DNA of 64,000 bases from Polytrichum commune (taxonomy: Eukaryota > Streptophyta > Polytrichopsida > Polytrichales > Polytrichaceae), in assembly GCA_950295325.1 (NCBI GenBank), contig OX485805.1, positions 5,642,501 through 5,706,500 on the forward strand. The letters are read 5' to 3'. Below, piece after piece: positions 1-64,000 of this stretch. Every line of letters begins with the position of its first letter. Within the stretch, counting starts at the first letter, position 1. The position numbers and the translations under genes were made by a program. Below the pieces are notes generated by a model. It ran no database searches, was not told the origin of the DNA, and worked only from the letters and a program-made list of their open reading frames with translations.

Positions 1-1130
1 ATTAAAACACGCCTTGTTCCGTCACTCATGCGTGCAGAGCTCATCTCACTCCATGAGGCCAGTGATGTATAAAAAATGCAGGTCCTGTGGATTTCAAAAA
101 TCCTGCCCGCTCGCAGCCCTAACTTAAATTATTACGTCATACACAACCACCACACCTTCCAGATTTCAATTACTTATACGCTTGTGTCGACATTTGATGC
201 TTGTATCAAGCTGCCTCTGATTCCCAGTCACACAGAACATTCTTTTTAGAAAACTTCATTGAAGGTTTGGCAATTTCAGCCACTTACATATGAAATAAAT
301 TGACGCCTTGTTCCGTCATGCGTCATGAGGAGCCTGCTTACCTCATTTTATGACGCCTGTCCTAAATAGAAATGCAGGTCCTCTGCCATTGTTTTCTGCT
401 GCCCGCAGCCCGAAGCTAAATCTTCATACACAACCACCAGAATCCAGACCTCCAGATCCCAATACCTGATTGCGCTGATATATGATGCTTGCATCATGCT
501 ACCTTTGATTCCCGGTCAGACAGAACACTCTTATTAGGAAGATTAATCGTATGTGTGGCAATTTCAGCCACTTACATATGAAGTCAAATGGCGAATTTCT
601 CCGTCATGCGTGATGAGGAGCATGCTCATCTCACTGCATGATAAGGCCCGTGTTAAACAAAAAATCATGGCCTCTGCCAGTGAATCCTGCTGCCCGCAGC
701 CCTAAGTAAATTACTTACGTCATACACAATCACCAAACCTTTCAGATTCCCAGCTTCTGCGAACACTCCAGCTCGTCCACTTTGATGCTTGCATCAAGCT
801 GTTCTCGATCCCCGGGCTTACGGAACACTCTTACTAGGAAGCTTAATCATTTTCAGAAATTACAGACACATGCATAAGATTGAGATGACGCCTTATTCCG
901 TCACTCATGACGAGCCTGCTCATCTCACTCCACGGTAGGGCCCGTGCTAAACAAGGATTACATGTCCTCTGCAACCCAGCAATCCTGCCACCCGCAGCCC
1001 TCAGTTAAAATCGGATTACTTATTACCACCAGGATCCACACCCTTTCAGATCCCAGTTACTGAGCTTCTGCCAACACTCAATTCGTGCCAACATGTCTGA
1101 CAACCCTAGCTGCAGCATGCTCCTCTCACC
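1..1130. repeat. Tandem array of a ~290 bp unit, about four copies
   Basis: Landmark strings recur at a spacing near 290 bp. A 'cgccttgttccgtca'-like string occurs near 10, 303, 592 and 888. A 'gatgcttgcatca'-like string occurs near 198, 485 and 786. 'gaacactcttattagga'-like strings occur near 235, 524 and 823. 'tgcccgcagccc' occurs near 108, 402, 692 and 991. Copies differ by substitutions and small indels, and the first is probably cut by the window edge. No long reading frame runs through the units, so this looks like a satellite-type or promoter-derived local duplication and not coding DNA. Confidence 0.8.
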
Positions 1131-2485
1131 AACTCCTGGAATTCCTCTGTCAAATGCTGTCGTCGACGGCCCTAACTCACGTCACCACGCACACAAACCG
1201 CCACGGTTTCCAGGTGGTTTCAACGAGGCCGGGGCCTGGAATTTGTGAAGAATTGTAAAAATATTTGTTAAGGCGGAGTACGCCTGCCTGCCATTCCTCT
1301 AGTCCGATTCAGCAAAGAGCTCCTGGCCGGTGATCTTGCAGAACTGAACGCTCCCGAAAACGTAAGACTTCAACGTTGGAGAGAGAGAGAGAGAGACAGA
1401 GGACCTGATGAATGTCTGGTGGATGTCGTTGAAGCCCACCTCTCTTCATCCCATGTTCATTCATCTGTGCATGCAGGCCAGACTCTCAACAGGGATGGTA
1501 CGGATGAAAACACAGGAACGGGGTGACGTCATCCACTGGTCCACCTCATCCATCCATGCACTCGAGCTCAGGAATAAGGGCAGTGTCGAGAGGGGGGAGG
1601 TGGTACATGAGTGGATGAGCAGTGAATGAATGTTGGTCGTAAAGTTTGGATGTCTAATTTTGGGGGGGATGATATGGGGAGCTTAAGGGGTGGTGACCTA
1701 ACTACACTAGATAGTCTTATTAGTGTGGGTGGGAAATGTGGAAATACTTCCCGTAGGCCACTTTAATTGTCTAGTCAAGGCAGAAGCAATCTGGATCCAA
1801 GACCATGGGTTTTTGTTTAAGTTATCCTGATTTACGCCCAACACTTTACATAACATGGAATGAATTAGTCGTCTCACATCAAAAGCAGCATAGAATAAAC
1901 AAATAAAACATTGACATCAAATTCCTAGAATTAGAAAGAATGTGGCCCGCATTCCTTTTAAACTAAAATGAATTTGATGAGGGTTGGAAATTAAAGTGGT
2001 TCTGTGAAATTCTCGTGGTCCACAAGTTAATAGAACTAATTTGTGTAATTCTCAAGCTTGCATAATCAAGAGCATGGTCAATCATAATTGGATTTGCCTT
2101 TGCATCTGAAAACATAAATTGGCATGCATAAGGAGGTATATACATCTATGGGTTCAGATCCGTCTCATCCTACATAATAAGTAGGAGGGTTTTGTTTCTC
2201 AACACCTTCCACAAGGTTGATGTTGAAAGCTAACCCCCCCCCCCCAAAAGGTTTTGTGTTGATTCATTCCGATTTAACTACAATGGACTACTTTGGAGCC
2301 TCTTATCCCAACTCTTATTTTTTCAAAATGTGGATTCAAAATCTCGCAACTTTGAGAATTAGTGCATAATTGGAAATTACAAAAGTCGCCAAGGTCCACC
2401 ATTTAAGCAAACATATTCAATAGTAAATTGATGTATTCGGAGTTATATTCTTATGATTGGAGGTGTACTAACTTATGAGATACAC
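1131..2485. other. Spacer without a supported gene
   Basis: The part near 1140-1400 is richer in GC and ends in a (GA)n run near 1379-1396, which could be the edge of a promoter or 5' leader, but no gene body follows. A poly-C run lies near 2235-2246. Short open frames here have no recognisable domain. Confidence 0.5.
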
Positions 2486-2488
2486 TAA

Positions 2489-3187
2489 GGGCCAAGTTCT
2501 ATGTGCCGGTCCTGGTCCGTTTTTTTCAAAATAAATGAGTGGGCCGGTGAAAAGAGGGTGGTGCCATGTGCCCATCCTTCTCACCCAAGGACCGGTACCC
2601 CCCATGGATGGGTGTCCCACATTTTGTGTTGTGCAAGAACGGGTGCCAAAGGACCAGCGACTCTAACGACTCTAACGGTCACAAGAAGGACATGTGCCGG
2701 TTAGAAAGCTCCGGTGACCGGATCGGTCGGTCACCTAGGGTACACCCTTGGATACTAAAGGCCACTTTGTTCTTCTAGTCCCTTCTTTTGAGGAGTACTC
2801 CTACGGAACGTGTATTTTATGATGTTTTTAGAATCTAGATCTTAACAATATAAATATATAAATATATCTATATCTAGACATATATAGATATAGATATAGA
2901 TATATTTCACATAATTTGGAATTCATTTAATAAATATATGGAAATTGATGTGCAAATCAAATATGAAAAATTAAATGATGATGACCTTCGTTGCCGGTGA
3001 CCTTCATAAAGTGTCATGTCTTATCACTCACCAAATTTAGTTAGAAAGTAGGAAATCGAAATAAACCATCACCCCACATAGAAGTACCCCTCCATAAAAT
3101 GGGTGACATCACCCACTTTTTGGATGGTGTCACCCATTTCTCACCCATTTAAAAAACGGATCGAGACCGGCACATGGAACTTGGCCC
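2489..3187. mobile_element. PIF/Harbinger (Tourist)-like MITE, 699 bp
   Basis: The ends are inverted repeats: GGGCCAAGTTCTATGTGCCG at the left, and the complement of the same motif (ending GGAACTTGGCCC) at the right. Inversion continues inward (cctggtccg against cggatcgag). The element is flanked on both sides by TAA (2486-2488 and 3188-3190). Ends beginning GGGCC with a TWA target duplication fit Tourist/PIF-Harbinger derivatives. No transposase is encoded, so it is non-autonomous. An AT-rich (tatatc)n stretch lies inside near 2850-2910. Confidence 0.85.
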
Positions 3188-3305
3188 TAAGTACGTGAAG
3201 GTCTCCACAATATGGGTTTGTGCAATATCTTCTTTTGTGGGCCACCAACTCTAAATGATTTGTGTTTATTGCATCTATAAAAGCATGTCCTAAATAAGTT
3301 TATAG

Positions 3306-3412
3306 GGCGGATGTAGTGATTGGTCGGATAGGTCGGAGATATTGATTGGTTGGATAGGTCGGATGTATTGATTGGTCAGATAGGTCGGATGTAGTGATTG
3401 GCTAGACAGGGC
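3306..3412. repeat. Minisatellite, ~26 bp unit, four copies
   Basis: The unit cggatgtagtgattggtc followed by ggataggt is repeated four times with a few substitutions. Confidence 0.8.
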
Positions 3413-3854
3413 TTGTGTTCACACACACCACTTTGGATCACTTTTGGGTGCCATTGGGTTAACCATTTTGTGTGCACTCATATGCATAGTGGGATATTTT
3501 GATGCTCTAATTAGGGAATCTCTATTGCACAAGACGAGGGGTTGACTTGCTCGCCTCTTTGAAAAAATGTAATTATTTATTTACAGGGAACAAAGTTATA
3601 AAAATACTTGCTTCCCTCAATTCAATCTCTAGAAATATTTATTGTTGAACTGGCTTAGTTTCATTGTTTTCCGTATTTCTACCTGATCGCATATGAATGT
3701 TACCCACCTCTCATTCATCCAACACAAAAAGCCTTGACAAAGTATGCCACATGGGGTTGTTAATTTTGGTTAATTTGACACTGGAAGCAACTTCAAAGTC
3801 CTTGAATTAGTTGAGTCCAAGTCATTCGAGGTGTATCAGCCACAACCCTTATAA

Positions 3855-4461
3855 GGGCCACTTCACACATGAGCCAAGAGTTGTGACCTTTTAATGGTTT
3901 ACGATCCTTGACTCTCATCCAAAGGCCGTACCATGGGTGTTGAGAAAGTCATTTTGTGTAGTCACGGGCCCTCAAGCATAGTGTGAAGTGAGAATGGACC
4001 ATGTTGCGGGACCATTGCATATGATGTTGGCAGAAAAAACGGGGAAGATGTGGTTTAATATAATATGTCTCAAACTCTATTAATTTGAGAGAATTTCTTG
4101 GTGGTGTTTGTATGTCCTGAAATCTATCCTAAAATATGTTATGAAATATGCCCTACAATTTCACCTGAAATTTGTCCTACTGGAATAACATTAAAAAAAA
4201 AATCATGGTCTCCCAAAATTTGCGTCAGGCCCACCTCATGGAGGTGGGTTTGACGAAAATTCCAGGAGACCACGAAACCTTATCCAAAGTCCACCACGTA
4301 GGACTCCACGTATATTTTTCATCCATGAAGTCTTCTTTGAGCATGTAGGCCTTGACCTTCGTGTGTGAAGTGAATTTGGATGGTCTCCGCCCTTTTGACC
4401 ACGAGAGCTCTTAGATTGCAACGGTCACGGGCCTTCAGACTTGTGTGTGTGAAAGTGGGCC
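3855..4461. mobile_element. TAA-flanked MITE of the 'CTTCACAC' group, 607 bp
   Basis: The left end GGGCCACTTCACACATGAGC pairs with a right end reading ...GTGTGTGAAAGTGGGCC. TAA flanks both sides (3852-3854 and 4462-4464). An internal stretch around 4205-4275, with catggtctccc and a gggtttg/aggccc inverted pair, is shared with the copies at 18830 and 62532, so it is a related but diverged family member. No transposase. Confidence 0.8.
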
Positions 4462-4984
4462 TAACTTAGGGGATCAAGTGGGTACGTTGGATGGATGGAT
4501 GAGAGGTGCGTTCACATGCGATCTAACGGAATTCCCCCCTCTCACAAAATCGGTAGTACGGAGTTCCATGGAAAAAGGCAGGTGACCAATCACTCATGTG
4601 TGGATGAATGTAGTGACATCAGCCCAGATGTTTCATCCTTTTGGGGGACATACCCAATGTAGACACGTTGTGAGTGGAGCCCTAGGCCTTTTACAGCACA
4701 TGGGCGACTGTTGACCAAACTTGGAATGGAATAATAATTAAGTATAATAAGCCCCATTCAACACCACGCTCTTGGTACGACCAACTAAGGGAACCCCCCC
4801 CCCCCCACATGCTGGATTCTTGGCAGTGTGATGTCATTGGATGAATGGTTGCTTTCATCCATACCATTCTCCCCCTAACCTTTTCACGGTTTTCCGTCCA
4901 TCTGAGTCCGGCCTTTAGCTTGGTCCCGTCGGCTCGGTCAAGTCATGGGAATTTTGAATTTTAAACGACATGGAGGTATTTGTC

Positions 4985-5521
4985 AAGTGGCAGGCTGTTT
5001 ACACCATGGACCGTGAAGTTGGACCAAGGCCTTGTAAAATCTATGATTGGATGTTGAACTCATCCCAGGACGACTTCGGTTTACACCAAGGAAGAAATGT
5101 CAGGGTGACCGTGGAGTTCGAGATCGCCAAACGGTATGTTTTAAGGCTTGCATTATCCGTTGGCATGGTCCAACGGGTTTTGCGGTGCGAGAGACAAAAG
5201 AGGTGCTCTGGTAGAAAAAGGCAAGGGCCCATGGCAGACCAATGATGTTGTAATTTATTTTTTATTGGGGTAGAGAAGACGTAGACAAGACAAGACAAGA
5301 GAAACGTCAAACTTGAAATTTTTCAAAACTGCCTTTTTTGGACATATATTAAAAAAATCAGCACATTCAATTTTGGTGCATGGTCATTCCTCTTGGTCCA
5401 CATTTGGTTTACACCTAGTGAGGGGTCCAAAGGTTTTGTACATTGATTCTTTAAGAATTGGACCATGGAAAAAGGCCATCTTCCATGGTCTGATTTCATG
5501 GTCCATGGTGTAAACTGGCCC
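4985..5521. mobile_element. Degenerate TAA-type MITE with TTTACACCATGG ends
   Basis: The right end reads GGTCCATGGTGTAAACTGGCCC followed by TAA (5522-5524), given here in two parts as it pairs with the left-end motif TTTACACCATGGACC near 4998. The left boundary and its TAA have decayed. Short frames in both directions inside it are artefacts of the palindromic structure. Confidence 0.6.
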
Positions 5522-5869
5522 TAAAGCAGATGAAATCATGCATTTAGTCGCAACCATAAGTTTATGAGAATCAAAAACAAAGTTATCCAAATTTCACCAA
5601 TGCTTAGGATACCATACACAAAGAGTGGCGTTGAGCTGTTAAAAGCCTCAAGGGCTGCACTCATTGAATAAAATATTGACCTGTGTGGGTTCACAAAGGG
5701 GTGTAAATTGTTACTAAGGGTTCCAAAATATACTTAAGGCATGGTATGAGCCCAAAATGGTTGCTCATATTTGTTTTAGGTTTAGAATTTACTTGAAGTT
5801 GCAATTGACGTCATTATTGAAACATCAAAAAGTATAAAAAAGAGTGAGGCTTGGTGAGAAATGTCGTTT

Positions 5870-6575
5870 AGGCTTTAGGCTTTAGTGGTGTGGTTGATTA
5901 AAGGATTAAGGGCGTTAAGGGTTAGTTGGATTAAGTAAGTGTGGGTGTGTTAGGTTGAGTGAAGGGGTTCCAGGGCTTTGGTGTTCTAATTAGGGCCTCC
6001 ATGTGTTGGTTTAAGGGTCTAGGGGGGGGGGGGGGGTAATGGATAAGATTTGGCTTGTGGGTTTGATTTGGGTTCGGAGGCAAGGAAACTAGTGTGGAGG
6101 AAAGAAATCAGGATCAGAAGAGGGCGGCGCCGAACAGAGCCCGCAGCTGGGCGCTCTCGAATGAGATTGTTGGTTGCAGTTGGACTGCCAAAGCAATGGC
6201 TGATTGAGTTTAGACTGCCAAAACAAGTTGTTGGTGTAGCTTAGACTGACGAAGCGAGTTGCTGGTTGAGCTTAGACTGCCGAAGCAATTGTTGGTTGAG
6301 CTTGGACTGCCGAAGCGGTTGCTGGTTGCGTTGGGCGCTCTCGAATGAGGTTGCTGGTTGAGCTTAGACTGCCGGAGCTAGACTATTTATGGGAAGGGGC
6401 CGGGGGTACGACGGTTACCTTGTATGGTAGGCTAGCTAATAAGGAAAGGGGGGAAGATTAGACTAGGAATTTGACTCATTAGTGAATTAGCGGGGAGGGG
6501 CCCTAGAGTGTAAGAGAGTAGCATAAGAGAAGAAGCTTTTGGTAGGGAATTGAGAGTTGGTTTGTAAATTAGTGT
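5870..6575. repeat. G-skewed tract with a 30-31 bp minisatellite
   Basis: The + strand is strikingly rich in G and poor in C from about 5870 to 6570, with a poly-G run near 6021-6034. Within it, 6163-6375 holds about seven copies of a 30-31 bp unit built on 'ttgctggttgagcttagact' plus 'gccgaagc'. A longer period is also present: 'gggcgctctcgaatgag' occurs near 6149 and again near 6334. One frame is open across the first units only, and I see no gene. Confidence 0.7.
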
Positions 6576-9153
6576 AGGAAGAAGGGAACAACAAAAGAAA
6601 AGCGTTTGTCAACGCTTGTACTCATGGTGTGGAATAAATTAGTGTGACCAAATGGACGTGTGACGTGATGGGGATGAATGATGTTGGGAAGATTAAAAAC
6701 TAGGACGAATATGAATGTGAGCCCCAAGCCCTCACCCGGACTAGGTAGCATAAGGGTGGGTGGTTTGGCCTCACACATGGGTATTATGTATTCTAGCTTT
6801 GTAAATATACTAGGCCTATTATTCGTATAATCCTGGTTGTATTTATACCTTTAGGCTCATAATCACTTATAATGAAGTGGGTAATTTGCAAGAGATCCAA
6901 ATGAATATTTCATCCAATATGTGAGCTGAATGGTAATCCCACGTTGTCCAAGGACAAATTCATCAAAATAAAGTATGGTATGTTACATGTCAAACCTAAA
7001 GTTTGACTGTCTAGAGTCAGGGATAATGATGGCTCATTGAATTTGAGATGTGATTATGCAATATCATTTTTCTCTCAAGCAATAGTTGAAGAAGTGAAGA
7101 AGAGAGGGATATATACAAAATTTATTTAAATACTTAAATATATATACAATTTGGCTGAAACATTGACCACCAAGACTTGGTATTTGGGAAGGGTTGGTAA
7201 GATGCACCACAAAATTGGCACACGTGTGGATTGAGTATCGACAACTTATTGACTTCTAGAGTTGGCCTTCCAATATCGAAATAAGGTCAAGTTGGTATCA
7301 AAATAAGGATCAGTCAATGTGGACCTATGATTTGATGGTGGAGTTAGAAGCCATTGTTGCATTGGCTACAATGCTTTATATTGTAGAAAAATATTTGTAT
7401 GAGTTACATCCAATGAATGAACAAGTGGTCAATGATTTCATCAATGATAAAAATATATATATGTCTTGCCAAGAGTATTTTAGCCATATGATTTTTTTGG
7501 CGTACATGTATGCTTGGGGTCTATACGATTTTCTTATTTCTCACTTGTGTATGTTCGAGGGGCTTTCCTAGCTACATGTTGTATGTATATCATTTTTAAG
7601 AGGGGGGAAATCTTGTATATCAGGGGTATTCATTTCAGGGTCATGCACGCACGTGGTTCATGGTTCTAACATCAAGTGCATCCCCCGTGTTAAAAGCCCG
7701 CTTTCTAGCTTTTTCTAGTAGAATGAGTGGGCCAAGCTAGCATAAGTTGATACGGGATATAGGACAACAGGTCCCAGCCATACCCTATTGTGGATCCTAA
7801 GATTCTTTCAAAGTACAAGAGGTGAAAAGAGGAGGTCCCAAAAGTTCCACCCAACTTTACAATAAGTTCCGATACACAACTAACTAACGAGATGTCAATG
7901 GAATTTTTCCATAAAGGAGGATCAAACCTTCGGTTTTCATCCCTCTTTGACGGATGTTACAAATAAAACTTGTGATATGTGCAATTAGAATGCCTTTGCG
8001 AATAGGTTGCCCTCTTTACCCATGCAAATTACCTTGGGCCAAAATGAGGTTACAAAAGCTTATAAGTTCCTTTGTTTCTTTCAAATGTGTATAGTAACCA
8101 CATTTTAAATAAATATCTACTTTATGTTTCTATTGTATGCACTTCAAATTTAAAATAGTGTGGAATGTCGATATATTAGTGTGGGGCAACCCAATTGCAC
8201 ATACAATGTAGTTTTCTCTCCAGAGTCTATTAAAGCAACGCAACTTGTCTCTCCAACTTTTTCAAACATCATTGATAAATTAAGTACTACACTAAATATT
8301 TTATTTAACGTCACTTACTATTTGGAATTACTTTGTGCTATAACTATAAACTATATATCTCAATTTTTCCCAACAAAGGTCAAATTGGTTGTTTGGATGT
8401 TTAGAAAAAATAAACATCTTTATTTGGTCAAAAAGTACATCAATTATAAAGAGATACAATAATCTTCTGCTTAAGTATGCATCCATTTAAGTACGTATCT
8501 TGGTTAAGTGCGCAATTTTTTTGACAAGAATTAGGATTCATACTATATTGCTTGAACATGTCATACAAAGTCATTTGCCGCAAATGCATTCATCTTTTAT
8601 GCTTGACATCAAATGTTAGTTTGTTAACATTTCACTAAAACATCTCAAACAAATGTTGCATTTCATCGTACATCTGTCTAGCTTTCATTTGAACATTGGA
8701 GCAAAGCAATTGGTCGTTGATGTCAAGGACAATGCTATGTAGAGCTTTAAAGCCTTTGAAGTCCGTAGCACTTTCAGATTCAACAAATGTTTCGATAGGT
8801 TGGATTTTGTTGCAGTATGTTCCCCCGATTCTCCCAAACTTTCCATATGGCACCTTTGCTAAATTCATACTCCCGTCCCATCGCCTACTTGCTTGGCGCG
8901 TTTGGCTTGCTCAACTTTGCAATGATTTCACATTGTTGGGCTTCGGTCAAGCATGTTACCTAAAGTTTCATCCATTTCCCATTGTGATTCATCAGATCAG
9001 AGGGTCTAGAAAGCGATATGAGTAAAGTACGCACCTACCAACTAAGTGCACACTAGTGGCTCCACTTCAAAGTGCATACTTAAGCAGGAGATCATTGTAT
9101 AGCATTGTGTAACTCCAAATCATAAGTGACACTAGATAAAATATATAATATAG
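6576..9153. other. AT-rich spacer with scattered short open frames
   Basis: No gene is supported. A frame at 7317-7571 (84 aa) contains YELHPMNEQVVNDFIND, which resembles IIELHAMDEKTFNDFLI encoded on the opposite strand at 41645-41887. Both are probably remnants of one transposon protein. A minus-strand frame at 8635-8868 has no recognisable domain. Confidence 0.4.
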
Positions 9154-9524
9154 TGTTGGTTTGGTTTCGTCTTTTTGTATACCATTTGGGTCAAATCTAC
9201 TTATAATTGGGATTTTTATTTTTGATACCAATATGGTATGGGTATTTGACTGTGTTTTTAGTTTTAAAAACTTGTTGGGTCTACTTTGTATACTATGCAA
9301 CAACCTTCATGCCCAGACAAAATCACCCAAATATCAGCATGGTCTAGAATGATATTGACTCAAACCATAACTCGGGTATACAAAAATTCTCTCACCTTGA
9401 CATACCAACCAAACATTCATATTTGACTCGTATTACAGTCTTGATACCCAGGGATATGTTCTTTGAAAATTATAATTGATGTTGATTTTTGATACCCTGC
9501 ATTCACCTATATACCAAACCAACA
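9154..9524. mobile_element. Small TIR element, copy 1 (partner at 30403-30777)
   Basis: It begins TGTTGGTTTGG and ends CCAAACCAACA. The interior (tgatacc-rich, 'cacctatatacca' near the right end) matches the segment 30403-30777 in the same orientation over nearly its whole length. It has no coding capacity and no clear target duplication. Confidence 0.65.
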
Positions 9525-10132
9525 TTGATAAGTACCCAATATTTAATCTATGAGGGTATTAGTATGTGGTCTATCTTCTTCATGAAACACCTATATTTGA
9601 ATTGTAGATGACAAGACTTGTAGGCAAAAGGACACATGCCACCATGAAATTGGACTATTTGCTCAAGGATTGTTAATCATTAGGGTTATCTTTAAAAGGT
9701 CACATAGAGGTGAACACATGAGAAACAATCTCGAGTTTTATAGGCAACTATATTATTGTATAGATTGTCTCTCCCGTATTAGGTCCTATAAGTAAACAAC
9801 TTAGAAGTTTAAAGAGCGATTCCTTCTATCCTCAGTCTCACCGTAGTTTAGTCCCAAGTTTCATTTGAATTTTGTTGGGTACATGTAAATTAAGTTGGGG
9901 AACTTATTGGGATTTGTGAAGGCTTGCATAGTTGGATGGGTCTAGCATGTTCCTAGACAAAGTATTGTTGGAATTGAAGAGTTTCCAATTAACACACCAA
10001 AAACAATATGCATCTCCAAAGACCAAATGATTGGTCCTCCACCCTATTAAGAATGACTTCATTACATGATTAGAGTTGACACAATTAGGAGGGCCTATGT
10101 GATCGCTTAAGAACTAGAATCGTCTTAAATTT

Positions 10133-10270
10133 GACCTCTCATAATTTTTGTATCTCAACTTCAACATTTATGAAATAATCTTTGTGATTCTCCATTGCTA
10201 ATCATATGAGACAATTCTTAATTTGATCCAATGGCCAAAAGAGATTGTGGAATTGGAAAAGCCCACAAGA
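10133..10270 (+). repeat. Dispersed repeat B, copy 1
   Basis: The segment starting 'gacctctcataatttttgta' is similar in order and content to 15734-15880. Both copies are AT-rich and contain no gene. Confidence 0.5.
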
Positions 10271-10373
10271 GGGTCAACAAAGCGACAGTGAATGATAAAT
10301 CGATTTCTAGATCCTATTTTGACGATTATAATATTATAGTGGGTCCGATAACTTTACACCCATGAATGTCTAA

Positions 10374-10941
10374 GGGTCTCTTCACACTATGGCTGAAGGT
10401 TGAGAGGCTGTCGATTTCCACCGATCGGATTGCAAGAAACCAAGAATTCCGCCTATCGACTCTCCACACTAGAGGCCAAAGTCCGAAGGCCATCATTCTC
10501 CAATATGCCTACATGGTAGTACTTTTTGACCAAGGTGCCGGACTCTCAAAGGAAGTTTGCGTTGGACATGAATGGAAACCCAAACTATGGTCAAGAGTAT
10601 GTCATTTTTTTCCCATAAATTTTTTAAAAAAACTGACAAGATCTTTGTCGTTAGAATGGAGGGGTTGTTTTGGACATGGAATAAAGTGGGATGCTCCTTC
10701 TTCCTTTGGACTTTGGGCTTGGCCTTTGGAGGCTTCACGCTATGGCCGTCCAAGTCTAGAGGCCCTGGGAGTCCATGGCCAAAGGTTTGGACTTTAGGCT
10801 TGACCTTTGGAGGTTTCACACTATGCCACACCGAATGCTCCAATTCCTATGTTTCCAGCCCACTTCTTTGGACTCTCAACAAAGTTTGGCCATTTAATCC
10901 CACGACCTCTTGATTTGGATGGCCATAGTGTGAAGCGGCCC
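10374..10941. mobile_element. TAA-flanked MITE, 568 bp
   Basis: The left end GGGTCTCTTCACACTATGGC pairs with the right end GCCATAGTGTGAAGCGGCCC. TAA flanks both sides (10371-10373 and 10942-10944). An internal motif 'ggactttgggcttggccttt' is duplicated near 10707 and 10787. Overlapping frames on both strands here (up to 143 aa) are by-products of these repeats and not genes. Confidence 0.85.
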
Positions 10942-10944
10942 TAA

Positions 10945-12655
10945 ACCACTTTCCCATGTAATTTTAAGTAGATAAATCAATAAACGTTATATATGTATTT
11001 ATTTTAAATAAGTTAGTAATCTTCATCGAATCCATAAAGGAAGGGCACTAACCTAGACTTGTTTGAGTTTCTTGATGGCAAATAGCACTTGGCCTATAGC
11101 TAACAACTAGAAGTTAAAGAATGAGCACATAGTGAGTGCATGAAGATTCACATGTAAATAGGGTTGCATGCTATTATTTGCATGGTGATGGCGTATATTG
11201 TGGGTCACTCTCTACGTTGCTCAAGGTTACTCACATATGGCCATACTAAACACCCGTTTCAATGCAGTCTACTCTATATAGTGCAAGTTTATTCTATAGG
11301 AAGGGTCATGCATGAGGAGAGATATAATTGAAATCTATGCAGATGTTTGTACAATATTTGTTTGAATGTAGTGATTATAGCCCTTAACTTCTTGGAGCAT
11401 ATCGTTGTTTCATTGCATCAATTGACTTGAGACAACAATCAAAATTATCTCCAAGGTGGATCTTGAGTCTAACTCCAATCCGTAAACTGCAATTGGAGTT
11501 GTCTAACCTCAACATAAAGTGGGAAGGGTTTAAGCTGCACGTGTGCAAATGACACTTTAGCAATATTTAATACTTTCAATGCCGCTACAGATCTCTCACT
11601 TTAATCTTAAAAAAAAAGCTTTTACAATGGTCTATTCTAAAAATAGAATAAAAAACCCTTCACGCATTCAACTTGAAACGATAACATTGTAAATATCTAA
11701 TAGTTGATTAAAGATGTTTCACTATGTTAATATATTTTTTGAACCAAATACATCATTTATAAAAATAAACCAATTTACAATAAACTTATTCTAATAATTA
11801 AGTTTATAGTCTAATAAGTTACAATATATCTTATTCATATTTATTTATTTATTTATGTGAAGGACATATATTTCTTAACCAGTTTTCTTCACATGCAAGT
11901 CCTAGCCGCATGTCTTTTGACATGTTCGAGACAATACTTGTCTTTCATGTGACAATTTCACATATTTTTCTCTCTCTTTTCTTTACTACTAAAATTTGAC
12001 ATGTGATGCGCTAAAACGGGCAAACAAAAAAAATTGGCCCCATGTGACCTAGAACATATTGGGTACAAGACCCCCTAGGGTGGAATCTCCTTTTCTATCA
12101 AAAACTCTAAGACATGTGGATTTCTTTGTTTTCAATAGAGTTGATTGTACAACAATGGGGACGAACTAAAGCTATTTGATGGAGTCTCCCATAGTTGCTA
12201 CTCCCAACACTTGTGTTTGTCACCAAAATCTATAACTAGGGAGGGAAGTCGTTTGGCTCTATTTTGGGGTAGAAAAAACTTTGAGTTCTTTATGAAGTTT
12301 CATTCTATTTGATAAGTGAGAGGAGCAAAGAGATGTAGGTGCACATAGGTGGCAAAGAAAATGAGAGGATTCTTTGTTATATAAAGATAAAACATGTTTG
12401 CGCCTAAAAATCAAAGAAGCCCTCCAAAACTTTTTGCTTATACTCGAACAAGGGATCATTAAGGCAATTCGACCCCAATTGATCCCCATATTTGATGATT
12501 AAGTCAACTGCATGTAATGATTGTGAAGGAAATGCCATTTGAGTAAAGGTGTTTGGGAATGGATCATTTGCTACTAGGAAAAGAACAACAAAGTGTATTG
12601 TAAATTTTTAATTGTGAACTTATGGATGCTTGTCAAAAGAGTTATAGTTACTCGA
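10945..12655. other. AT-rich spacer, nothing recognised
   Basis: Low GC, no long frame and no clear repeat ends. A minus-strand 76-codon frame at 12259-12489 has no recognisable motif. Confidence 0.5.
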
Positions 12656-13098
12656 GGGCCAACTTACACTAGAACTTGAGGGCCCTTGATATACAAACTA
12701 TGCGATTGGTTGAGAAGCACAAAAGGTCCAAGTTCATTGTACACTAGACCTTGAACCCATGAGGGACCAAAGAAATTCAAATGGATGAAAAATATGCATA
12801 GGTGTCCTACATGACAACAAGTGGCTTATGTTTCATGGTCTATTAGATAGTGTGTGTCGTTGGGCCCATCCAATCGAGGCATACTAGCTCCTAGACATGT
12901 TATATTACCATGGTGGGGATCTGAACCCTACAGACATGTTGCTCCCTCAACTTGGTCCACTTTCACTTTACACTAAGGTCAAGGACCCACCGATTGCAAA
13001 ATCGGATTTTTCCTTTCCCACAGTACAACCTTTGAATGATTTTCAAGGGCCCTTATAATTCCATGGTCACGGCTCTTGGTTTGTTTGTAAAGTGGCCC
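12656..13098. mobile_element. MITE of the 'CTTCACAC' group, 443 bp
   Basis: The left end GGGCCAACTTACACTAGAAC pairs with a right end ...TTTGTAAAGTGGCCC. Just inside the right end, 'ggtcacggctcttgg' matches the subterminal sequence of the elements at 18830 and 62532. The flanks (CGA and GAG) do not show the usual TAA/TTA duplication, so they have probably mutated. Confidence 0.65.
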
Positions 13099-13329
13099 GA
13101 GGTTTGCTTTATGGTTCAACACAACACTAAAAACGATGATTTGAAAACAATTTTGACAAGTGTTGTGTTAAAATTGGTTGGTCTATGTGGCCCCTAACTA
13201 ATTACCATCCAACACTAAATTGGTAATTGAATAGCTATCATGGAGTTCACAATAAGGTATGCATGCGTTAGTCGGTTAATTTTTCTTGTTCTCCATCCTT
13301 GAAACATCAACAAAATCAGGCATGCCCTT

Positions 13330-13530
13330 CGTTACTTAGTTATGGTTATCGTAAGTGCATGTTTTGTTGATTCTTTAATTGAATATACACGTCCTCCCAA
13401 CAATGTTTTCCATTGAGTGCTTACTAAAAAATGAAGACATAATCCAACCTTTTCTAAACATGTGTCTTTATGATGTTTGTTCTTTGATTCTCACCCAATT
13501 ACACACCAATCAAATATACATGTTCGATTA
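13330..13530 (+). repeat. Dispersed repeat A, copy 1
   Basis: Shares the order of landmarks (gtgcttactaaa, aacatgtgtcttta, gatgtttgttctttg, cacacaccaatca) with segments at 20525, 25735 and 32025, and with reverse copies at 28735 and 36535. Confidence 0.55.
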
Positions 13531-15060
13531 AGACTTTCGTACTTTAGTTATGCTTATAATTAGTAGCGGGTGTCTAAGTAGAGTGCATTGGCATTATGCC
13601 TGGAGACCAACAATATGGTGGATGAAACCTTTGAGGTGAGACCATTATGTGGGCTATCCGCATTGCATTTGCCTACTAACCTTAAGGCTACAATCTACAA
13701 ATTTATTGTAGTACTATATGAATTCTTTCTCATGGATGATTTCACCGGAGTTTACCAAGAGATGACATTGCACATTTTATCTTCTTCATAACACCATCAA
13801 TTGAGATAAATAAAAAACTTGTAAAGAAAGTCGTGGGGATTGTGCAATTCCACTACACCGAGAGTAAAAACATGTCACGACCAAGCCCGAAGAAAACGAT
13901 TAAAAAACTTCAAATTGATCGGTGATGTGTTCATTCCACTTTTGTGCATTCTTTCTCGATTATAACATACCTTGAGATCCGTGAATGAATAATTGTAATT
14001 ATCCAATTTGTTGGTAGCGTGTTCATCTTCAAAGGTTCAGGTCCGATATGATATGAAACTACCGGGTGATAGTGGAGAGGTACCCATTTCCGAATGGAGT
14101 GGTTGGCAGTTTGATTCCTGCTGTGAAATCTTCTCTCTATTTGACAGAGAAAAAAAACTAGCTAGGCATCCAGGAAGCCAAGAGCCCACCCACCACAAGG
14201 TGGGCAATGAACCCCACCTTGCACCAAGAGGATTCTTGAACAGACTAGGGCCAATGGGCTCAAATTCACGTCGGATTGACTGATGTTAGTTATTTATTTA
14301 TTCAAAGGTCCAAGAGGCCCATTTGTGAGCCTCAATATGTCATACAAAGTTATTTAAAATTACTTACTCTCATTATAAACTCCAAAAATTGCAAAAATAA
14401 TCCCACTTAAACCACCAACCCATTCTATCAAACACACCATGCATTCCAATTGGAGCATACACATATGTAAAATGAATATGGAAGATCTCCAATCAATATG
14501 AATGATGTGTCTTCGTATACACACCAAACATATCTTATCACCACTATTGCATGTACTTCCGCTTTGTGATTAGTTTGTGTTAAATATGGTTTGAACCCAA
14601 GTGAAATTTTAGTGAACATTTGTTGGGCGCTTCTTTGAAATATTGTGTAAGCCGAAGAATGTATATCATTGATTGCCTCAACGTTGATCCTTGACAATAT
14701 TGGCCATTGCCCAATCCCAAAGGGCCACCCATGTACTCGAATTATGTATTTTTGGTAGGACAACACACAAAGAGAAGTCTTAATCGGTGGCCAACACACG
14801 CATTTTATGCACTAATGCCTCCCTCATTATACTTGGCTAGTGTTCCTCTACTTTATTAAAAAACGGGGTAAAGGAGATGGTGGAGTTTGTACACAATAAG
14901 TGTGAGATTGCTTGAGCCTAGAAACTAAAGATCCATCAACAATACTTGCAATGTGATTTCAATGACTCATATGTACAAGAATGGCAGAACTTGAGCTTAA
15001 ACTTCATCACAAACTTTGTTCATTCATAGAGATAATAGGTAAGCTCCTATGTGCAATTGA
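13531..15060. other. Spacer with one inverted-repeat partner
   Basis: The segment 14165-14285 ('ccttgcaccaagagg', 'gggctcaaattcacgtc') occurs in reverse complement at about 38060-38175, so it is a dispersed repeat. Otherwise no gene is supported. Confidence 0.45.
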
Positions 15061-15320
15061 TGGGGGGAACCGATCACTAGTTACAAATGACCGGTTGAGT
15101 TTGAGAAATACCACTTGAAGTTCAAGACTTTGGGAAAATTAGTGATCATTCTAGAGGAATCTATGGAATATGCCCATAATTAATAAAGAAATATCAAAAG
15201 ATCACAACATGTAACCAATTGGACTTGGAAACATTAGGATTTTGATTGATTGTGTTCAAAAATCTCCTCAGACACTGGCTATGTGGGCTTTTTGTGGCCA
15301 CTTTTCTTGATTAGAAGTGT
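15061..15320 (+). repeat. Dispersed repeat C, uninterrupted copy
   Basis: From 'ccggttgagtttgagaaa' through 'aacattaggattttg' this matches the sequence at 30828-30970 continued at 31472-31530. It therefore represents the family without the insertion found in the second copy. No reading frame of note. Confidence 0.7.
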
Positions 15321-15733
15321 ATGTTTGATTGGTGTATGGCATAACTTGGAGTTAAGAAATCAACAAATAGATACACGTCATGATGAGATTCAACTGCATG
15401 CTCAAAATATAGCCACCATGCTAGGTTCAACAACTAAGACAATAGATAGATAGAAACTCCGGTCCCTTTTTAGCAAGGGGCCGGCGTGAATAAAGTGTCC
15501 GTTCGTAATGCCAATGACCCGATGCCCACTGGACAAGGGGACATTGGGACAATACTACTCTCCCCTTTCGAGGATGGACACTATAGTGACACAACTAGTT
15601 CCTAGCTAGCCACTAGTGCCTTGAAGATACCGGACATGGTATCCCCCCAAAGGGCTCTGAGGTACCCATACAACAAGAACTAACACAATATGAAAGACTT
15701 ATGTTACCTAGTCGAGAAAGAGAATCTCCACTT

Positions 15734-15880
15734 TGACCTCTTATAATGTTTGTATTTAAATTAAGATCTTGAATCTTGAAACAACAATCTTTGTGTTTCA
15801 CAATTGCTAACCAAATGACATTGACATGTCCCAATCTAAATCAACAACCAAGTGGTTTTGGAAGTGGCCACTCCATGATC
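15734..15880 (+). repeat. Dispersed repeat B, copy 2
   Basis: Begins 'gacctcttataatgtttgta' and aligns by eye with 10133-10270. Confidence 0.5.
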
Positions 15881-16195
15881 TAATATCTTATATCCACATT
15901 TAAATTGGTTGTTACGGCCTAACCGTTTGAGCTCAATCTCGAGCTTGCAAGTTAGGTGGTCCAAGGTAAAATAAATTGGACCTTTTAGAAGTGTGTAAAT
16001 AACAATGCTTTCTTTCCTCCTTTTTTTCCCACGTTGATTTCAACTTTAAAGAACAAACTTGAACTTCATGATATACATTAGATGTCTACCGATAACTTAT
16101 TACTCCTCAAATTTCCACCATGAATTTTCTATTAAACATAAGGCTCATTCACACGGCCCAATAAACATGGCAACGACAATATTGTAGGCTTTAGC

Positions 16196-17151
16196 GTGTA
16201 CAACAACCTCACGTGCACCCGCATAGTTGCGAAACCTCCTAGTTACCCAAACATCCTCCATTGCGAGCTTTATGCACAATTGTTAGCGGTACAACATACA
16301 AATCACCTTCCCAATATGTTACATATTTTCATTGATGAACTTTACAATATTTATCTCCTAATTGATCACATTCATCACTCGTCCTCACAATACAATCACC
16401 CAAACAAACTACTCATCACCACTTTTATCCATATCTAGAACATATTTCACATATCACACACTCAAAAGTAAGCATCCATATTAATATCTTTGGAAATGAC
16501 GAAGTTGATAAACTTGCCAAAGTTGGCTTCGTTGGCGAGCAAATTAACAATGGATTGTTTCGCCTCATAGGTCACAAATTTCCCTATTGAGCGGCCCAAC
16601 CTCTTACCTCTACCAAACATGATGATCCATTCATAATCTCAAACAACACGTTGAAAGAAAACATCTTAGTTACATCGTCGTCCATGCCTCAAACCATTGC
16701 CCTAGTGTCCAAACGGCTCGACAACGAAGATATCCTTTGTGAATGGTCTAACCTCTTTTGGAAAACCAAACACAAAATTGATGCTCAACTCACCCAACTC
16801 ACCCAACTCACCCAACTCACCCAACTCCTCAAATTATGATATGGCCAATATATGGGTGACGCATGTAAACAAAATCCTTAAATTAGAAATCCCCCCAAAC
16901 TGCAACTTATGTTAGTTACACCAAATCGACACTTGCCTTCATCTCCTCTCATGTTACACAAACAAACACATCAACAACCTTTGCACAAACCACCACAACA
17001 AAGTAGTTCATGCCTACGCCAACACACTCATCGTTCATCCTACCACAAAGCATTTCAACCTCATTAATGTCGATATCCAAAGCAAAAGATCCCTGGAAAA
17101 TATAGTCCCATGTTGTGCTCATGCTACCTCCCATGTTCTAAATGTTTTAGC
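16196..17151 (+). pseudogene. Decayed LINE-type ORF2 tail with RNase H-like segment
   Basis: The + strand translates at 16196-16438 to a segment containing HCELYAQLLAVQ and HIFIDELYNIYLL. It continues in another frame near 16480-16560 with NIFGNDEVDKLAKVG. That order (a conserved Glu in ELYA, an Asp in the following strand, then G-N-x-x-V-D-x-L-A) is the pattern of retroelement RNase H domains. A further open stretch near 16920-17151 has no stop for about 75 codons and may be the downstream part of the same protein. Frame changes and stops show it is dead. A 9 bp repeat (ctcacccaa, four copies) lies at 16790-16827. The call to LINE and not another retroelement is inferred from the absence of LTRs and an integrase. 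Confidence 0.55.
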
Positions 17152-17609
17152 TTGATTACCACTTGATAGACTCCAACAAGTGTGTTGGCAAACCCTTCCC
17201 CCGATTATCATCACCACATGCACACGACGTGCCATCCATGGCACACTATTGATAAACTTATAACTTTGAAACCCCAAAGTCTAAATTTAAACAACTCATG
17301 GAGTCAATTTCCCAAGATGCAATTAAATACCTCGTCCATATCAAACGTGTGTGACTAGACAAATTTGGTGTCTTTGAAATGGATGATGGTCTCAAATTAA
17401 CTACACAAAGTAACCTCCGAACTACATTTTGTTTCATGACTTTTGTGCTGAGTAAATGGAAGGTACACTCACATGTGCTAATTCCCTCTGTTTTCATGAC
17501 ACTGGTGATGGCATAGGTTGTATACGTGGCGTTTCACATGGAGTTGGCAATCAATGACCTGCCAAGTCATGTTGCCTCATGCAGAGACGACACACAATTT
17601 CAAAAACGA

Positions 17610-17940
17610 AGGTTTTAAAATAAAGCTCGGTGGGCCAAGGTAAAAGAATCGGTTGTCCTCAACACCTACCTAACCTTAAAGAACTTGGTTTCAAGGTTGG
17701 TCCCTCTTGTACTAGGTAGCATCCTCTGTTTTCAACTCCAATCCGAGATGGCCATTTTGTTAGGCTTAACATCTTTGTTTCTGACCAAAGTCGAGAAGCG
17801 ACATTTCTAATCAATAGAAAGAAGGACCAACCATGAAACTAAAATCCTCTAGGTTAGGTAGATGTTAAGACCAAAACTCTTTCTATCTTGGCCCACCAAA
17901 CTTTGGTTTCGGAACCGACATTTACGAACGTGCGCACAAG
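17610..17940. repeat. Fold-back inverted repeat, arms ~90-100 bp
   Basis: The left arm (about 17620-17712, 'ggtgggccaaggtaaaag', 'acctacctaacct', 'ggttggtccctc') is the imperfect reverse complement of the right arm (about 17817-17925, 'gaaggaccaacc', 'aggttaggtag', 'ttggcccacc'). A spacer of about 105 bp separates them. The transcript would form a long hairpin. No gene. Confidence 0.75.
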
Positions 17941-18829
17941 CCTTTCCTTCCTTCCGTGACCCTTTTGCCCCACTAACCTTTTTGGGCCTCTTTTAAAATA
18001 AACGAGAGTTTTGGGTTCAAGCAAAAAACACTGTGATCATGTAGAACCTTATAGTTATCTGGAATAGTCATGCTACTCTAGGTTTTCATGCATTGAGGGT
18101 TAGCTTCAATTTTATTGAACGCTTCTCCTCCAGTCCAAAGCTTGTATTTTAAAGCCGGGCTTAGGGTGCACGAGTGAACTAGGGTACCATATCACTTTTT
18201 GTAGATTGATTTTATTACCCGTAAAAGAGTGATAATTAAGTAGTCCTATATTCTTATGGGCAAGGATGGATATCTAGGTGTGGTAGTCTTACTAATGCCC
18301 CCTTCTTAGCTAAGCCTAAAAATTGGTTCTATGAATACGGCCTTCACACCATCGACATTATTTAGTGCTGAGCCTAGTTGGCAAATGGTGTGGCATGGTT
18401 TAAAAGTGGAGGTCTTAAGCTTCAAGCACTGAACCTCCCATCAGTACCTAGATATGAGGCAAGAATGTAGGGCTTTTAAAAGTGTCGCCTCCCACCCTTA
18501 GGACACGAGGAGCTTCATTAACTAAAACCGACGGTGAGATAAATGAGTAGTAAGGCATTTGGGGATGGGACAACAACTATTCAACATTCATTGCTTGGTA
18601 GATAAAAGAATAAACATGTGTGAAAGCTACATAACTAAAACTTACTTGAAAAATCTCTGGAGCAAATTCTTGTAGGTGCATTGGGATAGCCGGGATGCCT
18701 CCGCTATAACCGAGGGAGCTTTACCCGGGTTTTAGGAAAAACTTTGGTTATTTGGTAAAGTGAGGTGGGGGGGGGGGCATGGCTGGGGCGAACCAACCTG
18801 TACACTGGTTCCTTGGAGGCAAGGGTTTA

Positions 18830-19330
18830 GGGCCACTTCACACACAAGCCAAGAGCCGTGACCATGAATTTGTGAGAGCCCAAAAGAAAGTGTCCATAGG
18901 CCGTCCCAACACACCTCCAAACTCATGTAGTGCGGTCATGGACTTACCTTCAAGTGTAGTGTGAAGTCATATGTGACCATGCTCTCAACCAAATGCTATT
19001 TCAATGCATTTCTATTTGTGCGGGTTCTCACACATGATAAAATAGAATAAATCAACGGTTGGGAGCGTTCGAGTGCCATGGTCTCCCGGTTTTGTGTTAG
19101 GCCTACCTCTAAGAGACGGTTTACGAAATAGTCCAAGTGACCATGAAACATGATCCATTCAATGCCACATAGAAATCCATGTAGACTTTACATCCATCTC
19201 GCATTCACATACTCCGTTGGTCCCTCAAGCACACTGGGAAGCGAACTTGGACCGGCTCCGCCTTTTCCACCAATGAGAGTGCTTGAAGTGTAGTGGTCAC
19301 AGGCTCTCAGTCTCGTGTGTGAAGTGGCCC
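18830..19330. mobile_element. TTA-flanked MITE, 501 bp (reverse partner at 62532)
   Basis: Ends GGGCCACTTCACACACAAGC and ...GTGTGTGAAGTGGCCC are inverted repeats flanked by TTA (18827-18829 and 19331-19333). The whole element is the reverse complement of 62532-63033, with conserved blocks such as 'gtcacaggctctcag', 'gataaaatagaataaatcaa' and 'catggtctccc'. Non-autonomous, with no transposase. Confidence 0.92.
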
Positions 19331-20924
19331 TTAGGCATTGAACAAGGAACGAGTGTATGGGTTGGTTCGCCCAAATCGAGGGGGCATAATCCTACTCACC
19401 TTATTAATTTGGTGCAAATGTTGGCAAAGATGAATGTAAATGTAGTATATATACATACATACATGCATACATTCGTCATAGAATGGGGGACAGGTGGCAG
19501 GCGCGTGACGCCTCCGTGGCCCAATATTAAACGAGGGGACTCCACGGGCTCTCGCGTCACCGAGATGTCATCAGCCTAGGACGACGGCTGGACCGTCAAG
19601 GCCGGAGTGGCCGTAGAAATGTACCCGCCGCGTAGATTTCAGAAGCGTAAGAGCGGAATCTGGTGCCTCCCGCGAGGCCAACAAAGTCTAGCGCGATCCC
19701 CGCAAGATCGCAACTCGGTCGGTGTGGAGCCACGCTGCAACCAAACCCTCGGAGCTCGCCTCATGGTTCCGAAAACGTGTGCTTAGGGTTCCGGTACTTC
19801 GCTGAAGCAACTGGGGACTGAGATGCCATGGTACTTAAACTTGCCCGATTTTCATGCCCCACGTGGTGCGTAAACATCAGGATTCCGACGCACATCTACA
19901 CAGCCCAGGATCAGCATATTGAAGCGAGGGTTGGATATTGAAACCCTTGCCTGCGGCCACGGAGCGGAGGAGTGGAAATAATCGTGGCTTTGTAAGAGCT
20001 ATACAGGGACTCTTCTCGCGACGTAGGGTCAGGAAGGTTGTTGCCGTTGTCACGGACACCGGGAATTTGGGACGTACAGGTCTGGAAGAGCAGAAGAAAG
20101 TCGGTTTCGCTGTTGTGACGAACATTTTGGGAAGCACTTTGGAAACCCTTTGGCGAGTGGAATTGGATGTGTCTCGTGGACACGGAGATTGTGTAAAGGT
20201 TGCCTGCGTCGTGTGGAAGGGCAGGGCGGGGCGTCTGATTACGGGAGGGCATTCTCGGAATGGGAATCAGGAAGTGGCTGCGGTAGCGGCTGGTTCTTAG
20301 GTGTGCGGGGATAGGAATCGTGTGACCTGATGAATGGATGGATGGATGGAGGCGTGAGACGAGTGATTTGAGCGAGTGATTCTGTCTTCAGGGTAGCCTT
20401 GGCTCAAGGTAAGCTTCAGGGTGCCTTAAATGTGACAGTTTTAGATCTGCCCCCACGTCTCGTAGGATATGAAATACGTCGCAATTAGGGCGATATTAAT
20501 CCGAACCGTGCCCGTAGCCAATTTCTTCCTAATTTTCGGAGCTCACATGAAAATCGTGTTCATTGTCAAAGTGAAGATTCTCTTTCTTATTAAATGATCA
20601 TCCAGGCCCCTCCCACCGATTATGTTCTTGACTATTGAGCATTCTAGAATTACTAACAAAACTTGAACACGTAGTGCAATCTCTTTTGAAAACATGTGTT
20701 TTTGGTGTCTGTTCTTAGGTCCACTTAACCACACACCGCTCAGATATACGTGTTCTTATTGGGTTATTGCAGCGAAGACATTTACCGCCAACATGGACGC
20801 AATTGTGGAGTGTACCCCGAGGGTTGCTGGAGTTAGTGGCTGTTTTGGGGACTTCAGTAGTCATCGCTGAAGGTTTTCCCCATAGGTAGCAGTTCTAGAG
20901 ATTGTGGGTGAGAAGTAGTTCAAG
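19331..20924 (+). promoter_or_regulatory. 5' region of the F-box receptor gene, with probable 5'UTR intron and uORF
   Basis: This stretch is GC-richer than the flanking spacers from about 19490. A consensus donor (caag|gtaagc, intron from 20409) and acceptor (attgcag, ending 20772) suggest a 5'UTR intron that would contain dispersed repeat A (20525-20750). After the acceptor, an ATG at 20793 opens a 25-codon frame ending with TGA at 20868-20870, ahead of the main ATG at 20925. Such a uORF could lower translation. The transcription start cannot be placed. A + strand frame of 120 codons at 19938-20300 has no recognisable domain. Confidence 0.45.
20525..20750 (+). repeat. Dispersed repeat A, copy 2 (inside the leader of the F-box gene)
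   Basis: Shares 'gtgaagattctc', 'cattctagaatta', 'aacatgtgtttttggtgt' and 'cacacaccgctcaga' with the other copies. It lies between the putative 5'UTR splice sites of the downstream gene. Confidence 0.65.
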
Positions 20925-23900
20925 ATGTGTGCACGAAGGAAAGCCAAGACGGCGCAGGAGTACGCTGGCTTGTTGATGTTCCCGGACGAAATTCTGGAGA
21001 AGGTGATCGAGTCCTTGCCACTGCCAGCCGATCGAAATGCGGTGTCTCTTGTTTGCAGAAGGTTAAACTATCTGGAGGGGATCACACGGAAGGTGGTGTT
21101 GGTGTCAAACTGTTACGCTATCCGGCCTTCCACACTTGTATCACGGTTTCCTAATGCGTGTTCCATCACCATCAAAGGGAAACCCAGAATCGTTGACTTC
21201 TCTCTTATCCCACATGCGGAGATTTGGGGAGCATATGCCACTCCTTGGGTGGATGTGATCACAAAGTATTACCAACCCATCAGGCACTTGAAAATGAAGC
21301 GGATGACCATAACCGATGAAGAGATTGAGCAATTGGTGAGTGTGTGTGGTGGGAGCTTGCGGATGTTGGAGCTGGAGAAGTGTTCTGGATTCACCACCAG
21401 AGGGCTTGAGAGTATCGCTCGCGCATGCAGGTATTAATGGCCAAAAGACATTCTCAAAATCTCATACCATGTTTTCATAACTTGCCATGGTCGTGTATAA
21501 CAAGAAGTGGAGGTGTGCGTAACACATGAGCTGTGGGAGTGACAAAAGTGGGTTTTGTAACAAAGAGGAAAGGAACCCCCTTGTTGAGATTTTAATTGAA
21601 AATGTTCAACAAGTCATATTTTTTTAATCTCTCTGATGGCATGTTGACCTCTTGTTCTTGTGATACGAGTCACTAGATAACCACATCTTCACAGCTCCTT
21701 TTAACAGTCGAATGTCCTATTTTGCAAGGAGTCCTCTAGGGTTGGACATAAATATTAATGACTTGATGCTACGCAAAAAAGAGATGATCACATTGTTGAT
21801 GTACTGAGAATCTACCAGCTTATCTGAAGCTGATGAAGGCGAAGACTTGATTGATTGAAGTTGCAGATGAAGATATTTTGATGTTGATATTACATCATGT
21901 TCATGTTATTTACATAAATTCAGAGTGGTTCAGTTATGTTGACATAACATGTGGTTCACGCAACATGTTAAAATGGACATATCTTGTTAAAATGGATATT
22001 GATTTAACTACTTCAAGATGAACATGATGTCACTAACATCTACATGATCAACATATTGAAGTATATCTCCTCGCATGAAGTTGTGCATGATAACTTCGCT
22101 TAACTTGCAGGAGAAATGGTCTCCTTCTACCTGAATAAGATGCAGGACAATGTTTTTATATCAATATCTAAAAGACAAGACAAGTTGAATTTGTGTTAGG
22201 TTGTTGGCTGACTTGAATGCCTATTGCTGTGCAGGAACTTAGTCACTCTGAATCTTTCAGAAGCAGACATTCAGAACCAGAACCAGGGGCCTTGTCGCTG
22301 GCTACCTACTTTGGCAAAGACAGCAAAGTCACTTCAAGTCTTAGATCTGTCGCTCACAGAACTGGAGGATGCTGATCAAGCAGTGCTTGCAGATCTAGCC
22401 AGTCGCTGCCATACTCTGAGGCTATGTCAGGGTCTGAAAATTGGCCATTTTTTGCCTGTAGTTACTGCTGCAGCCAGGACTGTGCGCCACTTTGGCATTG
22501 GGTAAGTCATGGCTTCTTACTGAGTTATGTATCTGCATAACTTCTGGCTAAATCTCTGCTTAAGATTTCTGCGAAGTTTTTAACTCTGTATTCTTACATT
22601 CTTGGTGTACTTTACAGGCTATACTCGCAAAATATTGAGAATCCTGATGAGATTGCGGAGGCTTTTGGAAAGTGCAAAGAACTGGAAGATGTCTCAGGCT
22701 TGTGGGACCTTGATGAAGGGTCAGTAATGATGTTGATGCCGATTGCTGCACGACTGACAAGACTAGACCTTACATATGCTCTTCTTGGGCAGCCTGAGCT
22801 CACTGACCTGTTGAGTGCCTGTGTCAATCTTGAAGATCTTCAGGTATGCATAGAATGTTTGTCAGCTGGATTTAATTTCCCTTGTAGTAACTGAACATGA
22901 AGCAAGTCCACAATCTTTTTCTTCTCTTTTGCACAGCACTGTTTTCCATCATATTATTTGTGCAGCCCTGTAGTGCATACATGTAGCATGTCTAATGTAT
23001 CGTTTTTTGGGTGTTTAGTGTACAGATATCGTTGGAGATCGAGGACTCAGGGAGGTTGGAACCATGTGCACAAAGATGAGAAGACTTGTGGTTCAGCAAG
23101 ATGATTCTGGATTTGTAACACAACATGGTCTTATGGCAGTGGCAAAGGGGTGCCACTACCTTGAGAAGATTATTATATATGCAGCTGACATGACCAATGA
23201 AGCTTTGGAAACTCTTGCAACCAACTGCCCCAATCTGACAGATATCCGCATATGCCTTGTCCAGAAGTACCATGATGCGCACCCTGTAAGTCTGGCTCTC
23301 TGCAAGTTTATTGTCTTAATTGTAGTTTTGTTGGCTCCTTGTGTGCTTGAAGGAATGGGGTGGATTATGCAATTTGTACCTTCTCTTGCATCAGACCTGC
23401 AACACAATATAACTTAGTGCCTAAAGTACGTTGGTATCCATGTGCCAAATCTGAATCTAGGCTTTGCACATGGTTACAGCTAGCTAAGAGAGTCGGCATC
23501 AAGCCAGTCAAGAAGTCAAGCTGCAGTGATTCTTGCTGCAAATTGTGCCTCAGTATCACTTGGCTGTGTTTTTCTTGTTCTTGTTTTGGGTTAAATGCAA
23601 TACTGAATTTGTTTGATTTCATTATGACTGAAAACAGTACTGACTATCTAATAGATGGTCTGATCAAACGAATCAAATACTTATTTTTTGGCTGTATACT
23701 GATCTTGCTTTCATCTGATCCCTGCAGGTTATAGAGCTCGAGGGGGAGTTGAATTCATTGAATCTGGGAGTCAAGGCGCTCATGATGAAGTGTTCCAAGG
23801 CTCGAAGATTGGCCCTCTGTTTCAGCAGATTTGGGCTTTCTAATGTGGTGATTACTGACGAGGGGATGAGCTACATTGGGCAATATGGTCGGAACCTGAA

Positions 23901-24647
23901 CATCATCACTCTCACAAACTGTGGCAGCAGCGATGCAGGTCTTGCTTTTATAGCTGTTGGTTGTGTTAAACTCCAGAAGCTGGAGCTTCGCCATTGTCCA
24001 TTTGGAGACGCAAGTAAGTCTGAGCTAGTAGCTTCTTGGATCTATTGCCAGCATTAGCACTATTATTGGACATGAAAATATTTTGCACGTGGTAAGATAT
24101 CGTAAAGTCTGTCATGAACATTGTGAGTATGACCTTTCTTGACACTCATACGCTTAAGACTGCAGATGTGTTCTTTTGTTATTATCTCTTCTTGGTATGT
24201 GCTGCCCATGTTGTGTTGTGTTTTGCATGTCAGCATGGGGTCTTAAGAGGCCAACCTTCCCTTTTATGGTCAAGTATGTCCTCAATGCACTTACTAATCT
24301 TTGCTTCTTGTGTGAACAATTGTTCAGGTATGCTAGCGCTTGCCATGGGTTGCCCTAGTTTGAAGCACTTGTGGGTGCAAGCCTGCCAAGTGGAGTTGCA
24401 AGGGGTCAGAATGCTGGCCAAGCGTCCCGGCCTCACTGTGGAGGTAGTGAAAGAGAGTTGCAATGATGATGGACCTAGCACACCTTGGCAGCTCATTGCT
24501 TATGGATCAGTAGCACCCCCTCGGGATGATCTCCCTGATAACATTGACCATGTCCATGATGGTTATAATACGCCGTTGAACAGTGAACTATTCTGCTGTC
24601 CTAGCACTGTTACAGAAGCGGGAGAAGCAGGGCAGGGTAACCAGTGA
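20925..24647 (+). CDS. F-box/LRR protein of the TIR1/AFB-COI1 hormone-receptor family
   Basis: Six exons by GT-AG and frame continuity: 20925-21430, 22235-22501, 22618-22843, 23019-23285, 23728-24013 and 24328-24647, giving 623 aa against about 590 for TIR1 and COI1. Residues ~17-56 form the F-box (LMFPDEILEKVIESL, SLVCRR), which would join SKP1 in an SCF ubiquitin ligase. The rest is leucine-rich repeats with family signatures: IKGKPR (84-88), YATPWV, CSGFTTRGL, SGLWD, YIGQY, RHCPFGD and LWVQ. The signatures are mixed. KELEDVSGLWD, RHCPFGD and LTVEV resemble TIR1; Arg88, Tyr387, YIGQY and LWVQ resemble COI1. Pocket positions differ from both, notably Val357 where TIR1 and COI1 have Arg. Orthology is therefore unresolved. 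A third land-plant clade called XFB in some phylogenies is a candidate, and COI1 is the alternative. Start chosen because it is the first ATG in the F-box frame. The gene stands alone. Confidence 0.9.
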
Positions 24648-25734
24648 CTACAATCCATTTTGAAGTGTTTCCCTGAAGGTGCCGAACAATGAGCTTGCAC
24701 TTTGAGCAAAGAGTTCTGTCGCAGAAATCTCCTTTAGGGCTGTATAAATATTTGTTCGAAATCAAGATCGTCCAAAAAGTGCCCAGTGGTGAGGGCAAGC
24801 AAAGAGGACGGATGTTTGCATAGCAGACATTTTCTAGTGCATTCAGAAGGAATGTGGAGTAGCATCTTTTTAGGAACTTGCAGCTGGCCCTGTGAAAGGA
24901 GAGGCCATGAGATAAATTCTGTAAGGAAGCTTCACCTTTCTGACCCATTGTTTATCAAGGACTTGTGCCAAGTAACAGACTTTTATGGAAACGTCTTTCA
25001 TTACCAACCCAGTATCGTGCTCTACGAAGAGATACAATGCATTAGAAGATTAGAAGATGCAATGCATCGCTGTTCTATGGCTGTAGGTTGGATACAGTAG
25101 ATTCAGACCTGCACATAGGTCTCAAACTATCCAATAGTTCCCGGCTTTCTAAGAGTCTTGAATCTCACCTAATCATGGATTTTCATGTCATGCTGTCAAT
25201 TACAAAGACCCATTCAGTCGACTGAGCAATTTCTGGCTCCAGTTCTCATCAATTTGGTGTATTTTGGAATGCTGGCTCTAAACATTATTATGTTGTTTGG
25301 TACGTAAAACGGTGAAGGAGGGTCAGAGTCTAGGCTACAAAGTATGGAATGTATAGGTGCTAGGCAGCAATTTGGGCAGACAAGTTTAGTTTGGGCTTGA
25401 TTTTGGGTTGATTTAGAGCAGATTTAGATGCTCTTCTGTTTCCTTTCCAAAAAACTAATGATTGTCTACTGTGATGTTATTAGAGGAAACTTGTCGAACC
25501 TAATGGCTGATGAAAATGAATCGGTTCATGTGAAGATAAAGAAGTTATGCCTCCTAAGTTCTGCATTATGCTTTCTTACTGCCTGCTCATATGGACAGGC
25601 ATTTTCTCCTCGTCCAATGAGGTAGATGTGCCTAACTGGGGGAGTTTTCTCTTCGCACCCACTTCTAATAAGATAATACATGCAATTAGTGTGAGATGAT
25701 GACCAATCATGCCTGTAGCCAGTTGCCTCACAAT
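24648..25734. other. 3' flank of the F-box gene
   Basis: Probably 3'UTR for the first few hundred bases, since composition resembles the exons to about 25150, then spacer. Frames of 112 codons (- strand) and 104 codons (+ strand) here show no domain. No clear poly(A) signal was chosen. Confidence 0.4.
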
Positions 25735-25925
25735 TCTCATCTGAACATCCTATATTCATCATCAAAGTGAAGATTCTTGTGCTCACCAAGTGGTCATATA
25801 GGTCCCCCAATCATGTTGTTTACTTAGCCTAGAATGGTTAGCATGTTTTGAGCATGTAATCCAATCTCCTCTTAACACATGTTTTCCTTGTTTCGAATGT
25901 TTGTTCTTAGATCCACACCTAACCA
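25735..25925 (+). repeat. Dispersed repeat A, copy 3
   Basis: Contains 'aagtgaagattcttgtgctc', 'tagaatggttagcatg', 'cttaacacatgttttcc' and 'tgtttgttcttagatcc' in the same order as 20525-20750 and 32025-32245. Confidence 0.65.
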
Positions 25926-26883
25926 CATCCCACTTGAATCTGGCTCTCCATTTTCTGATGTCTGCAAAGAACTGGTCCAAGGAAGCATGCTGGAACCCAT
26001 GTCTCGTGCACAAAAAAAGTCAAGAGGAAATCGCAAGCATGTGGTGGGATCGAGTTCAGAGCATTCACACCATAACTTAGTGCAAATTTCAAATGCTTTT
26101 GGTCATGCTTCTTTAGTACGAGAAGGGGGACCCACGAGTAAGTAACCAAATTCCTTGGCGTGGAGTGACATATGTACTGTGGGCTCTCACAAATCGTTTC
26201 AAGGGCACGTGGGGTTCGATTGGCAAGCGGGTGACTGCTTATGTCAAACAAGGCAAGCATAGTTTGATTGTTTTGTCACAAAATAATCACGTCTAGAACA
26301 AACTTTGGCACTGATATGTTGTATCCAGTGTCCAGGAAGATTTTTGGGCATAATCGATCAATATCCCAGTGCTGCCAAGTCCAACTGGTTACATGTTGAC
26401 AGTTGCCTTGAAACAAAACACTTTCAAGTTGGGTGCGCATCTCAAATAAAATGTTTGTGCATCTCAAAACAACAATATATGAAACGCCCATCACAAGCTT
26501 GCCCAACACATTGGCCAATGTAACAAAAACCATCCAATGGTCACCAACGTGGTATCTGCAAGTGACACAAAGAGGATAATCAAGTAAATTTGGAAAGCGG
26601 AAGACAAAACCAAGCAAACCTATACTACACCTGCAAAGTTCACTCACACGCCAAATCAAAAATGTTTCTACATGGGTCTCAGATTTAGTATGTGTAATTG
26701 CTTTTATCATCAAAGTTGGGCCTTGTGGTAACATGTCATTTTTAAGAAATTTCCTCCCTAAAATATCTTGCAACAAGATGAGCTAATTAATAGGACTCCC
26801 AAATAAGGTGTAAGACCAAAGCACACCTCATGGTACATATGTAAGTGGAAACCAACCTCATTGCAATGCAACTTTTGTACTTA
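25926..26883. other. Spacer with unrecognised minus-strand frame
   Basis: The longest frame is 166 codons on the minus strand at 26276-26776. It shows no domain, no biased composition and no splice structure, so I do not call it a gene. A ~32 bp string (gaagatttttgggcataatc and following) near 26337 recurs near 35740. Confidence 0.35.
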
Positions 26884-27310
26884 GGGCATCCCCAGGAGAG
26901 ATAGTAAGCAACCCACCAAAAATATTATATTATATGGTGTTTAGGGTGTTTGGGGAGCCCTCCATCTTGGGCGGGGCCGCTCATCTTGAGTCAGAGCCCA
27001 CCAAAGCCTAGGCATACCCCCGGTATAATTAGGAAGCAATCAATAAGACAACGACACCTATTATCTGACATGGGATAAAGTAGGATATCGGAGTATCTGA
27101 TATTAAAGTAATCTCTTGGCGGGCCGGAGGAGGGCCGCCATATGAACCATTTATGGCGTTGGAAGGCCTTTACTATACCCGGGCCGCTTCTAAATTATGC
27201 CGGACCGGACATTGGTGGGGATCAATTTATGCCGGTACCGCCACCTAAGAACCCGGGATGCCCCATTTTTGGCGTTGGCATGCCCTATGGCGAGGCTGCT
27301 GGGGACGCCC
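26884..27310. mobile_element. TTA-flanked GC-rich MITE, 427 bp
   Basis: The left end GGGCATCCCCAGGAG pairs with the right end GCTGCTGGGGACGCCC. TTA flanks both sides (26881-26883 and 27311-27313). The interior is much richer in GC than its surroundings, with repeated 'gggccg', 'gccgg' and 'ggcgttgg' blocks. The end structure and target site match the other Harbinger-like elements, but the sequence is a different family. Confidence 0.8.
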
Positions 27311-27313
27311 TTA

Positions 27314-28734
27314 TAGTCCCTTTTAAGTAACCTCTAGACATATAATGACAAGTTAATTCAAGATGGGTTCACCTGTGTATAGGTACATATCCAAGAGGAA
27401 TCCTTATACGCGTCTTTTGAGTTTCATTCAAGAACCTAGAAAGATACTCACCTTATTTGGACATGCTAATATGTTCATGTAACAATTTTTATACTTTTTT
27501 GGTTGTTGAACCTCTACATGACACCCCTTACATGTGATAAAATGCTTAAATTATCCACAATAGGTGCACTTGCCTAAGTCCAACATGGATCCAAATAATA
27601 GATTTTTTTTTGTCTATTAGAATACCTCCATACTTCTTAGAGTAATCAATATCCTAAAAGAGCACCTTAACCTCAAGGTGTGCACTCAATGTAGAGGGTC
27701 AAAAGCATGTGATTGTATCCTTTTGACCCCCCCCCCCCACACACACATGAAAAACTCATGCACAAGTTATACCTTTTTCATATTCTATGTGGTAAGTGAA
27801 ACACTTCATTATGTGTTATCATTTTATTTTTCTACCTATAAGTAAAAATTGAGATGTTTCAATTCAAATTTTCACCACATTTCAAGGCCACTTCCATTGT
27901 ATTCAATTGATTGTTTATCTTAACATGAAAGGATTACAAATAATGAGACAATATCCAAAAAATTGGACCCCAAAAATGAGATTTTCCCATGTACATCAAG
28001 GGGAATGACCCATTATTTCACACTCACATGATTTTGACCCTCTACATTGAAAGCTCCCCCCTAAGAGTCTAACATGATGCAAGATCAAGACACCTCTCAA
28101 TCACTGAGTACTTTTCCTCCAATCAAGCACAAAAGAGTACTTCACTCTCTCACTACACCAATCATCCAACTACAATAGTGCATGTTACTATTTGGAGTTA
28201 CACAATTCTATCGCTATTTAATGAGAATGTAATATTTTATGAAGCAAAGTCATTCGTGCTTTATAATATCCAAACAACTTATTGAACCTTTGTTTGTAAA
28301 AATTGAACTCCCGAGCAAGACGTTATTGCACTGCGTAACTCCGCATAACAACTAATTGGGATAATCAATGTAGATTAAGAATACACATAAACCTCATTAT
28401 TTGGTGGTTTTTTAAATCTTAATACCGATTTCTTAACTTGCATTCAGATCACAACGTCATTTTCACAACGTCATGCTCACAACCCCTTTGTAAGGCACCA
28501 ACCACTATCCGATTTTCCAACCTTTTGAGCTTTAACTTATTGGTTGGAGGAGGTTGTTGGGTTTGTTGCAACATCCATTTATCCCTTTCCCACCCACCTT
28601 GCACATGTTCTCTAAACATAAGGTAGATGTGTCTTATTTTGTGTATGATCTTAAACGTACACTTGTATTTGTGTGGTGTATGGTTGGGTGGGAATAAGAG
28701 CAGTCATCAAAAAACCACATGATAAAAGAAGATA
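27314..28734. other. AT-rich spacer, nothing recognised
   Basis: Contains a poly-C/(AC)n run near 27727-27748. No frame of note and no clear element ends. Confidence 0.5.
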
Positions 28735-28965
28735 GGACTACATGCTTGGAATATGTTCATCATTATAGACGCAATTATGAACATAATTGGGAAAACCTAT
28801 ATGATCATTTAACAACTCGTAGAATCTTCATTTTTGACAATGATTAGGATATTCATACAAGTTCCAAAACTTATGAGGATAATGGTTACGAACACATTTG
28901 GATATGCTAATCATCTCACACCAATTGTGTGTTTCCATATCCTACAAGAAGTGGGTGCAAACAAA
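28735..28965 (-). repeat. Dispersed repeat A, reverse copy
   Basis: The reverse complement carries the family landmarks (aatcttca, tatgatcatttaac, tgttcatcatt) found at 20525, 25735 and 32025. It is similar to the other reverse copy at 36535-36705. Confidence 0.5.
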
Positions 28966-29482
28966 CAAAAAAGTGTCCCTCTAAGACCCGCTTACTTCAT
29001 ACTTTTTAGCAACCTTTCAAACCACATCTCAAAATGCAAGTGACTCACATAAAATGTAAAAGTAAACGGTGATGCATACCCTTCACAGTGCAATATCCTC
29101 ACCATATGTTTTTAGTGCTAACTTAACATCTAGTTGATGATGCATTCAACATTGAACTTGAACGTTGAGCATCAAACTCATACTTGAACCTTTTAGGTTT
29201 TGTACCTACAATACATCAAAACAAGATATTGAAATCGCAACCCTATGTTTGGTACGCATTGATTCAATGTTGCGGTTTTGTGTGATTTGATGCCATGTGA
29301 AATCAATGTTGATGTATGACTTTAGAGATTTGATATGCGGTGGAATACATCCTTTAACACAAGATCAATGCGGTGATGAAAACTTCCAACTTGGTATCCT
29401 AACTTTATAGAGTGTAGAACACATGCGTACATACATATATTTTAATATTCAAGATGTCTAATAAGTCCTTCAAACATAGCAT

Positions 29483-30020
29483 CCGGTGTTGAGTGAATCC
29501 TTACTTGGTTTCCGTGTTGGTTGCTTCCTCGTCCTTTCCGAGCTAAGCCCTCTTGAGTATGGCTCTTACATGAGGTTCACATGTCATGGTTGTCATTGTG
29601 CTTCTCAAGATAATGGAAATTCAATTGCTTTCCAAACCCCCACCATGCAAAAAGAAAAGAAACGTCGATCAAATCCAAAAAAAATCACAATATTTGATTA
29701 TCTCAAAGGTATGTGTACCTAAAGTACTCTCTAATTTCCAAGGCTCTAATGCAAAAATCACATGAAAATAATACTACTATACTATTTGCATACCAATTTA
29801 TAGGTATTGAAGCACCACCGTCCAATTTAAGCCAAGCACACTACGCCGAACCAAGTGTAAGACATTTCGTTGGTCAAGTTTTCCAACCTAGCCCTCATGA
29901 ACACGACTCTTACACGAGGTTTCAATGTCTTGCTTGGAAGTGTGTTCCTCAATGCAATGAGATCTCAATTAATACCCAAAAGCCAAAAAAAATTAACTTA
30001 AAAAAATTTAAACAATCATC
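29483..30020. repeat. Diverged direct duplication, ~360 bp apart
   Basis: The segment near 29500-29700 ('cttacatgaggttcacatgt', 'tgcttctcaagataatgg', then an A-rich run) is similar to 29860-30020 ('cttacacgaggtttcaatgt', 'gttcctcaatgcaatgag', then an A-rich run). Both have open frames in part, but no domain. Confidence 0.5.
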
Positions 30021-30402
30021 AAGGGCATTCAAAATAAAAAAATAAAAAATCAACAACAACAACAACGTTGAACAAATCCAAATCAAACTTACATATACCT
30101 TTGTTTTAATGGTATGTCTATGTACCTACAAATTATAATCATATTTTACATACTACATCATGCATAACATTGCTCGGTATGTGAGGTGTGTTCACTTGTA
30201 TTTAGTTTGAAACTGTAGAATCTCATGGTAAGATTCAAGAATCACAACTGGCCCCATTGAACAATTTCTTCATGTTGAGCAATGTTATGTGGAATTCACA
30301 TGATGAAGATAATAGTATGCATTTTACATCCCAAAGTTTAGATAGGAATCGAAGCGCTACCATCCAATTTACAAAGCCAATCACACTAGGTATGTACACA
30401 AG

Positions 30403-30777
30403 TATTGGAGTGGTAGCGTCGTTCTATCAGTACCATTCGAGTATCTATAACGAGGGTTTCACCTACTTTGGTACCGCTAGGGTATGGGTATCTGATAGTA
30501 CATTAATTCTCAACACCATTTGGGTCTATAAACATCTTAATGCAAGAACCTTCAAACCTAGGCAAAATAGCCTTGGCATCAATATGATTTAGAAGTGGGT
30601 ATTGACCCAAATAATAACTTGGGTATAGAAAGATTCTTTCACCTTGAGATACCAACCAATTATTGACAATTGATTGGTATTACCCGGATTTTGATACCCA
30701 CATGTAGGTTCTTTGTAGACACCACTATTGATGTTGATTCTTGATGCCCGTGCATTCACCTATATACCATATCCAAC
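30403..30777. mobile_element. Small TIR element, copy 2 (partner at 9154-9524)
   Basis: Direct-orientation relative of 9154-9524. It shares 'cacctatatacca' and 'attgatgttgattcttgat' near the right end and the 'ttcaccttgagataccaacc' block. The ends have decayed more than in the partner. Confidence 0.6.
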
Positions 30778-30827
30778 ATTGGTATAATACACAATTGACA
30801 AGTCATGGTTCAACCCAATAAAGTTAA

Positions 30828-31530
30828 GTATCGATGAACCGGTTGAGTTTAAGAAATAAACGGTTGAAGTTCAAGACTTCAGAAAAATTACCCATCATTT
30901 TGATGGAATTTAGAGAATATGCCTCAAATTAATAAAGAACAACCAAAAGATGTCAACATGTATCCGGTTGCCGCGTCACTGAGGCGTTGTGAACGCCTCC
31001 CATGCGGTCAGGGGCTAGGAAGATCTCGGCCGTCGATTGCAATCTGACATACCTAGAGGCTCCTATGTTGCCCCAACTTCTGGCTTCTCTTCCCCTCGAG
31101 CAAAGCTTGAAAAAAACTTCGCGTTGGATGAAGCCTCCACCTCCATCCACCCACAAATCTTGGATGAATTTTTTTCAAACTAAGCCCTTCATGAAAAGGA
31201 CTTGCAGACGAGATGATGCCAACAAGAACTCCATTGGGAACTTAGGGAACCCTCTGGGAACCTTCAAAATCCCACACAAATGCTCTCGTACGATGGGATG
31301 AACAATCAACCCCTTCATCTTGCAAACATTGATTTTTCATCCACTGGAAGTTCTTTTCGGTCGGCCCGAGCAGTTTCGTACACCGTAGGATGGGGCTCTG
31401 TGAATGAATGGCTTGGATATGATCTGCCCACGACCACACACCCTCCATTCAGGACGCCTCAGTTGACATGGATCCGGTTGAACTTGGAAACACTAAGATC
31501 TTGACCGATTATGTCCAAAAATGTCCCGGG
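30828..31530 (+). repeat. Dispersed repeat C, copy split by an insertion
   Basis: The two halves (30828-30970 and 31472-31530) join into a sequence collinear with 15061-15260, where no insertion exists. The break is at atccggttg, which is present on both sides of the inserted DNA. Confidence 0.8.
30971..31471. mobile_element. Mutator-like non-autonomous element with 9 bp target duplication
   Basis: Exactly 501 bp lies between two copies of ATCCGGTTG (30962-30970 and 31472-31480). The ends are imperfect inverted repeats: CCGCGTCACTGAGGCGT at the left, and CCATGTCAACTGAGGCGT read from the right on the other strand. A 9 bp duplication is the hallmark of Mutator/MULE transposition. The interior has no transposase. 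The related uninterrupted repeat at 15061 serves as an empty-site control. Confidence 0.85.
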
Positions 31531-32024
31531 ACATTGTTGCTTGGCCAGCCCACACATTCTTGCCCACCGGATATTAAAATGCATCCAAAACGGCAATATA
31601 TGGCATGGCTAATTAGTGTGGGGTCGGACATACAACTTGCTTCCCTTTATTATTAGTGGGCCCAGGCTGGAGAATCTTCATAAGGGATAGATATCGGTGC
31701 CTTCAATCACAACTTGTGTGAAAATGATCGAAAGTTGATTGCAACAATAAGTCGAAGTGTGGGCCACACTACACAAGTTTAATGTGCCCCATTTAAATTA
31801 GAAAGATCCATACCCTCGGTCATTGGCCGGGCTCTCTTTTAGTCACCCACTAACTTCTTATGATAGGTGAGCAAAGAGCGTACCTAATATATATAGTAAT
31901 GTAGACGGGGTCTTAAATGGTTACTTTTTTCCGACTAGCCCACTTCTCCTAGGATACAAAACACGCGATTTTGTACGAGATGGTTAGCAAATCCAAACGA
32001 GTCGAGGCCATAGCCACTTTCCTT
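31531..32024. other. Spacer, nothing recognised
   Basis: No reading frame with a domain and no element ends that I can define. Confidence 0.4.
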
Positions 32025-32245
32025 GTAATTTTTGGAGCTCATATGAATATCTTCCTCATTATTGAAGTGAAGAATCTCGTGCTCATTAAATGGTCATACA
32101 GGTTCTCCCAATCGAGTTGATTGTTAAGTTGAGAATGGTTGTCATAGTTTGAGTATGTGTTTTAATCTCAAGTGAACACACGTGTTTCTGGGGTATCCGT
32201 TCTTGGAGCCACACTAATTCACGTAACACTCAGATATAAGGTGTC
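32025..32245 (+). repeat. Dispersed repeat A, copy 4
   Basis: Landmarks 'tttttggagctcatatgaat', 'gtgaagaatctcgtgctc', 'tgagaatggttgtcat' and 'cacacgtgtttctgg' occur in the same order as 20525-20750. Confidence 0.65.
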
Positions 32246-33469
32246 CTCTTAATAGAAAAAGTAACCAAATAACATATCATGTAGGTGACACTAATGATCA
32301 ACAACTTCACCATTAGTGTGACCTCATGACTCTCGGTGTTCGAGTGGCATGAGTATGTTCAATAGTGTTATGAGGTACATGCTATGTTACGTAACGTTCT
32401 GCAAGGTGACCAAAAGTGTACACAAATGGCATTTGACATCATTATGTTCAAGAATATCTTCCTCTTACATAGCAAAATGTGAACACATGACACTTGCCAT
32501 TAGTGTACTTTATAGTATCTTCCCCCTTGCATACTAATATGCAAAACTATCTTCTCAAATATTCCAATGTCCTGTGCTAAAGGTCATAACGTAAATAAGT
32601 GTTCACTTAAAAAAAAACAACTTAAAATGACAAATAATATCATGTTGTCAATCAATGGATGTGACACTTTGAAACACGTAGGCATCTAGTTTAGATTGTT
32701 TGTCAATAATGTGTGTGACACTAAATACCATAAGTGGTGTAGAACAAACCCGGGCCTATAGATGGTTCCTAACAAAAAAATTGCCATTGGATGAGTGAGA
32801 CGTATACAATAAGTTCATGTGGCCAAGTCAACTCTCATCAACTTTAGATGTCCTTATACTGAATTATTCTACATGGTTCCCGTGTGGATGTCTAACATGG
32901 CTCCTTGAAGACTTTCTAAAGATACCCCTAGGCTAAGCATTGAGTTTGAAATGAGGGAAATCATCATAAAATAAGTTATTCGCACATCAAAGCATGGTAT
33001 TTCATTGATTCATCTAATTGGATTGGGTTACCACTTGAAATTACATGTTTTCCATAACTAACTTATGAGAATATAATTTATTCACCTAGTTTGAAGTTTT
33101 TTTCCCATTCTTTGATGTGCATACTACACCGAACATCTTATGTTTAGTGTGCCTCACATTGTTCATCATCAATCCACACGAATTGCCTCGCAATTGGTGA
33201 GTGGAAACTAGAGAGGGTGTCGTATGACTCTTAGTGCTACATGATAGTTCATTAATCTGGATAACTATAATTAACACAATTGTTAAGTCACCAACTTAAC
33301 ATGGCCTTGATGAGTTTGTCCCATAAAATTTTCTCAACTTGTGAACAATACGAGGTAACATGCTTATTCACTTCTAGCCACACTATGCTTATCAAACATA
33401 TTGTTTGGCCGCTTAATCTTGTTGCCTATGATGATATGACATACCCAATCGAGTACGGCGGAGTGAAGG

Positions 33470-33610
33470 GTTGATTACACCGGCCACTTCAAACATCATC
33501 CATTGGCATCTCCGGTTGTAATAATGTGAAAAGTGGCGTCCAACATATAAACAACATAATCCCCAAAATTTCACCACTGGAACTAAATGGAAATTTTGGT
33601 GTGATCAGGG
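33470..33610 (-). mobile_element. Short MITE, TGATCACACC family, reverse copy
   Basis: Reverse-oriented relative of the unit tandemly repeated at 38488-38917. It runs from 'ttgattacaccggccacttc' to 'ttggtgtgatca' and carries the reverse of the 'gttggggattatgt' core. Confidence 0.65.
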
Positions 33611-33833
33611 CATGAATATGAATCAATTCCAATCCCACTAAGCTAACATATGTTTGCACAATTTCTAACATTGGTACCACAAGGAGAGCTACTTAAAGCC
33701 CAACACAAAATATGATTGCCTTACGTCTCAACATACCGATCCCAATCATTATCTTATACTTTTAGAAATAAAATAAAATATAACGTTATTGTTCATAACA
33801 TTCTTCAGTGCTAAGTGCTCTCTATACCTAGCA

Positions 33834-34104
33834 GTGTGTATGTTTGACAAATTTCATTTGACGTTCAACTTCAAAGCCAAAGTGTCATGTGATGTTTTCA
33901 AAAACAAAAATGAATGTCAATTGACATTTACATTTTCTTCTTAAAATGTCACATGCTTAATAATACATGTCATTTCAATTCCTAACATGTCAATTGACGT
34001 TTGGTTTTTCCCTTCACAAGTCACACTACATGTGAAATGACAGGCATTTTTGTGTGTGCAAGTTGTTACACGTCAAATGTCAAAACTTTGTCAAATTTAC
34101 ACAC
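33834..34104. mobile_element. TIR element, 271 bp, GTGTGTA ends
   Basis: The left end GTGTGTATGTTTGACAAATT pairs with the right end AATTTACACAC, and the inversion extends inward (catttgacgtt against cacgtcaaatg). The interior repeats TTGACA/TGTCAA motifs many times. No coding capacity and no clear target duplication. Confidence 0.6.
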
Positions 34105-34398
34105 TAATACCTATCCTTAGTTTGACATGGCATTGTTCACATAACACTATTCCAAGCACTACGCATCGTATTATTTATGGGTTTATGTGATAACAGGTGG
34201 CGGGGGCCTAGGTGTTAGCTCCATCGAACCCAACCCCCAATCGAAAAATGTTATGTCAAGAGTAAAAACATTCAAGTATTGACATGATTTTATTTACACA
34301 TTTAAGCATATATTTAGTGGAGCTATTTATGTTGTGTGTGTGTATTTATATAACACAACTTGTAACTCCAAATTGTAACCCATTGTAACCCACACTAA

Positions 34399-35181
34399 AG
34401 GTACGTTTCCATGTAGGTGATTTACCCACTAGATTCTAGATAATAGTGGGTTGGAGGTGTTTGTATGTAGATAAGGGTGATTTTTCATGTAGACCACTTG
34501 CCCACTAGATTCTAGAAAATAATGGGTCGGAGGTGTTTTGCATTTACTTAAGCACAACACACCATCCAACATCATTATGGCAGTCCTTTAGAATGTGGAG
34601 AATTCTGGACACGGGCCGCTAGACTTCTATGCATCCACTAAATAATCTTTAACCTACAAATGTCAGTCACCAAAGGATTGAAGACCGGTTTTAAAAGCAG
34701 GAGGAGGTCTTAACCCGGAGGAGGAGGTTAGTAGGTGGTCCCGGATACAAGAAGATGGGAATAGCTAGTTGACACATACAAGCCCTACACCCACTAAATT
34801 CCCTCTACATTTGGACGGGTTTGTCCTCATTCAGACTTAGAATTTGGTGGGTGAGCGGCCTACATGAAAACTCACCCTAAGCACAAGCCACCAACCAACC
34901 ACATTATGGTGACCTACTAGAATATGGAGGACCGTAGACACGGGCCATTAGACTTCCATCCACCCACTAAAGGCCTTTGTAACCTACAAGTGTCAGTCAC
35001 CGAAGGATTGAATACCAGTTTACGAGGAGGAGGTTAGTAGGTGAACCCAAATATGAGAAGATGAGAGCAAATAGTTGACACGTACGGACCCTACCCCACC
35101 AGATTCCATCTACATTTCGTAGGCTTTGTCCTTATTCCCACTAGAATATAGCAGTTGAGCAACCTGCATGGAAACTCACCC
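34399..35181. mobile_element. TAA-flanked TIR element with an internal duplication, 783 bp
   Basis: The left end AGGTACGTTTCCATGTAGGT pairs with the right end CCTGCATGGAAACTCACCC. TAA flanks both sides (34396-34398 and 35182-35184). The left-end motif is repeated near 34475-34545 and the right-end motif near 34860-34880. The interior is a tandem duplication of about 320 bp ('gacacgggcc', 'cagtcacc.aaggattgaa' near 34600-34690 and 34935-35015). It looks like a nested or internally duplicated element. Confidence 0.75.
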
Positions 35182-35184
35182 TAA

Positions 35185-36534
35185 GTAATAAGATGCACCG
35201 ATGTACTTACTAGGTAAAAATGGTGTCACCCTCAATACAAAATTATGTTAAGTGTTCAACTCCATACGATGGCCCACATTTAATCATGGGTTGATGTACA
35301 CTAATACATGCAATTAGAATTAGGCTACCCCACACTAATATAACGACATTCCACACTAATTTGAATATTTACTAGTACCACAATACAATACAAAAAAAAC
35401 TAAAAAAAACTCATAGTCATTATATAGTCGAATAGGCAAAGTTATAAGTTGTTTGTGCCCTAATTTTGACCCAAGATAACTTACGTGGGTAAAAGAAGCA
35501 ACCTATTTGCAAAGGCAACATAAGTTAATTGCACATATGAGTGTAGGTTTAGTCCTTAGTTGAAGACGGAGATGGTGGTTGTGGTGGAGAGAAACTATTG
35601 GCTCCAAGGTGCAAGGAGGCCAAGCATGCTCCTTGTTTGGTTGCACTTGAAGCTTGTGAAACAAGTGTCTTCTAGAGACTCGCTAACACACACATGGGGT
35701 ATTGAACCCCACGAGAAGGACCTTGCCAACCAACGTCCAAGAAGATTTTTGGGCATAATCGGTCGAGATCCTATGTTGTGATCTTTAAAAATCAAAATCT
35801 TTATTAATTTGATGTATATTTCATATACTCCTTTAAAACGATCTATATTTTTCTTGAAGTCTTGAACTTTAACCGATTCTTTCTTAACTCGTGTCTCGAT
35901 CACACCAAACTTTCTATCATATTTCACCTATGAAATTGTTGGGGATTATGCACAAAAATAGATGTTGGCCCACCACTTTTCACACTATTACATCCAGAGA
36001 TGCTGACGGATGGTGTCATAATTGCATGGTGCGATCAACCCCTCAAGCAGTTCATGTGTAGCTAGCCATCAATTTTCTCCATTCATTGTTGCCTAACTCA
36101 GAACTTCCAAATCCATCTTTCTGTGAAAATCTCTAAGGTAGATGTGCCTAATTCCGTAAGTTATCTTAATTGGATACCTACACCTACATGCTTTTATGAT
36201 GTAGTTGAAATCAAGGCACACTTTGTGTTGGAGTGTCCCCCTATAACTCCATTTGGGGGATAAGTTTCAATCACCTTTTGAAAATGTAGTATTCAAGAGT
36301 CTCACGTCTTTCTTTCAATTGGGACCATCAAGCCGATATTAGCCTCTCTCTCACATAGAGGCTATTGCCACTACAAGGAATTAGCTGCTTTGAGACCAAA
36401 CTCATGTACTTTAAGTCCCATCAGTCTTTTTCACTTTCAAGATTCCAGAAACAATTTCATTTCATTTGAGTGGTATGTGATTAGGCAGGCTCCAAAGACC
36501 TGATACTAAAAAAACAAGTGATTAAAAGAGATTG
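35185..36534. other. Spacer with one short MITE copy
   Basis: 35898-36045 is a single copy of the TGATCACACC family (attgttggggattatg, agatgttggcccaccactt). A ~32 bp string near 35740 matches 26337. No gene; a 110-codon minus-strand frame at 35595-35927 has no domain. Confidence 0.5.
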
Positions 36535-36705
36535 GGATGTGTGCATAAATCATGTTGGATTCAATAGTCAACATGGGAACCTATACGAACAATTTATAAA
36601 CATGAGAATCTTCATTTTGATCATGAATAAGATATCCATATGAGCTCCCAAAATTAAGAGAAAAATGACTATGGACTTGATTTGGATTTTGCAGATCATC
36701 TTGTA
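36535..36705 (-). repeat. Dispersed repeat A, second reverse copy
   Basis: Carries 'acatgagaatcttcattttg', 'gatatccatatgagctccc' and neighbouring blocks in the order expected of the reverse complement of 32025-32245. Confidence 0.55.
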
Positions 36706-38487
36706 CTAATTGCGTGTTTCATATCCTAGGAGAAGTGGACTAGTCAGAAAAAAGTAACCATTTAAGACCCGACTACCTCACGCTAATGTACACAACATTT
36801 GAAGGGGATATATAGAGGGGACTCCTCTCTCTCCTCCAAGCTGAAGTTATTTGTTATAACACCCCCCCTTTTTTGTTAGTGCTTGATGTTCAACTCATGG
36901 TGTTGCTCTAACAAGAGGCCATCCTTGACAACTTCAAGATGGCAACCTTGAAATGTATCATGGGATTACCAGTCGTAAGGTTGTCGACGTGAACCCATCC
37001 ATCCAAAATGTGAGAACGTGATTACGTTTTTTATGGCATATAAATAAATCATTTTTTTGTATATATACCCCAAAGATAGCATCGCATATCCTTGGGAAAA
37101 GTCTAGCCTTGTGACTTAATTGCCCAATAAAGAATATAGGGGCAATGTAATTATCGAACCTCATCATCCATGATAAATAACTTTACATAAGTAGCTATAG
37201 ACCTCTAAAGTATGAGCCTTCAACCCATGAAAAGTAGGGACAAAAGAACTTCAAGGAATGCAATCACGTATAGCAATAAAAACATGGGTCTTTTGACATA
37301 CTTGACATATCGTCATCCCGATTGACATATTGTCACATTGATATTCTATATCAAAATGATCGATTTGACATACCATTTGACACAACATGTTATTGGTTTG
37401 ATGATCCTAGACAACACATGTCGAATGGGCCCCCTTTTTCTCTAGAAGCGTGCCCTTCTACTTCTATAAGTTCTAGCGACGTTGGTGCCATGAAAGTCAA
37501 ACCGCGCGAATGGGGTTTTTCTTCGAAGCTTACACAAGCATGGGGGGTTGTAGGTGAGTTTGGTAGCTAGGTAGCTTATATGGTTTGAACATTCAATGGC
37601 TTGTGGACTTTGCTAAGCTTAAGTGCACAAGGAGTCATAGTTGGGACCGTACAAATTGGAGGCTCTTTGTGGAGACTAGCTTAGTTTGAGCACCTATGTG
37701 GTTATTTGTAGATGTTTCACCCGTGTCACTTTCTATACGGTTATGACAAAGTATCTCCTTTTCCAAAAAGGATATGGGAGATTACAAAGGAAAGAAGAAG
37801 ATAGAAAGCTAGCCTTGAAAGTGCAAGATACTCTTTCATGCATAAATATGGGACTCGATAAATGCCTAGTGTACCAAAAGAGTCCCGTTCTCGTTCAAAA
37901 GGGTGGATGAACACTCACCTTCATCCTTGATGTTGCATCATTGAAACTTGAAACAAGGTTGTGGCTTTTGGAAAAATGAATTGGAGTTATTCTTATGAGG
38001 TCGGGGTCAACCAATTGGAGTTTGACCCTTGTTCATAAATAAACAAATAACCAACGTTGGGCAATCTGACGTGAATTTGAGCCCGTTGGCCCTACCCTGT
38101 TCAAAACTCCTCTTGGTGCAAGGTGGGGTTTACTGCCTATTTTGCGGTGGGTGGGCCCTCACTCACAAGGTCTAGTGGTATTCAATCGAAAATTGTGAAG
38201 GGTCCAACCACACTCGTTTGACAAACATGTTAGGCATATCGGTTGGGATGAAAATGGGTAAAGAAAATTCTCCAAATTGTACTCAAATAGAGGTCAAATA
38301 TATATTCCACTTTTAAATAGAGAGTCAATAATCCAAGTGGCAGTCAACAAAGCTTTGCTAATTGGAGAATTCAAAGGCAATAACAAATGAATATCTCGCA
38401 AACAATGGTTTGTTTCCCATGTGGTTTGGAAAACGTTTATACCCTTAAGTGAGATGGTTGGGGGGGGGGGTATATTAGTTCGGGCCC
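36706..38487. other. Spacer, no gene
   Basis: 38060-38175 is the reverse complement of 14165-14285. Frames at 37322-37570 and 37686-37910 have no recognised domain. A poly-G run lies at 38460-38470. Confidence 0.4.
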
Positions 38488-38917
38488 CAATCACACCAAA
38501 CTTTCCGTCCGGTTCCAGCCATGAAGTTGTTGGGGATTATGTTGAGAAATATTTCAGATGTTGGCCCACCAGTTTTCACACTATTATAACCATAGATTTT
38601 GACATATGGTGTTAAAAATGGCCGGTGTCATCAACCCCTCATGCCCCGATTGGTTCTAATCATGAAATTGTTGGGGATTATGTTGAGAAATAGATGTTGG
38701 CCCACCACTTTCACACTATTACAGCTCGATGGAGATGCTAACAGGTGGTGCCAAAAGTGGCCGGTGTGATCAACCCCTTATGCCCCGATTGGTTCTAACC
38801 ATGAAATTGTTGGGGATTATGTTGAGAAATAGATGTTGGCCCACCACTTTTCACAATATTACAACTGGATGGAGATGCTAGCAGGTGGCGCCAGAAGTGG
38901 CCGGTGTGATCAACCCT
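38488..38917 (+). repeat. Head-to-tail array of three copies of a short MITE
   Basis: Three units of about 139-153 bp begin near 38488, 38641 and 38780. Each carries 'tgttggggattatgttgaga', 'gatgttggcccacca' and a terminal 'ggccggtgtgatcaaccc'. Units 2 and 3 are closest to each other. Single dispersed relatives at 33470-33610 (reverse) and 35898-36045 show the unit behaves as a mobile repeat that has been locally amplified. Confidence 0.85.
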
Positions 38918-41900
38918 TGTTCAATGTGGCAACCCCCACAACCATCAAGTTTACCAACATGCAACCCATTAGCTTGTCGACACATATGGTCCGCGTTGTT
39001 CCCATGACATGGTATGCGTTCCCACAATGCCACCGTCATTCATGACCGAATTTGATCATGTGTTTGTCATTTTTTGACTCCAACATGGGTAAGTGAGAAG
39101 CTCCACAAATAGCACTTGGGACCAAACTCCTAGTAAATTCCTCTCTTTCATCCAAACATTGACCTCTTAATGCTAACTCTAATGTCCAATGTTTGCAATT
39201 GCTTGCAAGTTCAATATATGGTGGGGCTAGGAGTGACGAAGTCGATATACCACGTGCAGTATGAATTCAACTTCTTTTACATGCTTTCCAAATTGCCAAA
39301 CACTCCAACTAGTGCAAGCTACAATGTCCACACCTATCAATGTGGATTGAAAACTATTGATGTCTTCTTTATTGATACCATATTCTTAGTTTTGAGTTTA
39401 TGATATTGTGATCTCAAAATAGAGTGGGTCAAGAAAAGTCACATTGATCAAAGTTATTGTGGTATGTCAAAATTACAATTGACACCTGTTATTGTGGGTT
39501 GAAAGTTAGCGTGGGTAGGAAACACCGTGACCCATTGTATTTTATACGTGGGTTGGAAATTGGGTTGGCTTAAAATCTCTCTCTCTCTCTCTCTCTCTCT
39601 TTCTAGCTCTTGTTTAATGCCTTACCATGCAATTTTCTGAAATTCATAAACTACCTTTATAAATGAGCACGTGGCAAAGGTATTTACTAATAGCATAAAT
39701 GACCAATAAGCCAAAAAATACTAAGACCCAAGCACATGGCAAGAATTTGTACTTACCATGAAGCAAACACTATGGAGGAATGGATGAAAAATATGACACG
39801 AGCTTAGTGACAGACGGGCCCACGTCTCAAACCTAAAGCCAAAATTAGGGTTGAGAGAACTTACCATAGGTAAGAACTCCAATATAAACCCTTAACCCTA
39901 AAACGGAGCCTCTTTTCTACTATTCACGGTAGTGGAAGGTGCGGCCAACTTAGTGTGAATTAGGGTATTAGTTAAGTGCTAAGCGTGAAGGAGTAGGAGT
40001 CACCACCAAGAAGAGTATTCTACTTGGAGTTACCCCATCATGGCAAAAGAACAGGTTTGAACACTCATATGTGGCTTGACAATGAGTGTAACTTTCTTGA
40101 AATACTTTGATGTTTTTGAAATGGAGTCTAAGTGTGCGACATGGATAACAACTGGGTCCTGCTGTTATTTACCTCGTGTACGTAACTAATCCTCATTTTT
40201 TGTTGGTTGGTTGCATGGGCACAGGTGAGGCAGGCCCTTCACACGTTCAATGCAGTAATGCTTTGTGATTATGACATTTTATGCATTTCCATTGGTTGAG
40301 GCTAATAGGATTATTTCCTCTTTGTAAGTACCTCATACATGTAGTGGACTAGATAGATACATTTTTGCATTAGAACATGAAGGTTGGGGATTAGACTCCA
40401 AAGCATGGGATAAGTGAAACCATACAAATGGGTAATGAAAACCATTTGTTCACAAAGCATGTAAATGAGGCACTCATCATTGCAAGGCAAGTTAGGATAT
40501 GGCATAGAATACTTAGGTGATACAATACACCCATCAATATATGACTGCAAAGGACTCTCTTATGCAAAGCATTATGTAATGATGAAATAGGGCAAGGTAA
40601 GTGACTTAGAAAGAGTCTTGTAAACATTCCCACCCACCCACCCTTGCATTACAATGAAGAAGAACTTGAAGGATTTGGCCTCTGAAAAGAGGAAGTTCAA
40701 ACTTTGTGAAAGTTTTGAAAAGTCAGCTCTATATATATATATATAATTCTAACATAAGCTATGTTTTTGTGTATAATTCATATCATATTGATATTATCTT
40801 CAACCTACAAGAAATACATTTTCTGTAAAAAAAATTGATTCCGTATTCCTAGTATTGAACATGTAATTTTGTGGGCTCAAAAATGGTGCAGGTCAAGAAA
40901 AATTACAATGATTTGATATGTCAATATTATATGGGGACCGTAATAATGGGTTTGAAAGGTGTACTAGGCAAGTAGGTACATGGGAGCAATTTGGTGCATG
41001 TTTTACTTTACCCAAGAGTATGTAATATAACTTAATGTCCTTCTTGGGAATCATGCATCTCATTAGAATGGAGAGAGGAAATTGGCATATATGAGTGTAC
41101 CTCTCATTCATCCAACATAAATACTTTAAATAATATGAAACCCGGCCAAAGGTTACTTTTCTTTGTTGATTTGACACCGGAATTAGCTTTAAAGACCTTG
41201 AATAAGTCTACTCGGGGCCATTTCAGATGAATAGGCAACAAATTTACAAGAGTCAAGTTCATTATGTTGGATGGATGAGAGGGTATACTTGTATGCGATA
41301 ATTCCCTCTCTTCCCTTAGGATAGCCAATTGGCAACAATGTCGTTTAAACTTTGGAGTTTCAATTAAAATTGTGTTTTGTGTTCATCGAGGTTAGGTCGT
41401 CTTATCATTTGAAAGATGACGTTGAACGGTTGTGATGTGTATCAAAATTTGGCCTTAATGGTTCAAGGGGTCCATATCCCAGAGGGTGAATTCTTTATTG
41501 GAAACCTAAATGACTTGCACATGTCATCGTGAAATTAAACCCTCTATATGCAAGAAGTTTACAACGAAAGCCTAAATATATACGTACTAACGGCATGCTA
41601 GATAATGGACTCATGCATTTAGTTTAATGTGATAAAATCCTCCACTATATATTTACGATATCCAAATCATTATTTAAATAGGCCTTTATTACACATAATA
41701 TTAACTTTCGATTTCCAATGAGAAAGTCATTGAATGTCTTTTCATCCATAGCATGTAACTCAATGATTGTATTAAACAAACAAAGACAAGAGCACAATAA
41801 CTTAGCCACAATATGGAGAGAAAACTTAAGGATGCCCACGAGCACTCCAAGAGCCTCTAGTTTGTAAAAACCTAAACCCAAATGCAAACCCTAACAACAA

Positions 41901-42454
41901 CATACATGGTAGTCATTGAGGACAATGAGCATATGACAATAATGGATGAAACTGTAAATTGGATGAAGTTAACACATCTATTGTCAATTTCGTCTCTAAA
42001 CCTTAGGGCCCCCTTTTGTACATCTACCTTTACTTCAAAAAAATTAAAAAACCTTCTTAAATATACACACTAGAGACAAATAATTCCTCTCCCTTACTAT
42101 GTACGCTAATGCCTCATATAATACCCCTTCTTACACTCTTGTTAGTTCGTACATGGTATGAAGAGTCCACCCCTTGGGACCCATATAATGGGCCATGGAT
42201 AGAAGTCCACCTCTTTGAGTTGGGGCCTCATCAGCATTACTCCAGATGGAAATGTAGTTAATTAGATTATTGTTAAGGGTACGAAACTCATGGATGAGCC
42301 ATAACACTAATCAAAACCATAAACTAATATTAACATTCCATACATCACCGGAGTAGGCATAAAAGGAATGCTTAGTTTATTCAAAATCCCACCATTGTGA
42401 ATATAGACACAAATGTTGGATGTAGTGCCATGAGCCTAAGGTTGAATCGAGGTA
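38918..42454. other. Long spacer, no supported gene
   Basis: Holds a (CT)n microsatellite at 39569-39602, an (AT)n run at 40729-40744 and a short telomere-like string (aaacccttaaccctaaaac) near 39885. A minus-strand frame at 41645-41887 contains IIELHAMDEKTFNDFLI, similar to the frame at 7317-7571. Confidence 0.45.
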
Positions 42455-42765
42455 CACCAAAAAGGATAGTTAGTGTTTGATTATATTTAATGTCATTGCC
42501 ACCCTACCCTGCTCAACACTAATTTCCAATTTCTTGACAATTAGTGTTAGACATAAATGTGTCGCTACCTTCCCTACTGCCACCTCCCTTCTTGTGAAGC
42601 ACGCATTTCATATCCTTACTAACACTAAATTCAAACATGTAACTTCCACATATTATTATAGTTGATATTTAGTGTTTGAGTTTACATTTTATGTTACTTA
42701 CTTTCATAGGGTTATTGCTATTTAGTCTGTGCGTTCGTATTTAGTGTATCAAAACTCCATCTTTT
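42455..42765 (+). mobile_element. CACTAAA-ended MITE, copy 1, degenerate
   Basis: Collinear with 56939-57340 from 'ggatagttagtgtttgatt' to 'gcgttcgtatttagtgtatc', in the same orientation. It lacks an ~84 bp internal block present in the other copy, and its right end is eroded. Confidence 0.75.
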
Positions 42766-45350
42766 ATACGACTATGACACTTGATAATGCGACAATTAGA
42801 ATCTTTGTTTTGTCATATTAAAAATGTAGTTAATGCTAAAATTCCTTTCATCTATGTTATGTACATCTAAAATACATTCATTTTCACTTGGGAACTACTT
42901 GGGAGCTTCACTTATCATTGGGAACTTAATGATAATTAGGGCTACTAGTGTAGAATGGATATGGGTAGGGTTAGAGTGGCCTCCTACCTAGTATGTTGCC
43001 TTGTACACGGGTGATATAATATCCCCAATAATTTGATGCTAAACGTCATGCATCATTGTTGTATACTGTCTTATTAAAGAACTATTTATATTTTGGTGTT
43101 AATGAAATTATTCGCTTTCAAAAGTTAGTAGGAAAATTAAATAAGATGACACTTGCTAACTTGGGTAAGCAACACCATAGATCTTTGGACTCTTATTTCA
43201 AGTGTACTTGAAAAGATTTGTATTTTTTTTGGAATTATAAGTTATTATTTCATACCATCTACATTGCTTAAACTTGTTGTATATGATTTTAAGCTCATAT
43301 TACTTATTTTTTTATATTCCCTCAATAATATGACAACTTTACACCATTTGTCATATTAACGAGACAATGACACCTCGATAATACGACTTTTTGGTGTTTC
43401 CCAAACGTGTCATACTAAAGAGGGAAAACAATAGTTAGTATGCACACCGAAGAACATGATAGAACTTAGTTGGTAAGAAATGACAATGTTGGTAACATTG
43501 TCATAGCAACACGTAACTCTAAATGGTAACCCCACACTTATTAGACAAAATAGTGTAGCCACCACCCATTTTAATGGGCCTCAAAGACGTCTAGTATATA
43601 ACAATACTCAATTGAGAGGTTGTATATTCATGGGGCCCTTGAAGCAAGGCACAATTATGACAACACCTAGAGCATAAATGTCCATTTGTCCTCCGATTCA
43701 AACACTATTGAATGAAGGCGGTCACGGGTCTTATGGCAAGCCAAGCGGTCACAATCACTTGAATAATAATAATAATAGTAACTTGAAGGCGAATCGGTTT
43801 GCATGTTGAATATTGTTATGCATGCCAATGGGTTCGGATGTATTTAAAGTCGTTTATTCTTATTCTAACGTGGTCCAATGATCATAATTGTTCCCACCTA
43901 AAACATTTGTGAATCATATTCTTCCAATCATAGCATACATATTATATGTTAAAGAAAACATTGAGAGATTTGGGCACATGTACATGGTCTAGATTCAGAT
44001 GCATACTATAATGCACATGTCTTAGTGTATTGTATCATCAATGTTACATATAATTGTCTATTCATGTGCAGTTGGTCTTGCTAATTAGGACCCTAGTTGC
44101 TCAAATAGTAAAGGCTAGTGTTAATTTTCTTTCTATATTAGTATGAGTGTTTTTGTCACCATTGCCGCATGTGGATCATGTTTCTACTTGATTCGTGCGA
44201 TATGATATGCCAAATCTTTTGTAAAATTTATCTAAATTGTGATGTATTGTTTAATCAATGCATTAATAGTTTAAATGTTTTTAGTTTCAACACTTGGAAC
44301 ATGGTTTTCTCCACAACACAAGCATATAGTATACACCTTCCAATTGTATAATGTTATCTTCAAGTTATGTCCAACAAATTTATCGTTGGAGAAGTGACTC
44401 TAGCATTGAGCTTTCCATCTTCAACCATCTCACTTTTCCATAAACACCTTTGATCCTTCAAGGGTACACATCACATGACACCTCATATGCCACGTACGAT
44501 TTGATGGTAGTTTTAACATTAGGTGTTGAACCTTTTTTTTGTTTTTTTGTTTTTTTGTTTTTTTGTTCTTTGTTCTTCTTCTTAGAATCATGTACATAAG
44601 TCAAACTATGAGCATCTCCAACCATGACACCACATCTTTTTCCAACACTAGTCTAGAAGGAGCATGCACATAATGATCACCATTGCATCCCACCATATCT
44701 CCCTCTACACCAGTCAATGTGAATTTTGAGGACTCCAAATGAAGAGGAGACTTTTTTCTTTTTTTTTCCCCTCACAACAATACTATGACTCTTCTACCCT
44801 AGTAAAACCTCTTTCAATGCTAGAAAATACTCTTTTTAAAACACGTCATGCTTTATATGAGAGTTTACATGGATACTTTATTAATATTAACCCATGCCCA
44901 TCATTGTCTTACATATTTTGAGGTTTATATAGTTATGTATAGACTAACATTTGATGTTATAGTGATGGTGCCTCTTAGGCTGGGCACATGGCCTTGACTT
45001 CCACCACCTGGGTGGCCCTTGGAGGACGTGGGCTGCAACAATTAAAAACAAAGATTTGAACTCAACAACAAACTATAATAGAATCGCCTAATTTTACTGT
45101 CAAATAAAATACATGCAAATTTTCTAATATTTGTATACAAAAAAAAATGTAATGTGTTGGGGTAAAATGTAGGTTGCGTGTTTACTGCATTCTGTAGCTT
45201 GCATGGTGACTTGCCTTGGCTGCACCATGAATTTAGCTACATAATACAACCGTCCAGCTGGTTGCCCGACCTCCCAAGCGGCTACATGCAGTTGTAGCGG
45301 CCCATGTCTTCTCTCTCACTATAGTTTGAAGAAGGCCTTTGCATAGAACA
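42766..45350. other. AT-rich spacer, nothing recognised
   Basis: Contains a T-rich 8 bp repeat (gttttttt) near 44526-44575 and no gene-like frame. Confidence 0.5.
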
Positions 45351-46952
45351 CTCCACAAGCTCCTCTACCGCCTCTTTGAAGTGGGAAGTGAAGGGAAATG
45401 TGATGCCGCGGGTGGAGATGCGCTAAGTACTTGGTGCGGCCCCAGGTACCACCAACTCACGCAACTGAATTTTCGCCAGTCACTGATGCCGGGACAGTGG
45501 AGAAGGATGGGATGACCAGAGGCCCGGCGTCGCATGTGAAGGACGCCATTATTGCACTTGGTACTCTTGGAAATGTCGCAAGGCTGGTGCGTCAGTCATG
45601 AAGAACTTATTTGATATGCAATATAATGACTCAAGAAGGCATTATCATCATGACGGAGGGGAAAACTGCACATGGAATGATTTGATAATTAGGACGAGGA
45701 CAAGGAGGTGGAGGCTAACTAATCAATTGGCGGAGATCATCATTGATGGCGGGAGCATTTTTTGTAATATTTGTGCACAGAAATAGGAAGAGAGAGAGAG
45801 GCGGGATTGACTTATGTGGTGGGGACAGTGGTCAAATGTGCGTGTGAAAGTGAAGGATTGTCATGTGTGAGATGTGTTTTGAAGGACTTGGTATAACTAC
45901 ACTTAACTTACCGGGAGGGAGGGAAGGTTGGGGAAGGAATGAATGGCAGGAGGGTGAGAGGAAAGTGCAGCGGAAATAGCATCATCAGGATTAGCGCAGC
46001 AATCATATGTTTCAGACGTGGTACAGAAGCGGTCGTCGAGAGTCGCACCAAGACCAGTTGGGAATCATCGTCGTTGAGACTTCTTTAGCTTAACGCTGGA
46101 CTGGCAGGAAGGAGCAGTAGCCGCCATCGGCTCGCCCCGACCAGGTCATGCCTGCCTCAGATCCACGAGAGGAGAAGAATATCAAGCAAGCAAGTAAGCT
46201 AACTTAACTTACACGAGCAAACTTGGCTGATGATCTCATCAGAGCAAGTGTGTTCTGGCAGAAGTCCAAGCACTAAAGGATCACTCATTGTTTATTAGGA
46301 CTAATAATATGGATTGTGGCGGCAGTAAGAAAACTTCACAAGCGGTGGAGTTACCTTACTTACACTGATGGAGACGCAAACGCTGATGAAAAGTGCAGCA
46401 GAGGAGTGGACACCATTCGGCTGCCAAAAAGCAGGCAAACAACCGTGTCCTGAAGGCAGCGGAACTTTCTTGCCATCAGGCAAGGATAAGTAGAGTTTCA
46501 ACAAAAGTGCTGACCGAATGCAGATCTTGGAGCTGAGTACGCTGAACAAACTAAACTGGCGAGGTTAGAAGAGTACGCGTGCCGAAATATCGTGTGCATG
46601 CATCGGCCTGAAGACACACTTTCGGCCTGGAGAACGCAAGAAAGGAAGACAGATTGAAGTGAATGGAATCTGGATTATAGCGGGCTGATGAGGCTCCAAT
46701 GTAGTGCAATAATGTTCTTGCGCACTTGAGGATCTAGAGCAAGTGGATATCATTTCTTGAAAGACCGACGGCTTTATTAAAAGAAATTGTTCGAGTTTTC
46801 CGGCGGGATTAGACCTCCAGAAAAAGTAAGTTACGCTAGCGTTTTTTGTTGTTTTAGAGATTGACGAGGTCGAGAGACGTTGTCAAAGATGTTGGTTCTG
46901 ACAAGCGTTCATGATCGCGTGTCTTGCACTTTATTGCAGGTCGAATGGTCAG
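45351..46952 (+). promoter_or_regulatory. 5' region of the PLC-like gene, with probable 5'UTR intron
   Basis: GC rises from about 45350. A consensus donor (aaaaa|gtaagtt at 46826) and acceptor (ttattgcag ending 46939) suggest a 114 bp leader intron. Immediately after it lies a minimal uORF, ATG at 46945 to TGA at 46954-46956, overlapping the next ATG at 46953. No TATA box was assigned. Confidence 0.4.
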
Positions 46953-49900
46953 ATGATCTTTGAGAAGCAAACCATGGGGAGCCGGAAGGTCGTTGTGTTT
47001 GCTATTTTCCTGCAGGCGCTCTTGTGCTTAATCGAGGAGGCTTCTTCAGTTGGAGTGGTGAGTAAACCAAACCTCGCGCCTTCTTTAAATTCTGGATATT
47101 GTGTATCCAATGCGGCAACCTGCGCACAAGTTCTTTTGGCGTAGATTTACATTGGTAGCTCTGAATCTCTTCCTGCTTCTTTTGCGATCGAGTGATAATA
47201 TGATAAGATTTCAGCCGCTTTGCTCTTCTAGGAATAGAACGCTTGCACAGCCCGAGTTCGTTTGTCTTGCTATTCGACTCTGGTCTTTGCGGATTCAGCG
47301 ATCGCTTTCGCTCTCGTCGTTTGAGTACGACATTTCGTCTTCTTACGAAGCGCTGGTCGCATGGATCGGTCCTTGTACTGTTCCTACATCCAGCTTGGAA
47401 GTACTGGCGAACGAAAAAAAAGCCATACATCTATTTTCCGTGTGGTGTATGGCTTCTCAGAGGAATGTGTCGTTTGTGATCTTCGGCAAGTCAACTTAAT
47501 TCACAGACTCCCAAGCAGTAGAAGAAGAATAGCAGTTTGAGGAAATAATATGATGCGTGTCTTCGTCGCGGTAAAGAGCTTAGTGCCTTCAAGTTAAAGT
47601 AAATTCTTTCAAGGTTCTCGTAAAATAGGATCCGATGTCTGAGTCGAACATCTAAGCAGTGGTGACGAAGGTAGACATTTCCAGTCATGGCTAGAATTAG
47701 ATATATGGATACAGTATCACAACAGGAAGGAATGAAACTGGAATGCTGGGCCGGCGATTACCAGACAAAATGGACAGTTACGAAGGGATCCAAATGCAAC
47801 GAAGCTACAGTCCACGTTGAATAGAATACACAAAGTGCTCATAAATGTCTTTGGTCATGACTGTCATTACACAATTTCCTGTTGCTCTGCAGACCTCGAG
47901 TCCCTGTACATCGGACTTGGATTGCGGACAGGGTCTATACTGTTTTGCGTGTGATGGAGCCTCTTCTGTTTGTACGAACGACCAGGCCACTCCAGTGTCC
48001 TCCTTTTCTCAGGTTTCCATTATGTCACACCAGTAGGCATTTCTTCATTCAAGTGTTCTAAGTTATGTATCTTTGAATGAATGGCAATAGGATACTCTCT
48101 CGTAAAGACTCTCTTGCTGTTCGCACTCTCAAGTACTTGATTTTGCAATCATAAGGTAATAGTGGGTTTTGCCTTCAATTTTGCACAGATAGGAAATAGC
48201 TGAGTCCATCATCTCAAAACAATTTATTTTTATTTTTACGTGATGATTTCATATGGCGCTTTTGCCGGTTGCAGAATTATTCCCTGCCTTTCAATAAATA
48301 CGCTTGGATCACGACGCACAACGCATATGCTATTCAAGGTGAAACGTCTCTTTTAGGCTCGACCATCATCTCAAGCAAGAACCAAGAGGACAGTATAACC
48401 AGCCAGCTCAACGTAAAGCTCTGCACCCTGTTCCTGAATGTATCAATGCTATTTGGCTTTGCAAATGAATATGTGAAGATTTCTGGACGCTTGCATCTTC
48501 CAGACGATCTACACTAATTAGCTTTGATGCATGTCATTGGACATCCTAGGTATGCAATTTGACGTATTTGCCTGTGTCTGGCGAATAAACACTTCGTTGT
48601 ACTTATCTCAAGTGGATTCGTTTATTACTTTCGGAATATCTGTATCTTGAAGCTGCTTACTATTATCGGTTGTGATGTTCACAGAAAGGTGTCAGAGGCC
48701 TTATGCTTGACACCTACGAGTTCATGGGAGATATTTGGCTTTGTCATTCAATCAACGGCGTATGCTACAATTTCACTGCTTTTGTAAGTTTGACCACCTT
48801 TAGGAGAAATTGCCTTTGATCTTTGGCGACCTTGAACTTACGAGGTCAGTGTTAGGAGTCTAGAAACACCGAAGTTATGTGGAACCTTCACTTCTTGTCT
48901 GCAGCGAGATCCAATCTACTTCGCATGTCTCGAAAGCATCTCTTTTGAACCAACCCATCAGGGAAAAAGGGATCGTCAAATTTTAAAGTCTTCTAGATTC
49001 GAACTAACTATTTAATGAAGTTTTTTTGGAATAATTTTCTTAAAAGAATGGTTTGAACGACAGTTAATAAGGTCAAGCAATGAGATCCCAAACCTTCGTA
49101 CATTGGTTAACTCTTCCTGGAAAATTGTATAAACATTACCCACATTAAGATTATTTTTATAAGAAGATTGGCATAAGTCCAAGAAGATTAGAACACCTCG
49201 TACTGAGACCTACGTGCTCTCTTGAATGTCTCAGCGGCCACTCAATGGCACATTGCTCGAGATTGAGGCATTTCTGGCATCAAATCCAACTGAAGTTGTG
49301 ACCATATTTCTGGAAGACTATGTGCACACCTCCGGAGCTCTTACCAACGCTTTCAAAGCTGCAAACCTGACTCAGTACATGTTCCCGTTGGCCAGCATGC
49401 CTACGGATGGAAGTGACTGGCCCACTCTTTCTGCAATGATTGCAAAGAATGAGAGGTTACTGGTCTTTACTTCTGACAAAACTAAACAGGCTGGTGAGGG
49501 CATCGCGTACGAGTGGAACTTTTTTGTCGAAAATCAATGTAAGTTTACAATTCTGTACGTGGAGATACATATCTGGTTATCTGAGAATATATGTTTGGTT
49601 CAAAACTGCATGGCAAGTATCTCATGAGTGCGCAAAATTGACGTGTTGCAATTTCTAACGAGGTCAGGGTTATTCCTCAGCAGTATAAATAGATTATATC
49701 GGAAATTTGGCTATTTTCAAATAACAGCTGAACGTATTATTCACTAAAATTGACACTCGTTCTGGCTGGACTGCAGATGGCTCTTTAGCAAGTACTTGTC
49801 CAAACCGAGCAGAATCTGCTGTCTTGACGGATAAAACCAAATCTCTTTTTCTAGAGAACTACTTTCCCGAAAACCCAAACGAGACAACAGCGTGTCTTGA

Positions 49901-50786
49901 CAACTCGGATGCCCTTGGTAAGGCACTTAATGTATGTCACTCAGCAGCAGGGAGATGGGCTAACTTTCTAGCGGTGGACTACTATCAGGTACATGCTTAT
50001 ATTCCAGCGAAACCAGGTCAAGAGGGTTACATCGATTCTTGATTGTGTAGTTACTTGGATATCTCCCTACAGTTGCTTTGGAGTTATGAGTACGCAATAA
50101 TTACTCTTAGAGCTCCTTGAGTTCCCATCCTGCAAGATCCTCCAATGCAATTCATCCACCACAATATTTGTGACAAAGTGTAGTTGATTTTTAGTTTCGC
50201 CTTCTCACGCGCAGCAATGAGCAAAAATCATACTTTATAGGGTTTTAACCGATAGTTGATAGCTTAAACCGATTGGCGTTGTCATCTTCAAGTCAGAAGT
50301 CTTTCCATATGTAGGATCTTCCCGCTGATAAGATTTGTGACTTGATTTTCAGAGGAGCACCGGCAAAGGGGTTTTCTCGGCAGTTGATACTCTAAATGGA
50401 CAGCTACAATGCGGCTGTGAGGACATTCGTGCCTGCCAGGTGAACTTCTTGATGCACCCTGTTCGTCAAAACCATAAATCCATCTCCTCAAGTCTGTTCA
50501 AGAAGAACGCCAATGACCATGCATAAATATCCTAAACATAAATACCTGAAGTTTCAGTAGTTACATTTCTGTTTGTAACGGTATGTGGTTTTTGGTGATA
50601 CAGGGAAGCAGTGGTCCAGGTATTTGCAGTGTGGTAAACGCACCTGTAGGAGTTCCAAGGACACCGCCTCCACCACCCCCCCCAGCCAGCCCAGTATCTC
50701 AATCAAACAGTTCATCTGCGAGTCCTCTAACATTCAGTAAAGGGATGTTATGTGTGGCACTCGTAGTAACATATTTCTCATTGTAA
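46953..50786 (+). CDS. PI-PLC X domain-containing (PLC-like phosphodiesterase) protein
   Basis: Eight exons join in frame: to 47057, 47893-48012, 48275-48412, 48685-48783, 49235-49538, 49777-49988, 50353-50439 and 50604-50786. The product is 408 aa from the ATG at 46974, or 415 aa from 46953. The N-terminus (VVVFAIFLQALLCLI) is a signal peptide. A Cys-rich segment (CTSDLDCGQGLYCFAC) precedes the X-type TIM-barrel domain. His83 in WITTHNAYA and His135 in LCHSI are the two expected catalytic histidines, with GVRGLMLDTYEF between them. A second Cys-rich part (CGCEDIRACQ) is followed by a Pro/Ser-rich stretch and a hydrophobic tail (MLCVALVVTYFSL) typical of GPI anchoring. The order matches the Arabidopsis At5g67130-like family. 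There is no Y domain, EF-hand or C2 domain, so it is not a signalling PLC. The natural substrate is unknown, and a cell-surface role is inferred. Confidence 0.9.
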
Positions 50787-51465
50787 AGTATACCTCCATG
50801 TTTTCGGGAGCATTCTATTAGTTGTGACCACCACCACTACATGTGGTGCCCATTTTTGGCCTAAGGCTGAGAGATCAAACATATGATTAGTCAAGCTGTG
50901 CACAATGCACAATTGTTTCCTTCTGTAAGTGAGATAACCCTAGTGCAGTTGCTCGTGATCGCTATCTGATATGTAAGAAGTGATCTTTCTTCAGAGTGCA
51001 TCACATACATGCCAGTACAATTTAGAGTAATCCACCTCAGAATCAAAGTGGATTCTTTTACTTGAGAGGACCTCAATTTTGACAAGCAAAGATATTTACA
51101 TTCTTTGCAGATATTTTTTAGGAAGTATGAAAGTTTCAACCTCAATGTGTTCAATACTGGCAATCATACTATACATATACTGAGGTTGTAATTGGCAAGG
51201 CCTTATGAATGACAAGGGTTTTATCCATATTCTTTGAAAGCATCTTGAGTCAGAATAGACTGTCAAATTATGTGCACCTGGTTGTGCTCATTTCTTTGTG
51301 GGTTGTAGTGAGGCTGCAAGATCCCACATCGTCAATGTGGGAGTTACACAAGTTTGATAAAATCACAGATAGAACTAATCTTGTTGAAACTTGCCTTCAG
51401 CTTTAAACATTTTCAGCCATACTGTTACACTGTACATGGTACCTCTACACCTTCACCGACCACTT
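50787..51465. other. Convergent intergenic region
   Basis: Lies between the stop codons of the PLC-like gene (+) and the histone deacetylase gene (-), and must contain both 3'UTRs. No frame or repeat of note. Confidence 0.6.
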
Positions 51466-53780
51466 TCAGCTTGCTAAACTGTTTCGAATCTCTGCAATCC
51501 TTGCTGCTGAGATGGACAGGTCCTCTGGGTAGTAAGCGATGGGATCCAGCAGCAGCGGCTGTGGCAGATGGAGGACGCCCTCAAGAGTTGCATGGACACA
51601 GTATGGCGAGTAAGAAATATTGTAACCGCCCTCTTGAACGATGAGCACGCGACCACCAGTGTAAGCATCAGCAAGCTCTCTCACCATTTGTCCTATCCGG
51701 CGATAACCATCCATTGTCAGACACATTCTTCCATTTGGATCAAACTGCAGCAAAGGGAGGGAGACACAGAATTTGGTCAGCAAAAGTAATGTTGTTCTGC
51801 TAAGAAACCCAGAGTGAGTCATCTTATCCTGAAGCTAAATTGATATGTAGTCCTGTGTAATCACAGATGCAAAGAGACTGATGCTATGAGTCATTAAGTA
51901 TTTGTCAGAACAACTGGTCAATAAACCAGTGAATGCTTGTAGAATCAGTCGCTGCTTGAACTTACCGCACTAGAGTCCTGGCCGAATGTCATAACAATCA
52001 TCTCAGGTTTGAAGTTATCTATGGCTGGAATTACAAGTTCTGACATTGCCAGCTCGTAGCCCTTGTCTCCAGTCCCATTTGGCAAAGGTACATTTATGTT
52101 GAAACCCTTGCCCTTGCCAGAGCCCACTTCATCTGTTAACCCAGTCTGGGGATGCGAGGCCCCCCACGAGCCATGGTTCATGTGCAGGGAGATCGTCAGC
52201 ACATCGTCTCTGGAGTAAAACCCCTCCGCCGTGCCGTTTCCATAGTGGACATCTATATCGAGGACAACCACTCGCTTGCAACCCTGGTAAAACAAAGCCT
52301 TTCACGCTCTTATTAGGTTTAGAAAAGCACTAATTCTACCGAGACAATCATGAGGCTGAGAGATCTTACACGCTATCTACATAGAAAGTGAAGAGAAGGG
52401 TTCTAAACCTGTTCGATTGCCAACTGCACCGCCAGCCCTGCGTTGTTAAGAAAACAATATCCGTCGGCCTGCGTGGGCTGGGCATGGTGACCAGGAGGTC
52501 GTACCAACGCATAGGCAAGTCTGCCATGGCCGTTGAGGAGGTATTGCATAGCCTGCTGTGTCGACCCTGCCGCCAACAGAGCTGCCTTCCAAGAGCCAGG
52601 ATTTAATTGTGTGCCCTCGCACATGAACTTCCCACCGGCAGCGTCAGCAGCAACGAGCTCTTTCACATACTCTGCAGTTATTTGGAAAGCTCGTCACCTA
52701 CGAGGTCCCTCCATGTCAAACTTCTTGCCGGTTCTCGTTCTTTAGAATCAGGTTCATGTGCTTCGCATCAACCGATATAAATTCCACGAGCTGTTCTTAG
52801 GATTATTGAAGGAACTACCGAAGGTTGCGAATTGAAGCGAGGACTGTGGCTCCGAACACGTTACTCTTGATGAGAAGGTGGTAACTTCTATCATCGATTT
52901 CTTTGATACAACTAGCCAACAACTAAGTGCATGCAATGACTAGATTTCAAATGCTGGATAAGTGACCCGGAATCCTGACAACATTCTTGCACAAAGAAAG
53001 TGAGAATTACGTCTATGTGATTCGCATCAATCGGAATAAATTCCATGAGGAACCACCGGACGTTGAGAACTGAAAGGAGGAGTTTGGCTGCCAATACCCT
53101 ATTCTTGATGAGAAGGTGATAAATTCTATCACCAATTTCTTTGGTACAACTAGCCAACGACTGCATGGGATGACTAGATTTGAAATGCCAGATAATTCAC
53201 CGCATGTGAGATTTGATTTCAAATGCTGGATAATTCATACCATTCTTGACGACATTCTTGCACGAGGGAAGTTGAATTGGAGTGGATGCGTGCACTACCT
53301 GCAAATCTCACATCAACGGCATCGACGCCAATGCTGTTTGACATCAACATACGGCTGCTTCATGCAGCCAGGGAGCACATATCTATGCGCCATGGATCGA
53401 TCGAGTTGCAGATTTTACTGCCAACCAAAACGTCCACACTACTTTGATTCTAGTCAAGAAATTGCTCACAGACAGACGTCCATAAAGTAAATAGGAATTG
53501 GGTTGTGCGAATTGGAACCTGGAGTGTGAAACCTTGTGAGACTCTCAATCTCCGCGTGACGGCCCTCGTGCCACTGGATGAAGGGGGCGATGGGTCCTCG
53601 CTGGAGAATGGATCGGATGTTGCGGATACGATCGGCATTTTCGGGGTGCTGCTCTAGGACATCCAAGAACCCAGGATCCTCCAGAGTGTCGAACACGCCA
53701 AACCCAGTGTTGTGTTCAAGCATGCCCTCGTGGAAAAAGACGTGCACTTTTTCGAGGTCAGCGTGCTCAACCCCCGCCAT
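51466..53780 (-). CDS. Histone deacetylase, class II, HDA8-like
   Basis: Four exons on the minus strand: 53780-53519, 52671-52409, 52283-51966 and 51744-51466, all GT-AG with matching phases. The product is 373 aa, close to the 377 of Arabidopsis HDA8. It begins with the family N-terminus (VFFHEGMLEHNTG, VFDT, DPGFL). It retains the His pair of the charge relay (RPPGHHAQPTQADG, His149/150), zinc ligands Asp186 and His188 (DIDVHYGNGTAEGF) and Asp278 (GQDSSA), and the catalytic Tyr322 (EGGYNISYS). It should therefore be an active Zn-dependent deacetylase; acetyl-lysine on histones or other proteins is the family substrate. ATG 53780 is chosen because the frame upstream has no ATG. Intron 1 (847 bp) holds a duplicated repeat. 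The gene is convergent with the PLC-like gene. Confidence 0.95.
52752..53250. repeat. ~260 bp direct duplication inside intron 1 of the HDA8-like gene
   Basis: 'cttcgcatcaaccgatataa' near 52759 and 'attcgcatcaatcggaataa' near 53020 begin two collinear segments. They share 'ttgatgagaaggtg', 'caactagccaac' and 'gatttcaaatgctggataa'. Both copies lie within the intron and do not touch splice sites. Confidence 0.8.
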
Positions 53781-54530
53781 AGCCGTCTGTTTCTTTCTCT
53801 TCGTCAAATCTATTACAAGTTCCCAGCAAATGGAACTACTGGTGATGTTAGTGATGCTGCCTCACATACACATATCTGCTGTCGCCATCTGCACTACTCT
53901 CGCACCAATTGATGTGCCATGACTGTAAATTCTACAGCGTGGCACGCTAAGGAAGCTCTTCATGTCTATACCGGAGGTACGGGCTGCTTTCCGAGAACAT
54001 GGTTTTTGAGCACTTTGCGAAGAGGCAGGTAGACATCTCGCCATCGGAACCCGCAACCATACCTGAATTCTGGAGCTTCATATCTGTAGATACAGCTATG
54101 AAGTCTGTGCATGCAACTGATGTTGATGTCGACATGGACATTGTCTAGTGAAGTGCTTGAGGAGACTCTCGCTTGAAAATAACAGCAGAGTGCAACGACA
54201 TTCAACAGCTTCCAGGTTTCGCAAAGTTATTTACCTTCAGGGGAGAGTGCGGATATGATCTCGAAGTTCCTTTGCGCAGGCCCAGTGCTTCAAACGCTTG
54301 AATCCCCTGCTGCCGCATCTGCGCGCAAGCACAGAGGCAAGTTCAACAACCTTTGTGATCATATCCGTGGGCACTGTACTCATGTACAGATACAGAAGGT
54401 GCATATGAATCCTACGTGACAAATCCTCGCTCAGTACGAAAATGCGAAATTACATTCTTCCGTAATGCCCAAGAAGCCAAAAACAGGTGTCGGGCAATTT
54501 TTCAAGAGTATTTTTCTCAAGGCCATTTCC
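53781..54530. other. 5' flank of the HDA8-like gene, with unassigned minus-strand frames
   Basis: GC content is gene-like. Minus-strand frames at 54422-54237 (ending near a GT that could be a donor) and 54205-53966 have plausible codon content but no family I recognise. They may be leader exons or a remnant of another gene. Confidence 0.3.
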
Positions 54531-56938
54531 CTCCCCCCCCCCCCCCCCCCTCCTATGTTAGATAGTTTGTTTTTGTTTTGGCATTTTATTGCATTTTAAA
54601 CTACACTAAATTGTCTCTATTACTGTCCGCCACAGTAATTTTCTAGAGGGCACGTTAATTCTCATAATGAGAATTAATGTTGGGCCACGTTCATTTTCAA
54701 TCCATGATAAATATCTAGTAGAAAATTAGCATGAGCCACATTGATTGTTTTTCAAGGTGGGTGATTAATTTGTTTTGTGCTACTTATGTTTTATAGCTAA
54801 TATTCAATGTGTTGGTCGAGAGTCTTCATGAAGAGTTAGAAGAAGATTCATTTTAACTCCACCTTGGACTAGGAAATTAGTGTAACCCACGCTAATTTCC
54901 CGCCCACACTAATAGGACTATTCATTATAGTTATAAGTTCTACACCACCCCAAATAAATCAATTAAATTGTTGGAATTAATGTTGGACCGGTATCACCTC
55001 ATTTTGATACGCAACAACAATTGGGCATATAAATAATGAGACTTTTAAATTTTTTATATTGAAAGGGTATGGGTTTCTATATACCATCCAAGAACTTTTG
55101 TACCTAGGTAAAGGTACCTAAAGTTAATGCATGCTCGACTCATGGGATATTTTGCAACAATGAACATGATACCACAAGCAATCTACGTGTCTCCACCCGA
55201 CATCTCCCAAATGCCCACCTTTGCCATGTCGCATCCTGCTGGCTGCACATACTACACTCCTCCACCCCCGTGGATGTAGACTGCACCTGTTGTGCCAATC
55301 CAACTATCAATCCCAACAATGCAACTGCCAAAGCCTCAAGGCAAAGAGTTATGGATGCACGTCTATAACTTTGTAGGTCAATTCCCCTCCCTTGTCCTAG
55401 AATTATCCCCATATATAGTTCTTCCCTCAAAAGACGATTCTTCCAGTTTCACCTATTGTTAATAGGGGTGTAGCTAGATAGGTTGGGCCATTATACTGCG
55501 AGCACACTGACCGTGTGGAAGAATCACAAGAGAGCACCACCTACCCAAGAAGCTAACAAGGAGATGGAGGACACTGAGGAGGGGTTTGAAGACGACTTAC
55601 ATATGCGTGGGAGCCAAGAGGAGGAAAAGGAACATGATGGGCAGGAGTGTGTCGACATTAGGCATTCGAGAAGCCTTCCAGGTGGATCCAAGTGGACAAG
55701 GAGATATTGGTTGAGGATAAGGACACGCGATGAGAGGGGCATTGGTGGTGCATCACCTTTGCATGTTGAAGTAACCAATCTTGTTAGAGACATGCTTGCC
55801 TGCCTCTCTCCCTACTTGTGGACCCATGTTCGTATGTCTTTATGGACCATGTAATATATCGAGTTAGTGTGTGGCTTTCACCCACAACTTGATGACAATT
55901 TTGGAACTTAGTGGCCGGTCGAGACATACAATCTCCTTAGATGTTACGACATAGAAAAGAAAAGAAAAGAAAAACAAATGCCCGTACATTATACCGGCAT
56001 GAATGCGAGCCCGTTACCCAAATGTTTACCCCAACTTAGTCGTGGTATCACATGAGGGGTTATGCCTCTTTTAGGAGGTGGGCTCTATGGGTTTTAGTAT
56101 TATGTCTCCACATTAGGGGGGTGTAATGGTGGCTTGTTTATTGTCAAGTTTCCTTTTGTTGAGTACAAGGTATGTTAGGTATTTAATGGCATTTTGATGT
56201 ATGTTTTTCATGAGGTTTTTGATGTTTGTCTTTGGGATGTTGAGGTCCGTTAGTTTGGTGATGGATTGTTCGTGATGTTACGACATACATTTACAACAAG
56301 TATTGAAACATCATGAAGGTTTCTCTTTCGATTAGTTGTCTTTCCCACGCGCCATTGTTTCTCGACTGGAGATATTATTAGCTCAAACGAGGGCACATCA
56401 TCAGCATGATCAACACGAGGAGCAATTGTAGATAACAATGTAGTAAGGGTTAAGGAAAATGCCAGATGTACTCCTCCTTGTGCCATGCGATGAAGAATCA
56501 CTTCTCGTGATTCCATCAACAAGTCTATGAGAATACTTCCTCATCAAATCCACTTACTAGGCAACACAATTGCCTTCAAATTGCAATCAAGGTCTCTAGA
56601 AAACCGGGAACTAGAAACTAGCACCAAGAAACTGCCCCACAAACACAATCACAATTACACTAATTTGAATCTCGATGCCAATGATTCTACATCCTGCAAC
56701 CTCTGTAAAATTTTAATTTCAACAACTTCCTAAAGACATTAGAGGTATCAAACATGAGTTATTAAACCTTGCCAAACATGGAAGGTTTTGTAAGAAACTC
56801 CCTATCAAACTCATTTGAATTAAAGGATAACTCTATTATGCCTTGAACGTTCATAGATTCACAATGATCATGGATGAGTCGCAAGAAGGAAGTTGCTAAT
56901 AGCGGCTCGTGGCATGTAAGTGCCGGCTATGTCTAGTA
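54531..56938. other. Spacer with possible coding remnants
   Basis: A 20 bp poly-C run lies at 54532-54551. The + strand frame from ATG 55142 to TAA 55460-55462 (106 codons) has a single in-frame TAG at 55277 and a Pro-rich segment (CTYYTPPPPWM). A second frame at 55483-55854 (123 codons) is acidic (EMEDTEEGFEDD). Neither has a recognised domain. They may be exons of a decayed gene or a transposon protein. Confidence 0.35.
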
Positions 56939-57340
56939 CACTAAATAGGATAATTAGTGTTTGATTATATTTAGTATTGTTACCACCCTACCCTGCTCAA
57001 CACTAATTTTCAATTTTTCGATAATTAGTGTTAGACCTAAATGTGTTGATACTTTCCATACTGCCACCTCTCGTCTTGTGAAGCATGGATTTCACTGGAT
57101 TTGTGATTTTAGGGATGGGCCCCCATCTTCCTGCTCGCTAATCTCTAGTGTGCCGAAGTCGACAATATTTTTTTCATATGCTTACTAACACTAAATTCAA
57201 ACATGTAACTTCCACATTTTATTATAGTTGATATTTAGTGTTTGAGTTTACATTTAATGTTACTTACTTTCATAGGGTTATTGACATTTGGTGTATGCGT
57301 TCGTATTTTGTGTATCAAACACTAAATATCCTTTTTAGTG
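56939..57340. mobile_element. CACTAAA-ended MITE, copy 2, 402 bp
   Basis: The first 27 bases and the last 27 bases are near-perfect inverted repeats, with CACTAAATAGGATA at the left and TATCCTTTTTAGTG at the right. TA lies on both sides (56937-56938 and 57341-57342). TA target use fits Tc1/mariner-type elements, while the CACTA terminus would fit CMC/EnSpm with a 3 bp target; I cannot decide. No transposase. Confidence 0.85.
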
Positions 57341-57479
57341 TAGTTAGGTTTGAGGAGCTATGATGACCAGAAATAGCCAGTGGTCATCTTGTGATTCGGC
57401 GCTCCCCGCGCCTCACCACAAGATGGCGGACGCTAAAGAACCCCCAACGAGTTTTTATAAAGAAGAGGCGTCATGATAG

Positions 57480-58285
57480 GATGAGGGTTGGGGCCCACAA
57501 CCTGCAACCTTTGGGTTGCCCCCCCAAAAACGTTTTGAACTCAACCAGGAAACGTTGCCCACCCTGTCCAACTTCCATAAAAAAAATGGTGTTTGCATTC
57601 TTGAAGGCTGCCTACTTCACAAAACCCATATCGAGTGGACCTCAACTTCAAGGCCCAAAATCCAATATATGTGTACTTTCACTTAGTAAACAAACACTTG
57701 ATTTAGATTTCATTTTCAAAGTGAAATTGTCAATAAAGTATGTAATTAACTCGGAAGTTAAAGATGTGAAAAAAAAAAAAATACTACTTAGCATTGAGGT
57801 GATAATTTCTATGACTTACCATTTGAAAAGGACCTTTGTCATTTTAAAACCAATCTTCAAATAATTTTATAATTCAAGCGAATGTGCCTAGAAACTTGTA
57901 GAAATTTACTTGTGAAAGGAGAAGACATATAAGACAAATGAACTTAAACTAGCAAATTGTTTGAAGCTCAATTTTAAAATGACATCGACCCTTTCAAATG
58001 GTAAGTCACATAAATTATCACCTCAATGCTAATGCTTTAACTTCCGAGTTTATTACATACTTTATTGACGGTTTCAATCCGGGAATGAAATCCTAATCTA
58101 TTGCGATTAATACACACATTGAATTTTGGGCCTTGAAAGTGCATTCGATATGGGTTTTGTGGACTAGGCGGCCTTCAAGAATGCAAGGACAACCTTTTTT
58201 TTGAACTCGGGCGGGCGGGCAGCGTTTTCGGTCAGGTTCATGGGGCTGCCCGAGGATTACGAGTGGCGGGCCCGGCCCTTATCTT
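57480..58285. mobile_element. Long fold-back element upstream of the TatA gene
   Basis: The left arm (~57480-57860) and right arm (~57940-58285) are reverse complements over more than 300 bp, with a few indels. Paired landmarks include gcattcttgaaggctgcct/aggcggccttcaagaatgc, aaaacccatatcga/tcgatatgggtttt(g), aactcggaagttaaag/ctttaacttccgagtt and cattgaggtgataatt/aattatcacctcaatg. The loop is about 80 bp. Long arms with little interior fit a fold-back or long-TIR MULE derivative. The 157-codon frame at 57391-57864 is in the left arm and is not a gene. Confidence 0.8.
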
Positions 58286-58303
58286 ATGGCGGGACCCATT
58301 CCT

Positions 58304-58310
58304 TATATAG
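58304..58310 (+). promoter_or_regulatory. TATA-like box of the TatA gene
   Basis: TATATAG sits about 190 bp before the ATG and about 20 bp after the end of the fold-back right arm, which allows a leader of about 165 bases. Supported by position and sequence only. Confidence 0.4.
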
Positions 58311-58502
58311 CTCGTTGGGAGCTTTTTAGAGTCCGACCCACAAAGACGATCCGTTGCTATCTTCGGCATCATAGCTCCTCTCACCTGCTACCTAGTTCAT
58401 ATACATCGCCGAAGCGGCAGGAATTCAACTTGCTCAACCAGATTCCAGTTTGTATCGGATTTGCATTTTGGTCTGTTTTAGGGCTTCGAATTCGGTGCGA
58501 AG

Positions 58503-61203
58503 ATGGGAGTGGCAGTGGTGGCAGCGGCAGCTTGCCCGGGATTGAGGACGGCCACAGGTGTGTGTGCCAGCCCTGCTCCGGCCAGGGTTGCGGGGGGAAG
58601 GGTTACCCTACCTTGCGCATTCTTCAGTTCAGGTACTACCTTTTCAAATTTGCAGTTATAGTGAAGTTATTTCGTTGTTTGGGGTAGGAATGTGAGTGCC
58701 AAGGGTTGTGCAACGTGTCCCTCCCTTGTGACTGATGTGCTTTTGCCAAATTTTAAAACGAAGAATCATGTGATAGGAGCATGATGACTCCTCTGCTGTT
58801 GCTCAGAAGTGGGATAAGTATTTAGGGCATGCGATGAGGTAGGTAGTCTGGTCTCTGGCGAAAGAATTTGCCTCAATTGGGATATTGTCTTCGATTTGTG
58901 TACTTTGCAATCTGTATTGCTTTGCATGTGGCCTTCTAATTTGCAGTGAGGATGAGATTATGTGGCTGTTTGGAGGCTGGAATGTGAGTGTAAGAGTTTA
59001 ATAACATCCTTAAGTAGCCTATTTAGGTAATCTGGATAATCTACGAGCGATTAACATTGGGGACATACCTCTTCAACTGAATCTTGGTAGATGGAAGAAG
59101 GTGTTGTTGTCAAGGACCTTAATTCCTCAAAAGGTTTATTCTTGAAGTTAGAAGAGAAAGAGAAGGTCCTTACGCATGCTCAGGAAGCTATGTTGTGGAA
59201 CATGTGCAAAGGGTTTGGCAGGTTTTGTAACCGAGAGTCATGTGATGGGAGGATGACTCCTTTACAGTTGCTGGCCTGAAGTGGGACATCTTAAAATACA
59301 AGGATGAGCGTGTAATGTTGAGTTAGTGTCGATACATACCCTACAGGGTTTATTATCTTTCCAGAGCTAGCTCACTCAACATCTACCTAATGGTTCATGT
59401 TAAAGTGATTCAATTCATGATTCAACCATTTGAGGTTCACAACTATAAAACATAGAGACAAAAGATTAAAATTTCAACTGAATGTTTGCTAGGAATTGAC
59501 TCAGTGTTGATGTATTTTGATGTCATTAAATCAATGTGATTTCAGTGTTGATGATATATGAATTTAGAGGTTTTGTGATAAGTTTATAGGGCATGTGATA
59601 AGGTAGTCTAGTTTCTGGTGAAAAATTCGTGGCTAAAGGACTAAATTCATGCATGACATATTTGATGGTACATCGATCAAAATTACATAAGGGGCGTCTC
59701 GATTGGGTTATTCTCAATGTGTACCCTTTGCAATCTGTATGCTTTCTATGTGGAATGTTTAGAGATTGTGGGACTTTTGGGATTCTCCAGAGAAGCAATC
59801 AAACTGGAGTTCAGAAATTTGAAGGAAATGAACGAGTATGTGGAAGGAGGAGTTTGTCAATTATTTTTCTGAGTTTTCATTTGAGTTACTTGTAATGATC
59901 TGAGAATGGCTTGCGTTCATATGTTATGTAGAGGTGCATTCTTCAAGCTGCAGCGTAGCCTTCAGCGAGGGAAGAAGCATTCTCAATGAAGTGTCAAGGC
60001 CAATCCACAGACGTAGGAGTGAAGGGTTAGCAGTGCGTGGACTTTTTGGACTTGGTGTGCCTGAACTTGCAGTGATTGCTGGTGTAGCTGCTCTCGTTTT
60101 TGGCCCGAAGCAGCTCCCAGCCATTGGCAAAAGTCTTGGCCAGACTGTGAAGAGCTTCCAGCAGGTACACAACAGACATGATTAAGTTTCAGTGATTGCA
60201 TATATCTGATCGATTGAGTCCACTCATAGCATTCTTAAGCATGTGTAAGGACGTTCTCTTTCTATTATAGCTTCAAGAACAAATTCCAAGAATCAAGGTC
60301 CTTGATTACATACATGAATCCCAAGCATAGACAATTGGCAAGCTCTCAGTAGTCAACACCTCATTGTTACCTATTTTTGGACAAAGCCTTCTTCCCTGTG
60401 CCAGATTCAACTTAGTCCTTGCCAAAAAGATATCACCGAGTGTTTACTCCCCAAGATGCTTATCTAGAGAGAACACCTACTACACCACTTAAGAATGCTA
60501 TGCCGTCAATCAAGGGGCATTTACACACAACTACTCGAGTAGTTGTGGTTGTGGTTGTGGTTGTGGTTGATGCCCACTTTCAACCACAGGGACTAGTTTA
60601 TTTCCAATTACACACAAGGTGTAGGTATAACTGAATTAAGTGTTCCTCGTATTGGAGCAATCCATGTTGTGGAGACAAACAAGTTATAGGTTCAATGGGA
60701 AAGTTTGGTTAAGAGTAATTGCCTTATGCAGATCCTCTCCCATGCTCTGGCTCTTGAAATATTCATCCGGTGCCACATAGTAATTACAAATAAAATAGAA
60801 CTAAAGAAATTTAAACTACGACTAGTGCAAGCTCCCAAGAGTGACTAGCCTATAACACAAACCTTCTGCTCACTAGGCATGTTTTTCTTTGAGACTCTGG
60901 GTTGCCAGATTATCATCGTCTATCAACATTGTAAGTTCTGTCTGTGGTTGTGGTTCTGACATTGAATAGGGGGGTTTGTCTTTGAATTTATTCATTGTTT
61001 GCAGTATTATGTCTAGGATTTGAGTTCCTGGTTGTGGTTTCTTGCAGGCTACAAAGGAATTTGAAGCCGAAATCACAAAGTCAAAGGATGAGACTGTGTC
61101 AAAGGTTGAGGGCCAACAAGATGAATCTAGCACGACAGAGTCTGGGACAATAACCTCCACTCCAATTGCAACTCCACCCAAGTCAGAAAAGGAATCTATG
61201 TAG
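58503..61203 (+). CDS. Thylakoid Sec-independent translocase subunit TatA (Tha4)
   Basis: Three exons with matching phases: 58503-58632, 59932-60164 and 61048-61203, giving 172 aa. Residues 1 to ~78 are an Ala/Ser/Arg-rich chloroplast transit peptide (MGVAVVAAAACPGLRTATG...). The mature part starts near VRGLFGLGVPELAVIAG, a single membrane span with the functionally important intramembrane Glu88. It is followed by the FGPKQLPAIGKSLGQTVKSF hinge and amphipathic helix, then a charged, flexible tail (ATKEFEAEI onward). VPEL, FGPK and LPAIGK identify Tha4 and not Hcf106, which has APE and a different helix. TatA oligomers form the passage for folded proteins carrying twin-arginine signals into the thylakoid lumen, using the proton gradient. 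Introns are 1299 and 883 bp. The small exon 1 is easily missed by long-frame searches. Confidence 0.94.
60541..60570. repeat. (GTGGTT)n microsatellite in intron 2 of the TatA gene
   Basis: Five to six copies of a 6 bp unit lie in the middle of intron 2. No effect on coding sequence. Confidence 0.8.
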
Positions 61204-62531
61204 AGGGTAGTGGAGAGTTAGAGCTAATTTTGTTTTTAAAAGTTGTGGAGTGTGTATTTTTAGAACACATCCTAGTTGATCCTAGTGATGAAGTTTTGTT
61301 GATGAGAAGACACCTGAAGGTGCTCAAAGATTAAGAAATCTTGGTACCATGGATGATGCCTAGAAATTAGATATTTCCAAATTGTGTTTCTCCTCGCCAT
61401 GTCCAGGAATCATCAAACCAGCTGGATCGCGACTGCCAAAGGTGAGAATAAAAAATCTGGAAATACCATGTATCCAAAGTCAAAGATTTATATCTGTATG
61501 GTTATGTAAAATCTTGATGTCCTGTAAGAGGCAAAGCAGTGTGAAGACTATCAAACAACCCCTCGAATAGACGAGACAAATTGTTTGCCCTAATCTTGCC
61601 AGATTATTTGAAAGTTGACTCCACTTTGTTAAATCCTAGTTATGGTGTTTCTTCTCATTTAGAATCAAGCAGATGCTCAAATCAAAGGATTGTCATCTTC
61701 TACAGTTTTCACTAATTTAAATCTGAAGTAGAATACATTGTCGGCTGAACTTGTTCAATATCACCACTGGCTCAAATTCTGATTCTTCGGGGTGCAAACC
61801 CTGAACAGGTTGAAATGCCAACATGCAGGCTTTATGTATCCACTTTCTCATAAAATCAATGAGTCATACTATCAACTCTAATGGATGCAAAAGCCGTTCA
61901 CTTACTGTGACATCTCAATCTTCCAAGGTCCGTCTACTTTAGGTCACATGTTTGCCATGGAATAGAATCGTCCACATGCTTCTGCTGCCTAAAGCTGATG
62001 ATGAACCTCACAAAGATCTTCAACTTAAAGAGAAATCGGAAGATGGCATCGGAGGCTTTCCTGTTGCTGCACATATTGTTGGCTTGTGGCAGTCACACTC
62101 TTAAAGCAGAGTTAGGTATTCATTGAGTGCCTTGATGGATCAGTTAAGAAAATTACTGTGGTAGAGCACTTTGCATGATGGATTCTTCGATTCGAGTATA
62201 GATCAAGTTAGACAACATCAGAGGGTTTACTGTCATTGCACACATTGTTGACGTAGGCAGCCACATGAGTGCCTTGAGGTATCTGCTGAGGAAATTACTG
62301 TATTTTCAAGGGTCAAGCTCCATGGAGGTCAAGAAATCATGCACCATGGTCCTAATTTACTCTTTTGGCTCCTTGGGTGAGGATGTGATCATTAAGGTTC
62401 ATTGAAGGCTCAACGCCTGAAAACTTTCCTGACCCCCAAGCCCCCCAGGATATGAATGAAGCTCCCAAAATGTGAGGTCCTTTCACTATGTCACCAGTGA
62501 CATGAAGAATCTCAATTCGAGGACAAACCTA
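61204..62531. other. 3' flank of the TatA gene with a diverged duplication
   Basis: The start is probably 3'UTR. Segments near 62065-62160 ('gctgcacatattgttggc', 'gagtgccttgatgga') and 62230-62310 ('attgcacacattgttgac', 'gagtgccttgaggta') are related. A short frame around 61945-62104 looks protein-like but has no recognised domain. Confidence 0.35.
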
Positions 62532-63033
62532 GGGCCACTTCACACATGAGACTGAGAGCCCGTGACCATTACACCTCAAGCAGTCTCATTGGTGGAAAAG
62601 GCGGAGCCAGTCCCAAGTTCGCTTCACACTACGCTTGAGGGACCAACGGAGTATGTGAATGCAAGATGGATGTAAAGTCTACATAGATTCCTACACGGCA
62701 TCAAATGGATCATGTTTCATGGTCACTTGGACTCTTTTCAAAAACCACCTCTTGGAGGTAGGCCTAACACAAAATCGGGAGACCATGGCACTCCAAACGC
62801 TCACAACCGTTGATTTATTCTATTTTATCATGTGTGAGGACCCGCATGAATAGAAATTCGTTGAAATAGCATTTGATTGAGGGCCCGGTCACATATGACT
62901 TCACACTACACTTGAGGATCCGTGACCACACTACATGATGTTGGAGGTGGTCTTGGGACGGCCTTTGGACACTTTTCTTTTGGGCTCTCACAATTTCATG
63001 GTTGCGGCTCTTGGCTCGTGTGTGAAGTGGTCC
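62532..63033. mobile_element. MITE, 502 bp, reverse copy of 18830-19330
   Basis: Ends GGGCCACTTCACACATGAGA and ...GTGTGTGAAGTGGTCC. It is flanked by CTA (62529-62531) and TTA (63034-63036), a one-base-decayed target duplication. Nearly every block of 18830-19330 is found here in reverse complement and reverse order. Confidence 0.9.
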
Positions 63034-63245
63034 TTAGATGTTACATGAGAAGATGATGGGTCTACCATGTGAATGGGAAAAAATGACAAGAATATGCACG
63101 GTGCACAAATGCACATCCTCTTTCATGGAAAGTCCCTGAGAGAATGTGAGGGCATGGACAGGGTTTCCAACATGGAGGGGGGCATTTGTAGGCATAATTT
63201 TTTTTTAAATGCTTGGCACGCCCTCCCATGGAACTTAACTTTCAA

Positions 63246-63761
63246 GGACACTTCACACTAGAGCTTGTGGGCCTAAGGGATCAATCAAGTTTGTATGAAT
63301 GAAGAAACATGCATAGAGTCCTATTTTGAGGGCCCTTGACATTCATTCAAAGGTCGTACCATACATTTTTTGAAAGTGAATCTTGTGTGGTCACGGGCCT
63401 ACAAATCAACCATAAAGAAATACTCGACTCGGTTTCAACCGAATGCTATTTTTTTAACATGATGTTAATGTGGGGCCTTCTATATTATAAGTTATAATAA
63501 ATCAATAAGAAATTAATGTTGTAAGATTCACAGTCTCCCAGTTTTGTGTTAGACTCATTGCTTTGAGACACGCTTGATGCAAAATCTCACAAAATCTTTG
63601 TGTAGAACTCCATGTAAATTTGTTCATCCATTCAATTTTTCTTGAGTCCCTTGGACCATCAAGCTCAAGTTTAAAGTGAGTGGGATGATCTTGGCATTTC
63701 CCATTAATAGGAGGTTTTAGATTTCAACAGTCACATGCCCTCAAGCTCCACACTAAACATC
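63246..63761. mobile_element. Degenerate MITE of the same group
   Basis: The left end GGACACTTCACACTAGAGCT pairs with the right end GAGCTCCACACTAAACATC in its complement (cctcaagctccacacta). TAA follows at 63762-63764 and CAA precedes. The internal 'ttttgtgttagactcattgc' block is shared with the copies at 18830 and 62532. Confidence 0.55.
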
Positions 63762-64000
63762 TAATTTTATATGGCATTAAAGTTCTTGTGCCATGTTAGT
63801 TAGAGTGGACATTGTGACTTATCATGTTACACCAAGTGCCACGTTACATCCTTTCTAGTTGCCACATAGTGATTGCGAGACATTTAATGTGGTTCAATGA
63901 GGAATGATGTAAGCCACACTAGGTAGATGTTTAACTCAAGCAAGCATGTGTAATTCAATTACTCAACTTAAACATACACCTATTCTTGAGTGGTGTATGG
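63762..64000. other. Window end, nothing recognised
   Basis: AT-rich spacer with no frame or element end. Confidence 0.5.

Follow-up and report, generated by a model that had tools for sequence, protein, structure and literature searches.

Does the F-box/LRR protein encoded at positions 20925-24647 (+) of the 64,000-nt stretch of Polytrichum commune DNA analysed here (the window) belong to the TIR1/AFB auxin receptors, to the COI1 jasmonate receptors or to neither of them? A preliminary description of the locus had offered two answers, the third clade (XFB) or a strongly diverged COI1. An excerpt of PMC7048394 distinguishes three land-plant families, TIR1/AFB, COI1 and XFB, beside a clade of streptophyte-algal proteins; XFB is said there to occur in "mosses and some lycophytes" and to be of unknown function, with reference to Prigge 2010 and Bowman 2019. 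According to an excerpt of PMC5873896, 11 of the 12 positions that contact the hormone are occupied in the Coleochaete irregularis homologue by residues that neither receptor has. Among the matches listed from open-licence PMC, of which the others were judged by title, PMC7048394 is the only paper centred on XFB, and later work may have appeared elsewhere.

The gene is intact. Six exons joined at GT-AG junctions yield a spliced product of 623 aa plus stop codon (Table 1), and since the stop-to-stop frame starts at 20919, the methionine at 20925 is the first one possible. Pfam found F-box_5 (41.9 bits, cut-off 25.5), Transp_inhibit (53.5 bits, cut-off 33) and LRR_6 (37.8 bits, cut-off 23.4) in this protein, which is the combination of F-box, Transp_inhibit and LRRs that marks the TIR1/COI1-type F-box/LRR superfamily. 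With the junctions in order, the frame open and the domains above their cut-offs, the F-box/LRR protein proposed earlier for this place can be accepted. Among solved structures, TIR1 (2p1m, 3.7e-99) and COI1 (3ogk, 1.8e-94) matched best and were nearly tied; the remaining three of the five matches were FBXL17 (two) and FBXL2.

Table 1. Exons of the gene, the codon for Val357 and the other family members found in the genome.
Feature	Position	Strand	Content or remark	Basis
Exon 1	20925..21430	+	F-box aa 19-56, Transp_inhibit aa 76-123; Arg88, Ile89, Phe92, Lys125, Arg126	Spliced translation, Pfam
Exon 2, LRR	22235..22501	+		GT-AG junctions, open frame
Exon 3, LRR	22618..22843	+		GT-AG junctions, open frame
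Exon 4, LRR	23019..23285	+	Val357, Ile385, Tyr387, Arg410, Cys412	Acceptor at intron position common to 4 paralogues
Codon GTG = Val357	23088..23090	+	Replaces TIR1 Arg344 / COI1 Arg348	Arg in 6/6 other family members
Exon 5, LRR	23728..24013	+	Ala451, Leu452, Cys453, Ile481, Thr483, Thr485, Asn486, Arg510; acceptor less certain	
Exon 6, last LRRs, C-terminal end, stop codon	24328..24647	+		Spliced translation
L001, TIR1/AFB	C2:24905080 (region C2:24898000-24907000)			
L002, COI1	C2:4616076 (region C2:4614500-4623500)		Loop intron 4060-4819	
L003, COI1	C1:75570333			
L004, COI1	C4:50819815			

The window holds, besides the exons of this gene, six stop-to-stop frames of at least 140 aa. A Pfam scan of five of them (10366-10797, 26276-26779, 47002-47430, 57367-57864 and 58205-58687), which left out the one at 19911-20387 (-), gave no match, and no Rfam match at gathering score was obtained in the 64,000 nt. 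Two tandem arrays were seen, one at 38511-38916 (139-base unit, 2.9 copies, 86% matches) and a degenerate one at 6148-6378, whose periods (30, 61 and 92 bases) overlap.

Seven contigs of 77.9, 70.3, 59.2, 59.1, 52.9, 44.7 and 42.1 Mb make up 406.1 of the 407.8 Mb of the assembly, a layout that fits a moss; seven chromosomes point to one of the haircap type. The Transp_inhibit profile recognised five places in this genome, and a search with the 623-aa protein returned the same five genes, no nearer paralogue and one further, weak match on C1 (E 1.8e-4); all these family counts are lower bounds. As found, the family consists of one TIR1/AFB gene (L001), three COI1 genes (L002, L003 and L004) and the single-copy gene of the window. 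The spliced proteins of the four paralogues were built with AtTIR1 or AtCOI1 as guide. L001 is 56.1% identical to AtTIR1, and L002 to L004 are 41.4-45.2% identical to AtCOI1, while the 623-aa protein shares 34.8-39.0% with the six others. L001 retains R344, F380, R403 and S438; the three COI1 paralogues retain, among others, Arg348, Tyr386, Arg409, Tyr444 and Arg496. The auxin and jasmonate jobs thus appear to be filled already in this moss.

Some observations concern these other genes. Compared with AtTIR1, L001 has Arg at His78, His at Arg401 and Ser at Met460, and L002 and L004 have an extra phase-0 intron in common (alignment column 147). The Aux/IAA profile PF02309 recognised one place in the genome, again a lower bound (C4:16107855-16108449, two matched stretches, apparently one gene). 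The tify domain was found at nine places; four of the nine lie within about 85 kb (C1:60825253-60909830), which suggests a local JAZ/TIFY gene cluster.

Comparison of the five genes also bears on the exon boundaries around 23019-23285, on which the preliminary description had made its reading depend. Two introns are common to all five genes (alignment columns 170, phase 2, and 357, phase 0). The intron directly 5' of exon 4 is one that all four paralogues share, which backs the boundary at 23019. The junction 23285/23728 is less certain. The intron 23286-23727 was picked by the appearance of its splice sites; a TIR1-guided spliced alignment puts the acceptor at 23749 instead of 23728, and a COI1-guided one uses another donor and acceptor (intron 23259-23736). 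This part of the gene model is therefore uncertain, but the alternatives fall in the loop after Cys412, so that the residues discussed below are untouched. This intron (phase 0, following aa 422) shares its variable loop with a phase-0 intron of L002, the two being 9 and 8 residues ahead of the next alignable repeat. They may be the same intron, and it is possibly ancient and was lost in the other paralogues. The two remaining introns, at column 280 (near aa 258) and column 550 (within aa 518), are matched by none in the four paralogues.

The trees comprise seven sequences (the 623-aa protein, AtTIR1, AtCOI1 and the four paralogues) and are unrooted, without an outgroup. Using 547 columns and LG+C20+F+G4, we obtained the arrangement (AtTIR1, L001), 623-aa protein, (AtCOI1, (L003, (L002, L004))), with support of 100/100 for AtTIR1 and L001 and of 100/99 for AtCOI1 with the three COI1 paralogues; the 623-aa protein lies outside both groups on a long branch. 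Forcing it together with L002 to L004 costs 17.18 log units (p-AU 0.0033), with AtCOI1 alone 17.18 (p-AU 0.003), with L003 alone 25.34 (p-AU 0.0003) and with L001 alone 69.61, which is likewise rejected. The 506 gap-free columns under LG+G4 gave the same unrooted tree and a p-AU of 0.0004 for the grouping with the three COI1 paralogues, and the two halves of this gap-free alignment, each taken separately, placed the protein identically (N half 90/92, C half 100/99). Because the tree is unrooted, a sister to all COI1 and a sister to TIR1 look alike in it.

From this placement inside neither the TIR1/AFB nor the COI1 clade, we take the 623-aa protein to represent a third lineage beside the two receptors, as judged from seven sequences. 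By exclusion, and by its match to the description of the clade, it most likely belongs to XFB, with which it has in common that it forms a third lineage beside TIR1/AFB and COI1 in a moss genome. Between the two answers offered at the outset, the trees favour the first.

The description of the pocket as a mosaic of TIR1 and COI1 is a fair one: at the 27 columns that separate the receptor types, the protein is TIR1-like in 6, COI1-like in 13 and like neither in 8, with residues of both kinds interspersed along its length. A lineage that arose close to the split between TIR1 and COI1 would show such a mixture as well. At the 88 columns that are invariant in the other six proteins, 77 are kept and 11 are changed, among them the F-box tryptophan, which is Leu47 here. 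States unique to the protein occupy 4 of 15 contact columns, taken in part from excerpts of PMC7347570 and PMC5019376, and 15 of 100 columns elsewhere (all conserved within both types), which is no significant enrichment (Fisher p 0.27). A specially remodelled pocket is for this reason only suggestive.

We compared the pocket residues with AtTIR1, AtCOI1 and the four paralogues in HMMER and MAFFT alignments. Val357, Ile89, Cys453, Thr483 and Thr485 differ from both receptor types. The loss of the arginine common to both receptors at Val357 was read correctly (Table 1), and as GTG is two base changes away from the nearest arginine codon, it is not explained by a single base-call error. Ile89 does replace TIR1 Phe79, which we take to be a loop 2 residue with a role in the ligand pocket; the position is Phe in both TIR1 types and Ala in all four COI1 types (A86). 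Cys453 stands where all four COI1 types have Tyr (Tyr444), as had been described, and its equation with TIR1 Ser440 holds in the HMMER alignment, MAFFT leaving a gap in TIR1. Thr483 and Thr485 are at TIR1 S462 and A464; on the COI1 side, Ile481 corresponds to Trp467 and Thr483 to Leu469. Ala451 takes the place of TIR1 Ser438, but AtCOI1 and L003 have Ala there too. Agreement with one or both receptors is seen for Arg88, Phe92, Lys125, R126, Y387, R410, C412, E508 and R510, so that the readings of Tyr387 as COI1-like, of Cys412 as TIR1-like (Cys405) and of Arg410 as kept are all borne out.

Other readings went too far. Arg88 does match COI1 Arg85 where TIR1 has His78, but it is no mark of COI1, since the AFB protein L001 also has Arg there. 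Ile385 is indeed bulkier than COI1 Ala384, but this is hardly an oddity: the position is Ile in L003 and Val in L002 and L004, Ile/Val as in Calohypnum, and Ile is predominant in moss COI1s according to an excerpt of PMC8201998. The replacement of COI1 Arg351 by Gln360 has to be dropped, because it concerns an unalignable loop of variable length in which the R351 position is Q, a gap and D in the three COI1 paralogues. Asn486 is less telling, as its counterpart COI1 Tyr472 is Cys in all three of them. The earlier residue readings were thus mostly right and over-interpreted.

Set against the known receptors, the protein shares the F-box/LRR architecture of both. Compared with TIR1/AFB (2p1m to 2p1q, 3c6n to 3c6p), the counterparts of Phe82, Lys113, Arg114, Arg403, Cys405, Leu439 and Glu487 are kept, whereas Phe79 and Phe380 are replaced by Ile and Tyr, Arg344 by Val, Ser438 by Ala, and Ser462 and Ala464 each by Thr. 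An excerpt of PMC5019376 gives R403, S438 and L439 of TIR1 as auxin contacts, S462 and A464 as degron contacts, and residues 113 and 114 as InsP6 contacts. The auxin carboxylate pair Arg403/Ser438 together with Phe79 is therefore incomplete: Arg410 is present, with Ala451 and Ile89 in the other two places. Compared with COI1 (3ogk, 3ogl, 3ogm), the counterparts of Arg85, Phe89, Tyr386, Arg409, Glu494 and Arg496 are kept and the moss-like Ile stands at Ala384, whereas Arg348, Tyr444, Trp467, Leu469 and Ala86 have become Val, Cys, Ile, Thr and Ile. The excerpt of PMC7347570 lists JA-Ile and InsP5 contacts in strawberry numbering, which we renumbered to COI1. Four of the six JA-Ile contacts considered (Arg85, Arg348, Tyr386, Arg409, Tyr444 and Arg496) are retained, Val357 and Cys453 standing at the other two.

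Altered inositol-phosphate binding had also been proposed, and this holds to a small extent. Among the basic positions that we take to form the site, K84, R88, K125, R126, R355, R410, R449, K506 and K530 are kept. Lost are the shared arginine (V357), K79 and R326 on the COI1 side (T82 and T335), and R401 and R484 on the TIR1 side, where D408 and Q505 are also the AtCOI1 states. Apart from V357, the changes thus fall at a few positions where the receptors already differ. In the excerpt of PMC7347570, three COI1 arginines are listed for both JA-Ile and InsP5; two of the three InsP5 arginines are kept here.

How, then, is the protein best explained? We propose, with a probability of about 0.6, that it serves as a substrate receptor in an SCF ligase, that it belongs to the third TIR1/COI1-type lineage (most probably XFB) and that its normal partners are neither IAA/Aux-IAA nor JA-Ile/JAZ. 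A COI1 paralogue that has diverged strongly and yet continues to bind jasmonates of the dinor-OPDA type with JAZ would account for the slightly higher identity to the COI1 types (35.3-39.0%, against 34.8-35.6% to the TIR1 types), for the preponderance of COI1-like over TIR1-like separating columns (13 against 6 of 27) and for Ile385 and Tyr387, which are as in moss COI1. We regard it as quite improbable, and reject it on the AU tests (0.0033 and 0.0004): the protein falls outside the well-supported group of AtCOI1 and the three COI1 paralogues (100/99), all of which paralogues keep the Arg348, Tyr444, Trp467 and Leu469 that it has lost. Gene conversion between genes of the two types might also have produced the mixed residues, but this is scarcely credible and was rejected, because the halves of the alignment agree on the third-lineage position and the TIR1-like and COI1-like states are scattered among each other along the protein. 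A decaying pseudogene is just as remote; the 11 changed invariant columns would fit it, but the six open exons with GT-AG junctions, the Pfam domains above cut-off and the 77 conserved columns led us to reject it.

The main live rival is an F-box protein of the third lineage that needs no small ligand to bind its substrate, its pocket being decayed or filled. V357 would weaken the pocket floor, Ile89 and Ile385 could fill the pocket, and the loops around aa 425-462 carry insertions of 8 and 5 residues compared with COI1. We nevertheless consider it unlikely, since Arg88, Phe92, Lys125, Arg126, Tyr387, Arg410, Glu508 and Arg510 still agree with one or both receptors and the protein looks constrained. 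The reading that we prefer, a receptor with other partners, has its own weak points, namely the Leu47 in place of the F-box Trp, the occurrence of Ala451 in AtCOI1 and L003 as well, the lack of significant contact enrichment for the unique changes, and a long branch in an unrooted tree of seven sequences, the N half giving the weaker support.

If it works as TIR1 and COI1 do, the 623-aa protein would anchor to SKP1/CUL1 in an SCF ligase and hold an inositol phosphate in its LRR solenoid. The pocket above it would take up a small molecule, probably one carrying a carboxylate, as the ligand that would glue a degron onto the protein. With Val357, the protein lacks one of the three arginines that the excerpt of PMC7347570 lists as COI1 contacts of JA-Ile as well as of InsP5, and from this loss we infer another ligand and another substrate. 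Ile89 in loop 2, where the receptors have Phe or Ala, Cys453 for Tyr444, Ala451 for Ser438, and Thr483 and Thr485 at degron-side positions likewise make IAA/Aux-IAA and JA-Ile/JAZ unlikely as normal partners. A ligand other than auxin or jasmonate is plausible from these residues, and the altered ligand pocket suggests that the protein senses something else.

Using 169 and 228 of the 623 aa as pattern queries, by which distant relatives would be missed, we obtained 37 matches in genome_contigs, none of which was confirmed by tblastn, and no match in viral_contigs. These prokaryote and viral collections contain no plants as such and so have no bearing on the distribution of XFB.

The XFB lineage itself was known already. 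What our data most likely add is one more putative member, single-copy and with a readable pocket, and this candidate offers concrete positions (357, 89, 453, 483 and 485) for the study of ligand and substrate. It is a tentative idea, which we hold as possible, that the protein belongs to a third, orphan hormone co-receptor lineage of early land plants, an InsP-loaded SCF receptor joining a small carboxylate and a degron by a pocket without one of the arginines common to the auxin and jasmonate receptors. If this were true, auxin and jasmonate perception would be the two survivors of a three-receptor set in the land-plant ancestor, and the XFB candidate of P. commune would bear on how hormone perception was divided when plants reached land.
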